A DNA stretch of 64,000 nucleotides from IMG/VR virus record IMGVR_UViG_3300036939_000021, positions 41,885 through 105,884 of that record; one strand, 5' to 3'. Shown piece by piece: positions 1-64,000 of this stretch; position 1 is the first letter of the stretch; the number at the start of each line of letters is the position of its first letter. A model generated the notes under the pieces. It had not been told where the DNA came from. It did not search any database and worked only from the letters and a program-made list of their open reading frames with translations. Position numbers and translations under genes: made by a program. This stretch comes from a virus.

Positions 1-33
1 GAGAGGTTTTGAATGATTTTATTTGGCGATAGG

Positions 34-183
34 CTAGGTGATGCCTCTTGCTAGCCGTTCTAGAGTGTCGGATAGACTAGTAGCGTTTATTTCTGTTTGT
101 TTTTCTTCAAGCCACTTGAGTACTGTTGGAGTAACGGTAAGGGTGAGTTTTTGCTTAGATTCTTTATATACATTTTTTCTCAT
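34..183 (-). CDS. RHH-like DNA-binding microprotein, 49 aa
   Basis: Reading the minus strand from ATG at 183-181 to TAG at 36-34 gives a 49-residue basic protein. Its core (KLTLTVTPTVLKWLEEKQ followed by a second helix around SLSDTLERLARG) has the beta-strand, helix, helix pattern of ribbon-helix-helix (Arc/CopG-type) repressors. That assignment is by pattern, not by search. It is divergently oriented from the KilA-N gene that starts at 254, with about 70 bp between them, an arrangement typical of a repressor controlling itself and its neighbour. A second RHH gene is paired with a KilA-N gene at 60681-61679. Role inferred: transcriptional repressor of the left module. Confidence 0.6.
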   Translation of the reverse strand: MRKNVYKESKQKLTLTVTPTVLKWLEEKQTEINATSLSDTLERLARGIT

Positions 184-191
184 AAGTAGTG

Positions 192-220
192 TAATACCCG
201 TTTAAAATACGTGCTATAAT
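192..220 (+). promoter_or_regulatory. Putative promoter of the KilA-N gene
   Basis: A perfect TATAAT at 215-220 lies 33 bp before the ATG at 254. No good -35 box sits 17 bp upstream, so this promoter differs from the TTGACA family elsewhere in the window and may depend on an activator. It lies between two divergent regulatory genes. Confidence 0.4.
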
Positions 221-253
221 TAAAGAGTAACGCAAATAGAAGGATTTTGCAAG

Positions 254-973
254 ATGTCAGTTATTCAACAATGGCAGGGATCGGATATAAGATTTGAGAC
301 GCGTAAGGATGGACGTGTTTGGGGATGCCTTACAGATATGGCACAAGCAACAGGCAAACTAGTAGCCGATTATCTACGTCTTGTATCTACCCAAGATTAT
401 TTACAAGCTTTATCAGATGATATGGGAATCCCCATAGCTAACATACTTTATGCTATTCCAGGTCAAAAAACAGGAACTTGGGCTATTGATGAAGTAGTAA
501 TAGATTTTGCACAGTGGTGCAATGTAAAGTTTCGGATTTGGGTGAATCGTGTTATTCGGAGTTTGATTATAGAGAAATCAGCATCATTTTTAGATGATTC
601 TGTAGAAGAAAAAGCTTTATCGATGATTAGCAATTTAATTAATCAGATGGAAGCAAGTGTGAGTGATCCGTTAGCTGTTAGTCGTTATGGTAAGGCTATT
701 GATGTTTTGAATGTAACATTACATCGTAATCAAACGGCAATGTTAAAGGATATCAAAACTAACTCTGTTTCTGATTTCTTAGAACAACACGTAGAAGAGT
801 TTAAAGGAGAGAAGATGATAGCGAAAGACTTGTATCACAGTTATTGCCGTTTTTGCTTAAAAAATAAATATACAAAAGAGACATTAACATCTTTTGGTAA
901 ATATGTTAGTACAGTGTATGAAAAACATCGTACAAATAAAGGAGTAATTTATTTAGATATGCGGTTAAAATAA
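254..973 (+). CDS. KilA-N/BRO-type regulator
   Basis: A 239-residue protein with an N-terminal KilA-N-like domain, roughly residues 10-105 (IRFETRKDGRVWGCLTDMAQ, then GTWAIDEVVIDFAQWCNVKF and RIWVNRVIRSL). The C-terminal half is unassigned and lysine-rich. KilA-N and BRO-N domains are DNA-binding modules of phage antirepressors and regulators. The start follows AGAAGGATTTTGCAAG, with a usable AAGGA site. It is a paralogue of the protein at 60894-61679: the N-terminal third is nearly the same and the C-termini diverge. A rho-independent terminator follows at 1006. Function as regulator or antirepressor is inferred from the domain family. Confidence 0.8.
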   Translation: MSVIQQWQGSDIRFETRKDGRVWGCLTDMAQATGKLVADYLRLVSTQDYLQALSDDMGIPIANILYAIPGQKTGTWAIDEVVIDFAQWCNVKFRIWVNRVIRSLIIEKSASFLDDSVEEKALSMISNLINQMEASVSDPLAVSRYGKAIDVLNVTLHRNQTAMLKDIKTNSVSDFLEQHVEEFKGEKMIAKDLYHSYCRFCLKNKYTKETLTSFGKYVSTVYEKHRTNKGVIYLDMRLK

Positions 974-1005
974 AAATTGAAATGCGGTTTTTTGTCAAGT
1001 ATACA

Positions 1006-1038
1006 AATCTGACTTTCCCAGAGGTCAGATTTTTTTTT
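1006..1038 (+). terminator. Rho-independent terminator after the KilA-N gene
   Basis: Stem ATCTGAC (1007-1013) pairs with GTCAGAT (1024-1030) and is followed by a run of T. It separates the KilA-N gene from the promoter at 1048. Confidence 0.8.
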
Positions 1039-1047
1039 AATATTTTA

Positions 1048-1080
1048 TTGACATCTTAGATTTTTATTACCATAATAGAG
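1048..1080 (+). promoter_or_regulatory. Early promoter, TTGACAT family
   Basis: TTGACA at 1048-1053, a 17-bp spacer beginning TCTTAGATTTTTAT, and CATAAT at 1071-1076, followed by AGAGGAGTCG. This is one of at least a dozen near-identical copies in the window. It should drive the small genes starting at 1112. Confidence 0.85.
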
Positions 1081-1111
1081 GAGTCGAAAGAGAAAGCTAA
1101 GGAAAACCAAA

Positions 1112-1333
1112 ATGAGCTTATACATTAAGAATGCTGACCCTCTTTTATTTGTCTATGAGACTAGCGATCCAGAATCGGGAGAACCTGATTATCTTTTGAC
1201 TACAACTTGCCCTTGTCTGGTAGGAAAGACTTCAATAGAACAAGCGATTATTCGAGATTCGTATGTAAATGAAACGGATGAAGATGAAGAAAAAGGAATA
1301 GCTTTAGTTTCTGAATGGCTTAGAACACACTAA
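1112..1333 (+). CDS. Small acidic early protein, unknown
   Basis: A 73-residue acidic protein with a central CPC motif and an acidic stretch NETDEDEEKG near the C-terminus. I do not recognise a family. It is the first gene behind the strong promoter at 1048, and its ATG lies about 30 bp after the expected transcription start, with AAGGAAAACC as the ribosome-binding region. Position and size fit a host-modulating early gene, which is inference only. Confidence 0.65.
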   Translation: MSLYIKNADPLLFVYETSDPESGEPDYLLTTTCPCLVGKTSIEQAIIRDSYVNETDEDEEKGIALVSEWLRTH

Positions 1334-1343
1334 GAAATTTTCA

Positions 1344-1386
1344 ATAATTCCAGGGATGCATCTACTAGGACAAAACACATAACTAA
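1344..1386 (+). repeat. Leader repeat copy 1 (GCATCTACTA)
   Basis: The gap before the gene at 1396 contains GATGCATCTACTA followed by GACAAAACAC. Related sequences lie at 1664-1700 and 1983-2025, each just before a small gene. The block resembles the TTGACATCTAGTA part of the promoter family, so it may be a degenerate promoter or operator. Confidence 0.5.
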
Positions 1387-1395
1387 GGAAAAAAG

Positions 1396-1656
1396 ATGAC
1401 ATATATACCACAAAAAATAATAGTCATAGATTTATATGGATCAGGATATGCTGTCTTAATAGATGCTAAGAGAGAACATGAAAAAGTTTGGTTTTCACAT
1501 TCAGGTTTAACAGCTTGTGTAAGGAATAGACATCGAGTCAATGGGATTATAGAAAAAACAAGAATGAAAAATCCCAATATAGAGATTATTGAACACTATC
1601 ATGATGGACATAATGAATATATGCCATTAACTGAAGAAAGCAGACGTATTTTATAA
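1396..1656 (+). CDS. Small early protein, unknown
   Basis: An 86-residue protein with a hydrophobic start (IIVIDLYGSGYAVLIDA) and a histidine-rich C-terminal part. No family recognised. It follows the 1112 gene on the same strand and is preceded by a leader repeat and AAGGAAAAAAG, which decides the start. An antisense open frame over the same bases has no ribosome-binding site and is not supported. Confidence 0.6.
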   Translation: MTYIPQKIIVIDLYGSGYAVLIDAKREHEKVWFSHSGLTACVRNRHRVNGIIEKTRMKNPNIEIIEHYHDGHNEYMPLTEESRRIL

Positions 1657-1663
1657 ATTATTA

Positions 1664-1700
1664 GAATGCATATACTAAGACAAAAAACCTCACATGGAAT
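1664..1700 (+). repeat. Leader repeat copy 2 (GCATATACTA)
   Basis: GAATGCATATACTAAGACAAAA, given here in parts: GAATGCATATACTA then AGACAAAA. It is followed by CACATGGAATAATT, a copy of the dispersed GGAATAAT motif, just before the ATG at 1709. Confidence 0.5.
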
Positions 1701-1708
1701 AATTCAAA

Positions 1709-1966
1709 ATGACAACGACACAACAGACAGAACAAGATCAAGCAGAACATTACAAACGGTTATTTAACAAGTTTGCTGAAGGTGTCATAATGCTTTACAA
1801 ACAAGCACTTGTTCTAAAAACACCTGAAGCATATCGATTCTGGAACTTACGAGAAGAAAACCTCTACAAGCAAATTACAGAGAATTTGAATGAGACAGAC
1901 AAAAAGGAATTGCTCCGAATTCTGGTAATTGCTAATGAACGAGCGGTCAAAGTAATTCGTAAGTAA
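1709..1966 (+). CDS. Small helical early protein, unknown
   Basis: An 85-residue, largely helical, charged protein, probably cytoplasmic. No family recognised. It is third in the row of small early genes behind the promoter at 1048. The start codon lies a few bases after a GGAATAAT motif, whose GGA may double as the ribosome-binding site. Confidence 0.6.
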   Translation: MTTTQQTEQDQAEHYKRLFNKFAEGVIMLYKQALVLKTPEAYRFWNLREENLYKQITENLNETDKKELLRILVIANERAVKVIRK

Positions 1967-1982
1967 TTTAATAATAAAAATT

Positions 1983-2025
1983 AGGGAGCATCTACTATTA
2001 AAAGTGAACACCCAATGGAATAATC
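1983..2025 (+). repeat. Leader repeat copy 3 (GCATCTACTA)
   Basis: GGGAGCATCTACTATTAAAA followed by CACCCAATGGAATAATC. It has the same order of elements as copy 2 (GCATMTACTA, then the CAC...GGAATAAT motif), and lies immediately before the possible membrane peptide at 2026. Confidence 0.5.
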
Positions 2026-2133
2026 ATAAAATTTGCAAAATTAGCTCTAGGTTTAACTCTTACGTTTTCTATCATTGTTGGTAATATTTATATTGTTGTA
2101 AAACCTTTGATAGCTTCTGAGACTCAAAGTTAG
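2026..2133 (+). pseudogene. Possible 35-residue membrane peptide lacking a normal start codon
   Basis: From an ATA codon at 2026 an open frame runs to TAG at 2131-2133. It would encode a peptide beginning (M)KFAKLALGLTLTFSIIVG, a basic start followed by a hydrophobic span, like a small membrane protein or signal peptide. The position corresponds to where the previous gene has its ATG after the same leader repeat. Either ATA is used as a rare start or the ATG was lost and this is a decaying gene. No ATG, GTG or TTG exists upstream in frame before a stop. Confidence 0.35.
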
Positions 2134-2218
2134 TGTAAAAAAGAAAAATCTAGTCCTTGTCCTGGTATGGGTAGGAGAGAGTACAATAGAATGATGTTTT
2201 CTTTTTCTTAGCTACCAC

Positions 2219-2251
2219 AGTCTGACTTTTTATCAGGTCAGACTTTTTTTG
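2219..2251 (+). terminator. Rho-independent terminator of the small early gene row
   Basis: AGTCTGAC (2219-2226) pairs with GTCAGACT (2237-2244), followed by a T run. The stem sequence is nearly the same as the terminator at 1006, suggesting the two derive from one another. Confidence 0.8.
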
Positions 2252-2440
2252 TTTTAAATATTTTAATATTTTACTAATTTAGACTTTTCTAGAAGCCTCA
2301 ATAATATTGGATAAGGGAATAGGTCATTTTCTTTATTTTTAAGGCTCTAGAGCCATTCTAGAGGGCACCTAGAAGATTAGAAAAGTCTGCTAGCTTTCGA
2401 GATTTTTCGAAATTTATATATTTTCTAATAAAACAAAACA

Positions 2441-2465
2441 AAAAAAAATGGGGGATAGCTCCCCC
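2441..2465 (-). terminator. Terminator of the 2472-2825 gene
   Basis: On the minus strand GGGGGA, four-base loop, TCCCCC followed by a long T run, six bases after the stop of the 2472-2825 gene. Confidence 0.85.
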
Positions 2466-2471
2466 AAGTCT

Positions 2472-2825
2472 TTATTCTTTTGTTTCCATCCAGTCTGCTA
2501 GTTTGGCTTTTCCTCCTTTTTTAATTATTCTCGTGTATTCTTTGTATTTTTCTTTGTCAGCTTTGCAAATTTCGGTCAAGTCTTTCAGAGTCATTTTAGA
2601 GAAGTTTGTCGGTTTTTCTGGAGGACTTTCTATAGGAATAATTTCTTGTTTTGGTTCTGGTTTTTTGATGATTTCTTTTGGCTTTTCTTCTGGTGTGTAG
2701 GGCTTGACTGGTGGACAGTAAGTAGCCATCCAGGTTATGTGAGAGTGGTAGAAAGCATGAGCGATGATTCCAGAGAATCCTATGATTGCAATAGACTCGA
2801 TTGCTGAGGTGAGAAGTGCTTGCAT
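2472..2825 (-). CDS. Membrane-anchored protein with SAP/Rho-N-like C-terminus
   Basis: A 117-residue protein in three parts. Residues about 5-28 form one hydrophobic segment (SIAIIGFSGIIAHAF). Residues 38-72 are a proline- and lysine-rich linker. Residues about 78-115 (MTLKDLTEICKADKEKYKEY, then GGKAKLADWM) look like the Rho-N/SAP-type helical module found in DNA-end and nucleic-acid proteins. The layout suggests a membrane-tethered nucleic-acid binder, which is inference. It has its own early promoter at 2915-2943 and its own terminator. Confidence 0.65.
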   Translation of the reverse strand: MQALLTSAIESIAIIGFSGIIAHAFYHSHITWMATYCPPVKPYTPEEKPKEIIKKPEPKQEIIPIESPPEKPTNFSKMTLKDLTEICKADKEKYKEYTRIIKKGGKAKLADWMETKE

Positions 2826-2914
2826 TGTCTATTTCCTTAGATTTTCTTAGCTAGGCGATTTAGAGAGGTTTTAGAGCTTTTTGAGGCGTCGCTCTTTTTC
2901 TTCCCTACTCTTCT

Positions 2915-2943
2915 ATTTTATTAATAAAAATCTAAGATGTCAA
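2915..2943 (-). promoter_or_regulatory. Early promoter (minus), TTGACAT family
   Basis: On the minus strand TTGACA (2943-2938), 17-bp spacer TCTTAGATTTTTATTAA, TAAAAT (2920-2915), then AGAAGAGTAG. It drives the gene ending at 2472. Confidence 0.85.
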
Positions 2944-3028
2944 TAAATATAATATAAAGTTTTTATGAATAATTTTTTTTAAACTAATAGATTCACGATA
3001 AGATATTAAAAATAGATTTGATGAATAA

Positions 3029-3775
3029 ATGGTTGAATTATTAAAAGATCCATATTTTCGAGTACAACTAGATAAAGATGCAAGTTCACCTAATCCGGAA
3101 GCTGCGATATGGAATGCACAACATATTTGTGTAGCTGAGAAAGATTCTTATCATGATCAGCTACCTTTAGAACCTGGAAAAGCAATAATAAAACATCAAT
3201 TAGAAGGTGGAAAGGGTCACTATTCAGTAGCTGCTTTTGCTTTTGCAAAAATAGATTTTTATGGTTTCTCGCATGATGCTATTATGCAGATGAGAACTCA
3301 TCACACTAGTGGTAGTGATGTAAGATTTCTAGTACAAAGTTCTCGTTATACTTCTCAGAGATTTATAGATGTAGCTGAAGGAAAACTAAAACCAGAGGAA
3401 GTATTTTATTGGCGTCCTTTAGGAAAATATACAAGTCGTAATGGTTGGTATGAAAATAGTGATTTAGTACAGAATATTTTTTATGAGCAATGTAGAGAAA
3501 ATTGTAAAGTCTATGCTGATTTAGTTTTAGAGTACAATCAACCTTATGAACAGGCAAGAAACGTACTTTCACAAGGAATACGACAAGATTTCACAATAGC
3601 AGCAACGTTAAAAGGATTTTGGCATTTACTCGATCAAAGAACAAAAAAAGATTCTCAACTAGAAATTCAAACTTTAGCAGAAATGTTACAGCAAGAATTA
3701 GAAAAATGGTGTCCTACACTTTCTTATTGGTACAGAGAGAATCATATTAAAAAATCTAAGAAATTATTACCTTAA
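3029..3775 (+). CDS. thyX: Flavin-dependent thymidylate synthase
   Basis: A 248-residue ThyX. It makes dTMP from dUMP using methylene-tetrahydrofolate and reduced FAD, in the cytoplasm. The ThyX signature region is visible at residues 89-112: RTHHTSG, then QSSRYTSQR, corresponding to the family's R-H-R...S...RY motif. Length fits the family (about 220-250). It lies six bases before the dCTP deaminase gene, so the two form a nucleotide-supply operon feeding phage DNA synthesis. No recognisable TTGACAT promoter precedes it; a short A/T-rich leader does. Confidence 0.92.
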   Translation: MVELLKDPYFRVQLDKDASSPNPEAAIWNAQHICVAEKDSYHDQLPLEPGKAIIKHQLEGGKGHYSVAAFAFAKIDFYGFSHDAIMQMRTHHTSGSDVRFLVQSSRYTSQRFIDVAEGKLKPEEVFYWRPLGKYTSRNGWYENSDLVQNIFYEQCRENCKVYADLVLEYNQPYEQARNVLSQGIRQDFTIAATLKGFWHLLDQRTKKDSQLEIQTLAEMLQQELEKWCPTLSYWYRENHIKKSKKLLP

Positions 3776-3781
3776 AACAAG

Positions 3782-4312
3782 ATGACTATATTAGTTGACT
3801 GGCAGATAAGACAAGAAGCCTTACGAAATAATTTAGTAGTGCCTTTTGATGAGGAGATGCTCAATCCTTGTTCTATTGATGTGAGAGTAGGACATACAGC
3901 AAAACTTCGGATAGTTGGAGGATGGCAAGATATAGAATTAGCACATTATGGGGAAACATTTCCTTATATGCTTTATCCAGGAGATAGAGTTTTAATAGCT
4001 AGTTTAGAGACTTATAATTTTTCTGAAAATTTAGCTGGACAGTTTAAATTAAAATCTAGTCGAGGTAGAGAATGGTATGAACATTTAGAAGCGGGATGGA
4101 TAGATCCAGGATGGCACGGAAGTAAATTAACAATGGAAATTATTGCAATGGATGTATCACCATTGCCTTTATATCCAGGTTTAAGAATGGGTCAAATAAT
4201 ATTTTTTAAATTAGATGAAATACCAGAGAAATCTTATAGTGTGACTGGAAAGTATAATAATGATGTAACGGTACAAGAGAGTAAAGATAATATTTTTAGT
4301 ATAAAATATTGA
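3782..4312 (+). CDS. dcd: dCTP deaminase
   Basis: A 176-residue trimeric dUTPase-fold enzyme that converts dCTP to dUTP. Visible landmarks: NPCSIDVRVG (28-37), the nucleotide-binding KSSRGR (91-96), AGWIDPGWHG (104-113) and the glutamate of TMEI (119). Its product dUTP must be hydrolysed to dUMP before ThyX can use it. No separate dUTPase is seen in the window, so either the host supplies it or this protein is a bifunctional deaminase/diphosphatase. It is adjacent to thyX and probably co-transcribed. Confidence 0.9.
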   Translation: MTILVDWQIRQEALRNNLVVPFDEEMLNPCSIDVRVGHTAKLRIVGGWQDIELAHYGETFPYMLYPGDRVLIASLETYNFSENLAGQFKLKSSRGREWYEHLEAGWIDPGWHGSKLTMEIIAMDVSPLPLYPGLRMGQIIFFKLDEIPEKSYSVTGKYNNDVTVQESKDNIFSIKY

Positions 4313-4567
4313 TTATATTTTCTCTAACTCTTCTTCTAAATCTAATAAAGTTCCCCAAGTTCTAGCATTTAACACACCGGAATCGTAAAGCATTTTTATA
4401 ATCCTGGCTGTTTGTTTGCTGAGTTCTTGGGGATTATTTTCTTTAAGTGCTTCGGGAAAAGGTAAGAAATCCTCAAAAGTTGCATTCTCACCTGCCAACA
4501 TTAGAGCAACTTTTGCTATCGACTTTGCATTAATATTTGCGTTAAGTCTCTCTAATTTTCCTATTTC
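4313..4567 (-). CDS. Tail assembly chaperone extension, made by probable -1 frameshift
   Basis: The ATG-started frame would begin at 4501, but the same frame stays open well upstream of any start codon and encodes plausible protein there (EIGKLERLNANINAKSIAKV before the internal Met). It overlaps the end of the 4561-5394 gene in the -1 frame. At the junction, in the zero frame, lies C_TTA_AAG (4573-4567), a heptamer of the N_UUA_AAN slippery type. A -1 slip there would fuse the first 276 residues of the upstream protein to these 84, giving about 360. This matches lambda G/G-T tail chaperones. The C-terminal part reads FEDFLPFPEAL and ends in a charged helix. Confidence 0.6.
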   Translation of the reverse strand, partial: EIGKLERLNANINAKSIAKVALMLAGENATFEDFLPFPEALKENNPQELSKQTARIIKMLYDSGVLNARTWGTLLDLEEELEKI

Positions 4568-5394
4568 TTTAAGCGTTTCCCTGATGATGTGACAGGGACA
4601 TCTATGATAGATTCTTCTGTGGAAGATTGGATCGCTAATATTTCTGGCTGTAAGTTTGTAGTATCCGGTTCTGTAAAATTCTTGTTGCTCTCTGACGGAA
4701 TCGCGATAACTTCGTAACCGTTCAAGTATTGTTTTTTTTCCTGTGGAACTGTATCATCTACCGATTCCCATTCTCTCTCCTCAGCTAGAGCAAAACCAGC
4801 TAGTTCTCGAATATCAGACATAGGAAGTTTAGAAATTATTCTATTAAAAATCGCAATACGTTTTTCAGAACTTAACCACTGTTCCTCAGGAATTGCTAAT
4901 AATTCTGATGTTTCTTTAGGTTCTAGGGATAATCTGTAAGTTTTATTTATTTTAGTAAGATTTTCTACAAGCCATTGTGAATCTAGACGGCTAGAAAGAA
5001 TCATTAAAGCTACTGCTTTAGTTTGTATAGTATTTATTTTTTCAGGATTATTTTGTTGAGAAAGTACAGTCATATGCTCTTTAAATTTTATCGAGAATGA
5101 CATGAGCTTCAGTTGTTCATTCTCATCAGCTATTACTTTATTTTCTAAAATTTTTGAAATAAAACTTAAAGCTTCTTCTAGCGGTATATTTTCTTTTTCT
5201 GATACTGCTATTGCAAACTTTTCAATAGCATCGAGTTTTTGGAGTTCATGACCTCTAACTTTATCAGCCATGTATTCTGTTTCTTCTACTGTGAGACTTC
5301 CCATTTTTGCTAGAGGAAAGGGGAAAGAACCAACAGGGTAAAGAGAAGAGAAAACACTGGAATCATTCATACAAAAGTAATATAAATTGTTCAA
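4561..5394 (-). CDS. Tail assembly chaperone (gpG-like)
   Basis: A 277-residue, mostly helical, acidic protein. The middle (VALMILSSRLDSQWLVENLT) and the later helix (DIRELAGFALAEEREW) resemble phage tail assembly chaperones, which coat the tape measure during tail-tube polymerisation. Sequence similarity is only by eye; the better argument is the -1 frame continuation at its end (see 4313). Start alternatives are the Met at residue 9 or 31. No early-type promoter is seen upstream. Its tape measure client is far away, at 36441. Confidence 0.5.
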   Translation of the reverse strand: MNNLYYFCMNDSSVFSSLYPVGSFPFPLAKMGSLTVEETEYMADKVRGHELQKLDAIEKFAIAVSEKENIPLEEALSFISKILENKVIADENEQLKLMSFSIKFKEHMTVLSQQNNPEKINTIQTKAVALMILSSRLDSQWLVENLTKINKTYRLSLEPKETSELLAIPEEQWLSSEKRIAIFNRIISKLPMSDIRELAGFALAEEREWESVDDTVPQEKKQYLNGYEVIAIPSESNKNFTEPDTTNLQPEILAIQSSTEESIIDVPVTSSGKRLKK

Positions 5395-5463
5395 TATATT
5401 AATTTAACACATATAGAAGTTAAAAATATTAAAATAAAGATTTTATAAATTTTTTAATAGATA

Positions 5464-5500
5464 TTGACAGCATATTAGATTTTAGCTATTATAGAGAAGT
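5464..5500 (+). promoter_or_regulatory. Early promoter, TTGACAT family
   Basis: TTGACA at 5464-5469, 17-bp spacer, TATTAT at 5487-5492, then AGAGAAGTCG. It drives the 5524 gene. Confidence 0.85.
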
Positions 5501-5523
5501 CGAGCTAAGAGAAGCAAAGAAAA

Positions 5524-5745
5524 ATGAAATTAACTTACTGGGTAGCTGTCAATAAGCAGGATGCTTCTTGCTATAATCTTCGAGCTAAAACTAAGAAACG
5601 GGTTTTAGAATTAATAAAACTTTCAGGGCATGATGATGAACACTATGGAACACCGAAAAAAGTAGAAATAGAGTATGATGATGGATTTGATTTATTAACA
5701 CAAGCTTTAGGAGAAGGAGGACTAAGCTATTTAGAAGAAGATTAA
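5524..5745 (+). CDS. Small early protein, unknown
   Basis: A 73-residue protein: a basic N-terminal half (LRAKTKKRVLELI) and an acidic C-terminal half (IEYDDGFDLL, GEGG). The mixed-charge pattern is common among small phage early proteins; I cannot name a function. It is a monocistronic unit between its own promoter at 5464 and a bidirectional terminator at 5757. Confidence 0.7.
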   Translation: MKLTYWVAVNKQDASCYNLRAKTKKRVLELIKLSGHDDEHYGTPKKVEIEYDDGFDLLTQALGEGGLSYLEED

Positions 5746-5756
5746 GATGATTAAAA

Positions 5757-5797
5757 AACAAAAAATCTCTTAGATAGCTCTAAGAGATTTTTTGTTT
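5757..5797. terminator. Bidirectional terminator
   Basis: AAAAATCTCTTAGA pairs with TCTAAGAGATTTTT around a four-base loop. It separates the converging 5524 gene and the minus-strand gene ending at 5815. Confidence 0.85.
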
Positions 5798-5814
5798 AAT
5801 AGTTTCATATGGAA

Positions 5815-6084
5815 TCATTCATTTAGTTTTTCAAAATAAACTTTAATATTATTGTTTATATCACATAATCGAGCATATGTTTCTACTTGTAGTTCTTTTG
5901 GTACAAGTAATCTACGACCATCTTTAATTAATTCTGAGCCGTAAAATAAACGTTGTGGATTTTTAGTAAAAAAGAGAGCGCAACCACAAGTTACATGATT
6001 TTCAAAAAGTTTACAATTTATTAATATTATTGTTTGTCCTTTAGAAGCTAAATAATTATAGAAATTATTATCCATATTAAACAA
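5815..6084 (-). CDS. Hypothetical protein
   Basis: An 89-residue protein with a central cysteine pair (VTCGCALFF). No family recognised. Its start overlaps the end of the tail-tube-like gene at 6077-6772 by eight bases, so it is translated from the same late operon and may be a tail accessory protein. Confidence 0.55.
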   Translation of the reverse strand: MFNMDNNFYNYLASKGQTIILINCKLFENHVTCGCALFFTKNPQRLFYGSELIKDGRRLLVPKELQVETYARLCDINNNIKVYFEKLNE

Positions 6085-6772
6085 TATTTAAGGAGTTGTA
6101 AGTATTAGGTTGAACTCTTGCATCAATACGGAAACTCCTCAAACTTTGCATATTTGCGGTAGGACTACAACTAGTAACTATAGCAGCACCACGTTTATAA
6201 TTACCATCCGGATAAGTATGTAAAAACCAAAATTCGTGATTTCTAAAACTTAAATCTTCGCATAGTTTTATAAGTAAAGCCCCACCAACATCACCGTAAA
6301 TTTCAATAAGGTCTATATTTATTTTTTTAGAATTAAAAGTTTGTTTTTCTTCTCGTTCTGCTCCATGAGATACATTACTGGTATCAGTTGTTTGTATTTC
6401 TGGACTAATTATAAAATTTTTACATCCTGCCACTAACCATAAAGCCTGAGTAGTAGAGGTTGTATTTATTGGAATAATAACTCCACTAGATTGATCTAAA
6501 ATGCTTACTGGTGTTGATGTTGTAGTTAAATTAACATCTTCAGCAATTTCTATGATTATTCCATTGAATATTAATTGTGTTTCTGCTGTTAAATATGTTT
6601 CTAAATTTGATTTTAAAAATATTATTCCAGGATTAGTATTACTATTAAATTCTTGAGTTACGGTAATATTGTGATTTTTAGGTATTCTAACGCCAAGAGG
6701 CAAGAGAGCTATACGCAATCTTGCCCCTAATGTAGTTTTTCGAGTAGATGGGTAAGTATGGGATTTAGCCAT
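6077..6772 (-). CDS. Tail-tube-like protein, paralogue 2
   Basis: A 231-residue protein that shares its N-terminus (MAK...STRKTTLGARLRIALLPLG) and overall domain course with the neighbour at 6772-7542, including a conserved IYGDVGGALL segment. The pair looks like a duplication of the major tail tube subunit, with this copy diverged, as in phages with a tail-tube decoration or terminator paralogue. Its ATG overlaps the stop of the first copy. Which copy builds the tube is not decidable from sequence alone; the first copy, nearest the promoter, is the better candidate. Confidence 0.6.
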   Translation of the reverse strand: MAKSHTYPSTRKTTLGARLRIALLPLGVRIPKNHNITVTQEFNSNTNPGIIFLKSNLETYLTAETQLIFNGIIIEIAEDVNLTTTSTPVSILDQSSGVIIPINTTSTTQALWLVAGCKNFIISPEIQTTDTSNVSHGAEREEKQTFNSKKINIDLIEIYGDVGGALLIKLCEDLSFRNHEFWFLHTYPDGNYKRGAAIVTSCSPTANMQSLRSFRIDARVQPNTYNSLNIV

Positions 6773-7542
6773 TAAACAACAGCAACAGCGGTTACAGTAG
6801 CCTTAGTATGTACATAGGAGTCACCTTGTACCTGAGCAGAACCTGAAATATTTACAAGTTGTTGAACTCCACCTTGAGGCGATGCAGAATTAAGAATTGC
6901 CACACCTTCGTGAATTTCTCCTGAACTTTCTCGAACTTCAAAATAAAATTCACGTCCAATGTCGCTGTCTTCATACATGATGTCATAAAGAACGTCTCCA
7001 CCTCTATCACCATATATTGCACGAAATTCAAATGCAAGTTCTTTAGCATTTGAAACTGTTACCATTTCTTTTCCTGTTCCTGAAAGATAAGTTGTTCCGT
7101 CTTCATTCTGTATCTGAGGACTTACAGTAGCGTTAGAGCAACCATTTACAAAAATAAGAGCTTTTGTAATAGTTGTATCTGTTGTAGCGAGAGTAACTGG
7201 AGCATCAGGATCGATAATAGTTACAGGTGTAGCAGTAGTGCCAACTTCTTTACCTTCAGCAACTTTTACCACTTTATTAGTTCCAAAATTTAAGATTAAT
7301 CCACCATCAACATATACTTTAGTACCAGCTGTAGGAGCTGTACCATTAACTTGGGTAAGAGTTAATGAAAGTTGATCAGAACTCGCACTAGTAAAAGCTG
7401 AAGCAACTGTTAAAGTATATAATGGCGCTTTACGAATAGTAGAAATTTGTTCACCATATAAAATAATAGGTAGTCTACCAATTGCAAAAGTTTTGCCGAT
7501 GGTAGTTCTACGTGTAGATGGTCTAACTACTGTCTTAGCCAT
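6772..7542 (-). CDS. Major tail tube protein
   Basis: A 256-residue beta-rich protein. The C-terminal pattern (EIHEGVAILNSASPQGGVQQ, then SGSAQVQGD) is typical of siphovirus tail tube subunits, where a late beta hairpin and a GGVQ-like turn precede the end. It is first in a three-gene minus-strand operon (6772, 6077, 5815). A candidate late promoter element (7569-7584 on the minus strand) lies 27 bp before its ATG, as for scaffold, capsid and tape measure, which supports a major structural role. Confidence 0.65.
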   Translation of the reverse strand: MAKTVVRPSTRRTTIGKTFAIGRLPIILYGEQISTIRKAPLYTLTVASAFTSASSDQLSLTLTQVNGTAPTAGTKVYVDGGLILNFGTNKVVKVAEGKEVGTTATPVTIIDPDAPVTLATTDTTITKALIFVNGCSNATVSPQIQNEDGTTYLSGTGKEMVTVSNAKELAFEFRAIYGDRGGDVLYDIMYEDSDIGREFYFEVRESSGEIHEGVAILNSASPQGGVQQLVNISGSAQVQGDSYVHTKATVTAVAVV

Positions 7543-7568
7543 TTTAATAAATAAAAATAGTACGGTAC

Positions 7569-7584
7569 TATTTACAATATTCCA
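7569..7584 (-). promoter_or_regulatory. Candidate late promoter element
   Basis: On the minus strand TGGAATATTGTAAATA, 27 bp before the tail tube ATG. The same element precedes scaffold (11326), capsid (12222) and tape measure (36401). A palindrome CCACTAGTGG abuts it. Confidence 0.6.
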
Positions 7585-7587
7585 CTA

Positions 7588-9516
7588 GTGGAAGTCTCAG
7601 AAAGTATGGAAGATTTTAAGAATAAAAACATCCCCGGAATAATCGAAGGTGCTGGTATTGGAGGTAAAGGAGGTGGCACTCCTGATCAAGATAGGATTTC
7701 TGGTACTTCTACAGCATATGTATACGCTCTTTTTGGTATAGGTGAAGGCACTATTGAAGGTTTAAAAGCGGGTGCAAAGTCTATTCAACTTGATGGCACA
7801 CCTATAGAGAATGCTGATGGCACTAAAAATTTTAGTGATTTTAAATTTATATTTACTCCAGGTTTGCAAAGTCAAGCTAATATACCATCAGAAGCAAATG
7901 AAGTAAGTTCTGAATCTGCTGTAGGTGTAGAAGTTCTAAAATTATTTCCTGTAACTCGACAAATAACAAATCCAGATATTAATGGTATTCGTATAAGACT
8001 CGGTTTTCAATTACAAGAACAAGAAAAAGAAAGTGGTGATATTAATTCTTTAGCTTGTAATTTTGCAATATATATAAAAGAAGGTAATGGTGCTTTTGTA
8101 GAAAGATTAGCTTATAGAAATAATGAGTTTAAATACCGTTTTACAAGTCTTACAGAATTTACTTATTTTTTTCCTGTTAATTCACAAATAACAGATACCT
8201 TTCAAATAAAAGTTGAAAAAATTTCAGAAGATGCTGTAGATAATGAAGATGTTGTACAGCAACGTACTGTAAGGTGGCAAGCATATGCAGAAGTTATTCA
8301 AGATACATTAGAGTATCCTTGGACTGCATTATGTTATATGCAATTTCCAGGAAATGCCTTTAAAAGTGTCCCAACACGTAAATATTTAGTTGGGGGTATA
8401 AAGTGGCTTATTCCGACGGTATTTACTGTAGGTGCTGATAGAGGATTAGATTATAACGGTCAAGCTTGGGGTGGAGGTTTTTACGAACCTGATAAAGCAC
8501 CAGCTGATGCTGCTTGGGTAGTATGGGGATTGCTTACAAATAATAGATATGGTTTAGGAAGAAAAATAGCAGGTCGTTTAGGATTAGGTAGAGGATTACA
8601 AGAATCTGACATAGATAAATTTGCGCTGTATCAGTGTTCTTTGCATAACAACGGTATTATTCCAGACGGATTTGGAAATACTGAAAGACGTTATAGTGCT
8701 AACGGAATCTTACAAGGCTCTCAAGATGCTTGGGAGATGATACAGAGTGTTTGTAGTAATTTTGCTGCAAAAGCTTATTGGAATGGTTCACAGATAAGTT
8801 TTTGGCAAGATCGCCCTTGGATTGGATTACCAAGAGCTATTTTTACTAATGCAAAAGTTGTAGATGGAAGGTTTATATATACAAGTCAGGAATGGAAGGG
8901 AATTACAACAGTTGCAAAAGTAAGTTGGAATGATCCGGCTCAGGATTATGGCTTAGTCCCCGAACCTATAGAATATCAACAAGGTATTTTAGATTGGGGA
9001 GTACATGAAGATGAGTTTTCTGCTTTTCTCTGTACTTCTCGTGGTCAAGCTTATCGATTAGGTTTAAAAAATATTTTAACTTCTTTACTTGAGACTGAAA
9101 TGGTAAGTTTTCGAGCATTACCAGAATCTTTTTATTGCCGTCCTGGAGATGTAATTCAAGTTCAAGATAATCGTAGAACACAAACTAGAAAGGGTGGATT
9201 AATAACTTCTGCTACCACAACTTCTATTACAGTAGATTTAAAAAATCCAGTAACTCTAGTCGGTACATCTCCATATAAAGTAAGAGTAACTTTACCCAAT
9301 TTACAAGTAGAAGAAAGATTTATAAGTAATGGTGCTGGAACGCATTTAACTTTATTACCAACACAGCCTTTTAGTATGCCACCTCTTTCTCATGCAATTT
9401 GGTTAGTACAAGATGGAGCTGCTCTTGAGATGCTATATCGAATTATTTCTATAACTCCTGGTGAAGCAGAAAATAAAATGATTTATGAAATCAGCGCTAA
9501 AACTTATGCTGGTTAG
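7588..9516 (+). CDS. Tail hub/tip attachment protein, gpJ-like
   Basis: A 642-residue protein similar in course to the conserved part of lambda gpJ: the opening DQDRISGTSTAYVYALFGIG, the TRQITNPDINGIRIRLGF segment, and the hub region around WEMIQSVCSNFAAKAYWNG. gpJ forms the central tail hub and closes the tail tip. It is shorter than lambda gpJ (1132) and lacks the C-terminal fibronectin and receptor-binding part; a free fibronectin-like protein is at 24793 and separate fibres lie at 14.6-23 kb. Start is GTG at 7588; ATG at 7606 is an alternative. It stands alone on this strand, away from the M-L-K-I genes. Confidence 0.8.
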   Translation: MEVSESMEDFKNKNIPGIIEGAGIGGKGGGTPDQDRISGTSTAYVYALFGIGEGTIEGLKAGAKSIQLDGTPIENADGTKNFSDFKFIFTPGLQSQANIPSEANEVSSESAVGVEVLKLFPVTRQITNPDINGIRIRLGFQLQEQEKESGDINSLACNFAIYIKEGNGAFVERLAYRNNEFKYRFTSLTEFTYFFPVNSQITDTFQIKVEKISEDAVDNEDVVQQRTVRWQAYAEVIQDTLEYPWTALCYMQFPGNAFKSVPTRKYLVGGIKWLIPTVFTVGADRGLDYNGQAWGGGFYEPDKAPADAAWVVWGLLTNNRYGLGRKIAGRLGLGRGLQESDIDKFALYQCSLHNNGIIPDGFGNTERRYSANGILQGSQDAWEMIQSVCSNFAAKAYWNGSQISFWQDRPWIGLPRAIFTNAKVVDGRFIYTSQEWKGITTVAKVSWNDPAQDYGLVPEPIEYQQGILDWGVHEDEFSAFLCTSRGQAYRLGLKNILTSLLETEMVSFRALPESFYCRPGDVIQVQDNRRTQTRKGGLITSATTTSITVDLKNPVTLVGTSPYKVRVTLPNLQVEERFISNGAGTHLTLLPTQPFSMPPLSHAIWLVQDGAALEMLYRIISITPGEAENKMIYEISAKTYAG

Positions 9517-9815
9517 CTTAAAACATTATCTGGTAAACTTTTAGTTTTTATTTTAGGTATTGAAATTTTTTGATAGTCTTTTAATTGAGATAAAGCAAAA
9601 GATATATCTGAGTTATTTGTAGTTTTAGGATTAATAAGATGTCCATACATATTATAACTTTCGGATAATTTTTCTAATAAATCTTCTTCTATTAAATTAG
9701 CAAGATAGTTATCAGGAGTTTCTACAAATATATCAATAGAAGTTTTTGTATCAGATTTGTCGTTATCTGTTAATAATCTAATTGAGATATTGTCTTGTTT
9801 TATTATGAATTCCAT
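9513..9815 (-). CDS. Hypothetical protein
   Basis: A 100-residue acidic protein with beta-like N-terminal part and helical C-terminus. No family recognised. Its stop overlaps the end of the gpJ-like gene on the other strand by four bases, and its start lies four bases after the stop of the 9820-11301 gene, so the two minus genes form a unit. It could be an immunity or accessory partner for the zincin-bearing neighbour, which is speculation. Confidence 0.5.
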   Translation of the reverse strand: MEFIIKQDNISIRLLTDNDKSDTKTSIDIFVETPDNYLANLIEEDLLEKLSESYNMYGHLINPKTTNNSDISFALSQLKDYQKISIPKIKTKSLPDNVLS

Positions 9816-9819
9816 AAAA

Positions 9820-11301
9820 TTAGTTATTTAAGAGATGTCCTAAAACTAAATTAAAATGTTCAGGATCTTTATTATATAAAGATCTCATAGTTTGTGGTGA
9901 ATGGAAATGTTCCATACCAACTGCGTGTACTTCGGTAGCTTCAACGTCTGAAGTATAAACTCTTCCTACATAAGGAGTTATATAATTACCTCTATAAGCT
10001 ATTTCATCATTTCTATATTTGCTACTATTAGTTATATCATTAAGTTTTTCTGCATTTTGAGTTAGACTTCTCTCTTCTCGCCATTTTTCATTTGCTCTTA
10101 ATATATTTTTATTTTCAGTTTCAGCATGATGGGATACTTCATGCCATAAAGCATAAGATGGGGCATTTTTACCAACTTCAATTAATTTTTTATTTTTATC
10201 GGCATAGGCTCTGTCGCCCTCTGCTTTAATTGATTGAAGTAGAGATTGACCTTTACCGCCTGTGTGATAATAATAGTCAGTTAGATCATCTAAAACTCTT
10301 TGTTTAATTTGAGGATCTTTAATATCTATATCTACTTTTTCTGCTAAAGCTCTGGCTTCTTGTTTTGATAAAGGAGTAGATTTGCCTAAATCTTCTCTTA
10401 AATTTATAAAAGCTTGCTCTTGTTCTTTTTTTAATTTTTCTTGTTCTTGCTGTAAATTTTCTATATTTTTTTGTATATTTTTACGATCTTTAACAGATGC
10501 TTTAGGTAGACGCTTTTTTTCGTTTCTTAATTTAATACTAATATCTACTAATTTTTTTCCATGATCTTTAATACTATCTAAATGTTTATTAGATAAAGTA
10601 GCACCAATACTAATAATTTCTTTTGGTGATGATTTTATCGATTTAGAAGAAGACTCTAGAGAAACTTCAACAGCTTTTTTAATTTCTGTTTTTTGTCTTT
10701 TGGGTATTTCATCGTTATTTAGTAATTTACTGACTTTTTCTTTTAATACTGTTTTTTTCGTTTTACTAGGAAGTTCATCAGCAAATAAGGTTTTTTTAAC
10801 ATCTTTAACGTCTTGAGCTATAGGTTTACCTATTTTAGATATTTCATCTAATTTACTTTTTAAAGTATCTAATTTTGTTTTTTGTTTTAATATAGACGAC
10901 GTTTCAGGCTTAGGATGTGTTTTAGTAGAAGTTGTAGGAAGTATAGATTTTTTGGATCTAGCTTCTTCTATAGCTTCACGCCAACTATCAGTTTTTCTAC
11001 CATCTTTAGCTTTAACACCATATTCAGCAGCAACTTTTTTAAGAGTTGCTAATTTCATTCCTTTTAAATCATTATCAGCATTATTAGAAGAAACTGTAGA
11101 AGTTTTAGAAGTAGTATTTTTTGTAGTAGATGCTTTAGTTTCAGTTTTTTTAGTAGATTTAGTTGTACTTTTTTTTGTTTTATCTCCTCCTTTAGGCATA
11201 AACTGACCACCTAAAGGATGTCCTGGAGGATAACGAGGATGCTCACTCTCTTTAAAAGAACTTGCTATTTTCTTTCTTGTTGATCCTAATTTTGTAGGCA
11301 T
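9820..11301 (-). CDS. MuF-like structural protein with C-terminal zincin metallopeptidase domain
   Basis: A 493-residue protein. Residues 20-40 (HPRYPPGHPLGGQFMPKGG) resemble the tail end of phage capsid-morphogenesis proteins. Residues 40-75 are a lysine/serine/threonine-rich linker; about 78-115 look SAP/Rho-N-like (LKGMKLATLKKVAAEYGVKA). The middle is long coiled coil. The C-terminus carries HEVSHH at 387-392 and downstream glutamates at 454 and 457 (EATEVHA), the layout of a HExxH zincin with a third glutamate ligand. Similar polymorphic toxin or injected-effector domains occur on MuF-type phage proteins. Likely a virion protein delivered or processed with the capsid. Confidence 0.6.
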   Translation of the reverse strand: MPTKLGSTRKKIASSFKESEHPRYPPGHPLGGQFMPKGGDKTKKSTTKSTKKTETKASTTKNTTSKTSTVSSNNADNDLKGMKLATLKKVAAEYGVKAKDGRKTDSWREAIEEARSKKSILPTTSTKTHPKPETSSILKQKTKLDTLKSKLDEISKIGKPIAQDVKDVKKTLFADELPSKTKKTVLKEKVSKLLNNDEIPKRQKTEIKKAVEVSLESSSKSIKSSPKEIISIGATLSNKHLDSIKDHGKKLVDISIKLRNEKKRLPKASVKDRKNIQKNIENLQQEQEKLKKEQEQAFINLREDLGKSTPLSKQEARALAEKVDIDIKDPQIKQRVLDDLTDYYYHTGGKGQSLLQSIKAEGDRAYADKNKKLIEVGKNAPSYALWHEVSHHAETENKNILRANEKWREERSLTQNAEKLNDITNSSKYRNDEIAYRGNYITPYVGRVYTSDVEATEVHAVGMEHFHSPQTMRSLYNKDPEHFNLVLGHLLNN

Positions 11302-11325
11302 GGTTGATAAAAAATAGATTTAAAG

Positions 11326-11341
11326 TGGAATATTGTAAATA
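11326..11341 (+). promoter_or_regulatory. Candidate late promoter element
   Basis: TGGAATATTGTAAATA ends 26 bp before the scaffold ATG at 11367. It lies in the divergent gap with the 9820-11301 gene, so it might serve both. Confidence 0.6.
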
Positions 11342-11366
11342 CGGCTTTTATTAGAAAATATCTATT

Positions 11367-12215
11367 ATGGCACTTGATCCAGAAGTATTAGCAGCTATTC
11401 AAGAAACTGTCAAGGAATCTTTTACTGAGTTTAATTCTACTATAGAATCTAAATTTCGTGAATTAACAAGAAAACAAGACTCAATAAAAAAAGATTTTAC
11501 AAATATTATTGATACACAACTTAATGAACGCTTTGACAGTATTACTCCGAATCTAGCATTTATTGAAGATGTAAGAAAAGAGTATGAAGAGGAAATTAGA
11601 CAAAATCAGTATAATCCTGAACCTGAAGTAGAAATTGAAGAAGGTAATAAAAATAACAAACGTTCTAAAGGTAAGCGAGATGTTGTGGAAGAAACCACAC
11701 TTTTAGAACAAAAATTAAGAGCAGAGTTCGAGGCTAAATTGATCGAAGATCGTAAACGTGTTACAGAACTTGAAACACAACTTAAAGCCGATCAAGAAAA
11801 AACTAGAGAAGAACAAGAAAAAGCACGTCTTACCAGTTTACGTAATGATGCTCTAAACACTATTCGAGAAATGGGTTTAGTTTCTCCAGGTAAAGAGAAT
11901 CGTTTGTTTACTCTTTTAGAGCAAGACGGCAGACTTGTAAAAACAGAAGAAGGTTTTAAGATTGCGGCTAAAGATAAATTTGGTGATGATGTTCAATTAG
12001 CTATTTCAGAGCAATTACCTGAATTAATTAAAACATCATATGATGAATATTCAATACCTAGAGGTGGAACAGGTACGGGAGGAGTAAACACACCACGGAA
12101 TAATAATGTACCCACTCAGGATTTCTCAGGATTGACCGCACAACAAATTTACGAACAAAAAAATTTGCTTGGTGCTGATTTGATTAAAACTCTTGAACAA
12201 AATTACTCTGTGTAA
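11367..12215 (+). CDS. Capsid scaffolding protein
   Basis: A 282-residue protein, highly charged and coiled-coil from about residue 100 to 165 (repeated E/K/R/Q heptads), with helices at both ends and a low-complexity GGTGTGGVNTPRNNN linker near 232. This composition, and its place directly before the capsid gene, are typical of phage scaffolds, which direct procapsid assembly and then leave. It has its own candidate late promoter element. Confidence 0.75.
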   Translation: MALDPEVLAAIQETVKESFTEFNSTIESKFRELTRKQDSIKKDFTNIIDTQLNERFDSITPNLAFIEDVRKEYEEEIRQNQYNPEPEVEIEEGNKNNKRSKGKRDVVEETTLLEQKLRAEFEAKLIEDRKRVTELETQLKADQEKTREEQEKARLTSLRNDALNTIREMGLVSPGKENRLFTLLEQDGRLVKTEEGFKIAAKDKFGDDVQLAISEQLPELIKTSYDEYSIPRGGTGTGGVNTPRNNNVPTQDFSGLTAQQIYEQKNLLGADLIKTLEQNYSV

Positions 12216-12221
12216 TTTTTG

Positions 12222-12237
12222 TGGAACATTGTAATTA
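12222..12237 (+). promoter_or_regulatory. Candidate late promoter element (variant)
   Basis: TGGAACATTGTAATTA, one or two changes from the other three copies, ending 22 bp before the capsid ATG at 12259. It allows extra capsid transcripts over scaffold. Confidence 0.55.
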
Positions 12238-12258
12238 AAGGAATATTATTAAAAAATA

Positions 12259-13623
12259 ATGCCACCTACACAAACTCCTAATGCTGGTGCATTGCTTGAG
12301 ACGGCTATTGCATCAGCAGCATTAACACAACTTAATCATGTTGCTATATATCCTCGTGTTGCGACTCGTGACTATGAACTGGGAGCATTTGCAAGAGGAA
12401 ATGTAGTTAGGATTAGACGCCCTAAGCGTAGACGTGCTGTAGATTTAGATCCTCGTACTGGTGGATTTAATTTTACAGAAGCAGAATTCTTTTCTGGGGA
12501 AGTAAAGCTAGAGCGTTTGTGGACTGACGGATTTTTGATGTATGGTCATGATTCACAGCAAACAATGGCTTTATATTTGGCTGAAACTGCTAGTCAAATT
12601 TCTGATGCTATCATTACACCGAATGATGAGTATCTTTATACAAAATTTAGAGATTGGAGTCCCTTCGCTAGTGTTTTAAGCACGGGTGCTTATGCGCTTG
12701 GTGATACTCCACCATTTAATATTTCTTTTTGTATAAAAGATGATGGCACTCTTACAGAATTTAATAATGAAGGACTAAGAGGTGCTAGTGTTTTCTTAGA
12801 TAAAGAAAATGCAGGTAATGATCGTTATGCTGTGATCTCTAGTTCTGCTAAAGGTGCTTTTCTTGGAGATAGTATAGCAATCGAAGGATCTAAAGTTGAA
12901 GCGGAAAAAGATCCACTCTCTCAATTAATTATTGCTGGTATCAGACAAGGGCAATTTGTTGAGAGATATGGATTTAGACTTGCAGGATCTAATACCGTAG
13001 GTGGTCAAACAGGTACACCTGATTTAGATACAGTCGCAGGAATTCAGGGGACTTTACCTATTAGTGCTAGTGCTGCGAATACTCAGTTATCGTATGCTGA
13101 TTTTAGTTCTACCTATGGTGTAGGTTCTTTGATTGGTGCCGTAGATATTACTCTGACAGCCGGAACGGCTTTACCTCCAAGTATTGCAGTAGGTAAAATT
13201 GCTAGACTTGCACCAGGAACACCCAATAAGAGTAACGTATTTTATGGTGTTATTCTACGAGTAAATCTTACAACACCAACAGCACCTATTGTAACGATGG
13301 TTCCATATAAATGGAATGGTCAAAAAATTCCTGCAACGGGAATTATTCCAGGTACTTACGTATTTAGCGTTCCTGACATTCCTAGCGTAAATACTGTAAA
13401 CACTACTGAAGGTTTGTTGATGGCAAATCGTTTCTTACGTGAGCCACGTTTAGGAAGTGGAGCGGTTGCAGCAAGTATCCGTGACCCTCAGACTAATAAT
13501 GTAATTCAAGTCTTTACAGGGAATTATGACTTGGGTACTGTGAGCGAAAAGAATGCAGCTTATATGCTAACAGGTGCTAAAATTTCTGATTGTCGTAAGA
13601 CTGGTTTGATTCTTTCACTATAG
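12259..13623 (+). CDS. Major capsid protein, P22 gp5-like
   Basis: A 454-residue protein. The N-terminal region GNVVRIRRPKRRRAVDLDPR is the pattern of P22-type coat proteins, which have the HK97 fold plus an inserted domain; residues about 230-370 (many Thr, Pro, Gly) could be the insertion. It directly follows the scaffold gene and is preceded by a late element. Length is close to P22 coat (430). The assignment rests on gene order, motif and size. Confidence 0.75.
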   Translation: MPPTQTPNAGALLETAIASAALTQLNHVAIYPRVATRDYELGAFARGNVVRIRRPKRRRAVDLDPRTGGFNFTEAEFFSGEVKLERLWTDGFLMYGHDSQQTMALYLAETASQISDAIITPNDEYLYTKFRDWSPFASVLSTGAYALGDTPPFNISFCIKDDGTLTEFNNEGLRGASVFLDKENAGNDRYAVISSSAKGAFLGDSIAIEGSKVEAEKDPLSQLIIAGIRQGQFVERYGFRLAGSNTVGGQTGTPDLDTVAGIQGTLPISASAANTQLSYADFSSTYGVGSLIGAVDITLTAGTALPPSIAVGKIARLAPGTPNKSNVFYGVILRVNLTTPTAPIVTMVPYKWNGQKIPATGIIPGTYVFSVPDIPSVNTVNTTEGLLMANRFLREPRLGSGAVAASIRDPQTNNVIQVFTGNYDLGTVSEKNAAYMLTGAKISDCRKTGLILSL

Positions 13624-13639
13624 GATTTTAATAATAAAA

Positions 13640-14215
13640 ATGCCTGAATACGAATATACTTTGATGTATGAACCCCGTAATGGGACACCTGTTTCGGTTC
13701 CATCTGCTGAGGTTCAAGCAAGGCTTAATGAAGGTTTTAGAACAGCTAAACCTGATGAAGATACGGTTTTAAAACCTGGTACAGGAATAGCAAGAGTAGA
13801 TATTTCTCCTAGTGCAACTATTGCAGCTAGAGAAATGGTGCCTATTGAAATTAATGCAGCAACTCTTAAAGATTTACAAGTGCGTTTAGGTCTTTCTACT
13901 GCTTATGCAAAATTAGTAAAAGAAAAAAGACCTTACACCGATTTAGAGGATTTAATTGCAAAAGTCCCAGAGATTAACAACTGGGCTAATCTTGAACATA
14001 TTATTAGCTTTAAGGAACAAGAGCAACCTAAAGAGCTTGAGCAAGAAAAGGCAGTAATCCCACAGATTACTCAAAATCAAGATTTAAGTCCTACAGGTAC
14101 AGATAAAGCAACGCCTGTTGAAGGTGAACTGAAAGTACTTTCAACAAAAGAAAAACTTGAGACAGATACTCAACAAAAGCTAGAAGCTAAACCAGAAGAA
14201 AAATCGAAGAAATAA
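13640..14215 (+). CDS. Head accessory protein with helix-hairpin-helix region
   Basis: A 191-residue protein. Residues 5-40 (PVSVPSAEVQARLNEGFRTA) resemble the N-terminus of the 17267 fibre gene (VDVPEGAVEQALNEGFTRD). Residues about 75-130 (INAATLKDLQVRLGLSTAYA, then YTDLEDLIAKVPEIN) match a helix-hairpin-helix motif, usually DNA-binding. The C-terminus is charged and low complexity. It directly follows the capsid gene, so a capsid-interior or head-completion role near DNA is likely. Confidence 0.6.
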   Translation: MPEYEYTLMYEPRNGTPVSVPSAEVQARLNEGFRTAKPDEDTVLKPGTGIARVDISPSATIAAREMVPIEINAATLKDLQVRLGLSTAYAKLVKEKRPYTDLEDLIAKVPEINNWANLEHIISFKEQEQPKELEQEKAVIPQITQNQDLSPTGTDKATPVEGELKVLSTKEKLETDTQQKLEAKPEEKSKK

Positions 14216-14220
14216 GTATT

Positions 14221-14592
14221 ATGGCATTGTCTGAGCGTTCAGTATCTCTATTACATGAAATATATGAGATTACGACAATGCCTAACACGGTTTTTGCCGG
14301 AGGTGAAGGTACATCTCGTTTAGTACCAGATTTATTTAATGCTGGTTTGAGTGTTAGAGAACAACTTGAAAAAGCAATAGAGCAAATAAATCAGAATCCT
14401 TCTGTTATTACTAGAATTGAAGAAATTCTAGCAGAATGGGAAGAGTTATCTATTGACCCTAGTAAAATAGAACAAGAGGGTTATTTTTTAAAACCCGAAA
14501 AAAATATAAAAGCAATAAGAAAAAGACTCTACACATACACTGGAATAATATTTTCTGGTGATATTTCTTTTAATAGAATACCGTTAGGTTAA
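14221..14592 (+). CDS. Probable head-tail connector protein
   Basis: A 123-residue protein with N-terminal helices (REQLEKAIEQINQNPSVITR) and a C-terminal short beta part. I do not recognise the family. Size and place (between capsid and tail fibre genes, five bases after the previous stop) fit a head completion or connector protein. The spacing makes translational coupling likely. Confidence 0.45.
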   Translation: MALSERSVSLLHEIYEITTMPNTVFAGGEGTSRLVPDLFNAGLSVREQLEKAIEQINQNPSVITRIEEILAEWEELSIDPSKIEQEGYFLKPEKNIKAIRKRLYTYTGIIFSGDISFNRIPLG

Positions 14593-14604
14593 AGGAAGAT
14601 ATTA

Positions 14605-17262
14605 ATGCCTTTACCTACAACAGCTAAAAAAGGTACTACATTTAACTTTGAAATAGTGGCAGTGTTAGATAAAGATTATCCTAACGCTATTTTAGTTTAT
14701 TATGGTGAAGCTACAGAATATAATCATAAAAAACGTGAAACATTTACTTTAGGTTCTGTACCTAATCAAGGTATTACATTAAAATCAAAAGTTCAATCTT
14801 TAGGGCAATATACTTATATCTGGAAAGTTGAAATAGTTGATAGCATTACTTCTAATTTAACAAAAACAGAATTTCAAACTTACTGTAAAATATTTTTAGA
14901 TCAATATCGTTCTATTGAGATTGAGCGACAAATTTTAACATTAGAAGATAGTAAACCTTATATCAATCCTTTTATTATTTTTGATGTCGTTGTTCCTGAT
15001 GTTCCTATTAATCAAAATCCTTTAATTTCTATTACATCGCCTATATCCGGTGTTTCAATTGTTGCAGGAACATTAATAACAATTACAGCACAAGCATCTG
15101 ATTCAGATGGGACAGTAGCCAGTGTTAGTTTTTATGCTAATAATATTTTAATAGGAACCGATACAACATCACCCTATTTTATACCTTGGACACCTACACA
15201 AGGAAATTATAATTTAACTGCTAGAGCAACAGACGATAAAGGTGCTATAACAACTTCTGCTATTATTCCGGTTGTTGTTTCTGCTTCTTCTACTCCGACA
15301 CCTACAGAGCCTATTTTAAGAAGTGAAGCAAATTTATTAGGAATAAATATTCCTGCAATGGGGGATTATTTTGCACCATATTTTAGAGATGCTGCAAGAC
15401 AGTCACGACCCTATGAGGCAATAGGGGGAGGAGTTATAGCAAAAAATGCTAATGGTTATCCGACTGTTGCAAACTTTCAAGTTTATATATGGGCAGGAGG
15501 ATATAAAAGACATGGAACATATTTTATAGAAATATTACATTCAGATTCTTATTCTGGTGAAGGTATTTTAGATAGATTAGGTGGAGAGTTATCTAATATT
15601 ATTTACGATATAAATATTAATAAAACTACAGCAACTTGGATACATACAAATCCTGATGAATCTGTAGGAATGTTAATATTTCAAGGATTTACTGGAGGGA
15701 TAACACATTTAAAAGTTTTGCGTCCTTCAAGTTCGGGTAGTAATATACCTTACGATGAATCTAAGATTTTTATGGATTCTATCGTAGATATTATGGGTAA
15801 GTTTGATGGAGCAAGATTTTTAGATACAACGGGCGTAAATAGTTCTAGTATTCGTACTTGGAATCAAAGAACTTTAATTACCGATTATTCGCAAGCTAGA
15901 GATCAAGGAGAACCTGAATCAGGTTTTGGATTTGCTGGACGTGGATTAGCTTGGGAATACGTTGCAGATTTAGCCAATGAAGTAAAAGCAAAATATCCAA
16001 GTTTTAAAGCAATATGGATAAATATTCCGGTACTTGCTGATAATGATTATGTACTACAGTTATTTACTTTATTAAAAACTAGATTAAACACCGGAATAAT
16101 AGTACATTGCGAATTTGGTAATGAAAACTGGAATTATACAAGACCTTTTTTACACGCTGAATATAATAAAAATGAAGCAGTTTTAGATGCACAGAAACCA
16201 GGTAGTTTATTAGTTTTTGATGGAAATACTGGTGAGTACACATTATCTTGGAGAAGGCAAGCTTTAAGAACTATTGAATTTTATTCTATTGCTCAAACAG
16301 TATGGGGAGCTGATGTAGATAATAAAATTCAATTTCAACTTCAATGGCAACAAAGAAATGGGCAAAACACTGCTGGTGTGATGCTCTCTTTTGTTGATAA
16401 AGCTTTGAATGCTCTTGATATTATTGGAAAATTTGGTTTAGGTGGAAGTTGGTATTATAACCCTATTCATAACGATCCAAATTTAACTATAGATAATATT
16501 TGGAATTCAGGTACTATGAATTCTGAAACATGGGCAAATGAATGGTTACAGACTGATGTAGATTGGGTTACCGCATATTCTAAACCTAATGGTTTTTTAC
16601 AATGGAATGGGTATGAGGGTGGTACAAGTTTTGATAAAGTATTTGAAAGTTTAGAGACGACTAAAGAAGTTGCAGATAAAAATAATGCAATAATGAAACT
16701 TGCAAATTATGATTCCAGAATGACAACTAATCATGTAGAACATATAGATATGGGTTCAAAACATGGTCGTAACTGGAATTATTGTTATAAGTTAGGGGGT
16801 GCAAGAGAAAATCAATATGAATGGGCATATTTATATAATCACGATGACTTTAATACACCTAAAATCAATGCAATAGATATTCTTAGATCTAGAAACAGGG
16901 CTGCTTTAACATATGGTAGAATTGTACCTTTTATTATTAATGCTGGATTGTATTCTATCAACGACAAAGGATATGGTGATAGAATTGATGGTGATTATAA
17001 ATTAGATGGTGAGGAAACTGTTAGTTATACGTTTAGGGTAGTAACAGCAGGAAACTATACATTCAGTTTTGTTTCTAATGATACTAATAGTTATAAGATT
17101 TTATTTGGTACAACAGTTTTAAATAATAATATTAATGCATTAGCAAATCAGAGTATAGAACCTATTATTATTAATTGTCCAAATAGTGGATTATATGCAA
17201 TTAGAATAAAAAATTTATCAACAGGTCAAGCATATTTAAAAGAAATTTCTATACAGGTTTAA
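14605..17262 (+). CDS. Tail fibre with Ig-like domain and clan-A glycosidase-like domain
   Basis: An 885-residue protein. The first 130 residues look like a virion attachment domain. Residues about 142-224 are an Ig-like domain (ASDSDGTVASVSFYANN, GNYNLTARATDDKGA). From about 230 to 780 runs a barrel-like region. It includes HCEFGNENWN with E507 in the Asn-Glu pair that marks the acid/base of clan GH-A glycosidases, and WNGYEGG with E671 as a possible nucleophile. A C-terminal beta-sandwich (about 800-885) resembles a carbohydrate-binding module. Likely a receptor-binding enzyme that cuts host surface polysaccharide. The catalytic assignment is by motif only. Confidence 0.7.
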   Translation: MPLPTTAKKGTTFNFEIVAVLDKDYPNAILVYYGEATEYNHKKRETFTLGSVPNQGITLKSKVQSLGQYTYIWKVEIVDSITSNLTKTEFQTYCKIFLDQYRSIEIERQILTLEDSKPYINPFIIFDVVVPDVPINQNPLISITSPISGVSIVAGTLITITAQASDSDGTVASVSFYANNILIGTDTTSPYFIPWTPTQGNYNLTARATDDKGAITTSAIIPVVVSASSTPTPTEPILRSEANLLGINIPAMGDYFAPYFRDAARQSRPYEAIGGGVIAKNANGYPTVANFQVYIWAGGYKRHGTYFIEILHSDSYSGEGILDRLGGELSNIIYDININKTTATWIHTNPDESVGMLIFQGFTGGITHLKVLRPSSSGSNIPYDESKIFMDSIVDIMGKFDGARFLDTTGVNSSSIRTWNQRTLITDYSQARDQGEPESGFGFAGRGLAWEYVADLANEVKAKYPSFKAIWINIPVLADNDYVLQLFTLLKTRLNTGIIVHCEFGNENWNYTRPFLHAEYNKNEAVLDAQKPGSLLVFDGNTGEYTLSWRRQALRTIEFYSIAQTVWGADVDNKIQFQLQWQQRNGQNTAGVMLSFVDKALNALDIIGKFGLGGSWYYNPIHNDPNLTIDNIWNSGTMNSETWANEWLQTDVDWVTAYSKPNGFLQWNGYEGGTSFDKVFESLETTKEVADKNNAIMKLANYDSRMTTNHVEHIDMGSKHGRNWNYCYKLGGARENQYEWAYLYNHDDFNTPKINAIDILRSRNRAALTYGRIVPFIINAGLYSINDKGYGDRIDGDYKLDGEETVSYTFRVVTAGNYTFSFVSNDTNSYKILFGTTVLNNNINALANQSIEPIIINCPNSGLYAIRIKNLSTGQAYLKEISIQV

Positions 17263-17266
17263 ATTA

Positions 17267-18964
17267 ATGGTTATTCTATACAATAAACAAGGTATTTCGG
17301 TTGATGTTCCTGAAGGAGCGGTTGAACAGGCTTTAAATGAAGGTTTTACTAGAGATTTTCCTACTTTAGCTGTTTTAATAAAAAACTATAATCCTAATGT
17401 TAATCAGGATGAAATACCTGTAGATATACAAGGAACGTTAAAACAAGTAGAATTTATTTTACAAAATCGTTCGGATACTGTTATTAATGTTCGTTATGGC
17501 GATACAGGTAGTGAAACTAATATACCTGGAGGTGTACCTGCTAATGGTAAATTAAGATTTACTGCTTTTTCTGGTACAACACAAGTAAGTAGTTTACCTA
17601 CGGTCTTAGTAACTTCTTCTGATTCTGATAATTTTGTAGAGTTAGAAAAATTTATTATATTTACAGCTACGCAACAAAAAAGTGGAACTATAACAAAAGT
17701 TGAGTTTTATTCTGGTGCAAGATTATTAGGTACTGTAGTATCAGCACCTTATACACTACAGCATACTTTTACAGCTACAGGAAAATATAAAATATACGCA
17801 CGTTGTTATAGTGGTACTGATTATACAACGAGTAATTTTTTAGATGTTTTTGCCATACCTAATAGAAGACAAGATCGAAATTTTACTCCTACCGTAACGC
17901 TAACAGCACCAAACACCGGAATAATAAATCAAGCTGTTTTATTACAAGCGATTGCTACAGATTTAGATGGTACGGTTAATAAAGTTGAATTTTATTCTAA
18001 TGATTTAAAAATAGGCGAAGATATAACAACACCATATTCTTTAAGTTATACTTTTGTTACTGGTGGAACTTATGTAGTAAAAGCAAGAGTTTATGATAAT
18101 TTAGGTGCAACATCAGAATCTAATATTATACAGATTGTTATTTCAGCACCTTCTGTTCCTATTCCTACAATTTCTGTAACAGCACCAAGTACAGCTAATA
18201 CAAATACCGCTCTTACTTTAAATGCTACTGCAAGTATTACAGGAGATACGATAGCAGGTGTTCAATTTTTAGTAAATGGTATTAATCAAGGTAGTGCTGA
18301 TACAACATCACCTTATTCCATAAGTTGGACTCCTACCACACCGGGAAATTATACAATTACTGCTATTGCAACCGGAGTTTTAGGAGGTAGTGCTACAAGT
18401 GCAGGAGTAACGGTAACGGTAACAACCCCAGCTGTACCAACTCCTACAATATCTATTGCTAATACAACACCAAAAGCAGGATTAATAAATGAAGTTTTTA
18501 TAATAACCGCAACAGCAGCTTTAACAGGAGATACATTAACTTCTGTTCAATTTAGAGTTGATGGATCGAATATAGGAAGTCCGGATACAGTAGCACCTTA
18601 TAGTTTAAGTCATACTTTTACAACAAAAGGTATTAAGCAATTATCAGCTATTGCTTTAGGTTCTCAAGGTGGAACAGCAACATCAGCTAACTACTCTATA
18701 CAAATATTTGACTCAAAGGTCGTTGGTGGAGGTGCTGGTGCTGGTGGTGCTTCCTTAGGTGCTGATCCTGCCGATTTTATGTTATTTGACACTAATTTAG
18801 CTGGGGGCAATGCTTCAACTATGGCGATATTCGTAGGAGCAACACAAGTGGGGGCATTTAATTATGATGATACAAGTTATGCAGGTAAACCTTTTGCTTA
18901 TTTTCATAATGCAACTAGCACTATGTACACAGGAACTATTCAACCTACTGTTAACTTTTCCTAA
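17267..18964 (+). CDS. Multi-Ig-domain tail fibre/adhesin
   Basis: A 565-residue protein. The N-terminus (ISVDVPEGAVEQALNEGF) is like that of the 13640 head protein. Four Ig-like repeats follow at about 110-200, 205-297, 298-390 and 391-480, each with a GTV..V.FY.N or VQF..NG strand and a PYS.S.TF or SWTP strand. They resemble the single Ig domain of the 14605 protein. A glycine/alanine-rich C-terminal piece (about 485-565) may bind the next fibre segment. Such stacked Ig domains extend phage fibres and bind carbohydrates weakly. Stop and next start overlap (TAATG). Confidence 0.7.
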   Translation: MVILYNKQGISVDVPEGAVEQALNEGFTRDFPTLAVLIKNYNPNVNQDEIPVDIQGTLKQVEFILQNRSDTVINVRYGDTGSETNIPGGVPANGKLRFTAFSGTTQVSSLPTVLVTSSDSDNFVELEKFIIFTATQQKSGTITKVEFYSGARLLGTVVSAPYTLQHTFTATGKYKIYARCYSGTDYTTSNFLDVFAIPNRRQDRNFTPTVTLTAPNTGIINQAVLLQAIATDLDGTVNKVEFYSNDLKIGEDITTPYSLSYTFVTGGTYVVKARVYDNLGATSESNIIQIVISAPSVPIPTISVTAPSTANTNTALTLNATASITGDTIAGVQFLVNGINQGSADTTSPYSISWTPTTPGNYTITAIATGVLGGSATSAGVTVTVTTPAVPTPTISIANTTPKAGLINEVFIITATAALTGDTLTSVQFRVDGSNIGSPDTVAPYSLSHTFTTKGIKQLSAIALGSQGGTATSANYSIQIFDSKVVGGGAGAGGASLGADPADFMLFDTNLAGGNASTMAIFVGATQVGAFNYDDTSYAGKPFAYFHNATSTMYTGTIQPTVNFS

Positions 18965-19287
18965 TGGCAACTCTTACGGCTAACGCTCAAAGACTAGGAA
19001 CTAATTATAAAAACGCTGCTTTTGTTTCTACTGGTAGTGTTTTTGCTGTAGGAACTACTACAGTTTTTATCAGAGAAGCTAACGGTACTTTAAGAAGTTG
19101 GCAAAATGGCAGAGCATCTTTTTTGAATACCTTGCCTGGAACTAATAAAGATGAAATTCCAGCCTACACAGCTTTTCAAGTACTGCCAAGTCAGGAAATA
19201 ATAACAGATGATAGTTTATTATCATTTGGAACCACCATTGCTACGGGTGGCGGCACGACTGTAAATGCTAACGGATTTATTCTCTAA
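18964..19287 (+). CDS. Small virion protein, probable fibre tip or decoration
   Basis: A 107-residue beta-rich protein, Thr/Gly/Ala-rich, without charged clusters (TTTVFIREANGTLRSW, GGGTTVNANGF). No family recognised. It starts inside the stop codon of the Ig fibre gene and is followed three bases later by the next structural gene, so it is part of the adhesin operon. Confidence 0.55.
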   Translation: MATLTANAQRLGTNYKNAAFVSTGSVFAVGTTTVFIREANGTLRSWQNGRASFLNTLPGTNKDEIPAYTAFQVLPSQEIITDDSLLSFGTTIATGGGTTVNANGFIL

Positions 19288-19289
19288 TC

Positions 19290-20018
19290 ATGACTCAAAA
19301 TACTAGACCAGTTGACGTTTCAGCAAATGGCAGCACTTCACAGGTTAATCTAATCGTAGATAGAAACGCATCAGGACACGAGGCAATGGGACGAGCGTTA
19401 GTTCACAACGAAAACCTGGTCAGTGCCGCAAATCCTTTGCCTATCACCAATGCAAGCTTGCCTAGTACATTAGGTGCTAAAATAGCTGCTCAAAGTTTTG
19501 CGGTAACTCTTTCTACTGACGGTGCGTTTGCTACTGCTTTCGGTGCTGCGACTGACGCTGCGTCTGCAACAGATACGGGAAACACTGGATTTATATCGCT
19601 TTTTAAACGTTTGTTTTCCAAGCTCCCAGCTGCTTTGGTAAACAATAGATTTGCTGTAGATTCAGTTGTCCGTACTGCTGTAACAAATCCATTGCAATAT
19701 GCCGCCATAGGTACTAGTGCAGGCGCAAATATTAAAAATACAACAGGCTCACTTTATTCGTTGTCTTGTTTGAATTCAAATGCAAGCACTCGCTATGTTC
19801 AGCTTTTTAATAAGAATACTGCTCCAGTGGCTAGTGATATACCGTTAGAAAGTTTTGCTGTCTACGGAAATGATGGTCAATTAGTGCTAGGTCAAGACTA
19901 TTTTACGTTGAATGGTATTGATTTTTCTACTGGTATTAGTTGGGGAATATCAACTACGCGTAACTTATATACAGCAGCTACAGCAGCAGATACTATTTTT
20001 ACAGCGAGGTATTTATGA
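19290..20018 (+). CDS. Structural protein of the adhesin cluster
   Basis: A 242-residue protein with an N-terminal Ala/Ser/Thr-rich half and a C-terminal beta region (GSLYSLSCLNSNASTRYVQL, then FSTGISWGIS). This C-terminal course is common in phage proteins that sit on baseplates or carry adhesins. Exact role unknown. Its stop TGA overlaps the ATG of the glycine-rich gene at 20015. Codon and base use here (19-23 kb) is visibly more GC-rich than in the flanking genes, suggesting later acquisition of this adhesin block. Confidence 0.5.
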   Translation: MTQNTRPVDVSANGSTSQVNLIVDRNASGHEAMGRALVHNENLVSAANPLPITNASLPSTLGAKIAAQSFAVTLSTDGAFATAFGAATDAASATDTGNTGFISLFKRLFSKLPAALVNNRFAVDSVVRTAVTNPLQYAAIGTSAGANIKNTTGSLYSLSCLNSNASTRYVQLFNKNTAPVASDIPLESFAVYGNDGQLVLGQDYFTLNGIDFSTGISWGISTTRNLYTAATAADTIFTARYL

Positions 20019-20884
20019 GCGGTTCTTTCCCTCCTCCATCTCTTGATCCTGTTGCTTTAACTTACGCGGCTCCTGGAACTTTTACTCTGACGATTCCTGC
20101 AAATGCAAAGTTGTTGCGCTTGATTGCAATAGCTTCCGGTAGTGGCGGTGCTAGCGGTCGTAGAGGTGCAGCGGGTACAGCCAGATTCGGTGGTGGTTCC
20201 GGTGCTTCTGGAAACACTTCTGACGTAACCTATTCAGTCTCCTCTTTGGAATCCAGGATTCTCACAATTACTGTTCCTGCTGGTGGTGTTGGAGGAGCTG
20301 CTGTAACAACAGATGATACTAATGGTGCTAATAGCGTAGCTGGAAGTTCTGCTTTTGTGACTATACCTGAACGAACTCTAATAGCCGCCAGTGGTAACGG
20401 GTTAGCGTCTGGTGGTACTAACGCCGCTGGTGCGGGTGCGAGTATGTTCGCAGCCACTCAGCCCGGTACATTTTCAGGAGTGGCAGGAGTTTCAGCAATT
20501 GTCAATGGTACATCTACGACAGGGCTATCTAATGCAAACGGCGCTGCTTCTGGTGGTGCCGGGGGGGGGATCGATGCAAGTAATGTCGTCAGAGCTGGAG
20601 GAAACGGAGGACTAGGTGGAAGAACTAATGCTCGGTCGTTAGCCGATGCTGGCAGTGGTGGTGCGATAGATACACCTGGAACTTCAGCAGGTGTACGACA
20701 GCCCGGAAATCTCGGAGGTTCTGGTGGTGGTGGCGGTGGGGCAAGTATCACTGCTGCTGGCGGCAATGGCGGTGACGGAATACTAGGTGGTGGCGGTGGC
20801 GGTGGCGGTGCCTCTGCTAACGGATTCAATTCTGGTGCTGGCGGTAAGGGTGGAGACGGAGCTGTGTATATTTACTACTGGTAA
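20015..20884 (+). CDS. Glycine-rich tail adhesin
   Basis: A 289-residue protein. Residues 1-100 carry a small beta domain (FTLTIPANAKLLRLIAIASG), then runs of Gly-rich sequence dominate to the C-terminus (GGGGGGASI, GGNGGDG, GGGGGG). Such polyglycine-II bundles occur in gp38-like phage adhesins that read the receptor. It starts MSGSFPPPS, close to the MSGSFSSPS of the tailspike at 20891, so both may share an attachment peptide. Antisense frames here are products of the GC-rich repeat. Confidence 0.7.
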   Translation: MSGSFPPPSLDPVALTYAAPGTFTLTIPANAKLLRLIAIASGSGGASGRRGAAGTARFGGGSGASGNTSDVTYSVSSLESRILTITVPAGGVGGAAVTTDDTNGANSVAGSSAFVTIPERTLIAASGNGLASGGTNAAGAGASMFAATQPGTFSGVAGVSAIVNGTSTTGLSNANGAASGGAGGGIDASNVVRAGGNGGLGGRTNARSLADAGSGGAIDTPGTSAGVRQPGNLGGSGGGGGGASITAAGGNGGDGILGGGGGGGGASANGFNSGAGGKGGDGAVYIYYW

Positions 20885-20890
20885 CAAATT

Positions 20891-22813
20891 ATGAGTGGAT
20901 CGTTTAGTTCGCCTTCAACAGCATCAGCAGGGTCTACTAACTTTAAACAACCGCAAACAGGAACTATTACTAGAACCCTGTCTGCGAAATTAGCTGAAAG
21001 CGTAAGTGTTAAAGACTTCGGGGCTGTAGGCAATAATATTGCTGATGATACCGCAGCTATTCAAGCAGCTATTGATGCCGTTAAAAATACGGGAGTAAAA
21101 CTTGTTATTCCCGCTGGAAACTACAAAATTACCGATACCATCAAGATTGGATACGGAAATAGCCAATATGTAGCTATCCATATTGAAGGTGCCGGACGGA
21201 ATCAAGACTTTGGTACGTGTCGATTTATTGCAACCTTCAATGATAGACCCGCAATTAATATCCAGGGAGCTAGAGGGGTAACACTTTCTGGAATATCTGT
21301 AAAAGGTGTAAATGTTGCCCCAGAGTCAAGAAGTGATTTTCTAACTAATCCTGACTATCTCGACTGGATAACGGCAGGTTGCACTTTTGGCACTTACAAC
21401 CCTTATTGTGGGATTGCTATTGACGCTTACTCAGGTGCCGATCCTGGAGCAGGCATTGATTATCCTAACGATCCTTACGGACGTTTTCACACAAGTAGAG
21501 TAACTGTCAAAGAGGTTGAGGTTCGTAACTTTGTTGTAGGATATTGTGTCAAACCAGCGAATGACGACAACAACGCCGAGGATATTGCCTTTAGAGATTG
21601 TGTGGCAAAGGGATGTACATTTGGTTTGACAACAGGAGGAAAACAAAACAAAGGAATTAGCTATACCGATGGAGCGATGATTAATTGCTTCTGTGCTTAT
21701 TCTGGCTTGCGCTATGGCAAACAAAATGGTTCAATCCCCAGATTATTTAATTTAGATATTGTAGTATGCCATCGGATTCTAGAAGTTGCACATACTGTAT
21801 ACTCAGGTTCTATAACAGGACTGTATTGTGAAAATATCTGTGAACTAGGGTATTTTGGAAGTGGTTATGCTAGCGCTAGCAATACTCTGTCTATAACAGG
21901 CTGTACATTCAACAGAACAGAATACAATAGTGGGGTTTTCGCAGCTTTCTACATGAACGTAGCTTTTCATGGCTGTTCATTTCAAGCTGCCGATCCCGAA
22001 GGTGTAATCAACTTTTATCTTGACCCTTTAAACGTATATATCGCTTTTAATAACTGTACTTTTGGTCACACTCAAGGAAACGCAAATACTAAGCGTGTTG
22101 TCTATTCCGGCACCAATCAACTGAGTATGGCTCAAGGGTGCAAGATGATTTATGGCTCACAATTTCTTTGTGACAACACCTTGCGCTTATCAAGTATTCC
22201 GAATAGACAAATTATTTACGAAACTATTTGGGAACTAGTCACAAGGACAACTACAACCACAAATAGATATAAGATTACTCGTGGCTTCACTCCTACGGTA
22301 TTTTTTGGAGATGCACGAAGCATTTCTGCTGACAAAACAACTGTAACTATTACGGCAAGTAGCGGTAGCTTTCCCTCTTACATGATTGGCGATTTTATTC
22401 TTTGGAACATCAAAGTTAAAAGCCCTGTAGGGACTCTTGTTAACTGGTTGGCTCCAGCTTTTAAAGTATCTGCAATAGATACGGGGACACTTACCGTCAC
22501 AGCAACTTGTTTTATTTTGCCTGCAAATATCAGCGACACAGTTCCTAGTAATACCGTGTTATATAGAGAAACGTTTTTTAATGCAACCCTTTCAACTGCG
22601 ACTGTGACAGCTGGCAGCAATGTTCTTACGAGTGTTACTGGTTTAGCCACAAACTTTCAACCAGGAGACTGGATAAGGGGAACGGGTTTACCAGGCTCTA
22701 CAAGAGTAGTCAGTGTTGATTCTTCAGCAGGAACACTGACTATGAATGTTAACGCTACAGCTAGCGGGACTGGAGTCACAATTGACAATTCTACAGTAAC
22801 TTTAACTAATTAA
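20891..22813 (+). CDS. Tailspike with pectate-lyase-type beta helix
   Basis: A 640-residue protein. Residues 30-80 hold the hallmark of phage beta-helix spikes (SVKDFGAVGNNIADDTAAIQ, then LVIPAGNYKI). A right-handed beta-helix would extend to about 400 (repeated short strands with C/N/G turns), and the C-terminal 200 residues contain two beta modules with a repeated VTxTATSG-like course. Such trimeric spikes bind and cut capsule or O-antigen polysaccharide. Catalytic residues cannot be named by eye. It is last in the adhesin operon that began at 14605. Confidence 0.75.
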   Translation: MSGSFSSPSTASAGSTNFKQPQTGTITRTLSAKLAESVSVKDFGAVGNNIADDTAAIQAAIDAVKNTGVKLVIPAGNYKITDTIKIGYGNSQYVAIHIEGAGRNQDFGTCRFIATFNDRPAINIQGARGVTLSGISVKGVNVAPESRSDFLTNPDYLDWITAGCTFGTYNPYCGIAIDAYSGADPGAGIDYPNDPYGRFHTSRVTVKEVEVRNFVVGYCVKPANDDNNAEDIAFRDCVAKGCTFGLTTGGKQNKGISYTDGAMINCFCAYSGLRYGKQNGSIPRLFNLDIVVCHRILEVAHTVYSGSITGLYCENICELGYFGSGYASASNTLSITGCTFNRTEYNSGVFAAFYMNVAFHGCSFQAADPEGVINFYLDPLNVYIAFNNCTFGHTQGNANTKRVVYSGTNQLSMAQGCKMIYGSQFLCDNTLRLSSIPNRQIIYETIWELVTRTTTTTNRYKITRGFTPTVFFGDARSISADKTTVTITASSGSFPSYMIGDFILWNIKVKSPVGTLVNWLAPAFKVSAIDTGTLTVTATCFILPANISDTVPSNTVLYRETFFNATLSTATVTAGSNVLTSVTGLATNFQPGDWIRGTGLPGSTRVVSVDSSAGTLTMNVNATASGTGVTIDNSTVTLTN

Positions 22814-22826
22814 AAATATAGATCAA

Positions 22827-23027
22827 ATGGCATGATTAGCTAAATTTGATAATACCGAAAAAATATTATATTTTCGAGAAAGTTCTAATTTGCCTTGGAG
22901 AGTATATAACACAACACCTTATGCAACTCTTGGTTATAAAATTTCAAAAGGTTCTAAAGGTTGGACAACATACCAAAAGCTAAAAAAACTTAATTGGAAA
23001 TTAATAGCAACCGAAAAAATAGAATAA
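22827..23027 (+). pseudogene. Small gene broken by an early stop codon
   Basis: The frame ATG GCA TGA continues open for 63 more codons to TAA at 23025-23027, and the encoded piece (LAKFDNTEKILYFRESSNLP, YNTTPYATLGYKISKG) looks like a real small protein rather than noise. The TGA at 22833-22835 is codon 3. Other genes use TGG for Trp, so there is no sign of recoding. Either the gene is dead, or it starts at a rare codon after the stop, or the TGA is a sequencing error. It sits between the tailspike and the minus-strand tail genes. Confidence 0.4.
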
Positions 23028-23038
23028 GAAATTAAAAA

Positions 23039-23386
23039 TTATATTCCTGTATAATTCCGATGGGAATGTTCTAGTTTTAACGAAAGTTTCCAAATATCGG
23101 AAGCATCCCAACTCCAAGAACGCTCTATAACTTTATAGAGTCTAGCCTCAAACCAAAACGGTTTTCCGGCACGTTCTTTTAAAAAATTATCTATTGCTGT
23201 CTTGTCAGTAAAAGATTTTATTGTTAGATTTAACGACCAATCATCATCTACTGTATTTATTGCTGTTAAATTTGAGCGTGTCTCAATACCTCCATTACGT
23301 CTAGAAGATTGCACATCCAAGGAATAATTTTGAGAATCACCAAAGCTACGTTTTAGGGCTGTAGGTGCGAAAGGATAAGTAGACAT
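23039..23386 (-). CDS. Minor tail protein, gpM-like
   Basis: A 115-residue protein of the lambda gpM (Phage_min_tail) type: KPFWFEARLYKVIERSWSWD followed by DIWKLSLKLEHSHR near the end is the family's closing pattern. gpM sits in the tail tip between tube and hub. Its RRNGGIETRSNL segment recurs in the second gpM-like module of the 1200-residue protein at 32072 (RKNGGIETRTRYG), so the two are paralogues. A terminator lies just upstream on this strand. Confidence 0.7.
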   Translation of the reverse strand: MSTYPFAPTALKRSFGDSQNYSLDVQSSRRNGGIETRSNLTAINTVDDDWSLNLTIKSFTDKTAIDNFLKERAGKPFWFEARLYKVIERSWSWDASDIWKLSLKLEHSHRNYTGI

Positions 23387-23388
23387 AC

Positions 23389-23428
23389 AAAAAAGAAGCT
23401 AGATTTTTTAAGTCTAGCTTCTTTTTTA
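23389..23428. terminator. Bidirectional terminator
   Basis: AAAAGAAGCTAGA pairs with TCTAGCTTCTTTT, flanked by A and T runs. It ends the minus-strand 23447-23683 unit before the gpM-like gene. Confidence 0.85.
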
Positions 23429-23446
23429 TTCCGGGGGGATTGAATT

Positions 23447-23683
23447 TTAGCCTTGTTCTATAAGTCTAATCATGTAATTCATTGCTTTCCATGCTTTTTC
23501 GTTACGGGCATCTAGAAAGCAATTTTGAAAAATAATTTTTTGCTCTTGTGTCAGATTGTTTGTATTAATTCTTTGACTAATAAAAATTTGAAGATCTCTA
23601 GCTGTTTTGAGTTTTTTATTAAAATATTTTTCAACTAAAGTTAAAGTCTCTTGTCTAGCTACTCTTAGATTTTTAGAAGTCAT
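23447..23683 (-). CDS. Small helical early protein, unknown
   Basis: A 78-residue basic, all-helical protein (LRVARQETLTLVEKYFNKKL, FQNCFLDARNEKAWKAMNYM). No family recognised. It is an early-type monocistronic unit inserted between late tail genes: early promoter at 23720-23748, terminator at 23389-23428. Such units (morons) are often added independently of the structural module. Confidence 0.6.
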   Translation of the reverse strand: MTSKNLRVARQETLTLVEKYFNKKLKTARDLQIFISQRINTNNLTQEQKIIFQNCFLDARNEKAWKAMNYMIRLIEQG

Positions 23684-23719
23684 TTTTCTTAGTCCTTAGC
23701 TTTTTTTTCCGACTCCTAT

Positions 23720-23748
23720 ATCATAACTAAAATCTAAGATGTTGTCAA
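23720..23748 (-). promoter_or_regulatory. Early promoter (minus), TTGACAT family
   Basis: Minus strand TTGACA (23748-23743), 17-bp spacer ACATCTTAGATTTTAGT, TATGAT (23725-23720), then ATAGGAGTCGG. It drives the 23447-23683 gene. Confidence 0.8.
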
Positions 23749-23798
23749 GCATATAGTAAAAATAAATTTTAAAGAAAAGCACACACCGGAATAATAAA

Positions 23799-24128
23799 TT
23801 ATCTTGCTTCTTGGATACTCAGTGATATTTTCCATAATCCGGGTGATTCTTCTACAGTATTAAAATTAGAACACCAAAAATTTTTAAGAGGCATAAAATT
23901 ATAGGGACGCCATTGAAAAGGGATTACACCAGCATGATTTTCTATAAATAATATATAAGTTTCAATTTCTAAATCAGATAAACCATTACATGAAAGACTC
24001 CATTCTTCACGTTCACTATCTGTAACAGTAATATCTAAACTATAGCCATCACCTAATTTTATTCGATTACTTACTGGTTTATTAGTTTGAGAAAATCCCC
24101 AATTAGGAGAAAGTACAAGTTCAGTCAT
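23799..24128 (-). CDS. Minor tail protein, gpM-like
   Basis: A 109-residue protein with the lambda gpM-like course: SPNWGFSQTNKPVSNRIKLG at the start, IPFQWRPYNF in the middle and LWKISLSIQE at the end. The length equals lambda gpM. It lies five bases after the gpL gene (24134) on the same strand, though in the reverse of the lambda order. It resembles the first module of the 32072 fusion protein. Confidence 0.75.
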   Translation of the reverse strand: MTELVLSPNWGFSQTNKPVSNRIKLGDGYSLDITVTDSEREEWSLSCNGLSDLEIETYILFIENHAGVIPFQWRPYNFMPLKNFWCSNFNTVEESPGLWKISLSIQEAR

Positions 24129-24133
24129 AATTT

Positions 24134-24787
24134 TTAATCATATCGTCTAACTCCAGGGAATCCTCCATAACGTCTAACATGACCATGATAAAGTTTACAC
24201 ATATCTAAATCATGACGACATTCTCTGATTCCATTACTTGTTACTTGTCCAGCAAGATTATAATTAATATCTAATCGTGCTTGACAGTTTCCATCATCAT
24301 ATGTAGAAGTTCTAAGAATCCATTGACAACGTCTAAAGTAGCCTCTAGCTGGTACAGTTAAGCGTTGAAAATCCATTCCACCTATACAGTCAAATTCGAT
24401 TTGTACTTGTGGTTCCCAAGTACGTTGATTTATTATTAGTTTTAAATCTCCTTGAAATTGTGTAGGATCGCTTGTAATTTGATTATCAAGGTAAGCTTTC
24501 CAAGTACGTTTTACACTTAAAATAGTGCCTATAAATCCCCCCATACTTTGAATGAGTCCACCAAGATAACCTGATTCATCGGATACTGTTAATTTAGATC
24601 CAGGTACAGCACCATCAGCCGTTAAACCTGTCCAGTTAAAACTTATAGGTACTGGTTCGTATTCTTGACCATTAAAACTTACTCCGGCAATATTACAGAA
24701 AAAGATAGTTTGATTTCTTCCATTAATTTGAAAAAGATCTATACCATCCTCTAAGTCCAGTCCTTGTACATCTTCAATAATCGGCAT
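24134..24787 (-). CDS. Minor tail protein L with iron-sulfur cysteines
   Basis: A 217-residue homologue of lambda gpL. The C-terminal domain has four cysteines in RRC, GNC, REC and DMC contexts, the spacing of lambda gpL residues that hold an oxygen-sensitive [4Fe-4S] cluster. gpL sits in the tail tip between M and J. The end RRYGGFPGVRRYD is typical for the family. It is divergent from the fibronectin-like gene at 24793, with only five bases between the two start codons. Confidence 0.85.
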   Translation of the reverse strand: MPIIEDVQGLDLEDGIDLFQINGRNQTIFFCNIAGVSFNGQEYEPVPISFNWTGLTADGAVPGSKLTVSDESGYLGGLIQSMGGFIGTILSVKRTWKAYLDNQITSDPTQFQGDLKLIINQRTWEPQVQIEFDCIGGMDFQRLTVPARGYFRRCQWILRTSTYDDGNCQARLDINYNLAGQVTSNGIRECRHDLDMCKLYHGHVRRYGGFPGVRRYD

Positions 24788-24792
24788 AATCT

Positions 24793-25248
24793 ATGAATAA
24801 ATATGAAATGTTAGATAATGTTCAAGATCGAATTACTCATTATAGAGAAATAAGTAAACCTCCTGTAATAGTACCATCACCTAGAAATATAAGACTTAAT
24901 ATTATTTCTATAAAAATAGAAGAAAATTATACCTATACTTTAGAAGTTCTTTGGGGAAAACCTTTAAAACATGATAATACTACAGAAGATTATATTTCTA
25001 GTTATATTGTAGAAATATCAAAAAATGGAAACAATTATAGTAATAGGCAAGAGATTGAGGAAAACTCTCAACGAATAGCACGATTTGAAAATATGATGAT
25101 TGGTGACTATAAAGCTCGTGTAGCTGCTGTTGTAGCGACTTCAGACAAAATGAGTAGTTGGGAATATTCTAAAACACTTTTTAATCACTTTCCTAATAAT
25201 GCCAGATTAAATTATAATAATCCAGATACATATTGGTGGGAATTATAA
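24793..25248 (+). CDS. Fibronectin-type-III-like tail tip protein
   Basis: A 151-residue protein. After a short helix, residues about 28-125 form a fibronectin III-like sandwich (YTYTLEVLWGKPL, ISSYIVEISKNGNNY, GDYKARVAAVVA). In lambda such domains are the C-terminal part of gpJ; here the gpJ-like hub at 7588 lacks them, so this may be the detached module that links hub and fibre. Aromatic C-terminus (TYWWEL). It is co-transcribed with the repeat fibre at 25252. Confidence 0.65.
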   Translation: MNKYEMLDNVQDRITHYREISKPPVIVPSPRNIRLNIISIKIEENYTYTLEVLWGKPLKHDNTTEDYISSYIVEISKNGNNYSNRQEIEENSQRIARFENMMIGDYKARVAAVVATSDKMSSWEYSKTLFNHFPNNARLNYNNPDTYWWEL

Positions 25249-25251
25249 ATT

Positions 25252-26196
25252 ATGGGTAGTCGTAGATATAGAGCGCCAAAAGACGATAACACTTTAGATT
25301 ATTTTTATAAAGATATAGAAGGTGAAGGAACAAAAGAAAATCCTGATAAAACAGGAGTAGTTATAAGACCAAATAACTTAACAGGAGATGTAACAGATGT
25401 AGCTAACAAAGATGGTAATTTTATTGAAGTTCTAAAATACATTGCAAATACTCAATTTCAATTAAATAATAATTCTACGGCAAATAAAGACGGTGACTTA
25501 CTAGGAGTTTTGCGTTATATATCAAATAATCTAGCTGTTAGCAATAATCAATCAGCTCCCAATAAAGATGGAGATTTACTTGGAGTTTTACGTTATATTG
25601 CCAATAATTTAGTAACAACTACAAATAATTCTATACCTAATAAAGATGGTGATGTTTTAGCTATACTTCGATACATCTCTAATAATTTAGCTTTAAATAA
25701 TAGTAATTCTACAGCTAACAAAGATGGTGATTTATTAGGAACTTTAAGATATATAAGCAATAATCTAACTTTGATAAGTTCTCAAAATAGATCATCTAAA
25801 GTAACTACTGTAACTAATAGGACTGTATCAACAACTTTAACTACAATTTTTGATACTGTTTGTGCTAATCATAATCAGCTTTCATTAAGATTACAAAACA
25901 CTGGTAGTGTAGCTTTAAATGCTTTACAAGTACACGGCTTTGAGTCAGAAGATTTTCCTAATGATTTTCAAATAATTGCCGATACAGGTGCTAGTTATAC
26001 TAGTCAAAATGGAAGACAAACAAATAATAATATTATTCCAGTGGTAGATGCATCTGGCACTTTTCCCGGAGTGCCAGGAAATCAAGGAAAAGCCGGAATT
26101 TTATTAAATGTCAGATTTTATCAAAGAATACGCTTACAAGCTAGTGTAAGCGCAGGAACTACAACAATGTCAGTAGGAGGTACTTTAATGTGCTAA
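25252..26196 (+). CDS. Tail fibre with five tandem 27-residue repeats
   Basis: A 314-residue protein. From about residue 45 to 180 five copies of a 27-residue unit occur, core NKDGDLLGVLRYISNNL, with linkers of Asn/Ser/Thr. Each helix-turn unit probably stacks in a trimeric fibre shaft. The C-terminal 130 residues form a beta domain (LSLRLQNTGSVALNALQVHG, then GKAGILLNVRFYQRIRLQAS), likely the tip or a chaperone-binding part. Its end overlaps the gpK gene by seven bases, so it is part of the tail-tip operon. Confidence 0.7.
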   Translation: MGSRRYRAPKDDNTLDYFYKDIEGEGTKENPDKTGVVIRPNNLTGDVTDVANKDGNFIEVLKYIANTQFQLNNNSTANKDGDLLGVLRYISNNLAVSNNQSAPNKDGDLLGVLRYIANNLVTTTNNSIPNKDGDVLAILRYISNNLALNNSNSTANKDGDLLGTLRYISNNLTLISSQNRSSKVTTVTNRTVSTTLTTIFDTVCANHNQLSLRLQNTGSVALNALQVHGFESEDFPNDFQIIADTGASYTSQNGRQTNNNIIPVVDASGTFPGVPGNQGKAGILLNVRFYQRIRLQASVSAGTTTMSVGGTLMC

Positions 26197-27038
26197 ATAT
26201 TCAAGATATTTTCAAAAAAGATTTAGATAAGCTTATTCGTGGATATAGTTGTTCCGCTGCAAACAATCAAAAAGAATCCTGTGGAATAATAACCAAAGAT
26301 TTTGATTATATACATTGTGATAATCAACATTTAGAGCCTAATAATTATTTTGCTTTTAATCCTGGATTAATTAAAGGTTTAAAATCTGAAGATATTTTAT
26401 TAGTCTGGCATTCACATATTTTAGAATCTAGTCCTAGTTTTCTTAGTTTTCAAGATTTAGAGGCTTGTAGAGGTTTTGGTAAATCTCCAGATAAATATCC
26501 CTATTTGGTTTATCATACGTTATTTAATGAATGGGATTTTTATGATTCCATGTCACCTAATCCCTATCTTTTATCGCCCTATAAGCCTAAGCCCTCTAAA
26601 ATGGCTTTAAGCGATGACCCTAAGCGATATGACTTCTATATGGGCTTGCCTTTTGTATGGGGTCGTACCGACTGTTTTGGGGTCATTAGACATTATTTTT
26701 TAGGGGTCTTAGGATTAGATATCGGAGATTTCCGACGCCCTACGGAAGAAGAACAGAAAAACTTTCCGGGTGGGGATTGGATAAACCCTTGGGATTATTC
26801 TAAAAATAATTTTGAGTTAATGCCTAGAGGAGAAGATATTAGATTACATGATGTTTTCGAGATTGCACAAAATGGAGGAAAAGAAAGTAATCATATAGCT
26901 GTTGTGGTAGATGCGGTAAATATGCAAATATTACATTCCCCTGGAATAATTACTAGTAATGTAAGTAATGTCGAATTTTACGGTAAACATTGGCAAGTAA
27001 GAACAACACGACATTTGAGGCATAAAAGTTTAATATGA
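26190..27038 (+). CDS. Tail tip assembly protein K: JAB and NlpC/P60 domains
   Basis: A 282-residue lambda gpK homologue. Residues about 10-115 are a JAB/MPN metallopeptidase-like domain with E in KESCG and the zinc motif HSH...S..D (HSHILESSPSFLSFQDLE). Residues about 145-275 are NlpC/P60 with Cys in GRTDCFGV and His in SNHIAVVV. Both sets of active residues are kept. gpK acts in tail tip assembly and may cut peptidoglycan on entry. Gene order K then I is as in lambda. The stop overlaps the next ATG (ATGA). Confidence 0.88.
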   Translation: MLNIQDIFKKDLDKLIRGYSCSAANNQKESCGIITKDFDYIHCDNQHLEPNNYFAFNPGLIKGLKSEDILLVWHSHILESSPSFLSFQDLEACRGFGKSPDKYPYLVYHTLFNEWDFYDSMSPNPYLLSPYKPKPSKMALSDDPKRYDFYMGLPFVWGRTDCFGVIRHYFLGVLGLDIGDFRRPTEEEQKNFPGGDWINPWDYSKNNFELMPRGEDIRLHDVFEIAQNGGKESNHIAVVVDAVNMQILHSPGIITSNVSNVEFYGKHWQVRTTRHLRHKSLI

Positions 27039-27214
27039 ATATTTTTTATAATTGTGATTTTTGCTTAAATACAGGTTTTACTAAAAAATATCAATTAAAT
27101 AATAAGCCGTTTTATATAGCACCTAATATTTTAAGTTGGGGTTTTTATCAAATAAAAAAAGATTTTTGTGAATGCTTATACGGTAAACAACAGAAATGTC
27201 TAAAAAGCCTGTAA
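27035..27214 (+). CDS. Zinc-ribbon-like microprotein between K and I
   Basis: A 59-residue protein from ATG at 27035 to TAA at 27212-27214. It has CDFC near the start and CEC plus one further Cys near the end, so four or five cysteines could hold zinc. It starts inside the stop of gpK (ATGA) and overlaps the start of gpI by 19 bases in another frame. No counterpart exists in lambda. Being coupled on both sides, it is likely real. Confidence 0.6.
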   Translation: MNIFYNCDFCLNTGFTKKYQLNNKPFYIAPNILSWGFYQIKKDFCECLYGKQQKCLKSL

Positions 27215-27765
27215 AAATAGTACTTTGGGGTGTATTAGGAGAGTTAGTAGTACCAGAAATTGAAGCGGAAGTTTCTACAGTAAAAGAAGCGCTTCTATGT
27301 TTAGACGCTAACTATCCTCATTTCTTTCAAACAATTTTAGATTTATCAGCACAAGGATATCATTATCAAGTTGTACTTAGCGATGAAAATATTTGTTTAG
27401 AATTTGATGGCACTAAACCAGAAGTTTATGCAAACTTTCAAATAGAAGGAAAAACTTTAACAATATCTCCAGTAATAGCTGGTGCTGGTGGATTAGGAAA
27501 GTTATTTATGGGTTTAGCATTAATTGGTATTGGAATTGCTACAGGAGGTACTGGATTTATTCTTGCTGGTATAGCAATGGGATTACAAAGTATCTTTAGT
27601 GGTAATCCTGATAAACCTAAAGAAAATGATCCAGAGAGTTTAGTTGTTAGTGGTCAAACAAATACAACTTCTGAAGGTACAAGAATACCTATTATTATTG
27701 GAGAATATTTAGTAGGTGATATGGTATTGAGTGCTACATATAAGACGGAATATAAAGCGTTATAA
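27196..27765 (+). CDS. Tail tip assembly protein I
   Basis: A 189-residue lambda gpI homologue: an N-terminal ubiquitin-like part (KIVLWGVLGELVVPEIEAEV), a central hydrophobic glycine-rich stretch (about 98-140) and a C-terminal segment EGTRIPIIIGEYLVG that interacts with J in the family. Needed for tail tip assembly. It ends in a 22-bp-arm terminator whose first arm includes the stop codon. Confidence 0.85.
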   Translation: MSKKPVKIVLWGVLGELVVPEIEAEVSTVKEALLCLDANYPHFFQTILDLSAQGYHYQVVLSDENICLEFDGTKPEVYANFQIEGKTLTISPVIAGAGGLGKLFMGLALIGIGIATGGTGFILAGIAMGLQSIFSGNPDKPKENDPESLVVSGQTNTTSEGTRIPIIIGEYLVGDMVLSATYKTEYKAL

Positions 27766-27810
27766 AAATAAACCATAGAATTATTTATATAATTCTATGG
27801 TTTATTTTTA
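27763..27810. terminator. Terminator after the K-I operon, 22-bp arms
   Basis: Perfect arms 27763-27784 and 27789-27810 around TTTA, with AAACCATAGAAT in the left arm. It serves the plus-strand tail operon and the converging minus gene at 27829. Confidence 0.85.
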
Positions 27811-27828
27811 ATATAAAAAACAAACTAG

Positions 27829-27978
27829 TTATTGATGATTTTCTGCTAATCCCGATCCTCCACAAGTTTTACAATCTCCTACTTCTTGCCAACCGTCATC
27901 CTTATAATTATATTCTGTTCCTGTACCTCCACAATCTTGACAAGTATCTAAATCGTCATCATCATAAGTTGAAGGCAT
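27829..27978 (-). CDS. DnaJ-type zinc finger microprotein, 49 aa
   Basis: Minus-strand frame from ATG (27978-27976) to TAA (27831-27829). The protein has two CxxCGGxG motifs (CQDCGGTGTE and CKTCGGSGLA) around a short acidic linker, the zinc-binding repeat of DnaJ chaperones without the J domain. Such single-module proteins bind zinc and are common in cyanobacteria; a role in disulfide or chaperone chemistry is a guess. It has an upstream promoter-like sequence (28009-28037) and no other gene in its unit. Confidence 0.75.
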   Translation of the reverse strand: MPSTYDDDDLDTCQDCGGTGTEYNYKDDGWQEVGDCKTCGGSGLAENHQ

Positions 27979-28008
27979 TTTTTGAAGTCCTTAATTTTCT
28001 ACTTCTCT

Positions 28009-28046
28009 AATATAGCAATTTTACTAGATGCTTGACAGCATATAGT
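28009..28046. promoter_or_regulatory. Overlapping divergent promoter/operator
   Basis: Minus strand has AGCATCTAGTAAAATTGC then TATATT (28014-28009) and AGAGAAGTAG, matching the early family except at the -35. Plus strand has TTGACAGCATATAGTA (28032-28047) toward the portal gene. The mix of TCTAGTA and CATATAGTA blocks on opposite strands suggests a shared operator. Confidence 0.5.
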
Positions 28047-28069
28047 AAAAATTATTTTTAATTAAAATA

Positions 28070-29626
28070 ATGGTAACACTCGATTCTCTCAAATACAGAC
28101 ACGCTGAACATCGGAATAATGCAGCATATTGGCAATTGTTAGAAGCCACAATCGAAGGTGGTGATAAAGTATCTGATTCCATAAAAAGAGAACTTCTGCC
28201 AAATCCAGACGGAAGACCGGAAGCGGTTATAAGAGAACGAATAAAATTAGCAACTTTTATAAATAAAATTTCTCCTATTCTTAATCGTTTTAATTCAGAA
28301 TTATTTTCTCGTCCTGGTATACCTACAGGTAGTAATGATCCGTGGTGGAAAGAGAAATTCTTTGCAATGGGAGGTTTATTAGATGATGATGATGACGCTA
28401 GAGCTAATTTTAACAATTATTTGCAACGATCTATGCATAATGCATTGGCAACAGGAAAAGCAATTGCACAGATCGATACACGAGTTAGTGCGTACCCGAA
28501 CAATAAAGGCACTCAACAAAGAATAGGTGAATTAGATCCCTATGTAATTTTGCATCCTCGTACTGCTTTATGGGATTGGGATAATTCTAGTGAAGGATTT
28601 AATTTTGTAAAATTACAACAATTTCGATTAGTTCGAGAAAATTGGGAAAACTCTCCAATACCTGAACATATTTTTACAATTTATTTTCGTAATGGCTCAA
28701 GAGTTTTAGTATCAAAATATCGAGTGCGACTACGAAATAATAAAGAAAAATTAGTAACACCTTTTATAGAACGTGTAGAAGAAAAAGATATAGTAATTAT
28801 TCCAGATAATGCTAACGGTGTTAGTTTAGAGAATCAGGAGATTTTTAATATTGGCGGATATTTTAAATTTCCTGTTGTAACGCTTACTCTACCGACTCCT
28901 CTTTGGATGGGGTCACAATTATTTGAGTGTCAGAAAAGTTATTTTAGACAAACAGCAGCTATTGAGTATGCACTTTATACAGGGAATTACGGTATTCTTA
29001 CAATAAATAATGTTGAAGATGAAACTGAAGATCCATTAGCAGGTAGACAAATAGGAGACGGTTATTATCTGTGTCTAAAAGAAGGTCAGAGTATCAATTG
29101 GTTAGAGCGAAGTGGAGGGACTGTAACGACAGCAATAAATTATCGTGCCGAAATCAAGAGAGATATTTACGACACATTACAACAAATAGCCATGAGTGCT
29201 GCTGATGGAGCTAGCATTTTAAGTCGTAGTGGTGAAAGTAAAAAAGAAGATCGTAGACCAGAAGAAATTTTATTATTAAAATATGGAGAACTTGTTAAAG
29301 AATATTCTAAAAATATTTTAGATTGTGCAAGTGTAGCTAGAGGAGAACGTGTAGAGTGGGAAGTAAAAGGATATGATGATTTTCTTACCGCAGGTCTTAC
29401 AGATGTTTTAGCTGATTATGCCGGAATAGCAACCGCTAATATACAATCACAAACATTTAAAAAAGAGCTTCAAAAGCATCTTATTACACAAGCAGCTAAA
29501 GCAATGGATATGAACCCTGATGCTGTGCAAAAAAGTATTGATGAAATAGATCAAGCAAAAAATATATCATTATTACCAGAAGCACAAGAAGCGTCACCAG
29601 TAAATATGAATGGGAATGGTTTATAA
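28070..29626 (+). CDS. Portal protein (DUF4055-like)
   Basis: A 518-residue protein. The opening (LDSLKYRHAEHRNNAAYWQL), the KRELLPNPDGRPEAVIRERI segment and the late TLQQIAMSAADGASILSRSG helix resemble DUF4055 portal proteins, which form the dodecameric ring through which DNA enters the capsid. Length suits the family. The C-terminus is a helix-rich clip/crown part. It is followed five bases later by the 29632 gene. No terminase genes sit next to it, contrary to the usual order. Confidence 0.75.
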   Translation: MVTLDSLKYRHAEHRNNAAYWQLLEATIEGGDKVSDSIKRELLPNPDGRPEAVIRERIKLATFINKISPILNRFNSELFSRPGIPTGSNDPWWKEKFFAMGGLLDDDDDARANFNNYLQRSMHNALATGKAIAQIDTRVSAYPNNKGTQQRIGELDPYVILHPRTALWDWDNSSEGFNFVKLQQFRLVRENWENSPIPEHIFTIYFRNGSRVLVSKYRVRLRNNKEKLVTPFIERVEEKDIVIIPDNANGVSLENQEIFNIGGYFKFPVVTLTLPTPLWMGSQLFECQKSYFRQTAAIEYALYTGNYGILTINNVEDETEDPLAGRQIGDGYYLCLKEGQSINWLERSGGTVTTAINYRAEIKRDIYDTLQQIAMSAADGASILSRSGESKKEDRRPEEILLLKYGELVKEYSKNILDCASVARGERVEWEVKGYDDFLTAGLTDVLADYAGIATANIQSQTFKKELQKHLITQAAKAMDMNPDAVQKSIDEIDQAKNISLLPEAQEASPVNMNGNGL

Positions 29627-29631
29627 ATATT

Positions 29632-30159
29632 ATGGGTAAACTTTCTACTTTAAAAAGAAAAACTGCTGCAAAATGGGCAGAATCAAAACACGCTAGAAAT
29701 CGATTAGGACAATTTGCTAGAAAAAATGCACCTGATTTAATTGTTAATACTGGTGGTACTGTTGGATCAATTATTGGAGGAAAGTTAGGAGGTGCTGTTG
29801 GTGCATATGCTGGCGATTTAATTGGTGGATTAGTTACAAGACAAGTTGTAAATGTTTCTACTTCAGCTTTAAGTGCTAGACAAAAATTAAAAGCTAATGA
29901 AGTCTACCAAAAAGCGAAACGTTTACAAAAACTTAAGATGCTTGGAGCTGCAACAAAAAGTGAACTTAAAAATCGTACAGAACAATTAGGAGACGATATA
30001 ACCGGAGATGTTACAGGATGGGCAATAGGTAATACAGCTGCTAATGTAGTAACAAATACTTTAGGTCGTAGTATTCCTTTAAGTGGTGCTGGTGTAGCAA
30101 TGGCAACAGTTCCAAAACTTGTAAAACTTAGACGAAAGATAGCAAATAGTACAAAATAG
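29632..30159 (+). CDS. Glycine-zipper protein, possible injected membrane protein
   Basis: A 175-residue basic protein. Residues 18-30 (ESKHARNRLGQFARK) recall the SPP1 gp7/MuF end motif also seen in the 9820 protein. Residues 38-70 (GGTVGSIIGGKLGGAVGAYA) form a glycine zipper, typical of proteins that enter membranes. Then helices with many K/R follow. Coupled to the portal gene, it may be an ejection protein stored in the head that helps DNA cross the host envelope. Its 3' end forms one arm of the 35-bp inverted repeat at 30139. Confidence 0.5.
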   Translation: MGKLSTLKRKTAAKWAESKHARNRLGQFARKNAPDLIVNTGGTVGSIIGGKLGGAVGAYAGDLIGGLVTRQVVNVSTSALSARQKLKANEVYQKAKRLQKLKMLGAATKSELKNRTEQLGDDITGDVTGWAIGNTAANVVTNTLGRSIPLSGAGVAMATVPKLVKLRRKIANSTK

Positions 30160-30218
30160 AAAACCACTGGAATTATATAGATTATTCCAGTGGTTTTCTA
30201 TTTTGTACTATTTGCTAT
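30139..30218. terminator. 35-bp-arm hairpin terminator overlapping two gene ends
   Basis: Perfect arms 30139-30173 and 30184-30218 with a ten-base loop. Left arm contains the last codons and stop of the 29632 gene, then ACCACTGGAAT, a copy of the dispersed motif; right arm reaches the stop codon of the minus gene at 30218. Converging genes share it. Confidence 0.85.
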
Positions 30219-30478
30219 TATTGTATTTCGATTTCTAGGTCACGTTCAGAGACATCGCTACCATCACTCTGACGATATTCCATATCATCAAAACCAGATC
30301 TTACAGCATCTAGAATAAAAGCTTTTGCAATATCTTGTATAGAAGCTTCTGCTGTTAAACCTAAATTTAAAGCTAATTTTTTGAGTTTAGCTTTATTAGC
30401 AGGAAGTTCTAACGGAACACTAACATCAATTTGACCTGTTACAATAATCTCTAAAGTTTTTTCTGTTTTAGTTGCCAT
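30218..30478 (-). CDS. Small acidic early protein, unknown
   Basis: An 86-residue protein: a short beta-like start (KTLEIIVTGQIDVSVPLELP), two helices (KLKKLALNLGLTAEASIQDI) and an acidic tail (SDVSERDLEIEIQ). No family recognised with certainty; the strand-helix-helix order is distantly like RHH proteins. It has a clear early promoter at 30505-30533, back to back with the promoter of the 30590 gene. Confidence 0.6.
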   Translation of the reverse strand: MATKTEKTLEIIVTGQIDVSVPLELPANKAKLKKLALNLGLTAEASIQDIAKAFILDAVRSGFDDMEYRQSDGSDVSERDLEIEIQ

Positions 30479-30504
30479 TTTTTAGATTTCTTAGCGACTC
30501 CTCT

Positions 30505-30533
30505 ATTATGGCTATAAATTTAATAGATGTCAA
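30505..30533 (-). promoter_or_regulatory. Early promoter (minus), TTGACAT family
   Basis: Minus strand TTGACA (30533-30528), 17-bp spacer TCTATTAAATTTATAGC, CATAAT (30510-30505), AGAGGAGTCG. It forms a divergent pair with 30537. Confidence 0.9.
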
Positions 30534-30536
30534 GTA

Positions 30537-30575
30537 TTGACAGATGTTAATTTTTGTTATATATTTAAAGAGTCG
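30537..30575 (+). promoter_or_regulatory. Early promoter (plus), TTGACAT family
   Basis: TTGACA at 30537-30542, 17-bp spacer, TATATT at 30560-30565, then AAAGAGTCGAG. Only three bases separate its -35 from that of the opposite promoter. Confidence 0.85.
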
Positions 30576-30589
30576 AGTTAAACAATCTT

Positions 30590-30832
30590 ATGCTACATCT
30601 CTCAAATATTTCCATACATCCAGAATATATTATTTGTATAAAATGGTTAGTGACAAAAAAACATACTGGTGATGATATTCAACCAAGTGTTGCAATATTT
30701 TTAGATATTACCGAAAGTCATGCTTTAGATTCTGTTCTCTACTTTCCTATAGATTCGCCAAATGCTAAGTTATTAAGATATGCCGCTGATACAGGTTTAT
30801 TAGGAACATCAATCGAATCTTTTGATTTATAA
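30590..30832 (+). CDS. Small early protein, unknown
   Basis: An 80-residue beta-rich protein (YIICIKWLVTKKHTGDDIQP, then VAIFLDITESHALDSVLYF). No family recognised. First gene of a two-gene early unit behind the plus promoter at 30537; its stop overlaps the ribosome-binding region of the next gene. Confidence 0.65.
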   Translation: MLHLSNISIHPEYIICIKWLVTKKHTGDDIQPSVAIFLDITESHALDSVLYFPIDSPNAKLLRYAADTGLLGTSIESFDL

Positions 30833-30836
30833 GAAA

Positions 30837-31064
30837 ATGAAAAAAGTACAAGAAGAAGCTGATCAACTTTTAAAAGAGATGGTAAAGGATTTAAACGATC
30901 TTTTACCTGAAGGTTCTAGGTGCATGGAACTTCTCTATCAAGATGTTTTAAAAGAAAATATTTGGGTAGGTCGTTACTACGGATATCATAAAGGAGAAAA
31001 AGGACATTTTCAGTTTTCGGTAAATTTACTTAAAGATTCTATAACAGTGGCTAAAGAAGTATAA
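30837..31064 (+). CDS. Small early protein, unknown
   Basis: A 75-residue protein from ATG at 30837; a TTG at 30822 would add five residues but overlaps the previous gene, so ATG is preferred. N-terminal acidic helix (VQEEADQLLKEMVKDLNDLL), then a beta part with aromatics (IWVGRYYGYHKGEKGHFQFS). No family recognised. Ends before the terminator at 31096. Confidence 0.6.
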   Translation: MKKVQEEADQLLKEMVKDLNDLLPEGSRCMELLYQDVLKENIWVGRYYGYHKGEKGHFQFSVNLLKDSITVAKEV

Positions 31065-31095
31065 AAAGCAAAAACATAATCGGATAACAACAGTT

Positions 31096-31141
31096 AAAAA
31101 GAAACCTCGGAATAATAAAGATTATTCCGAGGTTTCTTTTT
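31096..31141. terminator. Terminator built on the GGAATAAT motif, 21-bp arms
   Basis: Left arm 31096-31116 ends CTCGGAATAAT, loop AAAG, right arm 31121-31141 begins ATTATTCCGAG. Perfect pairing with flanking A and T runs. Confidence 0.9.
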
Positions 31142-31166
31142 TGCTAAAACTTTTTTATATATGCTC

Positions 31167-31205
31167 TTGACATCTAGTATTTTTATAAGCATAATAGAGG
31201 AGTAG
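31167..31205 (+). promoter_or_regulatory. Early promoter, TTGACAT family
   Basis: TTGACA 31167-31172, 17-bp spacer TCTAGTATTTTTATAAG, CATAAT 31190-31195, AGAGGAGTAG. It drives the 31228 gene. Confidence 0.9.
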
Positions 31206-31227
31206 CTAAAGAAAAGGAAAAAATCAA

Positions 31228-31455
31228 ATGAGTCTTCAAGAAGTCGCACAAATAGCTCAAGCTTCTCAGAATATTCAGCTAGTAGTCGATACTATGTCTA
31301 ATGCTATGGTCTATCATCCCGAACTTTACACAAACAGAAAATGCTACACGGATGGCTATTTTGTAATGGATAAGACATCCGGGCGAATTTGGAGCTTTCA
31401 AACTCTAGATGAGACTGTTCGCTTTATTTATGGTTTAACATACTGGACACATTAA
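31228..31455 (+). CDS. Small early protein, unknown
   Basis: A 75-residue protein: N-terminal helix (LQEVAQIAQASQNIQLVVDT) and a C-terminal beta part with aromatics (GYFVMDKTSGRIWSFQTLDE). No family recognised. Monocistronic between the promoter at 31167 and the terminator at 31473. Confidence 0.65.
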   Translation: MSLQEVAQIAQASQNIQLVVDTMSNAMVYHPELYTNRKCYTDGYFVMDKTSGRIWSFQTLDETVRFIYGLTYWTH

Positions 31456-31472
31456 GCTGACGAAAAGTAAAT

Positions 31473-31522
31473 AAAAAATCAAACACCGGAATAAGTAATA
31501 TTATTCCGGTGTTTGATTTTTT
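31473..31522. terminator. Terminator built on the GGAATAA motif, 22-bp arms
   Basis: Left arm 31473-31494 carries AACACCGGAATAA, loop GTAATA, right arm 31501-31522 TTATTCCGGTGTT and T run. Perfect pairing. Confidence 0.9.
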
Positions 31523-31562
31523 GTTAGTTTAAATAAAATAAAAATTAAATTTAAATATACTA

Positions 31563-31600
31563 TTGACATCTATTAATTTTATAGCTAAAATAGAGAAAAG
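31563..31600 (+). promoter_or_regulatory. Early promoter, TTGACAT family
   Basis: TTGACA 31563-31568, 17-bp spacer TCTATTAATTTTATAGC, TAAAAT 31586-31591, AGAGAAAAGC. It drives the 31617 gene. Confidence 0.85.
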
Positions 31601-31616
31601 CTAGAAAATTAGGAAA

Positions 31617-32012
31617 ATGAAAGCAAAATACAAAACTACAGAAATTACTGCTTATCCTTCTGGATATAAAGCTGAAAGAGAATTCAATAAGATTTTTACA
31701 GATGCTAATTATCAGAAAGGATTAGAACTTATAAAAGAGAGGATAGGAGAAATAGAGGAGGATTTGATTAAAGAAGATTACAACTCTATTAAATCTCGCT
31801 CTACTAAACGGCTTTACCCGCATTATGATAGACCTTTAGCCGGATATTTTTATCTAGCTTTATCTACTTATCGAGATAGCTTTAATAAATTAATTATCAT
31901 GCAATCACCAGAGACTTTAGAATGGGATAGCTTTGATAGAGATGAAGTCATATACAAAAATCCTGAAGGAGAGACAAAAGCTTTAGAAATTTTAAATCTG
32001 ATGCTAGCTTAA
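31617..32012 (+). CDS. Early protein, unknown
   Basis: A 131-residue charged helical protein (YQKGLELIKERIGEIEEDLI, then STKRLYPHYDRPLAGYFYLA). No family recognised. Monocistronic early unit between its own promoter at 31563 and the shared terminator at 32024; probably the end of the early island that lies between portal and tail genes. Confidence 0.6.
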   Translation: MKAKYKTTEITAYPSGYKAEREFNKIFTDANYQKGLELIKERIGEIEEDLIKEDYNSIKSRSTKRLYPHYDRPLAGYFYLALSTYRDSFNKLIIMQSPETLEWDSFDRDEVIYKNPEGETKALEILNLMLA

Positions 32013-32023
32013 AGATTGAGAAA

Positions 32024-32073
32024 AACAAAAAGAATCTCCTAAATAATGTATTATTTAGGAGATTCTTTTTGTT
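32024..32073. terminator. Bidirectional terminator, 24-bp arms
   Basis: Arms 32024-32047 and 32050-32073 (AACAAAAAGAATCTCC in the left arm) with only GT between, so the real loop is larger. The stop of the minus gene at 32072 lies in the right arm. Serves two converging genes. Confidence 0.9.
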
Positions 32074-35000
32074 AAAAATAGCATATGTCTTTGATATATG
32101 TACAGCAATCTGATATCCTTAAATTATTGACATTTGTTTTTAGAAGTGCTATACTTTCTACTGCTTCCAAATGCCAGAAACCAAAGTATTCAAATAGTTG
32201 CATACTATTAAAATTGAATATTGGTTGACCTCTACTGAAAGATCCTTCCATCAAACCTGAAGTAACAAAATTGCATTTAAGAAAATCGTAAGAAGCTTTT
32301 ATTCCTCTTAAAGTTACAGATGAATTTCTACCAGAGATATCAGCTATATTTGCATAAATAAACATTCTAAGAGCTATTGCAGCAAAATGAATAGTTCGAT
32401 AATTACTTACTGGATCAATTTCAGCATAAAAGTCTGTTGGAGGTTGAAACTTTTTATTTCTTAAATAGTAACTACTTAACCAATTAATAAAGCCCATACT
32501 AATTTTTTTAGCTTGTGCTTTTAATTTTTCAAAATCAGTAGGTAGCGGAATATTAGTAGGAAATTCACCGATAGCCATTCTGTACCAAGCATGAGCTACA
32601 CTTTCAGCTGGTCTAATTTGATAACCTTCCCAATTTGTATTAGGGTCAACACCCTGAAAAGAGAAAAAGTCATATTGACCTTTTTCAAGTTGAAGTGAGT
32701 CCCAATACCCCCAGACGTAGGTAGGAGCAAAAACACCATAAGTTTTATTTTTATTTTGTTGTCGATAAGCTTCTTGTGCGTCTTCTAAAAATTGTAAAAC
32801 TTGTCGAAGTCGATCCCAATAACCCATTTTGACGTACCAACCCGGATATTGATAACCTGTTGCTGGCGCGCCTCTCCAACCTTCTACAGTTTGTCGAGTA
32901 CCACTACCATCATCAAAAACATTTACAGTAAACGGAACAACACCGGGATTATAAGGAAGAATATCGCTAGGACTTCCTATAGGTTTAAAATCTCCTATCC
33001 ATAGAGTATGAGCAACTTTAAGACGGCTAACTATGACAGCTTTATAACTTTTAAGTGTTCCAAGTAATCTATAAGGTTCTTGACCTACCCAAAATATCCA
33101 AACTTGGCTAGCTGTTGGGCTAGCTACAAATTCAAAATTTGTAATAATATTTCCGCTGGGTGTTTTATTATCAAAATCTTTAAATTCGTTAGATTGAAAA
33201 CTAGATTTTACCCAATCAGTAGTCTGAATTGTTTTTCGATATTCTTTACCTGCAATCGTAAGTTTTATTATTGCAGTACCCTGTACTTTGTATTCCATCG
33301 TAAAAGGTAACGTTGGCAATCTTCCTAATAAATCTGGTGCAATACCTTTTGTTACTAAACCAGCACCAGCAAAATTACCATTAGCTGATAAGGTTATCTT
33401 AAAAACTTCATTTCTTATTCCGTTTATTTCTGGATACTCCTTTACAATATTTGCTACACCATCATCACCTTTATAGGTGTAAATAGGATTATCAGCGATC
33501 CTAGTATGCCAGACAGTTTGTGCCTCATCCCATAAAATAAATTCATTTTTATTAAAATTTGCAATAGTTGTTACATTAGCAACTACAGGTAAATATCTTT
33601 TATAATATTGTGAAAAATCAAAAGGATTGGGTTTAAGACTAATAATTAATTCTAATTCTGTTGTAATACTACAAGCTACTTCTACATATACTGTAGTATC
33701 GTCATCAAGTGTCGCAGTAACAGCATAGTTAGAAAATTCAATACTTGGATATTGAGCGGTAGAAGTTGGTATAACAACTTGTAAAAAATCTTTTTTATCT
33801 CCAGATATTACTCTGGAATTATTAACAATTCGATCATTTTTTGGAACTATTACAATTTGAGAACCCGGATAAGCAAAAGGATTTAATACATCATCTTTTT
33901 TATACCAATGTGTTAAATTTATGACTTCTGCTGAGATTGCCTCTGTATATTTATTACAGTTATAGGCTACTGCCCAAATAGGATTAGTAGGCTCTATTTG
34001 AGTCATACTCTCATAAGCATCAGATGCCCAGGGGAAAACATCAATAGCACCAAGAGCTTCTATAGGTCTTAAAAGTCTCCACATCGGATAAGCTTCAAAA
34101 CCTGTATTAGCGGGTACTACAGCACCAACATATGCAGCATAAACAACTTTAGCAGTACCAGTATAATTAGTTTTTAATTTTATTATTCCAGGGTTTTCGT
34201 TTGTTTGTGTAGGTGCTTTTCCTCCAGGTTGTGAAGATTCTGGATAATATCGAACTATTACACCTTCTAATAAAATATTGCTAGTCCAATATTCGATATC
34301 CCACCAAAATCCTCCTAGCGGTTCAGCATAAACATTTTGCCAAAGTAATTGATCTGTTTCTGGATAAACTCGATAGACATCACTAAGCAATTCTCCAAAA
34401 TTAGGAGAACCATTAGGAATAGTAGTAATCCCATTATTAAAATTTAGTATTAAATCAAAAAAGCCATAGTTTAAAGGATCGCTTGAAACTTTACCTTTAG
34501 TAACAAAAGATTCTGTTGTTATCAACCAATGAGGTACTCTAATACCTTTGTCGGGTGTCCAATTGGATTCTATTTTTAATGGATAAAAATAATTTAATAA
34601 CGCATTACCACAAGCAATTGCTAAATTTTTATATCGGACATCTCCCGTAACTTGGAAAGCATAAGCACAAGCTCTAGTAATAACAGCTTGTGCCTCTGTA
34701 GGAGCGCCAGAACTAGGAAAATATCCACCACGACCTAAAACCTTGTGGAAACTATTTCTAAGTACATATTGAGCATTAAGAATATATGGATAATCAGCTT
34801 TTTGCCATCTTAACAACCAACTAATAGCACCATTTAAATGCAAATCTAAATTTGTATCATTAACCGATTCTTGTAATTTTGCTAGAGTTTCTTCTTTAGT
34901 TTTTGTTATATCGTAATCCTCAGCAGCTTGTTTAAGAGCTGATTTTCTAAAAGGTTGATAGCTTCTTTTAAAACTTAAATCTATTTGCCAAAAATAGGGA

Positions 35001-35674
35001 GCAATGTAAGTATTACTCCAAGCCATACAAGTGTATATATTATTACGAAATCTAAACGGGCGTGATGCCAAATCACGCATAAAATTGTTAGTAAGCTGTC
35101 TCTCTGACTCCGAGACAGTTTTTGACAAAGACCAAGTATCAACACTGGAATTATAACCATATCTTGTTCTTGTTTCTATTCCACCATTTTTACGAGTTGT
35201 AAGAGTTTTTATATTAAAACTTCTATTAGAATTATATGTAATTTCAAAAGGAAAATTAGGATAATCTTCTAATAAATCAATATCTTTAATAGAACATTCA
35301 TCAATATACCAATGATTCCACTTAGAAAATGTAAATTGTACTTTCCATAATCCAGATGCAATCTGATTAATATTCCATTTATCAGCTATATATTCTCCTA
35401 AATTATCGATGCCCAATTCCCAATTGTATGTTGTTTCTCCTACAGGTTTAGGTTTACGTAATCGCCATTCTAAAGGATTAATACCCTGATAGTTTTGAAT
35501 AATATCTACAGAACTTAGATCGGTTACGGTTCCTGATAAATTCCAAGATTCCTCTATAATTTTTCCTGTTGGTATTCCAAGAATTTCAAAACAATCACCA
35601 AGTTCTTTATTATTAGAAAAGATACTATAATTTACCGATACTCCATATTCAGGGTTAAATTGAAATTCTGGCAT
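32072..35674 (-). CDS. Fusion of two gpM-like tail modules with a large hydrolase-like C-terminus
   Basis: A 1200-residue protein. Residues 1-125 resemble the free gpM-like protein at 23799; residues about 130-240 resemble the one at 23039 (shared NGGIETR). From about 260 the chain is unrelated: helix pairs with many aromatics (AVITRACAYAFQVTGDVRYK; AESVAHAWYRMAIGEFPTN) and a beta-rich middle (about 600-880). Paired helices with W/Y-lined grooves recall (alpha/alpha)6-barrel polysaccharide enzymes. It probably docks in the tail tip by its M modules and exposes a glycan-acting or glycan-binding part. Catalytic residues are not identifiable by eye. Confidence 0.6.
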   Translation of the reverse strand: MPEFQFNPEYGVSVNYSIFSNNKELGDCFEILGIPTGKIIEESWNLSGTVTDLSSVDIIQNYQGINPLEWRLRKPKPVGETTYNWELGIDNLGEYIADKWNINQIASGLWKVQFTFSKWNHWYIDECSIKDIDLLEDYPNFPFEITYNSNRSFNIKTLTTRKNGGIETRTRYGYNSSVDTWSLSKTVSESERQLTNNFMRDLASRPFRFRNNIYTCMAWSNTYIAPYFWQIDLSFKRSYQPFRKSALKQAAEDYDITKTKEETLAKLQESVNDTNLDLHLNGAISWLLRWQKADYPYILNAQYVLRNSFHKVLGRGGYFPSSGAPTEAQAVITRACAYAFQVTGDVRYKNLAIACGNALLNYFYPLKIESNWTPDKGIRVPHWLITTESFVTKGKVSSDPLNYGFFDLILNFNNGITTIPNGSPNFGELLSDVYRVYPETDQLLWQNVYAEPLGGFWWDIEYWTSNILLEGVIVRYYPESSQPGGKAPTQTNENPGIIKLKTNYTGTAKVVYAAYVGAVVPANTGFEAYPMWRLLRPIEALGAIDVFPWASDAYESMTQIEPTNPIWAVAYNCNKYTEAISAEVINLTHWYKKDDVLNPFAYPGSQIVIVPKNDRIVNNSRVISGDKKDFLQVVIPTSTAQYPSIEFSNYAVTATLDDDTTVYVEVACSITTELELIISLKPNPFDFSQYYKRYLPVVANVTTIANFNKNEFILWDEAQTVWHTRIADNPIYTYKGDDGVANIVKEYPEINGIRNEVFKITLSANGNFAGAGLVTKGIAPDLLGRLPTLPFTMEYKVQGTAIIKLTIAGKEYRKTIQTTDWVKSSFQSNEFKDFDNKTPSGNIITNFEFVASPTASQVWIFWVGQEPYRLLGTLKSYKAVIVSRLKVAHTLWIGDFKPIGSPSDILPYNPGVVPFTVNVFDDGSGTRQTVEGWRGAPATGYQYPGWYVKMGYWDRLRQVLQFLEDAQEAYRQQNKNKTYGVFAPTYVWGYWDSLQLEKGQYDFFSFQGVDPNTNWEGYQIRPAESVAHAWYRMAIGEFPTNIPLPTDFEKLKAQAKKISMGFINWLSSYYLRNKKFQPPTDFYAEIDPVSNYRTIHFAAIALRMFIYANIADISGRNSSVTLRGIKASYDFLKCNFVTSGLMEGSFSRGQPIFNFNSMQLFEYFGFWHLEAVESIALLKTNVNNLRISDCCTYIKDICYF

Positions 35675-35683
35675 ATTTTATAA

Positions 35684-35714
35684 TAAAAAAATACTAGCTC
35701 CCTAAAGCTAGTAT
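35684..35714 (-). terminator. Terminator of the 35742-36349 unit
   Basis: Minus strand TACTAGCT, loop TTAGGG, AGCTAGTA then a run of seven T. It lies between the small gene ending at 35742 and the start of the fusion gene. Confidence 0.8.
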
Positions 35715-35741
35715 AGAAGTGTTACCACATATTAGAACATT

Positions 35742-35954
35742 TTATCTTTTTATTGGCAAATTACAACAGGGTGTTACTAATAAAAAACAAGATTCTCTAT
35801 AATATCCATAAACTCTAAGAGAAGCATACCCAACACCACTAAGAGAGCCTAGGGGTTTATAAGAAACCTGATTAGGTATTTCAGCATCATTTATTACAGC
35901 ATAGCAATCTGTTTTTTCTAAATCTATAATTCGTTTGTGTTCTGTTGTGTGCAT
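35742..35954 (-). CDS. Hypothetical protein
   Basis: A 70-residue protein with three cysteines near the C-terminus (SCFLLVTPCC) and a TDCYAVI segment before. No family recognised. It overlaps the end of the 35924 gene by 31 bases in another frame, so the two form a unit ending at the terminator 35684. Confidence 0.5.
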   Translation of the reverse strand: MHTTEHKRIIDLEKTDCYAVINDAEIPNQVSYKPLGSLSGVGYASLRVYGYYRESCFLLVTPCCNLPIKR

Positions 35955-36349
35955 AATTCCAGTGTTTGATTTTTCGTAAATCGATTTCCTGAGTATTCTA
36001 ATTTATTAACTTTTTCTATAAAATTTTTAAGAGGTCGTACCCAAGCTAAAGACTCTCTATTAGTTTGAGCAGCTGGATATAAAATCCAATGATTTTTTTC
36101 TTCAATCTGAACTAAATATAAATCTTCTGTTTCGCTATCTCTAGCAATAAAGTTACCGTAAATTGATATCTCTTTAAATGTGTTAAACCAGTTATCTGTA
36201 TATATTACAGGAAATTTTTTAGTAAGTTCTATATAAAAGAAATTTGCAGAGTAACTTCCAATACCAATTATCCAGTAATTTGTACCTTTAAAATGTTTCC
36301 AGTTTTCCCCGGATTTTGGAATTTCACGATCAAACATAAAAGCTATCAT
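35924..36349 (-). CDS. Hypothetical protein
   Basis: A 141-residue aromatic-rich protein (ENWKHFKGTNYWIIGIGSYS, then NWFNTFKEISIYGNFI) that looks like a compact beta domain. No family recognised. It is divergent from the tape measure gene at 36441 and may share the late control region at 36401; a tail accessory role is possible. Confidence 0.5.
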   Translation of the reverse strand: MIAFMFDREIPKSGENWKHFKGTNYWIIGIGSYSANFFYIELTKKFPVIYTDNWFNTFKEISIYGNFIARDSETEDLYLVQIEEKNHWILYPAAQTNRESLAWVRPLKNFIEKVNKLEYSGNRFTKNQTLELCTQQNTNEL

Positions 36350-36400
36350 ATATTATTTTTATTATTATAACAGATAAGAAACACTGGAATAATACATTAG

Positions 36401-36416
36401 TGGAATATTGTATTTA
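36401..36416 (+). promoter_or_regulatory. Candidate late promoter element
   Basis: TGGAATATTGTATTTA ends 25 bp before the tape measure ATG at 36441, and follows a CACTGGAATAAT motif at 36382. Confidence 0.6.
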
Positions 36417-36440
36417 TATATTTTAATTTTTTATTGTTAA

Positions 36441-39400
36441 ATGTCTACATCTCTTGGACGGTTAACACTAGATTTAGCCGCAGATCCGACACAACTTAAT
36501 AATGATTTAAATGCTGTTAAAGCTCATGCTCAACAGATAGCAAAAGATATAGAAAATAGTTTAAGACAAGCTTTTCAAACAGCAGGATCAGCAGCAACTA
36601 ATGCAGCAAACCAAGCTAACCGAAATAATAATACGGGTACGAGTAATAATTTTTTTTCTGGTTTAAATAATAGTTTAACAAGTTTTACTACAAATATTAG
36701 AACTACTTTTGCATCTTTACGTACTTTAAATTTTACTAATATTTTTAGAGGCTTAAAAACTTCATTTCAAAATATACCACAAATAGCCCAAAATGCTATT
36801 AGAAATTTACCAAGAATATTAAAAGCGGGTGTAGCAACTTTACCTATTGTTTTAGCTGCTGTCGGAATAGAGGCAGGAAAACGTTTAGGTCAAGGAGTAT
36901 TAAGTGCAACAAGAACAGGATTAAGCGGTTTAGGACGTTTAGCACAAAAAGCAGGAAGTACAGTAGCTAGTAGTTTTAATGCAGGTTTGGGTGCTATAGC
37001 TTTTGGTGCTTTTACAAGTGCTGGAGTTTCTGCATTTAATACCGTTACAGGTGTTATAGGAGGTGCAATTAATCAAGTTAAAGGATTTGGAGGAGAGTTA
37101 TTTAACACTTTAAAAGAAGTTCAAAAATTTGATGCACGTCTTAAAACTTTTGTAACCGATACAGAAAAACGAGCTGAACTAAATAAACGTTTAAATTCTT
37201 TTGCTGCAACCACACCTTTTGAATTAAAAGATATTCGTGAATCTGCAATAAAAAATCTCAGCACTATGGCTGATCCGTCTAAATTAAATTTAGATAAATA
37301 TATGGCAGATTTAAAAGCACTAGGAGATGTTGCAGCAGGTTCTCAACAACCAGTTGGAGAATTAGCGGATAAATTTGCTAAAGCACGTTCAGAAGGAAAA
37401 GCACAAAATGAAGATTTACAAGAATGGGCAGGTAGAGGCATACCCATTTATCAAGAGTTAGGAAAACTCTTAGGAGCTACAGCAGCAGAAGTCAGACAAA
37501 TGGCTACAGATGGAAAAGTAGATTTTGAAATGCTTTCTGCTGCTGTTAGTTCAATGACTCAAGAAGGAGGAGTATTTTTCAAAAGTATGGAAAATCAAGC
37601 TGGAACATTAGAAGGTAAAATTTCTAATATTTCAGATACTTTCTACCAATTTAAAGAACAATTAGGTAAAGCTTTTGAGCCTCTAGCTAATTTAGGCGTT
37701 GATATCTTTGGTGAAATAGTCTCAAGCCTTAAAGATTCTAAAGGTGTAATGGAAGATATTACAAAAGAAACTCAAAAACTTGCAGATTATTTTAAAGAAA
37801 ATCCAGAAATAGCAAAATCTTTAAACAAGGCACTACAAGACATTATTCGTGGTGCAATGAAAGGTCTAGTTAATGGTGTTAAAAGTTTTACAGAATTTCT
37901 AAAAGATAATCCAGATATTATAAAACAAATTGCAACCGGAATAGCTACAGTATCTAAAACTATTGCACAAGTCGTTGGATATGTTGTAGATTTAGCTTCT
38001 ACTTTTGGTGGTGCTGTTGCCGATAATATAGCAAAAAACCAGGATTTAATTACTGGAATAATAAATATAATTCGGGATATTGTTGATAAAGCAATAGAAA
38101 TTGCTTCAGTTTTTGGTAACACGATTCTTAATGCTGTAAATGAAAATAATTTTCTCATTGAAGGAATGAGAAATATTGTTACAGCCATTTTAGATTTATG
38201 GTATCAACATAAAGATACTTTATTATTAATTGCACAATCTATCGGCTCTCTTGTAGTAACAGCTTTAAAAGTTGTTATAGATTTAGTTTTAGGTATTCTT
38301 AATTATCTTAAAGAACATCCAGCAATTATACAAACTATAGTTAAAACAGTACAATTTCTTTCTGCAATATTTGAAGGAATTCTTAAAACTATTGGTTTAT
38401 TACTTCAGGGTTTAGGTTGGGTGATAGAGAAAGTTACTCAATGGGTAGCAGCTAATCAACCAATACAAACATTTTTTGATGGTGTTAGTACAGCAGTCAC
38501 CGGAATAATAACCGGAATGGATAATATTATTGCAAAAACTTTTGATTGGTTAAAAAAATTAGAACCTGTTCAAAAAGCTTTAGAGTGGATAGGTAATTTA
38601 AGTAATAGTGGTGGTGATAATAGTGGTAATGAGAATAATGGAGAAGTTCAAGATATAGGTAATTCCATGAATGGGATGCTTAATACTATGGGAGGGAGTT
38701 TTGATCCTTTTGCTGGTGGTTCTAATTCTTTTGCTGCCAAAGTTGTAGGACATAGCGAAGGGAACAGAACTGCTACAGGCGGTTTTAATGCTAGTTATAA
38801 AGGACATAGCGATCCTGGTAATGCTCAACATAACGTGGGTAGTTTCAGTATGCAAACTGGAACTCATGGAATGAAATCACCCGAACAAGCTGATATATAT
38901 TGGCAAGGAAAACTAAAAGGTGTATGGAATCAGTTCGTACAAGCCGCACAAAAAGCAGGATTAGATCCAAACAATCCAACACTTGCAGCAAATTTTTTAG
39001 ATTTGTATACTCAATCTCCTGCTGCTGCTGTAGAAGGTATGACATCTTTTATTAATAATCTTGACAAAATTAAAGCAGGTGGAGGAACAGAAGAAGCAAT
39101 ATTAAAAACACGATTAGCGGCATTTCATAATAGTGCTGGAAGATTAGAAGCATGGACAGATATAGGAGGTTTAACAGCAGATCAAAAAAGAAGAATGTCA
39201 GCATTACAAGCAGCGATGCCTAATGCCACTAAAGGTATGCAAATGAGTAGTAGTGGAGGATTAGAAAATTTTCCTGAAAAAAATACAGGTAGCAGACGTG
39301 GTGGGAAAACTATAGCTCATCCAAGTGGTGGATTAACTATACATGATTCCGCTGGTGGAACTATCGATAAATATAGTCAGCTAACGGTACATCATCCTAG

Positions 39401-42400
39401 TAGAGGAACTAGAGGTAGAGAATCCGGACGGAATTATTTAGATATTGGTGGACGTTTAGAAGAAGCAAGAATAGGTGGTGATGTAGCTGGTGGTGTTCCT
39501 CATATTAAAAAAGATTTTGTATTAGAGGATAAAAATGGAAGTCTTGATGTAGGTATGCCAGCACCTACATCAGGTATTGTTTCTGCTATTTATCCAGAAG
39601 TAGGAGCTGTTGTAATTGGAGACGGTAAAGGAGGACGTAAAGGTGCTGCTCTACATATGAAAAATATTAGAGTAAAAGTAGGGGATAGAGTTTCTTATGG
39701 TCAGATAATTGGTACACAGTCTTATACAGGTAGTGAAGCTGTACACGCTCACGTAGAACTACCATTAAATGAATTTCCTAGATATATTGCAGATTTAAGA
39801 TCAGGTCGTTTTGGTTCAGCTCCAGAATCTTCTAATTCCGATGATAAAAGTTTAGGTAACTTTAACGAAAGAGGTACTGGTAGTAACAAACCTTCTAATA
39901 AAACTACACCAAAAGTTAGCAGTTCAAGTGGAGGTTCTAGAGTTGCTGCTGCTACGAGTACAAGTAATGTTAGTGGTACTTCTTCTAGTAAAAGTTCTGT
40001 TTCTAGCTCTAGCACTACAAGTAATAGCAGTGGAGGTCTTGTAGCACCTAAAGTAAGCTCTATCACAGTATCGCCTCAAGCTAAAAGAGATTTACTTACC
40101 GCTCGTCAAAAAGAACAAGAAAAATCTTATAAAGAGATTGCTGATGAAATAGCATTCTCTCAACGTACTGGTAATGCTCAACAAAAACAACAACGAGAAT
40201 TAGAAGATACAGCAAGAAAGCGTCAAACAGAAGAAGTAAAAGCCAGATTACAATTACAGATAGCTAAAGCAGAATCACCGGAAGCTAAGAAAATTTTAGA
40301 GAAAAATCTTCAACAGTTTGATGTTGACACTAAATATGAAGACGAACTCAAAAAATTACAACGTCAACGAGAAGATTTAGTAAAATCTCAACAAAATAAA
40401 ATAGCCGCTATTAAAAAAGCAGAAGAACGTAAAAACGAATTTATAGAACAAAAACGAAAAGCGGGTGAAGAATATACACCAGCAGATTTAGAAAAATTCA
40501 AAGTAACACCTGATGAAGGTGCAATGATGGATTTCTCAAAAGCAATCAAAGACGTTGATAAAATGATTGCTTCTCAGAAAACTTTAAAAGAATTAGAACT
40601 CCAAACCCTTGGAATAAGTGAATCTATCGAAGAACGTCAGGAACGACGTGCTAAACAACGAGAACGTGATATAGAACAACTTAAACGTCAAAGTGCTATT
40701 GAAATTGATAGTTTGAAAAAACTGGAATCTTCGGTAACTGATGAAGATTTAAAAAAACAAATACAAGAAAAATTATCTAAAACTGAATTACAACTTAATG
40801 CAAAAATAGAGCTAATGCCAATTGATGACCAATTGGAAGATTTACAGTTAGCATTATCAGAAGTACTTGCAGCAGGAATTAAAAAAGATGCACCAGAAGC
40901 ACAAGAAATACAAAAACAAATAGACGAATTAAATAAACAAAAAGCAGAAATAGCTAGAAAATCAGGATTAGATTTAACCCTCTTAGAAAACGAGCGTAAG
41001 CAAGCTGATATAGAACGAGAACGTGAAAAGAAAGCCGAAACTAATGCTTTAACACATCGTACTAAAATAGCTGAAATTGATAGTAAAATTACTTCAGCTC
41101 GTTCTGATACGGAAAGAGCTACTTTAGAATTTGAAAAAGAAAGATTAAGTTTATTACAAGAACAATCAGAAGAACAACAACCTCTATTAGATAAATTAGC
41201 TGATTTACAAAAAGATAAATCAACACTCTTAGGAAACGGTATTAAAGAATCATCGGAGGAAATGAAAATCCTTAATGATTCCATTGGTACTGTTACTCAG
41301 CAATTACTTTTATTACAAAAAGAAGGTAAGACAGCTTTAGGCACTCTTACTAAAGAATCTCAAAAAGCTATAGATGAAGCTAAACGTGCTGACTCTAGCA
41401 GATTATTAGAAAAAGAATCTTTACTATCAGGTAGCGATCTCAAATCTTCACGTTTAGAACAAATGCGTGAAAGAGATGCTGATCCATATAAAACATCAGC
41501 TTTCGAGAAAGAGATAGCAGCATCACAAGAAGCATTACGCTATCGTCAAGAAATGTTAGACATTGAAGAGAGAATAGCAAGTTTTCGTGATACTAATGCA
41601 GAATTATCGGTAACAGAAGAAAACCAACTCCGGAATAATGCAAGAGCAATTCATGAAATTAATTTAGAAAAAGTAAATGATAACGTCAGAACACTTGGAA
41701 AAGATTTAAGTAGTATAGGTAAAGGTGCTGTTAAAGATTTTTTTGGTCAGTTAGTTTCTGGCAGTATGGACTTTAACAGTATTATGCAAAATATAATTTC
41801 TCAAATAGGTAATCTTGCGGTAGAACTTATTCAATCACATATTTTCGGAGAAGATGGATGGTTTGGTAAAAAATCTAAAAAAGAAGAAAAATCTGGGGGT
41901 GGTTTCTTAAGTGGGTTATTAGATGGCTCTCAAACACCCTCTAGCTTATTAGGTGGAAGTGGAGCGGGTGCAAGTCCTCTACAACCTGCTTTTGTGTCTG
42001 TAGTAGGCAGTGGAGGAGGTATAGGAGGATTGATAGGAGGTGCTACAGGTACAAGTAGCTTTGGAGGTGGAACCGATTTTATTAGTGCAATATTTGGTGG
42101 AGGAGGTTCTATTAATAAAACCAATCCCTTACCGATAGATATGGTTAGCGCTGATAAAAATGCCTTTAGCGGTCTAGGGGATATCTTCTCTGGTATCTTT
42201 GGAGGTGGCTCTAGTGGAGGTCTAGGAGGGATGCTAGGGGGATTATTCGGAGGAGCTACCGGGGGATCTACAAGCTCACCTGGAGGAGGATTATTTGGAA
42301 GTATTCTTGGAATCTTACCTAGTATTTTTGGATTTGCTGATGGTGGAAGAGTTCAAGGTGTAAAAATAGATAAACTTCCTAATCCAAGCGAAAATCCTAT

Positions 42401-42740
42401 TGCAAAAGCTCTTAGAGCCGAAAGTATCGCAAGTGGTCAAAAACCTATTCTTGCTGTACTTCATGAAGGCGAATTAGTTCTTAATCGAGAACAACAACAA
42501 AGAGCAGGTATTTTTGATGTTCCTAGATTTGATAATGGTGGACGTGTTGGTAATAATAGTATGAGTTTTGGAAATACAAATAATAATAATATTAATATGA
42601 GTTTTAATGTCGGTGAAGGTGTTGATAATTCCGGATTAGACGTAAATATGATCCGTGCTGTCGTAAATAACGAAATTATTAGACAGCAAGGATCAGGAGG
42701 AAGTTTAGGACGTGGTTCTTATTCCAGACGTGGGAGATAA
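36441..42740 (+). CDS. Tape measure protein with muralytic domains
   Basis: A 2099-residue tape measure, setting tail length and passing into the host at infection. Residues about 20-75 and 220-420 match phage tape measure starts (LTLDLAADPTQLNNDLNAVK; the SAIKNLSTMADPSKLNLDKY region). Hydrophobic helices fill 430-720. About 760-930 looks like a lysozyme-type domain (HSEGNRTATGG near 770, GHSDPGNAQHNVGSF). About 1030-1115 is a LytM/M23-like fold with HAHVEL, but the usual first zinc His-x3-Asp is absent (NGSLD). Long coiled coil covers 1200-1800. The C-terminus is Gly/Ser-rich with ADGGRVQ and HEGELVLNREQ, typical tape measure endings. Confidence 0.88.
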   Translation: MSTSLGRLTLDLAADPTQLNNDLNAVKAHAQQIAKDIENSLRQAFQTAGSAATNAANQANRNNNTGTSNNFFSGLNNSLTSFTTNIRTTFASLRTLNFTNIFRGLKTSFQNIPQIAQNAIRNLPRILKAGVATLPIVLAAVGIEAGKRLGQGVLSATRTGLSGLGRLAQKAGSTVASSFNAGLGAIAFGAFTSAGVSAFNTVTGVIGGAINQVKGFGGELFNTLKEVQKFDARLKTFVTDTEKRAELNKRLNSFAATTPFELKDIRESAIKNLSTMADPSKLNLDKYMADLKALGDVAAGSQQPVGELADKFAKARSEGKAQNEDLQEWAGRGIPIYQELGKLLGATAAEVRQMATDGKVDFEMLSAAVSSMTQEGGVFFKSMENQAGTLEGKISNISDTFYQFKEQLGKAFEPLANLGVDIFGEIVSSLKDSKGVMEDITKETQKLADYFKENPEIAKSLNKALQDIIRGAMKGLVNGVKSFTEFLKDNPDIIKQIATGIATVSKTIAQVVGYVVDLASTFGGAVADNIAKNQDLITGIINIIRDIVDKAIEIASVFGNTILNAVNENNFLIEGMRNIVTAILDLWYQHKDTLLLIAQSIGSLVVTALKVVIDLVLGILNYLKEHPAIIQTIVKTVQFLSAIFEGILKTIGLLLQGLGWVIEKVTQWVAANQPIQTFFDGVSTAVTGIITGMDNIIAKTFDWLKKLEPVQKALEWIGNLSNSGGDNSGNENNGEVQDIGNSMNGMLNTMGGSFDPFAGGSNSFAAKVVGHSEGNRTATGGFNASYKGHSDPGNAQHNVGSFSMQTGTHGMKSPEQADIYWQGKLKGVWNQFVQAAQKAGLDPNNPTLAANFLDLYTQSPAAAVEGMTSFINNLDKIKAGGGTEEAILKTRLAAFHNSAGRLEAWTDIGGLTADQKRRMSALQAAMPNATKGMQMSSSGGLENFPEKNTGSRRGGKTIAHPSGGLTIHDSAGGTIDKYSQLTVHHPSRGTRGRESGRNYLDIGGRLEEARIGGDVAGGVPHIKKDFVLEDKNGSLDVGMPAPTSGIVSAIYPEVGAVVIGDGKGGRKGAALHMKNIRVKVGDRVSYGQIIGTQSYTGSEAVHAHVELPLNEFPRYIADLRSGRFGSAPESSNSDDKSLGNFNERGTGSNKPSNKTTPKVSSSSGGSRVAAATSTSNVSGTSSSKSSVSSSSTTSNSSGGLVAPKVSSITVSPQAKRDLLTARQKEQEKSYKEIADEIAFSQRTGNAQQKQQRELEDTARKRQTEEVKARLQLQIAKAESPEAKKILEKNLQQFDVDTKYEDELKKLQRQREDLVKSQQNKIAAIKKAEERKNEFIEQKRKAGEEYTPADLEKFKVTPDEGAMMDFSKAIKDVDKMIASQKTLKELELQTLGISESIEERQERRAKQRERDIEQLKRQSAIEIDSLKKLESSVTDEDLKKQIQEKLSKTELQLNAKIELMPIDDQLEDLQLALSEVLAAGIKKDAPEAQEIQKQIDELNKQKAEIARKSGLDLTLLENERKQADIEREREKKAETNALTHRTKIAEIDSKITSARSDTERATLEFEKERLSLLQEQSEEQQPLLDKLADLQKDKSTLLGNGIKESSEEMKILNDSIGTVTQQLLLLQKEGKTALGTLTKESQKAIDEAKRADSSRLLEKESLLSGSDLKSSRLEQMRERDADPYKTSAFEKEIAASQEALRYRQEMLDIEERIASFRDTNAELSVTEENQLRNNARAIHEINLEKVNDNVRTLGKDLSSIGKGAVKDFFGQLVSGSMDFNSIMQNIISQIGNLAVELIQSHIFGEDGWFGKKSKKEEKSGGGFLSGLLDGSQTPSSLLGGSGAGASPLQPAFVSVVGSGGGIGGLIGGATGTSSFGGGTDFISAIFGGGGSINKTNPLPIDMVSADKNAFSGLGDIFSGIFGGGSSGGLGGMLGGLFGGATGGSTSSPGGGLFGSILGILPSIFGFADGGRVQGVKIDKLPNPSENPIAKALRAESIASGQKPILAVLHEGELVLNREQQQRAGIFDVPRFDNGGRVGNNSMSFGNTNNNNINMSFNVGEGVDNSGLDVNMIRAVVNNEIIRQQGSGGSLGRGSYSRRGR

Positions 42741-42763
42741 AGCTATTTTAAATATATAGCTTT
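42739..42763. terminator. Weak bidirectional terminator after tape measure
   Basis: AAAGCTAT and ATAGCTTT form an eight-pair hairpin between the converging ends at 42740 and 42743. The T tract is short. Confidence 0.45.
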
Positions 42764-42985
42764 AACGATGTCTAAAGATTGTTTTTGTTTTTCATCAAGC
42801 CAATCTATATTTTCATGCTCACCTTGATAAGTTCCTGATAAAGCATTAAGTCCTATTTCTACGAGATCACATCCAGAAATATCATCATATCCTGTTCCAT
42901 TATTTCCAGAAACAACAATTCGAGTCTCCGAGTCTAAACCTTCAAGCAATTTTTGTAATTTACCAACTGTTAGATATTCTTTCAT
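42743..42985 (-). CDS. Small early protein, unknown
   Basis: An 80-residue acidic protein (LQKLLEGLDSETRIVVSGNN, then DISGCDLVEIGLNALS). It resembles small proteins seen in many phages and bacteria that I cannot name. Own early promoter at 43021-43049. The long gap from 42986 to 43157 holds this promoter and an A/T-rich leader only. Confidence 0.6.
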   Translation of the reverse strand: MKEYLTVGKLQKLLEGLDSETRIVVSGNNGTGYDDISGCDLVEIGLNALSGTYQGEHENIDWLDEKQKQSLDIVKAIYLK

Positions 42986-43020
42986 TTTCTATAATCCTTC
43001 GATTTTCTACTTACTTCTTA

Positions 43021-43049
43021 ATTTTAACTATAAAAATCTAAGATGTCAA
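43021..43049 (-). promoter_or_regulatory. Early promoter (minus), TTGACAT family
   Basis: Minus strand TTGACA (43049-43044), 17-bp spacer TCTTAGATTTTTATAGT, TAAAAT (43026-43021). Confidence 0.85.
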
Positions 43050-43157
43050 CAAAAGCTATAATTTTTATTTTATTCCCATTTTATTTCTAAATTCTTACGT
43101 TTTAACATTTTTATCAATTCTTAAAAAAAATATCTTGATGATAACAGCTAGAAGTAA

Positions 43158-43340
43158 TTATTTTATGTAATCACTAAAAGTTTTATTCAATAAATAATAT
43201 TTCATATCATAACTTTTAATCTCTTTTAAATGCTTTTTACAGCAATGTAATAAATTTATCTCTCCCTCATATTCAGCAACAGCCAGAGATAGCCTACCGT
43301 CTTCTTTACAGATATCACAAAAAGGTATAGTAACTTTCAT
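43158..43340 (-). CDS. Zinc-binding microprotein, tandem copy 2
   Basis: A 60-residue protein with CDIC near the start and HCCKKH near residue 35, a plausible zinc site of two Cys, then Cys-Cys-x2-His. It is a tandem duplicate of the 43343 gene: GRLSLAVAEY against GRLSLGVAEY, and both end LNKT...Y.K. Two bases separate the genes. Role unknown; nucleic-acid or protein binding is possible. Confidence 0.65.
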   Translation of the reverse strand: MKVTIPFCDICKEDGRLSLAVAEYEGEINLLHCCKKHLKEIKSYDMKYYLLNKTFSDYIK

Positions 43341-43342
43341 AT

Positions 43343-43534
43343 TTATTTTAGATAATTAATAAGAGTTTTATTCAATAACCAATAATAGGAGTATTTTTCT
43401 TTAATTTCGATTAAATGTGTTATACAACAATGTAAAACTTTTAGATCATTATCGTATTCTGTATATTCAGCAACGCCTAAAGATAAACGTCCTTTTATTG
43501 CACATTGATTACAAATTGGAATGTTAACCTGCAT
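43343..43534 (-). CDS. Zinc-binding microprotein, tandem copy 1
   Basis: A 63-residue protein with CNQC and HCCITH, paralogue of 43158. Its ATG overlaps the stop of the 43534 gene, so it is translationally coupled in the replication-side operon. Local duplication of a zinc microprotein suggests dosage or divergence for two targets. Confidence 0.65.
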   Translation of the reverse strand: MQVNIPICNQCAIKGRLSLGVAEYTEYDNDLKVLHCCITHLIEIKEKYSYYWLLNKTLINYLK

Positions 43535-43935
43535 TATTCTTTTAATCCTCGATTAGCTATAATACTCCCTCTTCCTGCACAAGATTGGGAGCAATATTTA
43601 TCTTGTTTTCCTTTTAAATCTCTACAGCAAACTACACAACTTTTACCATTAAATTTTCTATTAATTGCTATTGCTTCTCCATAACATTTTTTTGAACAAT
43701 ACTTATTCTTAAGAACTTTATTTTCTTCTCCACATATTAAACATTTTGGCTTTTCTTTTGGTATGCGTCTTTCTTTTCGTATTTGTTGTTTAAACTTTTT
43801 TTTATCTTTTTTCTTCAAAATTACTTTTTCTTGTGATAAAACTTTTATTTTAACAGGCTCTTGATTTGTTTTCTTTTTTGCTTCTATCCGCTCTAGAGCA
43901 TCTAACTTGCGAATTTCTGTATAATCAATATTCAT
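43534..43935 (-). CDS. Protein with two MYM-like zinc knuckles
   Basis: A 133-residue very basic protein. The first half is lysine-rich (KKKDKKKFKQQIRKERR); the second has CLICGEE...YCSKKCYG and CVVCCRD...YCSQSCAG, two CxxC...CSxxC zinc knuckles. Such proteins bind nucleic acid. It lies four bases after the RuvC-like gene and belongs to the same operon, so a recombination or packaging accessory role is reasonable inference. Confidence 0.65.
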   Translation of the reverse strand: MNIDYTEIRKLDALERIEAKKKTNQEPVKIKVLSQEKVILKKKDKKKFKQQIRKERRIPKEKPKCLICGEENKVLKNKYCSKKCYGEAIAINRKFNGKSCVVCCRDLKGKQDKYCSQSCAGRGSIIANRGLKE

Positions 43936-43939
43936 AGTC

Positions 43940-44386
43940 TTAATTCTCCAAAAATCCCGATTCTGTTATAAAAGTAGCAAGCCCAAAAGCTTGCCATAAA
44001 TGTGATTTTAAATATTTTGTAGTTTGCTTACCATACTTTTCTATAAGACACTTACGCATACCGGAATCATTAGTAACACCATGATGTTTTTTAATGGTTG
44101 TTCTTAAAATCATAGTATCGTCTATATCTGTTATAATATCAGCTTTTTTCTTTTCCCAAACTTGATAAAATCTCCCACTCCAAAAAGCCGTATCTAAGAT
44201 TTCACGTCCAATAACTTGCCCCATATTTGCAAGTTTCTCAATGAATAAATATTCAGCTTGTGATGATTCCAGTAGTGTTACTATTTGTCCATTTGTGGTA
44301 ATGCAAGCCTTATATATTTGTGTTCCATCCCATTCAAGATAGGCTGATATTTTATTACCCGGATCGATTGCGATTATTAAAGGCAT
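43940..44386 (-). CDS. RuvC-like Holliday-junction nuclease
   Basis: A 148-residue RNase-H-fold protein. D8 (AIDPG) and E50 (LFIEKLANMG) match the first two catalytic acids of RuvC-type resolvases. The last motif reads SHLWQAFGLA: where the family normally has Asp-Ala, this has Gln132-Ala, with His129 nearby. So the third metal ligand may be altered or supplied by His. Phage RuvC proteins cut branched DNA before packaging. A terminator upstream separates it from the 44448 gene. Confidence 0.75.
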   Translation of the reverse strand: MPLIIAIDPGNKISAYLEWDGTQIYKACITTNGQIVTLLESSQAEYLFIEKLANMGQVIGREILDTAFWSGRFYQVWEKKKADIITDIDDTMILRTTIKKHHGVTNDSGMRKCLIEKYGKQTTKYLKSHLWQAFGLATFITESGFLEN

Positions 44387-44428
44387 AAAAAACTAGGTAA
44401 GTCTTACTGTGAGCTTACCTAGTTTTTT
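44387..44428. terminator. Terminator between the 44448 gene and the RuvC operon
   Basis: AAAAAACTAGGTAAG (44387-44401) pairs with CTTACCTAGTTTTTT (44414-44428), twelve-base loop. Confidence 0.85.
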
Positions 44429-44447
44429 AGTATATGTCAAGAGTATA

Positions 44448-45350
44448 TTAAAAATTAAATTCTTTATCGAGTGATTCTAGATAATGCTGAATCTCTTCAT
44501 TAGATGGTTTTAAGCTGTCTCGATCACTAATAATTTTAAACTGCGTAGTTGCTTTAGATTTTGATGTTCCTAATTGTGGCAGGTCTAAAGCTAATTTAAC
44601 CTCATGACACGCTAACCAAATGCTATGAGTTAAAGAAGGCTTACGTCCTAAACTTAAAGCACCGTCATAATAATAAGCAGCTAACTCTTCAGCACGTCCT
44701 ACAGCGTGTATTTGTAAAGCTTCTGGTATGTGATTACGTCCTATTTGGATAATGCCATTTATTACAGGCATTGATCGTAATTTATCAGCGGTTGTACCAA
44801 GTAAAAACTGATAAGTCATATTAGTATACTTGGCATAAGCTCTTTCATCGTGTCCACAATGAGCTTTAATTACATCTGTAAAACTTCTACGGTGAATCTT
44901 ACGTTTAGCTCTTTCTTCTTCCCAGGTGCCTATAATAAACTTTTGATGATCTGTTAAATCTACTGGCTGATTATCTTTAATACCTATTTGATATCCAGCC
45001 ATCCGATAAAGGAATTGGTTAGCACCTGCATCGATCATCTCATCAAATAACTCTGGGTTATCTTTAGCTAACCAACGTCCCATAATCTTTGCTGGTATTA
45101 AAATAACCTGAGATGATCCTTTACCAATACCATGTTGAATGCTTGCTTTCACTAACTTTGTGAATTTTTTCACAGTGCCCTCAAACTCATTTATATCAAT
45201 AGTTTCAAGATTTTGACAACGTTTAGTTACAGTAGTACGATCAATATTTTGCCAACGTGAATAACTAGATTGTGTACAAAAAGCTTGACCATTATTTAAA
45301 ATTACTACTTCAAGACCAGAATCACTGCGAGAATATGTTAAACTAGACAT
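44448..45350 (-). CDS. Antirepressor/BRO-like regulatory protein
   Basis: A 300-residue protein. The N-terminal part (GLEVVILNNGQAFCTQSSYS, WQNIDRTTVTKRC) resembles phage antirepressor or BRO-type DNA-binding starts. The middle (GRWLAKDNPELFDEMIDAGA, then NQFLYRMAGYQI) and the RRSFTDVIKAHCGHDERAYA segment are familiar from cyanobacterial phage-type regulators, but I cannot name the family. It has a TATAAT promoter at 45425 and a hairpin in its leader, so expression may be controlled after initiation. Confidence 0.45.
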   Translation of the reverse strand: MSSLTYSRSDSGLEVVILNNGQAFCTQSSYSRWQNIDRTTVTKRCQNLETIDINEFEGTVKKFTKLVKASIQHGIGKGSSQVILIPAKIMGRWLAKDNPELFDEMIDAGANQFLYRMAGYQIGIKDNQPVDLTDHQKFIIGTWEEERAKRKIHRRSFTDVIKAHCGHDERAYAKYTNMTYQFLLGTTADKLRSMPVINGIIQIGRNHIPEALQIHAVGRAEELAAYYYDGALSLGRKPSLTHSIWLACHEVKLALDLPQLGTSKSKATTQFKIISDRDSLKPSNEEIQHYLESLDKEFNF

Positions 45351-45379
45351 ACAACAATTTTCCTTAGATTATCTACATG

Positions 45380-45404
45380 GGGCTAGCAACCGTTAATTGC
45401 TAGC
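45380..45404 (-). promoter_or_regulatory. Leader hairpin of the 44448 regulator
   Basis: GGCTAGCAA and TTGCTAGCC form a nine-pair hairpin within the 5' leader, 30-55 bases before the ATG. On the minus strand no T run follows, so it is not a terminator for this gene; it may be an operator or translation control element. Confidence 0.5.
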
Positions 45405-45424
45405 CTTCTTTTTTATTTTAACAT

Positions 45425-45430
45425 ATTATA
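45425..45430 (-). promoter_or_regulatory. Promoter -10 of the 44448 regulator
   Basis: Perfect TATAAT on the minus strand, without a TTGACA box 17 bp upstream, unlike the other replication genes. The -35 position falls in the terminator of the helicase gene. Confidence 0.45.
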
Positions 45431-45439
45431 TCGACATCT

Positions 45440-45499
45440 AGCAAAAAGAAACATACACCGGAATCATAAAGATTATTCCGGTGTATGTTTCTTTTTGCT
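45440..45499. terminator. Terminator built on the CACCGGAAT motif, 25-bp arms
   Basis: Arms 45440-45464 and 45475-45499, perfect, with ACACCGGAAT in the left and ATTCCGGTGT in the right. It ends the helicase gene at 45508. Confidence 0.9.
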
Positions 45500-45507
45500 T
45501 TCTACTA

Positions 45508-47127
45508 TTACCGTCTAGTAAAAACCCATAAGTCCTCAGATGCTCTTGTAATAGCCGTATAGAGCAATCGATATATCACCGAATTATTCTCGTATGGCGT
45601 TAGATTAGGATTGCGAGAGAAGCAATCCGCATAGTTGTAAAAGACTTTATTAAGTGTCGTTCCTTGGGATTTGTGGACAGTAATTACCCAAGAACTATAA
45701 AGCTTATTTGTTACTTTGTATGTTTTATTACCGTCTTCAAAACAATAAGGTTTGTCTGATTCTGCTGTCCAATGCTGAAACTCAAATTGTGTATTAAAAG
45801 TATTATTGAGCAAAGATTTATATTTTACTAAAATAGGTTCTGGTATTCGATATTGTTTCCAAAAATCAAGGACATATTGCATAAATCTTGCATAAGCTTT
45901 ACGTTGAGAATCTGTAAGTACTGCTACCTCATATTCTCTACCTTTATAAGTTAGAGTAAGCAAGCAATATTCAATACATATTTGAGGTTCCCAATATTGA
46001 AAATATTTTAAAAATTCAGCATGATTATTAGATCTTGTTAAAGGAGAGAAAAAATAATGCTCTTTTATTTCGCAAGATTTTACATAAAAATCCTCAGAGT
46101 TTGCTAAACGTTTTCTTGCTTTATCACGCTCATCTACTAAATATTTTGTTTTATTTGTTTGTTCTTCTGTCCGTCTAGATACCCAACTTAAATCAAATAG
46201 TTCTAAATGTTTAGTCAAACTATAATAAGCATGAAAAGGTTGATGACTGAAAAGACACTCACCAGGTACATACTGGAATAATGCTGTTTCCCCATAGACA
46301 GCTGTTCTAATAAGAGTTGAAAATGTTTCTAGTGTTCGGCGTTTATAGACAAGCATTCTTAAATAATCCGGGCGAGGATTACCCATAAAATTTGCTTCCT
46401 GTAAAGCCATATGTAAGAAGTCAGCAAACCAGTGAGAATTCTCCGGTGCTACTTTTTCCTTACAAACTGTTATGGATTCTACTGATTTAGGGAATACATA
46501 AGCGTAATCTATTTCCTCATTTTCTATGCGTTCTCTAATACGAGAAGCTGTTTTTAAAATATTTCCTTGATATCTTACTATTCCCTCTAAATAAAATACT
46601 TTTTTAATTTGTCTAAAAGGTGCTGAAACTCTATTCTCTTTGACTGGATATAATTGATAAGGATCACCAATAAATAATAATTTACCTTTTATAGATTCCA
46701 TAATCATTTCAAAAAGCAAATTATTAATCATGCTTGCTTCATCTACAAAAACATAATCATATAAACCATACGGTCTTGTTTCTACAGGATCAGACGTAAA
46801 TTCTAATTCAGAATCGTCTTCCTCTTCTTCTGTGGGAATAGATTTTAAAAATTTATGAATAGTACCTAGTGCTATAGTTTTATACTGAGGTTTTCCTACT
46901 AATTTATTAATATTAAATTGTGATAATTTTTCTTCTAAAACTCTTACAGCTTTATTTGTTGGAGCGCTAACACCTATAAGAGCATCAGGATCTTTATCTA
47001 AAATATCGTCTATTAAAGTTGCAACTAGAAAGGTCTTACCACTACCAGCAGCACCTATAAGAGTACCTGTACCTTCTAGTTGAAAAAACCATTCTCTAGC
47101 TTGCTGCTGACTTTCTGTAAGTTGCAT
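45508..47127 (-). CDS. SF1 (RecD/Dda-like) DNA helicase
   Basis: A 539-residue helicase. Walker A GAAGSGKT at 25-32, motif Ia SAPTNKAVRVL, Walker B YVFVDEASMI near 130, FIGDPYQLYPV (motif III), and the closing WVITVHKSQGTTLNKV and LLYTAITRASEDLWVF (motifs V and VI). This is the set of Dda/RecD2-type 5'-3' helicases that act at origins and forks. Own TTGACAT promoter at 47158 and own terminator. About 100 residues more than T4 Dda, mainly in the middle. Confidence 0.9.
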   Translation of the reverse strand: MQLTESQQQAREWFFQLEGTGTLIGAAGSGKTFLVATLIDDILDKDPDALIGVSAPTNKAVRVLEEKLSQFNINKLVGKPQYKTIALGTIHKFLKSIPTEEEEDDSELEFTSDPVETRPYGLYDYVFVDEASMINNLLFEMIMESIKGKLLFIGDPYQLYPVKENRVSAPFRQIKKVFYLEGIVRYQGNILKTASRIRERIENEEIDYAYVFPKSVESITVCKEKVAPENSHWFADFLHMALQEANFMGNPRPDYLRMLVYKRRTLETFSTLIRTAVYGETALFQYVPGECLFSHQPFHAYYSLTKHLELFDLSWVSRRTEEQTNKTKYLVDERDKARKRLANSEDFYVKSCEIKEHYFFSPLTRSNNHAEFLKYFQYWEPQICIEYCLLTLTYKGREYEVAVLTDSQRKAYARFMQYVLDFWKQYRIPEPILVKYKSLLNNTFNTQFEFQHWTAESDKPYCFEDGNKTYKVTNKLYSSWVITVHKSQGTTLNKVFYNYADCFSRNPNLTPYENNSVIYRLLYTAITRASEDLWVFTRR

Positions 47128-47157
47128 CTTCTTTTTAGGCTATAAATCTATATCTCT

Positions 47158-47186
47158 ACTATATGCCTAAAAATGCAATATGTCAA
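47158..47186 (-). promoter_or_regulatory. Early promoter (minus), TTGACAT family
   Basis: Minus strand TTGACA (47186-47181), 17-bp spacer TATTGCATTTTTAGGCA, TATAGT (47163-47158). It drives the helicase. Confidence 0.85.
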
Positions 47187-47191
47187 TAAAA

Positions 47192-47551
47192 TTATTTTCT
47201 TAAAACATCTCGAATAGTACCAAGTATATCTGAGATACTGTAAGGCTTAGTAATATAACGATCAGCACCTAATTTAAAACCTATTTTTTGATCTACATAA
47301 CGAACGTGAGCAGAAACAAAAATAAAAGGTGTTTTTGGATATAATTCTTTTGCTTCAGTTATTACGTTATATCCTGTAATACCTGGCATCGTTATATCAC
47401 AAAGTATTAAATCAAATTCTTTTTTTCTTATTACATCAATTGCATCACGTCCACCAGATACAGATACTACCTCGTATCCCTCCATTTTTAAAAGTTCTTC
47501 TAAAGCAAACCTATTACCCTCGTCATCTTCAACAACTAAAATTACACACAT
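47192..47551 (-). CDS. Stand-alone CheY-like response regulator receiver
   Basis: A 119-residue receiver domain with no output domain. All phosphorylation residues are kept: acid pair E8/D9/D10, phospho-acceptor D52 (CDITMPG), switch S80 (FVSA), and K102 (TKPY). It should accept phosphate from a histidine kinase or phosphotransfer protein. Its start overlaps the end of the DHp-type gene (47542) by ten bases, so the two are translationally coupled. Phage-encoded receivers are rare; signalling interference or hijack of the host is the likely use. Confidence 0.85.
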   Translation of the reverse strand: MCVILVVEDDEGNRFALEELLKMEGYEVVSVSGGRDAIDVIRKKEFDLILCDITMPGITGYNVITEAKELYPKTPFIFVSAHVRYVDQKIGFKLGADRYITKPYSISDILGTIRDVLRK

Positions 47552-47814
47552 TTCTTTTTAAAAATTACTATATTTTTCTCTTCTATTTGCTTATTCTTTT
47601 GTTCTAAAATTTGTAACTCTTTTTCAAACGATTGCTCTATAATATCTAAATGTTTTTGTATTTGTTCTGAAGTAAGTTTTCCTGAATCTAAGTATTTTTT
47701 TAAAATAGCTACAGATGTTAAACCGGAAGTTATCACATTTCTAGATTCATGATTACGTGCTTGTATAAGTTGCAAAGGACATTGTTCCTCGTATTCGCAA
47801 TTTATCTTAATCAT
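47542..47814 (-). CDS. Histidine-kinase DHp domain without catalytic domain
   Basis: A 90-residue protein. Residues 20-72 look like a dimerisation/histidine-phosphotransfer hairpin: first helix with the H-box ARNHESRNVITSGLTSVAIL (His22, then Glu, Arg, Asn as in HExxN kinases), turn at YLDSGKLTS, second helix EQIQKHLDIIEQSFEKEL. There is no ATP-binding domain and the next gene is a receiver. It could receive and pass phosphate as an Hpt-like protein, or bind host kinases as a decoy. Assignment is by pattern; the pairing with the receiver strengthens it. A TATAAT sequence lies about 20 bases upstream. Confidence 0.65.
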   Translation of the reverse strand: MIKINCEYEEQCPLQLIQARNHESRNVITSGLTSVAILKKYLDSGKLTSEQIQKHLDIIEQSFEKELQILEQKNKQIEEKNIVIFKKKCV

Positions 47815-47829
47815 GATTTTGCTTAAGTG

Positions 47830-47845
47830 AATATTATATCAAGTC
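47830..47845 (-). promoter_or_regulatory. Promoter of the DHp-receiver pair
   Basis: On the minus strand GACTTGATATAATATTC includes TATAAT, about 20 bases before the ATG at 47814. No TTGACA at the right distance, so this pair is under different control from the replication genes around it. Confidence 0.45.
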
Positions 47846-47900
47846 TATTGCAAAATAATTATTATTTATCTCAATCGCTCGATAGTTGTTATTTAAAAAA

Positions 47901-50000
47901 TTACCAGTTAACACCAGACCAATTATGTTTTACTATCATTTGTTCCCAAGTCTCTTCAGGTTCATAATCTGGTATGTAATACTGCATTTCTTCAGTTATT
48001 ACATCAACGGCTATAGGTGCTATCTCAGGTAATAATTCTTTTCTAATCTCTAACATCAAAGAATCATGAGAAAAATTTACAAGATGTGCATTATCTATTC
48101 CCCAAGTAAACTGACATAACTCATCTATTATTCCAAGTGAGTTTTTCATAACCGTTGCTTCAGGTCGTAACCATTGACAAGAAACAACATCAGAAATTTT
48201 TAATTTATATTTTGTTTGTCCATACCAGTTTTCTTGTGCTTGCGCTCTATGCCAAATAAGACCTCCATCTAATGTTTCAGAATATCCGAATACTCCTAAA
48301 CAATCTTGATTACCTGTTAGTTTATTATCAATATAAATAGTTTCTAGAGTATTCTGAGCTTTAGCGTAAATGCCATCCTGGAATAATCGCAAATCTTCGT
48401 AAGCTTCAGCACAAGCTTCTAAATAATTTTTACAATCTTCAAGACTTACAGAAAGTTCATAACCATAAAAAGATTGTTGAAGCCTAGCACCTCCAGAATA
48501 GTTTAAGAAAGAGTAAATTACAGTTTTAGCTAATTTATAAAGATGTTTATAGTGAGATTGTTTATTTGAAGGTTTTTCTACTAATTCCTTTGCCTCTAAC
48601 GGTGTTACCGTTAAATCTTCAAACTTAAGCATTGCGGCTAAAGTAATGTAATGTAATTTAATTCCCTCTTTTTTTGCTTTCTGAAGATTTTTATCATTAC
48701 TAAGAATACGTGCAAACTGTAAATGACTTGCTGCTAAATCTATTTCTAAAAGTTGATAACCAGGTCTAGCTGATACTATAGAACGTACTGGTGGAAGATT
48801 TTGCGATTGATGACTTGGAAGATGTTTACTAAAATTTTGAGTGTTATGTAAATGCTTATCTCTTTTAGAGCCACTGGAACTTCTTCCCATTCCTTGAGTA
48901 GCAAGAATAGAAAACGTAGTTTGAATACATTTTCTATTTCTATCTAAAGTATCTATATAACCTTTAATTGTTGATGCTGCACGATTTATACCACGAAAAT
49001 TAATAAGTTCTCTTATCTCATAATCATCAGGAAATTTCTCTGTAATAATATAGAGATTTTCCTTACCACTAGATTCTTTCCATTCTTTAGTTTTAGTATC
49101 AAATTTTAAAAGCATATCCTCACCAAATTTATTACGAATGTAATATCTAATCTGATCAGGACTGTTAGGGTTAAATACAGAGGGCTTAGGTATCTTTATT
49201 GGTTGACCTTTTTTACCTAAAATAGGATTCTTCCAATATTCTTGTATTTTCTCTCGTTGACATGGATTTTCTGGTAATAATTTCTCTAATTTTTCTTTTA
49301 AATATTGAGCAGCTTGTTGATAACCTTCTAATACAAATTCAGCTTTTCTAATATCTCCTACAGGTAAACCCTGATGAATAAGTTCTATAAAAGCAGGTAT
49401 GCAAGACATCTCTGCTTCTAATACTTCTTTTTGTGATATTACTAATTCTTTATACTGAGCATCACCTATTTTATATGTTACTATTGCATCTTTACCCGCA
49501 TACATAAACTGTTCATCTGATAATTCCAGTTGTGACCAGTCACTCTTCTGATATTGTTTATCATGAATATATCCATATTCTTCGCACAAATACTCTAAAC
49601 TATTAGAATTTTGTATCCCTAGCTCATATACATAACCATCATATCTTCCAGCTTTTAGAATTTGAGACATTAATCTAGTGTCTCTAATATTTCTAATTTT
49701 TATGTTATATTTTGCCCTAAACCATAAGGCGTCAAATACAGCATTCTGAATATACTTAACAACTTTAGGATTATCAAGAACTTGTAATAATTTTTGAAAC
49801 CATATTTCTTGTTCTTCGGTCATAAACCACAAATCTATTATGGCTACTTGCGCTATTTTTGGTAAATATATTTGCACCAATCTTAAGTCATCTACATAAG
49901 CATTTAATCCCGTTGTTTCAGTATCTAATGCTAATTCTGGAGTATCGAGAATACTAAGATTAGACCAATCTTGGAATAATATAACTTTAAGTTCTTTCAT
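47901..50000 (-). CDS. Family A DNA polymerase with 3'-5' exonuclease
   Basis: A 699-residue polymerase. The exonuclease domain opens with LALDTETTGLNAY (D26, E28). The polymerase part shows motif A as YQLLEIDLAASHLQFARIL, where the usual DYSQIELR is changed but Asp is kept; motif B around HYKHLYKLAKTVIYSFLNYS; and motif C FSHDSLMLEI. It replicates the phage genome together with the two helicases and the primase. It lacks a separate 5'-3' exonuclease domain, as in T7. The A and B motifs are unusually diverged. Confidence 0.9.
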   Translation of the reverse strand: MKELKVILFQDWSNLSILDTPELALDTETTGLNAYVDDLRLVQIYLPKIAQVAIIDLWFMTEEQEIWFQKLLQVLDNPKVVKYIQNAVFDALWFRAKYNIKIRNIRDTRLMSQILKAGRYDGYVYELGIQNSNSLEYLCEEYGYIHDKQYQKSDWSQLELSDEQFMYAGKDAIVTYKIGDAQYKELVISQKEVLEAEMSCIPAFIELIHQGLPVGDIRKAEFVLEGYQQAAQYLKEKLEKLLPENPCQREKIQEYWKNPILGKKGQPIKIPKPSVFNPNSPDQIRYYIRNKFGEDMLLKFDTKTKEWKESSGKENLYIITEKFPDDYEIRELINFRGINRAASTIKGYIDTLDRNRKCIQTTFSILATQGMGRSSSGSKRDKHLHNTQNFSKHLPSHQSQNLPPVRSIVSARPGYQLLEIDLAASHLQFARILSNDKNLQKAKKEGIKLHYITLAAMLKFEDLTVTPLEAKELVEKPSNKQSHYKHLYKLAKTVIYSFLNYSGGARLQQSFYGYELSVSLEDCKNYLEACAEAYEDLRLFQDGIYAKAQNTLETIYIDNKLTGNQDCLGVFGYSETLDGGLIWHRAQAQENWYGQTKYKLKISDVVSCQWLRPEATVMKNSLGIIDELCQFTWGIDNAHLVNFSHDSLMLEIRKELLPEIAPIAVDVITEEMQYYIPDYEPEETWEQMIVKHNWSGVNW

Positions 50001-50027
50001 TACTTTTATTAGTAAAATAGGGTAAAA

Positions 50028-50066
50028 ACAACAGAATCATAAATATAATATTTATGATTCTGTTGT
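50028..50066. terminator. Terminator upstream of polymerase
   Basis: ACAACAGAATCATAAATAT pairs with its complement (50048-50066) almost without loop. It ends the small 50073 gene on the minus strand; a GAATCAT variant of the dispersed motif is in the stem. Confidence 0.85.
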
Positions 50067-50072
50067 GAGTTT

Positions 50073-50291
50073 TTAAAAAGTATCTTTCGCTTGCTCTAAT
50101 AATTTTGCTAAATATTCATCAAAAATATCTACCGGAAAATCAAAAGCCTTATCATTATCATCATGTGTTGTTACTAATAAGCCCTCTTCATTATCATAAT
50201 CAAAATCCCATAAACCTAGATTTGGGTTTCTTTCTAGTATTTCTGGATATTTTTCTTTTAGGTAATTATAAAAAATTTCTACATCGTTCAT
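50073..50291 (-). CDS. Small acidic protein, unknown
   Basis: A 72-residue acidic protein (EIFYNYLKEKYPEILERNPN, then DDNDKAFDFPVDIFDEYLAK). An ATG at 50330 would lie inside the promoter itself (-35 at 50347, -10 at 50324), so the start is put at 50291, preceded by AAGGAATTTATC. No family recognised. It is monocistronic, between helicase and polymerase. Confidence 0.65.
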   Translation of the reverse strand: MNDVEIFYNYLKEKYPEILERNPNLGLWDFDYDNEEGLLVTTHDDNDKAFDFPVDIFDEYLAKLLEQAKDTF

Positions 50292-50318
50292 GATAAATTC
50301 CTTAAAAGCTTCATTTCT

Positions 50319-50347
50319 ACTATATGTCAAAATTTAATAGATGTCAA
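50319..50347 (-). promoter_or_regulatory. Early promoter (minus) with tandem TTGACAT
   Basis: Minus strand TTGACA (50347-50342), spacer TCTATTAAATTTTGACA, TATAGT (50324-50319). TTGACAT occurs twice, so TTGACATCTATTA and TTGACATATAGTA form a direct repeat across the promoter. Confidence 0.85.
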
Positions 50348-51786
50348 CCTAAATACATCTCTATTGTTTGCTCATTTAATCCCAAAACTTTAAGAGCTTT
50401 TTGTTTCGTATTCACTCCTATTTTTTTATGCTCAATAATACGTTTTACCTTTTTTTGGTGAAGCATATTTGTTGATTCCATAATTCTTTTAATATATTGC
50501 CAGTCGTCTAGTTCCTCTTTATACTCTACTAATTCTCCGTCTACTTCTATTGGTGCTTCTCTTTTTTCTCGTTTTTCTGGAATAATTAACCACTCATTTA
50601 AAGTTCCACATTCACATAATTTTTTATAGCCTTCTTCTCCTTTCATTACTACAACATTTTTAAAAACTAAAGGTAAACCACATCCAGAACATTTAAGCTT
50701 TTCTGGACTTCCTTTAGTTGTTATATCAGGGAATAATGAGTATTCTCGTTGAAATCTAGGACTACCATGAAAATGAGCATTTCCAGCATGATCTAATATT
50801 GTTAGCCTCTTACCATTAGGCTTTGGTCTTAGACCTCTACCCCATATCTGAGTAAGCAATCCAGGACTACCCACAAAGCGCTGTAAGCTCAAGCAAGACA
50901 CCAATGGAATATCGATACCCTCGGTAATTAGAGAGACATTTACAAGTCCTGTAAGCTCACCATAAAGATATGATTCCAGTGTGTCTCTTCTTTGTGTAGC
51001 TGTAAGAGTACTGCCGATATATGCAAACTTATATTTACCATCAAAATAAGTATTAAATTTTTCTACAATAGCGTAGCAATGCTCAGTGGTTGTTGCATAT
51101 ACTAATGTTTTTTCTCCTAATGCAAATCGTTCCCACTCTTTACAAGCATCTGCTATCAACTCGCCTCTATTGAAGTGTAAATCTTGTTCGACTAAATCAT
51201 CTTTAGAACTCTTAGCTTTGTAATCTGTTTTCCAAGATTTCAAATAATAATCAGCTAAATATCCTTGATCTATAAACCAACCAATATCATTATTTTCATA
51301 AGAATTTATATAATCATAATAATGTCCTAAAGGTTGTCCGTCAGTACGCTCTGGAGTAGCTGTATAACCAATATGCCAAGCATTAGGAAAATATTTAAGA
51401 ATTTTTGAATAGGTGTTAGATGGTGATCGATGAATCTCATCACCTATAACAATGTCATACTCTGGAATAACATCAAGACGGTTAGCAATACTTTTATAAA
51501 CACCAATACTAATTTTATTAAAAGTATTTTCTTTACCCATACCTAATCGGCTAACAAAAGGTTTTAAATAAGGTTTAGGTGAAGTAATACGTGCATATAG
51601 GTCTTCTACAAGCTCCCCCATAGGCACAACTATCAAAACACTTAAACCTTTTTTATAGGCATCCCATACATTTTTTGTTATTAAAGTTCCTTTTCCTGTA
51701 CCAGTTGGTAGTAGTTGTAAAACTTTTTTACCTTGTAGTTCCCAAAGTTTTGTATCTATTGCAATTTGATAATCTCTAAGCTTCAT
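50344..51786 (-). CDS. SF2 DNA helicase
   Basis: A 480-residue helicase: motif I LLPTGTGKGTL (27-35), motif II GDEIHR, motif III YTATPERTDG, and motif VI-like IWGRGLRPKPNGKR. This is a DEAD/DEAH-family (UvsW/RecG-like) enzyme. After about residue 360 comes a zinc-binding part (CSGCG...CECG). UvsW-type helicases remodel branched replication forks and switch origin use. Its stop region overlaps the promoter of the next gene by four bases. Own promoter at 51813-51841. Confidence 0.88.
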   Translation of the reverse strand: MKLRDYQIAIDTKLWELQGKKVLQLLPTGTGKGTLITKNVWDAYKKGLSVLIVVPMGELVEDLYARITSPKPYLKPFVSRLGMGKENTFNKISIGVYKSIANRLDVIPEYDIVIGDEIHRSPSNTYSKILKYFPNAWHIGYTATPERTDGQPLGHYYDYINSYENNDIGWFIDQGYLADYYLKSWKTDYKAKSSKDDLVEQDLHFNRGELIADACKEWERFALGEKTLVYATTTEHCYAIVEKFNTYFDGKYKFAYIGSTLTATQRRDTLESYLYGELTGLVNVSLITEGIDIPLVSCLSLQRFVGSPGLLTQIWGRGLRPKPNGKRLTILDHAGNAHFHGSPRFQREYSLFPDITTKGSPEKLKCSGCGLPLVFKNVVVMKGEEGYKKLCECGTLNEWLIIPEKREKREAPIEVDGELVEYKEELDDWQYIKRIMESTNMLHQKKVKRIIEHKKIGVNTKQKALKVLGLNEQTIEMYLG

Positions 51787-51812
51787 CTGGAATAATATAG
51801 AAACCTATATCT

Positions 51813-51841
51813 ACTATATGCCATATTTTAATAGATGTCAA
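51813..51841 (-). promoter_or_regulatory. Early promoter (minus), TTGACAT family
   Basis: Minus strand TTGACA (51841-51836), spacer TCTATTAAAATATGGCA, TATAGT (51818-51813). It drives the SF2 helicase. Confidence 0.85.
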
Positions 51842-51848
51842 TATTACA

Positions 51849-51887
51849 AAAAAAAAATAACCGCTAGTTTGCTCAAGACTAACGGTT
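51849..51887 (-). terminator. Terminator of the 51935 gene
   Basis: Minus strand AACCGTTAGT, loop, ACTAGCGGTT (nearly perfect) followed by TATTTTTTTTTT. Confidence 0.85.
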
Positions 51888-51934
51888 AATAGTAGAGATT
51901 CAGTTAAAACTATTCAAATTTTCAACTATTTCTA

Positions 51935-53068
51935 TTAAAACACAAAATACTCCATATTCTTTTGTTCCTCAAGCAATCGTTGATATTTAGCAGGTAATCC
52001 GCTAGTGAAAACTTGATGTTCCGGCATTTTATTACCCTTAGCATTTGGAGCAGAAATATAAAGATACCAAGGTTTTAAAGGTGTTGGAGGTTTATCTTTA
52101 ACTAAATTTGTAGTTGCAATACTGCCAAGACTGCCACGATCTCCACATTGAATACTTCCAACAGTGTTTAAAGGAATATCATCGCTATCCATACCAAGAT
52201 AAGCTTTTACTGGTACTCCAGGCATATCACTAAGAGAGACTCCAAAAGTTGCCTGGAAGAATTTACCTGTTCCATCTTTTTTCTCGATTTTTCCTGTTTT
52301 AATTACCGAAGTAATAGGAATAATAACCCCTCGTTTAGGAAAAGTACCTTCTTTCATCATGTTTTCAAAAATTGTTTGAATTTTTGCACTAGCTGATATT
52401 CCAGAAGATATATTGAGTTTTAGATCTTTCCAAGCTTCTTGCCGTTCATCTTCATTTAAAGATGTTAAATCATCCCAAGTAGATTTAAAATTACCGTAAT
52501 CAAAATCAGGTGTTACTGAAATCCCTATTTGAAAACTAAGTTTATTAGTTTTCCTTTCTGGATGAGCAATAATAGCTAAAGGAATTCGATAACTTGTATT
52601 ATCATTTCTTTTAAGTTCTATAGAATCTAAACCCAAACCATTAATTATAGTTCCTTCAAACGTTAAACGATTTTCAAAAACTTTCAAAGGAAAAAATTGA
52701 TAATCTTCTACATTCCCTTTATCATCACCAATTACTAATCCGACTACATCATCAATCTTTTTAATTGTTGGTGCTTTTACATATTTGGGCGTATCTCCCA
52801 AATATGTAACAGAAATAAATTTTTGAGCAACAGGTAATTCTGTATACTCTTTACCAAAAAGCGCAAGTAAAAGACCATGTACGTTATCAGCAACACTATA
52901 TAGATCGCCTTCATAAGTCATATCAAGATTTTCAAGATCTTCAAGACTCACAAAGATATTAGTACGTTCATTATCTTGAGGATCAAAATCTTCCCCCATT
53001 TTTTGATATAAAAGAGAAGCATTAAACAGAGGAGCAAAGTAATTAGCAGTTAAATTGACTAAAGGCAT
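51935..53068 (-). CDS. Replication-cluster protein, unknown
   Basis: A 377-residue protein from ATG at 53068 (MPLVNLTANYFAPL). A longer frame from 53149 would cover the promoter at 53108-53136 and is rejected. The sequence is beta-rich (FFPLKVFENRLTFEGTIING, LSFQIGISVTPDFDYG) with the polar end GLPAKYQRLLEEQKNMEYFV. No family recognised. It sits with polymerase, helicases and primase under the same promoter type, so a replication role such as a DNA-binding protein is likely but unproven. Confidence 0.6.
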   Translation of the reverse strand: MPLVNLTANYFAPLFNASLLYQKMGEDFDPQDNERTNIFVSLEDLENLDMTYEGDLYSVADNVHGLLLALFGKEYTELPVAQKFISVTYLGDTPKYVKAPTIKKIDDVVGLVIGDDKGNVEDYQFFPLKVFENRLTFEGTIINGLGLDSIELKRNDNTSYRIPLAIIAHPERKTNKLSFQIGISVTPDFDYGNFKSTWDDLTSLNEDERQEAWKDLKLNISSGISASAKIQTIFENMMKEGTFPKRGVIIPITSVIKTGKIEKKDGTGKFFQATFGVSLSDMPGVPVKAYLGMDSDDIPLNTVGSIQCGDRGSLGSIATTNLVKDKPPTPLKPWYLYISAPNAKGNKMPEHQVFTSGLPAKYQRLLEEQKNMEYFVF

Positions 53069-53107
53069 TTTTCTATTTCCGTTAAGTGGTTTTTCCTCGA
53101 CTCCTAT

Positions 53108-53136
53108 ATAGTAGCTATAAAAATCTAAGATGTCAA
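53108..53136 (-). promoter_or_regulatory. Early promoter (minus), TTGACAT family
   Basis: Minus strand TTGACA (53136-53131), spacer TCTTAGATTTTTATAGC, TACTAT (53113-53108), ATAGGAGTCGAGG. Confidence 0.9.
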
Positions 53137-53147
53137 GAGTATATAGC

Positions 53148-53181
53148 AAAAATCTTTAGAAAATAATTTCTAAAGATTTTT
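53148..53181 (-). terminator. Terminator of the 53208 gene
   Basis: AAAAATCTTTAGAAA (53148-53162) pairs with TTTCTAAAGATTTTT (53167-53181). It lies just upstream of the next promoter. Confidence 0.8.
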
Positions 53182-53207
53182 AAAGTTGTTTTAATTTTTT
53201 AATAAAA

Positions 53208-53660
53208 TTAAGTTTCATCCTCATCTACTAAATTTTCTTTTAACCATTCTTCATATAGCCAAGCAGTTAAAGAAACAAGAGAATGATGAGTTTTATTCAT
53301 CTTTTCTTTCAATTTTTGGGTAATCGCTTCAGGTTGCCTAATCGCTACCACAGGGCAATTAGTAGGTAACATAACTTTAGGTAGTGAATTCACTTGTTCA
53401 TATTCACCATCAAGATATCTATCAAACAGATATCTTGTTAAAGCGTTAAAATTCTTCAAGTACGATAATACAATACCTGCTTCCTTCAATCCTCTTCTCG
53501 TTTTATCCATCTTAGTTTTAACCCTAAGTATCAGTTCCTCAGAAACCCTTATAGTTAATTGAGGGTGTAAATTCTTGCCACTACTCCTAACCCTTTTGAC
53601 AGGCTTAACCCTATATGGGGAGTTTTCCAATTTTTTTAATGTTTCTTCTCGAATAAGCAT
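53208..53660 (-). CDS. Basic, probably DNA-binding protein
   Basis: A 150-residue protein. A basic N-terminal stretch (YRVKPVKRVRSSGKN) is followed by LHPQLTIRVSEELILRVKTK, like a ribbon-helix-helix start (strand then helix). The second half has IRQPEAITQKLKEKM, again strand-then-helix, so it may be two RHH-like units in one chain. It is divergent from the primase-helicase gene, with overlapping promoters between, so it may regulate replication genes. The assignment is tentative. Confidence 0.5.
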   Translation of the reverse strand: MLIREETLKKLENSPYRVKPVKRVRSSGKNLHPQLTIRVSEELILRVKTKMDKTRRGLKEAGIVLSYLKNFNALTRYLFDRYLDGEYEQVNSLPKVMLPTNCPVVAIRQPEAITQKLKEKMNKTHHSLVSLTAWLYEEWLKENLVDEDET

Positions 53661-53706
53661 ATTTTTAGGTTTTACGTGATAGTTTAACGTATAGTGATTT
53701 TTCTAT

Positions 53707-53735
53707 ATGTTAAACCATATATTTTGCAATGTCAA
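53707..53735 (-). promoter_or_regulatory. Promoter (minus) of the 53208 gene
   Basis: Minus strand TTGACA (53735-53730), 17-bp spacer TTGCAAAATATATGGTT, TAACAT (53712-53707). Divergent from the primase promoter. Confidence 0.75.
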
Positions 53736-53747
53736 CAAAAATCTTGT

Positions 53748-53775
53748 TTGACAGAACCTTCTTTTTTGTTATATG
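53748..53775 (+). promoter_or_regulatory. Promoter of the primase-helicase gene
   Basis: TTGACA at 53748-53753, 16-bp spacer, TATATG at 53770-53775. It shows that the open frame upstream of about 53785 is not translated. Confidence 0.7.
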
Positions 53776-53804
53776 CTGTAAGCATCTTTTATCCTTTTAA
53801 GCCT

Positions 53805-56630
53805 GTGAACAATATTTATTATTCCGATGTTTCCTCTGTGTCTGTTAGACACTCATTAGGTTTAGATGCCGTTTTAGGGAATGAAGGATGTATTAGTCTT
53901 TTTTGGAAAATAATTAAAGATGAAGAGACTAATACACAAACTAATAAAATTATTTATCAAATAAATTTAGGTAGTCGTAGTAGTGCTACAAATCCTAAAC
54001 CCGTAAGCACTCTAATTAATGCCAAATCTTGGGGTAAAAAATACCCTAAAAATGGAAATACTTACGATGGTATTACTTGGGTAACGGTTGAAAGCTCTAT
54101 AGAAAAATTTACCCAATTCGTTTCAAACGGCTTTGCTTATCGTTTAGGTATAAAAGAAAACGGGAACGACATAAAAAATTATATAGGTAGTCAAGGTATT
54201 GCTTTTGATTTAGACCATAACCCTTCTATAACGCTAAAGGCAACACTTCAGAAGATACAAGAACTAGGCATAAATGGAATAATTCATTATTCCCCTAGTG
54301 GCAATCCTGAAAACAACAAAATGCGTCTTATAGTTTTCTTTGATGAATTTGTCAAAGATTACGACACAGTAAACCATCTGACAAAATGTATAGGTAGCCT
54401 ATTACCAAACAACTCAAATCATGTTCATGATCCTGCAAGATTTTTTTATGGGTCAATACTACCAATTCCTCATACCGACATTTTATTAAATAATTTTATT
54501 TCTCTTAACGAGCGCTACAAAGATTTAATAGAAAAAACTCCAAGACAAAAGCAGTCAGTAGATATCGATACTTTATCTCTTGATGATGAAGGGTTAACGA
54601 TACCTCAAAAGTTTGGTATTAAATTCTCAGAATGGTTAAAAGTTAATGACATATCACTAGGAGAAATTATTCAGAAATGGATAGAAAATCATGATTTAGA
54701 ATTACATAACTGGAATCTGCATGATTCTCCTGGTAGCAATCTTGAGCAGTGGAGGGGCTTAGATCCTATCAATGGAGAAGAAAGTAAAACTGGAAGCTCT
54801 TTTACTGTTTACCATGCTTCAAATGGTTCTTATGGTTACAATTCGGGTCGTAGTGGAGCATCTGGAGATCTAATTGATCTTTGGTATCGATTAAAACACC
54901 ATACTTGGAATGTTAATGGAAGCGTAAAAAGTCGTATCGATAAATCAGGATACTGGCAGTGTTTAAGAGAGATTTGTGAATTTTTAAATGTTTCTGATTG
55001 GTCAGAAGAATTTGCACCAAAGTCTGAACCTAAACAACAAGAAATTATTAAAGAAATACCTAAATCATCTTCTCAAAAAAATAATATAATATCTTCACCA
55101 GCTGTTAATACAGTTGATGTTGCTAAAACCTCTTTAGGTAAAACAGAAGGTAATTTTACTTTGACTTGGCAAGATTGTTATGTTATTACCAAAAATGGTG
55201 AAGTAAAAAGTTTAGACCCTACTAAAGTAGCTCTCTATTTTTTACAACAAAATCCTGATAAGGTACTGTTTGACACAGCTAATAAAGAATTTTGGGTAAA
55301 AATTAATCATATTTGGAAGCCAAAAAATCATGAAGCTTTCCAAGGTGTTGTATTAACTTTTATCCATCGTCAAGAAAATTTATATAATCATCCAATTAAA
55401 TTTTTAGTCACAGATACTTTTAAATCTAAATTATGTGGATGGTTTAAACATTTAGAAGAAGATTATCTAATAGAGAATCCAGAATCAGACTGGAATTATA
55501 TACCATGTGCTAATGGTTTATTTCAAATAGAAACTAAAAAATTTTTTGATTATAGTAATCCAGAAATTCAATCCGTTTTTGTTAATTATCATCTTCCTTA
55601 CAAAAGAAAAGCTAGCACAGGAGAAGGTATAAAACTCTTAAAACAGCTACTTGAACGTTTTTTTATTGATAAAAGATGTATTGATGATTTCCTGCTTTGG
55701 GTTGCAGGAGTTGTTCAAAATAGAGGTTATAGAACAAAACAAGCTGTAAGTCTAATAGGAGCAGCAGGAAGCGGTAAAAGCAGTCTGTGTAATTTAGTCA
55801 GAGATCTGGTAGCACCAGAAATAAAAGAAAACTACGCTTACGATATTACAAAAAATTTGCCACCATACAAATTATTTTCTGATGACGGTGTTTTCAATCA
55901 ATTACCTCTAGAACATCAACGATTAGTGATTCTTTCTGAATTTACAGGATTTACTAAAAATAGTACTAAAGGTTCTGATGCAATGAAGAATCTTATAGCC
56001 GATACTTCAGCAAATGGTTATAAAATTACTTCTCCCATCAAACACGCTAACCGTGATAGAAGCTTCATGTTTAAAGGAGCTTTTATAACAAACTCTCAAG
56101 ACTACACTAAATTTAAATGTGAAGATGAAGGAATATCTAGAAGACTAATGATTATCAGAGTACAAGAAATTAAAGAATTTATTCCTGAATTATTCAATGC
56201 TCTTGATACTTTTGAAATAAAGGAAGACTTATGGAATTATTTTTTAGACTTTGATCTAGAAGATGTTTACATAAGAATGTCAGAATTAGCTAGTGCAAAA
56301 TGTACAGTAGAATGGAAAATTGATGCTACGATTGCTATGAATCAAGCTAACAATCCCTACTGGCAATACGCTTTAGATCGTATTGAAATTGTTACACCGG
56401 AATCATTAAAAGAGAATGAACCTGTACCCACGATTCAAGCAAAAAGTGTTTATGAAGATTATACAAAATGGTGTTTTGCTAGTGGAGAAAAATTTCCAGG
56501 CACACAAACAAGTTTTGGTTTAGGATTAACGAAAGCAATAGCACACTTTACAAAAACTACACCAGAAAATATTAAAAAACGTACTAACAAAGGTGTTGTA
56601 TATTCTTATATAAGATTAAAACAAGAGTAA
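53805..56630 (+). CDS. Primase-SF3 helicase (D5/P4-type)
   Basis: A 941-residue protein from GTG at 53805; a frame from ATG 53694 runs through the promoter and is rejected. The N-terminal third has a primase-like core: IAFDLDHNPS (acidic pair) and HYSPSGNPENNKMRLIVFF. From about residue 560 the D5_N region follows (NYIPCANGLFQIETKK), then an SF3/AAA+ helicase: Walker A GAAGSGKS, Walker B RLVILSEF, motif C FKGAFITNSQ. Such fused enzymes prime and unwind at the origin of phages and plasmids. It is the only plus-strand gene of the replication cluster. Confidence 0.88.
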   Translation: MNNIYYSDVSSVSVRHSLGLDAVLGNEGCISLFWKIIKDEETNTQTNKIIYQINLGSRSSATNPKPVSTLINAKSWGKKYPKNGNTYDGITWVTVESSIEKFTQFVSNGFAYRLGIKENGNDIKNYIGSQGIAFDLDHNPSITLKATLQKIQELGINGIIHYSPSGNPENNKMRLIVFFDEFVKDYDTVNHLTKCIGSLLPNNSNHVHDPARFFYGSILPIPHTDILLNNFISLNERYKDLIEKTPRQKQSVDIDTLSLDDEGLTIPQKFGIKFSEWLKVNDISLGEIIQKWIENHDLELHNWNLHDSPGSNLEQWRGLDPINGEESKTGSSFTVYHASNGSYGYNSGRSGASGDLIDLWYRLKHHTWNVNGSVKSRIDKSGYWQCLREICEFLNVSDWSEEFAPKSEPKQQEIIKEIPKSSSQKNNIISSPAVNTVDVAKTSLGKTEGNFTLTWQDCYVITKNGEVKSLDPTKVALYFLQQNPDKVLFDTANKEFWVKINHIWKPKNHEAFQGVVLTFIHRQENLYNHPIKFLVTDTFKSKLCGWFKHLEEDYLIENPESDWNYIPCANGLFQIETKKFFDYSNPEIQSVFVNYHLPYKRKASTGEGIKLLKQLLERFFIDKRCIDDFLLWVAGVVQNRGYRTKQAVSLIGAAGSGKSSLCNLVRDLVAPEIKENYAYDITKNLPPYKLFSDDGVFNQLPLEHQRLVILSEFTGFTKNSTKGSDAMKNLIADTSANGYKITSPIKHANRDRSFMFKGAFITNSQDYTKFKCEDEGISRRLMIIRVQEIKEFIPELFNALDTFEIKEDLWNYFLDFDLEDVYIRMSELASAKCTVEWKIDATIAMNQANNPYWQYALDRIEIVTPESLKENEPVPTIQAKSVYEDYTKWCFASGEKFPGTQTSFGLGLTKAIAHFTKTTPENIKKRTNKGVVYSYIRLKQE

Positions 56631-56658
56631 TAGATTATTCCATTGGGGTGCATTTCTT

Positions 56659-56829
56659 TTAACTCAATAAATACAAAATTAGCCTGCCATTCCAATAAAT
56701 TGCTGTATCTCCAAAATCCGTGTATCCATTTGGAACCGGATCGAAATAAGCTTGTACTTTCCAGGCTCTTATACAAACTCTTCCAAAAGAAGTTATAAGT
56801 AAAGAAAAATTTTTAGTTCTAAATCTCAT
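56659..56829 (-). CDS. Hypothetical small protein
   Basis: A 56-residue protein from ATG 56829-56827 to TAA 56661-56659: a basic first half (MRFRTKNFSLL), an aromatic middle (AWKVQAYFDP) and YWNGRLILYLLS at the end. Its start overlaps the stop of the 56826 gene (ATGA), so it is the fourth and last member of the coupled FHA/membrane operon. No family recognised. Confidence 0.55.
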   Translation of the reverse strand: MRFRTKNFSLLITSFGRVCIRAWKVQAYFDPVPNGYTDFGDTAIYWNGRLILYLLS

Positions 56830-57062
56830 TTTTGTTTATCTTCTATATTAACCTCTTGTGCTGTCTCTACCACATTTTCAGCTCTCTTATTATCATGTCT
56901 ACCTGTTGATACTAGAAGAGTTGTACCAGAGCTTATAAGCGCTACACATAACTCTTTAGAATCACTAGTACGACCCCCTAAAAACCATGTAGCTATACCT
57001 ATTAGAACCAAAAACAATGCAACAGAATTATTTAATACTTTTTCTTTGAAATCTTCAGTCAT
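56826..57062 (-). CDS. Small two-segment membrane protein, holin-like
   Basis: A 78-residue protein with hydrophobic segments at about 14-30 (VALFLVLIGIATWFLGG) and 38-54 (LCVALISSGTTLLVSTG) and a polar, charged tail. This is the size and layout of class II holins, but also of other small membrane proteins. It overlaps the upstream membrane gene by eight bases. In this operon it might act with the coiled-coil membrane protein rather than in lysis. Confidence 0.55.
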   Translation of the reverse strand: MTEDFKEKVLNNSVALFLVLIGIATWFLGGRTSDSKELCVALISSGTTLLVSTGRHDNKRAENVVETAQEVNIEDKQK

Positions 57063-57594
57063 CGGATAATTTTGTTTTTAAAACTTTTTCTAGTCTGTCT
57101 CTTAATTTTTTACGTTCTTTAGAATCTTCTACTAAAATATCAAAAATTAATAAAAATCTATCGCTCTGTTTTATTTGCTCTTTCTGTCTTTCAAGCTCAA
57201 TCGAAATATTTTGATATTCTTTTTTTAATAAGCTTTGAGAAGATCGAAATTCAGCTAAAGTTAAACTATATTCATCTAACCTCCTCAATTCAAAAGTTTG
57301 TTGATCGATCATATCCTCTAATCTATGAATACTATCGGTAGCCATTGATATATGATTTTCGATAGCTTCTTTATTATCCACTATCTTTTTTCTTTGATAA
57401 TTAAATAAAGCTCCTGCTATCGTCGTTATTACTCCAAGTGCTGTTGTAAGAATAAAATCTTGAGAAAGTTTACTAATATAGTTATTCCGTATTTGATATA
57501 TATTTTCTGCTAATTCAAAAAATATAATTATACAAAACCATACTATAAAAGAATATATAAAAAGTTTATAATATTTTTTAACAAAAATTATCAT
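57055..57594 (-). CDS. Membrane protein with cytoplasmic coiled coil
   Basis: A 179-residue protein. Two hydrophobic segments at about 9-26 (LFIYSFIVWFCIIIFFEL) and 48-64 (LTTALGVITTIAGALF) are followed by a long charged coiled coil (about 75-175, many E/K/R/Q). Its stop overlaps the next gene and its ATG overlaps the stop of the FHA gene (ATGA). Possible roles: spanin-like lysis factor or a membrane anchor whose coiled coil interacts with the FHA partner. Neither can be decided from the sequence. Confidence 0.6.
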   Translation of the reverse strand: MIIFVKKYYKLFIYSFIVWFCIIIFFELAENIYQIRNNYISKLSQDFILTTALGVITTIAGALFNYQRKKIVDNKEAIENHISMATDSIHRLEDMIDQQTFELRRLDEYSLTLAEFRSSQSLLKKEYQNISIELERQKEQIKQSDRFLLIFDILVEDSKERKKLRDRLEKVLKTKLSDD

Positions 57595-58061
57595 ATTTCT
57601 TCCGTTGGCTTTTCAGCCAAAGTATCCTCTCTATCGGCTATTACTACAGCACGAATATTTTGGTAATATATCACTCTTATATTTTTCCCTATCTGTATAA
57701 TATCCCCGTTTTCTAAATTAGTTCTACAGATTAAAGGCTTACCATTAATAGTACTTCCATTAGTAGAGGCTCTTGTACCATAACCGTCTCTGACTGCATA
57801 GCCTTCTACTGATAAATATCTGTGATTTTCTTTCTCTGTCCTAGAACGTCGATAAAATGTTAAATGTACCGAAGAAATTTTATTATAAATTTCTTTAGAA
57901 CATATGGAATCATCTATTTTAATATCGTGTATTTTTAATCCTCTGCCTCTACCAAGTAAAATACACAATTTCTCTAATTGAAATTTTACGATTTCTTTCC
58001 ATTCATTGTCTTCAAGAATCTCTATCGTTATATATGTCGGTGTATCTTCTGCAATTAACAT
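57591..58061 (-). CDS. FHA-domain protein
   Basis: A 156-residue protein with one forkhead-associated domain at about 33-135. The core contacts are visible: GRG at 37-39, SSVH at 63-66, and NGSTINGK at 101-108, followed by ENGDIIQIG. FHA domains bind phosphothreonine peptides. A stretch between strands (RRSRTEKENHRYLSVEGYAV) is longer than usual. It is the first of a four-gene coupled operon with two membrane proteins. FHA proteins are rare in phages; it may read host Ser/Thr kinase signals. Confidence 0.85.
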   Translation of the reverse strand: MLIAEDTPTYITIEILEDNEWKEIVKFQLEKLCILLGRGRGLKIHDIKIDDSICSKEIYNKISSVHLTFYRRSRTEKENHRYLSVEGYAVRDGYGTRASTNGSTINGKPLICRTNLENGDIIQIGKNIRVIYYQNIRAVVIADREDTLAEKPTEEI

Positions 58062-58130
58062 TACTCATCTCTTTTTTGTTGTAAAAATTGTTTTATTCTA
58101 AGTTGTTTTTGTTGCTTTAATATTTTTTCT

Positions 58131-58418
58131 TTATTTCTTTGATAATACTCTTTTTTTTTGTTTAGATCTATTTTTTACAATTAAACTATCTTTTTTTCTA
58201 TGATAAGCTTTTCTACTAATAGCTCTACGTTTTTCAATATGCTCTATATCCCAATCAAAATTATTAATTCTTTCACAATATAAACAACAACCATTACATT
58301 TACGCCTTATTGATTGATTGCCTTGATATCGATGTTTAAGTTTGCAGACTCTTCCTAAATAATGTTTTTCAGAATTAAACACAAAATCTGGCAATTCTTG
58401 AATAGTCATCAAAAACAC
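58131..58418 (-). CDS. Zinc-finger protein, HNH-like core
   Basis: A 95-residue basic protein. HYLGRVCKLKHRYQGNQSIR is followed by CNGCCLYCERIN and DIEHIEKRRAISRK; C and H placement recalls the zinc knuckle of HNH or AP2-linked homing endonucleases, but the essential HNH His-Asn-His is not complete. The C-terminus is lysine/arginine-rich. Probably a DNA-binding protein or remnant endonuclease. Its start has TATTCCATGTGTGG nearby, a motif copy. Confidence 0.5.
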   Translation of the reverse strand: MFLMTIQELPDFVFNSEKHYLGRVCKLKHRYQGNQSIRRKCNGCCLYCERINNFDWDIEHIEKRRAISRKAYHRKKDSLIVKNRSKQKKRVLSKK

Positions 58419-58502
58419 CTTTATTATTCCATGTGTGGCTCTCGTTTTGCGTCTGAATTCTATATTTTAGCGTTATTGAGAGAAGTCAGATGCTAAATTT
58501 TT

Positions 58503-58540
58503 ATAATAAAAAACCCACCGTATGAGTCGTGAGGTAGGTT
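58503..58540 (-). terminator. Terminator of the 58591 gene
   Basis: Minus strand ACCTACC pairs (one G-T) with GGTGGGT, followed by TTTTTTAT. Confidence 0.65.
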
Positions 58541-58590
58541 AAAAGGAGTTACATTGTTGACTGTTTAGCTTGTTCTATTTTAGCTAAAAT

Positions 58591-59139
58591 CTAATCACTT
58601 TGCTGTTTTATTTTTATTTCTCCGTAATACCAGCCTCTACCTGTATGAATCCTATAAAAAAATTTTTCAGCATATTTCTCAAAAATATAAGATTTAGCTG
58701 TGATGCAATAATTCTCCTCACAGTACTTTTCATAAAGTTTAAATAATTTATAGGCATTAAATTTACTCTCATGATTATACTTATCTTTTTCAACACAATT
58801 TGTAAAAAATAGTTCTAATCCTTTATCTACACCCTTTAACTCAGGTTTCTCTTTTTCTTTTTGTCTTTTTATTCTAAAAACTTCTTGCTCTAAGCATTCC
58901 GCAAGTTCCTCACTTTTTAAGATATCAGAAGTAAACCACTCACCTCGAATATGATAAAGAAATAATTTTTTATGTAATTTTTGCTCTAATCTCCTATCTC
59001 CAGGAAACGTTAGCAATATTACAAGTTCATCACAATGTCCTGTCTGTAATTGTTGTAAACGATTCTTTGCGGATTCTTCATCTGTATATCCTACTTTTAT
59101 ATTTTTTGTTCTTAAATTCTGAATCAGATAAATAGTCAT
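58591..59139 (-). CDS. GIY-YIG family (T5orf172/MUG113-like) nuclease-type protein
   Basis: A 182-residue protein. Residues 1-75 match the compact GIY-YIG variant: IYLIQNLRTKNIKVGYTDEE for the two strand motifs, RLQQLQTGH, and RRLEQKLHKKLFLYHIRGEWF with Glu and His as the metal and helix contacts. The remainder is basic and helical, possibly DNA-binding. Such proteins may be endonucleases for homing or host DNA attack. Promoter at 59165-59193. Confidence 0.75.
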   Translation of the reverse strand: MTIYLIQNLRTKNIKVGYTDEESAKNRLQQLQTGHCDELVILLTFPGDRRLEQKLHKKLFLYHIRGEWFTSDILKSEELAECLEQEVFRIKRQKEKEKPELKGVDKGLELFFTNCVEKDKYNHESKFNAYKLFKLYEKYCEENYCITAKSYIFEKYAEKFFYRIHTGRGWYYGEIKIKQQSD

Positions 59140-59164
59140 TCAAGTCAAGCAACAGAATAATAAT

Positions 59165-59193
59165 ATTATATGTCAAGTATTACTAGATGTCGA
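59165..59193 (-). promoter_or_regulatory. Early promoter (minus), tandem TTGACAT
   Basis: Minus strand TCGACA (59193-59188), spacer TCTAGTAATACTTGACA, TATAAT (59170-59165). A second TTGACAT lies in the spacer end, as at 50319. Confidence 0.8.
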
Positions 59194-60047
59194 TTTTACT
59201 ATATAGAAGAAATATAATCCTTTCAAAGTATGACTCAACCGTTAAAGCATGATTCTCTCGTAATCTGGAAAAATACAGTATACATTATCTAATCCAAGCT
59301 ACATAGCACTTTATAACTCTGGTTATTAATTTTTAAAAACCTCTAGTAGAATCAACGTTTCAGCCATCGATTAACGATAGAATCAACGTTTCAGTCAGGT
59401 ATATAGTAATTAGTAACCTTAAAAGTACCTCTAAATACCGCTATTCAATACATTTCAATACTTTCTTTACTATCACCGATGACATTTAGCCTCTTTTCAA
59501 AATCGTTTCGTCACTCCCTCTAAAATCGTCTAGAAGGTGCCTCTACATCCTAAATAGATAAAGAGTCTTAGCCACACCCCCTACAACCCCATTAAAAAGC
59601 ATGGATGATTCCATGTGAGGTTCTTCTTTACGCATCTATAGGTGTTTCAGAAAGCTAGTGAACAGATGACGTGTAGAGTACGACCTGACAATTAGCCTAT
59701 GAATATATTTTGGCATATGACCTATGTGGGTTAGCTATAGACTTTATAGAGGTATATAAAATATTTACCAATACGTTATTTAGGGAGTAACTATACACTA
59801 CTCAATAAGAGACTCAAAAAACAACGCAAAATCAGTACTTTCAGACCATCGATACCTGACCTTTGAAAAATACCCATTTGTCACTCGCTTATATTGATAT
59901 GACACAGAAAGCCTCACATGGAATCATAAATAGGGGGTTGTAGGGGGTTAGAAAGCCCAGACCTCTAGAAACATATAGGTTTTGACTATCGAGTCTAGAG
60001 ACTGTCTAAAGTGTAGTTTTAGTAATTAATTACTTAAGTTATTAGAA

Positions 60048-60096
60048 ATGGCTGGAATGCCCAACGAAAGAATAGGCATTCCAGCCATCAGTTTTT
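60048..60096 (+). terminator. Orphan hairpin terminator, 14-bp stem
   Basis: ATGGCTGGAATGCC (60048-60061) pairs with GGCATTCCAGCCAT (60075-60088), then CAGTTTTT. There is no plus-strand gene upstream for at least 900 bp, so it may end a small non-coding RNA. Confidence 0.6.
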
Positions 60097-60532
60097 AAAC
60101 GATTTGGGGTCTAGTGACGAGTTTTAAGTACGCTGGAGTCGATGTTTCAGCCATTATTTAGTATTTATACTTAGTGATAGGTATTAGAGAACCAAAAAGA
60201 GGTTAAAAATCGTGTTTTAGGGTGCTGATTTAAGGGTGTTATCGAGGATTGAAGGCAGATCTGACCAGTAAGGATGATACTAAAGCTCTTTAGTAACTTC
60301 TTACCTATGAGGATTTGGAGTAGCTTTACAGCATTTTTGGACGGGTTTTAGATAGTGTATTTTGGGGAGAGTGAAGAGTTAGATCCTTGTATATCAATAC
60401 TTTCAGGTTTGGCATTACAGAAAGTGAGAAATGATTTAAGGTTTGCTCTAAAGCATTATTAATAAGCTCTGTTTATATGTAGTTGTTTTTTATTATTTCG
60501 CGAAAAAATAGCGTCAAAGTATTGTGGTTGTC

Positions 60533-60556
60533 CCGTTGCTCATATATGAGCAACGG
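60533..60556. promoter_or_regulatory. 24-bp perfect palindrome, probable operator
   Basis: CCGTTGCTCATA followed by its exact reverse complement. It lies 70 bp upstream of the promoter of the RHH/KilA-N operon, so it may be a repressor site or an origin element. Confidence 0.65.
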
Positions 60557-60625
60557 CTTGAATTCGTTCTTTGTATGGTATTATAACATATAATAAGCTA
60601 TAAGATTTTTTTATATAATATGCTC

Positions 60626-60655
60626 TTGACATCCTATCATTTCTAGCGCTACTAT
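60626..60655 (+). promoter_or_regulatory. Early promoter, TTGACAT family
   Basis: TTGACA 60626-60631, spacer TCCTATCATTTCTAGCGC (18), TACTAT 60650-60655. It fixes the RHH start at 60681 and not 60657. Confidence 0.8.
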
Positions 60656-60680
60656 AGTGATATCAAAACAAGTAAAGGAA

Positions 60681-60890
60681 ATGGCAAGAAAAACAGAGAC
60701 GCTGATAAGACTAGATCCAGAAGTTAAGGAGATGTTAGAACAACTTTCTCTAAAAAGTAATTTGAGTTTATCTAATCAAGTTGCTCAATTAATTAAGGAG
60801 GAGGTACAAAAACAAAAAGATCCTGATCAAAGACAACTTCGTTTATCCCAGCAGATTGTACAACTAGTTAAGGAATTTCAAGAGGTTTAA
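60681..60890 (+). CDS. RHH (CopG-type) repressor
   Basis: A 69-residue protein from ATG 60681 (AAGGAA site): MARKTETLIRLDPEVKEMLE, then a helix with SNLSLSNQVAQLIKEEV. Strand, helix, turn, helix is the RHH pattern of CopG/Arc repressors. The earlier ATG at 60657 lies at the expected transcription start and has no ribosome-binding site. It is followed four bases later by a KilA-N gene; a similar RHH/KilA-N pair is at the other end of the window. Confidence 0.75.
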   Translation: MARKTETLIRLDPEVKEMLEQLSLKSNLSLSNQVAQLIKEEVQKQKDPDQRQLRLSQQIVQLVKEFQEV

Positions 60891-60893
60891 GCA

Positions 60894-61679
60894 ATGCATA
60901 TTGAACAATGGAAAGGTTGTAATGTTCGTTTTGAGACTCGTAAAGACGGACGTGTTTGGGGATGTTTATCAGATATGGCAGATGCTACGGATAAGCGTTT
61001 TAGTAATTGGTTACGTCTTGATTCGACTCAGGAGTATTTGCAAGCTTTGAGTACTGATTTATCCGGTAAACCTAAGAAAGTTAAAGGATTCTCGACAAAA
61101 AAAGAACAACAAGATTTTTCTAATATCCTTCAGGTAAATCAAGGAGGACTACCTGATCAACAGGGTACTTGGGCTATTGATGAAGTTGTAATGGATTTTG
61201 CTCAATGGTGTAATGTTGATTTTCGCATCTGGGCTAACCGAGTATTACGTAATGTCATTACTCAGGGATACCACGTAGAACCTGAAATCAAGCCACAACA
61301 AGCTTTAGAAGCTCTCTGTAAGGTCTTTACTCGTCTGTTATACAAACCTACTCCAGACGGCTTTAAACAGATGGAGGAGCTAGCCCAGAATCTCCAAGAG
61401 ACTCTAGAAAGACGTGAAGCTCATGCTATGCGTTACATCCGGTCAAGCGATGATCCTATGTATGAAGAGACGGTAGCAGATGCAGCAGTGATGCTCAAGA
61501 ATGATCGGGTGTATGCCAAAGTCGCAAAAGAAATGGTAAGAATGGTTCAACGGTACGCTCTAGAGTACTCTCTAGAAGCTTCTAACCGTAAATTTGAAGC
61601 CTCATATACCCCTAAAGGTAAAAGAGACAATGAACGTGAGATTGAGATGATTACTGAGCAGCTACAGAACTTTAAGTAA
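60894..61679 (+). CDS. KilA-N/BRO-type regulator, second copy
   Basis: A 261-residue protein, paralogue of the 254-973 protein: IEQWKGCNVRFETRKDGRVW and GTWAIDEVVMDFAQWCNVDF are almost the same in both. An insert of about 20 polar residues (near 68-95) separates the two halves of its N-terminal domain. The C-terminal half differs completely from the first copy. Co-transcribed with the RHH gene. Its function (regulator or antirepressor) follows from the domain family only. Confidence 0.8.
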   Translation: MHIEQWKGCNVRFETRKDGRVWGCLSDMADATDKRFSNWLRLDSTQEYLQALSTDLSGKPKKVKGFSTKKEQQDFSNILQVNQGGLPDQQGTWAIDEVVMDFAQWCNVDFRIWANRVLRNVITQGYHVEPEIKPQQALEALCKVFTRLLYKPTPDGFKQMEELAQNLQETLERREAHAMRYIRSSDDPMYEETVADAAVMLKNDRVYAKVAKEMVRMVQRYALEYSLEASNRKFEASYTPKGKRDNEREIEMITEQLQNFK

Positions 61680-61742
61680 TCATGGGAATAATCTGCTATA
61701 TACTTGAAGCTTATTCTCCTAACTGACAATTAGATTACAACT

Positions 61743-61769
61743 ACCTCTCCTCACCGAGAGGTTTTTTAT
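61743..61769 (+). terminator. Terminator of the RHH/KilA-N operon
   Basis: ACCTCTC (61743-61749) pairs with GAGAGGT (61756-61762), then a T run. The stem recurs in the terminator at 62473. Confidence 0.85.
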
Positions 61770-61783
61770 TATAAAAATTCTAA

Positions 61784-61939
61784 TCTAGTGAGTAGGAATC
61801 GAACCTACTCCAGAAAATAGTTAGGTTGGAGTATCTAAACTATCAGCTCCCTTCAAGGTCTGCTTAAGGGCGACTCCACAGCCTATCTCAAGCTTCTCTA
61901 TCATCTGAACGCTGTCTGTAGCGCCCTACCGCTCACTAG
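61784..61939 (-). ncRNA. Compact tRNA-like structured RNA with pseudoknot
   Basis: On the minus strand the 5' and 3' ends pair as CTAGTGAG (61939-61932) with CTCACTAG (61792-61785), like an acceptor stem plus one pair. Just before the 3' side is a canonical T arm, GTAGG TTCGATT CCTAC. Between lie: a long helix GGGCG-CTACAG with CTGTGG-AGT-CGCCC, a hairpin CCCTT/AAGGG, and an H-type pseudoknot (ATAGTT with AACTAT; ACTCCA in its loop with TGGAGT). A -10-like TATATA at 61943-61948 would start transcription at the 5' end of the stem. At about 156 nt it is twice a tRNA and no anticodon arm or D arm fits. It is tmRNA-like in parts but far too short. Confidence 0.5.
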
Positions 61940-61989
61940 TCGTATATAGAAGGATAACACCCACTGGAATAATACCAAAGTATCCAATC

Positions 61990-62018
61990 TTGACATCTAG
62001 TAAAATTTGGCATATATA
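61990..62018 (+). promoter_or_regulatory. Early promoter, TTGACAT family
   Basis: TTGACA 61990-61995, spacer TCTAGTAAAATTTGGCA, TATATA 62013-62018. It drives the 62047 gene. Confidence 0.85.
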
Positions 62019-62046
62019 AAAATATATTCGCAAGGTTTACTAGGTC

Positions 62047-62232
62047 ATGCCAAATTACAAGTCAGTAGAACAGTATCAACAAGCTAAAGCTAAAAATTTA
62101 AGAAGACAAGAACTTGAAAATAAAATAAAAGATTTAACAAACCGTCATGCTCTACTATGTCAATATTATGGTGATAGTGGAAAAGTTCGACAAGAATTAG
62201 AAAACGCACTACAGGAACTAGAAAATTTATGA
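62047..62232 (+). CDS. Small coiled-coil protein, unknown
   Basis: A 61-residue charged helical protein (KSVEQYQQAKAKNLRRQELE, then QELENALQELENL). Coiled-coil-like throughout. No family recognised. Its stop overlaps the next start (ATGA). Confidence 0.6.
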   Translation: MPNYKSVEQYQQAKAKNLRRQELENKIKDLTNRHALLCQYYGDSGKVRQELENALQELENL

Positions 62233-62444
62233 CAAAACAAATGTGCTGGCTATCGGCTAATTCGGAGTCTCCAAAGCAACTCTACCTCAGACATTCTCTA
62301 CAAGACCCTTGGAAGCTTTATAAGAAGTGTTCCGAATATGTACCCGACTATCTAGTAGAAAATGGCTCTCATGGTTACGCTACTCAACAAGTGCTTATGA
62401 CAAAGGGTTGGAAACTAGTATCTTCAGAGGGTCAGAGCGTATAA
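62229..62444 (+). CDS. Small early protein, unknown
   Basis: A 71-residue protein with aromatic and basic residues (LRHSLQDPWKLYKKCSEYVP, then TKGWKLVSSEGQSV). No family recognised. Coupled to the 62047 gene by an ATGA overlap and ended by the terminator at 62473. Confidence 0.6.
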   Translation: MTKQMCWLSANSESPKQLYLRHSLQDPWKLYKKCSEYVPDYLVENGSHGYATQQVLMTKGWKLVSSEGQSV

Positions 62445-62472
62445 AATAAAAAATCTCTTGATAAGGATTAAC

Positions 62473-62503
62473 AACCTCTCTTCACGCCAGAGAGGTTTTT
62501 TTT
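62473..62503 (+). terminator. Terminator of the 62047-62444 operon
   Basis: AACCTCTC (62473-62480) pairs with GAGAGGTT (62490-62497), then eight T. Same stem as at 61743. Confidence 0.85.
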
Positions 62504-62525
62504 GGTAACAATTATAATAATGCTA

Positions 62526-62531
62526 TATAAT
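62526..62531 (+). promoter_or_regulatory. Promoter -10 of the 62557 gene
   Basis: TATAAT at 62526-62531 with TTGGTA about 16 bp upstream. It places transcription start near 62538, which excludes the ATG at 62533. Confidence 0.5.
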
Positions 62532-62556
62532 AGTGTCATATATCTTACTCAAACCC

Positions 62557-62829
62557 ATGCCATCAGCCGATAATCTGGATACTAAAGTTTTAGAGTCTCT
62601 TGCACAATCTCCAAAATCTAGGAAAGATCTATTAGAGTCTGGGATTGCGTGTGAATCCTCTTTAGATAAGTCCCTGAAGCGTCTTAGAGAACGCAACCGT
62701 ATAAAGTTCGAGGTTATCGATACTCGTACTCACAGACGTTCTGGGATGAATAATTTCATCTGTGAGTCTAATCCTAAGATACGGATATATTCTCTAGTAC
62801 AGCAGGAAAGAGAAGTTCACATGGAATAA
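62557..62829 (+). CDS. Winged-helix-like DNA-binding protein
   Basis: A 90-residue protein from ATG 62557. LDTKVLESLAQSPKSRKDLL and SLDKSLKRLRERNRIKFEVI read as the helix-turn-helix and wing of a winged-helix regulator (SRKDLLESG as first helix, SSLDKSLKRLRERN as recognition helix, IKFEVIDTRTH as wing). The earlier in-frame ATG lies at the transcription start. Its last bases merge into a CACATGGAATAAT motif. Likely transcription regulator. Confidence 0.6.
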   Translation: MPSADNLDTKVLESLAQSPKSRKDLLESGIACESSLDKSLKRLRERNRIKFEVIDTRTHRRSGMNNFICESNPKIRIYSLVQQEREVHME

Positions 62830-62840
62830 TAAATAAATGC

Positions 62841-62880
62841 TTGACATATATTAGAAATGTCGATAGAGTTAGAGAAGTTC
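62841..62880 (+). promoter_or_regulatory. Promoter of the 62925 gene
   Basis: TTGACA 62841-62846, 17-bp spacer TATATTAGAAATGTCGA, TAGAGT 62864-62869. The -10 is weaker than in other family members. Confidence 0.6.
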
Positions 62881-62924
62881 AAGAAAACACAGAAATTCAA
62901 CAATAAAACGTTATAGGAAAATAT

Positions 62925-63149
62925 ATGCAAGTCACACAAAGCAAGAAAACAGGCAAATTTAGCATTACACAGCTAGAAGATTCGGATCTCACCAAATTTC
63001 ATAATATCCTTACGGATATGGCGATGAAGTATCAAATCCGGCTAGCCTTGTTAGAACTCTATAATAAGGACAAAGAAGAAGCTGATAAGTTGTCAGATCC
63101 AGAAGAAATTAAAGAGTATTGGGAGCAAAAAGGTTTGGTACTCGAATAA
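62925..63149 (+). CDS. Small early protein, unknown
   Basis: A 74-residue charged protein: short strand (KTGKFSITQLEDSDLTKF), then helices (ALLELYNKDKEEADKLSDPE). No family recognised. Monocistronic; AGGAAAATAT precedes the ATG. Confidence 0.6.
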   Translation: MQVTQSKKTGKFSITQLEDSDLTKFHNILTDMAMKYQIRLALLELYNKDKEEADKLSDPEEIKEYWEQKGLVLE

Positions 63150-63185
63150 ATTAAAAGTTTCAATTGGTGGATAAAAGATGCGATT

Positions 63186-63218
63186 GCTCGGTTTAGAAAT
63201 AAGCCGAGTTTTTTTTAT
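63186..63218 (+). terminator. Terminator of the 62925 gene
   Basis: CTCGG and CCGAG around a loop of about twelve bases, followed by eight T. Confidence 0.7.
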
Positions 63219-63302
63219 GGGAAGATTATCAATGTCAAGTTTTGTAATATATTCGTAGATTAAGCCGAAAATCACGTAAAATAGATATATTCAACCTTCC
63301 AG

Positions 63303-63321
63303 ACGTTTTACTTAGAAACGT
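63303..63321 (+). promoter_or_regulatory. Inverted repeat at the BRO-N gene start
   Basis: ACGTTT (63303-63308) and AAACGT (63316-63321), seven bases apart, lie nine bases before the ATG at 63330, over the ribosome-binding region. Either an autoregulatory operator or a translation-control hairpin. A related CACGTAAAAT occurs 30 bp upstream. Confidence 0.5.
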
Positions 63322-63329
63322 GATACCAA

Positions 63330-64000
63330 ATGCAGTACAAAACTTTTCCTCTTATTTGTGTTAATTCTGAATTACCTGCAATTTTGTTAGATAACGGTGA
63401 ATGGCTTTTTCATGCTCCTGATGTTTGTATATTTGCTGATTTAGTTATTCGTCGAGATAATGCCTCACATTGGGTAAGAACAAATTTACCTTCTAAATGG
63501 TTTATTGAATTCCGTCCTACAGGTAAAGTTGGGCGTCCTGGATTATATCTAACTCTTCCAGGTTTGCTTAATGCTTTAACTCAGGGTACTTCAGAAATCT
63601 CTTTAAAATTTCGTGATGAAGTTTTTGAAAAAATTTTACCGTCGATTATTACAGACGGTTTTTATATTTCTAAAACAGCCACAAACGAACAATTAGAGGC
63701 AGCACAAAAAGAGATAGCACAACTTCAACTAGAAAAGAAATATCTAAAAGCTTGGAGTCCTAATATTAGTCTTCCGAAAATGCGTTTATTAGATCTCATC
63801 AATTATAAAGCACATGAATACTCACCTTTTTTAACGAGCAATGGTTATGGTACGAATCAACCATTAGATTCTTATAATAAAAATCGTTTTACTGCTGCTC
63901 AACTTGAAGGTCAAATTTTGTTTGACTTGATTGATACTTTATTTACTGATGAAAAATTAGAGTGTTCTAAATATGGATTTAAAAAAGCTGAAGGATTACA
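63330..64000 (+). CDS. BRO-N domain regulator, cut by the window end
   Basis: An open frame from ATG 63330 to the window edge (223 residues seen, 3' end missing). Residues about 15-105 (WLFHAPDVCIFADLVIRRDN, GRPGLYLTLPGLLNALTQGT, KFRDEVFEKILPSI) match the BRO-N/antirepressor pattern: a small beta hairpin, then R-P-G-L-Y-L with a leucine-rich helix. A coiled-coil linker follows (QLEAAQKEIAQLQLEKKYL). It is the fourth regulator of the KilA-N/BRO type in the window. Domain family suggests an antirepressor. Confidence 0.75.
   Translation, partial: MQYKTFPLICVNSELPAILLDNGEWLFHAPDVCIFADLVIRRDNASHWVRTNLPSKWFIEFRPTGKVGRPGLYLTLPGLLNALTQGTSEISLKFRDEVFEKILPSIITDGFYISKTATNEQLEAAQKEIAQLQLEKKYLKAWSPNISLPKMRLLDLINYKAHEYSPFLTSNGYGTNQPLDSYNKNRFTAAQLEGQILFDLIDTLFTDEKLECSKYGFKKAEGL

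Follow-up and report, generated by a model that had tools for sequence, protein, structure and literature searches.

A phage gene pair encoding a probable DHp-only protein and a stand-alone receiver, and its likely origin in a cyanobacterial kinase–regulator pair

The stretch of viral DNA analysed here (the window; 64,000 nucleotides) corresponds to bases 41885–105884 of a 105,884-base virus record. An earlier note on this DNA had described two short open reading frames, overlapping by ten bases, as a kinase-like dimerisation and histidine phosphotransfer (DHp) fragment followed by a receiver (REC). Both frames were found at the positions and with the sequences described, the overlap was confirmed as ATGTGTGTAA, and the pair does lie between polymerase and helicase genes, of which the polymerase belongs to family A (PF01612/PF00476) and the helicase is Dda-like (phrog_325). 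In both frames, codon usage fits the annotated frame and agrees with the phage's other genes. The features of the locus, in window coordinates, are as follows.

47542–47814, minus strand: gene for a 90-residue protein, very probably DHp-only (HisKA-type, HEFRTPLT subfamily) and without a CA/ATPase domain; assigned from a subfamily HMM, cyanobacterial matches and a two-helix model
47192–47551, minus strand: gene for a 119-residue stand-alone receiver; Response_reg match at 1.4e-27, with D9/D10, D52, S80 and K102 intact
47542–47551, minus strand: ten-base overlap ATGTGTGTAA between the DHp stop and the REC start, read from the sequence
47749–47751, minus strand: codon of His22, aligned with the phospho-acceptor histidine of kinase H-boxes
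47737–47739, minus strand: codon of Asn26, at H+4, aligned with the Thr/Asn phosphatase residue of HisKA DHp domains (role from PMC3510030)
47713–47730, minus strand: codons of T29–S34 (H+7 to H+12) in helix α1, T-S-G-L-T-S against T-T-I-L-S-S in the family
47158–47186, minus strand: phage-type promoter TTGACA-N17-TATAGT, a few bases past the REC stop and facing the helicase gene
50319–50347 and 51813–51841, minus strand: further copies of the recurrent promoter, which also occurs in loci L002 and L003 of the record
47833–47841, minus strand: TGATATAAT, a possible extended −10 element ahead of the pair, of a pattern found at chance frequency

Copies of the record's TnpB protein with 88–90% identity occur in Aphanothece, Coleofasciculus and Kastovskya, and the polymerases nearest to the record's own belong to Pseudanabaena phages, Nodularia phages and cyanobacterial plasmids. 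This makes the host a cyanobacterium, and probably a filamentous one. No close relative of the phage was found in the collections searched, and a search of IMG/VR found no close relatives of the DHp protein, the receiver, the polymerase, the terminase or the helicase. TnpB, whose 88–90% identical copies lie on cyanobacterial chromosomes, and another transposase (phrog_506) are encoded at record bases 7897–9141 and 34156–35487 (L002 and L003), and mark recent exchange with host genomes. Three proteins resemble the KilA-N type by sequence (window 254–973 and 60894–61679; record 39316–40317); one of them was confirmed by Pfam and carries an additional Pox_D5/RFX-like C-terminal match. A near-perfect 18-bp palindrome with a T tail lies at 50028–50066, between the reading frame at 50073–50330 and the polymerase gene.

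The 119-residue protein matches Pfam Response_reg (PF00072) at 1.4e-27 and has the fold, acidic pocket, phospho-accepting aspartate, Ser/Thr switch and lysine of a single-domain receiver. All of the phosphorylation residues attributed to it (D9, D10, D52, S80 and K102) are present, and it is the sole REC domain in the whole record. Its nearest cyanobacterial relatives are 36–44% identical, and many of these are REC-EAL or REC-GGDEF-EAL proteins by Pfam; the phage receiver has no output domain.

The 90-residue protein has no ATPase domain, as claimed, and no HATPase_c domain is encoded anywhere in the 105,884-base record; lacking the CA/HATPase_c domain, it does not qualify as a histidine kinase. 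Profile libraries gave no significant family match, and neither the generic Pfam HisKA profile nor the genome search made with it recognised the protein. Of the other profiles that the earlier note had suggested, Pfam-A returned no Hpt or SPOB_a hit at E up to 10, subject to HMMER's filters; identity as an Hpt or SPOB_a phosphotransferase was set aside on the same search. Other candidate identities were likewise rejected: DUF2680 and exopolyphosphatase matches were weak and fell below their own cut-offs, and a sequence search of solved structures yielded only coiled coils and an anti-repressor.

Homology to HisKA-type DHp domains emerged from a search of 386 cyanobacterial genomes, in which 33 matches passed a per-genome cut-off of E≤0.02; chance alone would give 7.7. 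Histidine kinases made up 25 of the 30 match loci that were fetched, and in 24 the H-box histidine aligned with His22. The best match reached E=1.7e-5 per genome (~0.007 over all 386), with 36% identity across residues 11–73. Some of the 25 kinases are mutually orthologous, including seven copies of one 484–485-residue protein, so that fewer than 25 independent lineages are represented. When the same genomes were searched with the sequence reversed, eight matches were obtained, the number expected by chance, and none was a kinase. The enrichment for kinases and the kinase-free control together mean that the homology is well supported, though single matches are weak. Beyond these genomes, tblastn searches of phages and plasmids gave only chance-level matches, the single plasmid hit being a kinase DHp domain aligned at His22, and no relatives were found in GTDB contigs.

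An HMM built from cyanobacterial HisKA domains in general gave the protein 8.8 bits, a score exceeded by some 40–50 of 20,000 shuffled sequences, and is too weak to serve as the sole proof of a DHp domain. A second HMM was built from kinases at loci picked by similarity to the phage receiver alone, independently of the DHp protein. With this model the phage protein scored 21.1 bits and ranked first of 20,001, above the highest of 20,000 shuffles (19.3 bits); among the phage's own proteins it also came first, at E 1.8e-6, and the next protein scored 10.6 bits. The difference between 21.1 and 8.8 bits places the protein near the HEF subfamily specifically. The DHp identity proposed earlier is thus supported by homology under two independent controls, the reversed query and the shuffles, and in all probability the protein is a DHp hairpin of the HisKA type.

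A single-sequence AlphaFold model of the monomer contains helices at residues 15–43 and 49–84, with a pLDDT of 63 overall and about 75–80 in the helices. The two-helix layout that had been claimed appears as a hairpin in this low-confidence monomer model. Foldseek returned no significant match to the model and does not discriminate a DHp domain, because HK853 is one of many helical hairpins that it retrieved. The lack of a significant family match and of a specific structural match would suit an unrelated helical hairpin whose likeness to DHp is coincidental. The genome matches, the reversed control, the subfamily HMM and the matching partner family all speak against coincidence, which is accordingly very improbable.

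The loci selected through the receiver also connect the two halves of the pair. The closest receiver relatives, REC-EAL and REC-GGDEF-EAL proteins, are often encoded just downstream of, or overlapping, kinases with a HEFRTPLTTILSSAELLEHY H-box, and a kinase with a HEF[R/K][T/N]P[L/M] H-box stands directly upstream on the same strand at 13 of these loci. Kinase and receiver genes overlap by 4–23 bases in eight of 13 measured pairs (a Hymenobacter plasmid pair counted in, L213 left out) and are separated by a 2-base gap in one more. As the HMM of these receiver-selected kinases gives the phage DHp its top score, both halves go back to one cognate family and keep its gene order, and the pairing is stronger than the earlier note had supposed. 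Descent of the phage pair from one cognate cyanobacterial kinase–regulator pair is accordingly very likely. To judge by its sequence, the pair keeps the kinase-then-regulator order and the overlap, the kinase apparently cut down to its DHp domain and the regulator to its receiver. A second arrangement of a DHp-like domain without CA was observed in a cyanobacterial locus (L170, 1438–2226, plus strand), where a gene directly downstream of a HEFRTPLS kinase encodes a receiver and a HisKA-like domain that has no ATPase and in which the phospho-accepting histidine is replaced by glutamate (TEELRDPM).

In known kinases, the α1 stretch from H+7 to H+12 contacts the response regulator. It is the best-kept part of the phage DHp, where T-S-x-L-T-S is retained. 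His22 is present, within QARNHESRNV, and is followed by Glu23, so that a phospho-acceptor histidine and its acidic neighbour align with kinase H-boxes. Compared with the subfamily, the histidine, the glutamate at H+1 and the arginine at H+3 are kept, and H+4 shows an allowed change from threonine to asparagine (Asn26). Phenylalanine at H+2 has become serine, and the proline at H+5, a usual though not universal HisKA feature that is present in 12 of 12 subfamily members, has become Val27.

These positions bear on which reactions the protein might support. In HisKA proteins, Thr or Asn at H+4 is required to dephosphorylate the regulator, and the acidic residue at H+1 is required for kinase activity (PMC3510030). 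According to the same source, EnvZ and NtrB need nothing beyond their DHp domains for phosphatase activity, and in vivo the isolated domains produce a constitutive phosphatase phenotype. The CrdS mutation P376A, at the H+5 proline, strongly reduced phosphatase activity (PMC3510030), which counts against full phosphatase activity of the phage DHp.

It is proposed that the phage lineage acquired a cyanobacterial HEFRTPLT-type kinase together with the response regulator that followed it, and that both genes were trimmed to the parts that exchange phosphate, the kinase to a DHp hairpin and the regulator to a receiver. Having no ATPase domain, the phage DHp cannot autophosphorylate. Host kinases of the HEF family could pass phosphoryl groups to the receiver, and a DHp dimer, through Asn26 (and His22), could speed dephosphorylation of the phage receiver, of host regulators, or of both. 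Together they would form a phosphoryl sink that keeps a host pathway off, and in cyanobacteria the target pathway would often end in c-di-GMP enzymes (REC-EAL, REC-GGDEF-EAL).

Phosphate could flow through the pair in three ways: the DHp protein might dephosphorylate the phosphorylated receiver or a phosphorylated host regulator, a host kinase might phosphorylate the receiver, or a host CA domain might phosphorylate His22 and, through it, the receiver. The first two flows, as a joint drain, are favoured, since the pair has kept the phosphatase residue and the regulator-facing surface but lost the kinase and output parts. With kinase motor and output domain both missing, the pair may represent a kinase–regulator system reduced to its phosphate-swapping surfaces, one that drains or dephosphorylates a host signal. 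The sequence, family, gene order and intact residues of the pair, and the absence of HATPase from the record, are established; dimerisation, choice of partners, direction of phosphate flow and target pathway are inferred. A function as phosphoryl sink or phosphatase on HEF-family host kinases and regulators is the likeliest reading, with a slightly less than even chance of being correct. The fuller statement, that a trimmed DHp and its cognate receiver, taken from a host pair, act as a catalytic drain on signalling that often ends in c-di-GMP enzymes, is put forward more tentatively.

The third flow would make the pair a forward phosphorelay, in which a host CA domain acting in trans, or back-transfer from a phosphorylated host regulator, charges His22, and the phosphorylated receiver then acts on a partner, for example to time replication. 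His22, Glu23 and the entire receiver active site are intact and the genes lie within the replication cluster, which favours such a relay; the receiver, however, lacks an output domain, positions H+2 and H+5 of the H-box are altered, and no partner gene is evident, so that this reading is considered unlikely. Slightly less likely is a dominant-negative decoy, in which binding and not transfer matters: the DHp protein would form mixed dimers with host HEF kinases or take over their regulator-binding role, and the receiver would titrate the kinase. The regulator-facing α1 surface is better kept than the catalytic surroundings of the H-box, and PIT4 and Osp (below) are binding-only precedents, yet the retention of D9/D10/D52/S80/K102 in the receiver and His22/Glu23/Asn26 in the DHp protein suggests that the chemistry is used. 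The same retention weighs against the reading that the pair is left over from a captured two-component system, decaying and without present function. Decay might explain the loss of the sensor, CA and output domains, the divergent H-box and the failure to find relatives; however, both overlapping reading frames are intact with phage-like codon usage, both genes are cut neatly at domain borders, and a receiver just 36–44% identical to its cellular relatives has had time enough for a useless frame to break. Decay is therefore improbable.

The regulation of the pair was also reconsidered. A recurrent phage promoter, TTGACAT[C/A]TA...CATATA[G/C]T with an N17 spacer, occurs at 18 sites with at most one mismatch in the pieces searched, against ~1.3 expected. 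The pair had been credited with its own TATAAT promoter and separate regulation. The element TGATATAAT is indeed present, but the window contains six matches to its 9-mer pattern TGNTATAAT where 7.1 would be expected, and promoter-like sites overall show no excess over shuffles, which makes the claim of separate regulation weak. Instead, the pair may be reached by transcription that starts at upstream promoters and runs on through the polymerase gene. Record bases 32629–33324 encode a sigma-70-like factor.

The pair is so far a single instance, as no relatives of it were found. The earlier note had called receivers rare in phages. Other phage contigs also carry them, though most database matches labelled as phage resemble bacterial contamination. 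At 18 IMG/VR loci with related receivers, HMM searches found no DHp-only neighbour; a DHp search in four of the 18 receiver-bearing records gave nothing convincing, and a DHp-family scan of IMG/VR found no HEF-family member elsewhere. Four IMG/VR contigs (L214–L217) carry receivers of the phage's REC family, of which that of L217 stands alone; those of L214/L215 and L216 bear unassigned C-terminal tails of 70–85 residues, and the idea that the L214 and L216 tails are DHp domains was tested and found unsupported. L214 also encodes a relative, recognised by eye, of window 2472–2825, which suggests a cyanobacterial host. The open-access literature searched contained no report of a phage-encoded DHp-only protein with its own receiver, in keeping with the earlier statement that this combination was undescribed.

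The closest counterparts of the pair are cyanobacterial HEFRTPLT kinases with REC-EAL or REC-GGDEF-EAL regulators (e.g. L161, L163, L167, L183 and L210). Like the phage pair, these are encoded kinase first and regulator second, often overlapping; they share its DHp α1 sequence type and belong to one REC family with it (M..IL[VI][VI]ED ... PFIF ... LGAD.Y.TKP). Unlike them, the phage pair has no sensor, CA/ATPase or output domains, its H-box proline is lost and its receiver is about 40% identical to theirs. Spo0B, ChpT and Hpt proteins are likewise helical, histidine-carrying proteins that pass phosphate to receivers without kinase activity. A degenerate CA-like domain persists in Spo0B and ChpT but is absent from the phage protein, and the phage DHp descends from HisKA.

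The isolated EnvZ and NtrB domains (PMC3510030, with reference to Zhu 2000 and Kramer 1999) resemble the phage protein as DHp domains alone, with HExxN/T and a paired receiver; those are laboratory truncations, whereas the phage genome itself encodes the DHp alone. The single-domain response regulator Osp inhibits the kinase CckA; like the phage receiver it stands alone, and it can act with no output domain attached. Osp is bacterial, and the abstract describes no paired DHp gene for it (PMC9430884). The phage protein PIT4 is reported to interact with histidine kinase domains and, like the proposed pair, is a phage product aimed at host two-component systems; unlike the pair, it is not claimed in the abstract to resemble DHp or REC (PMC10714779). 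That phages bind host histidine kinases is already known. If the proposal is correct, the pair would be a compact natural counterpart of laboratory-cut DHp domains, and host signalling, possibly linked to c-di-GMP, would be something that cyanophages switch off.
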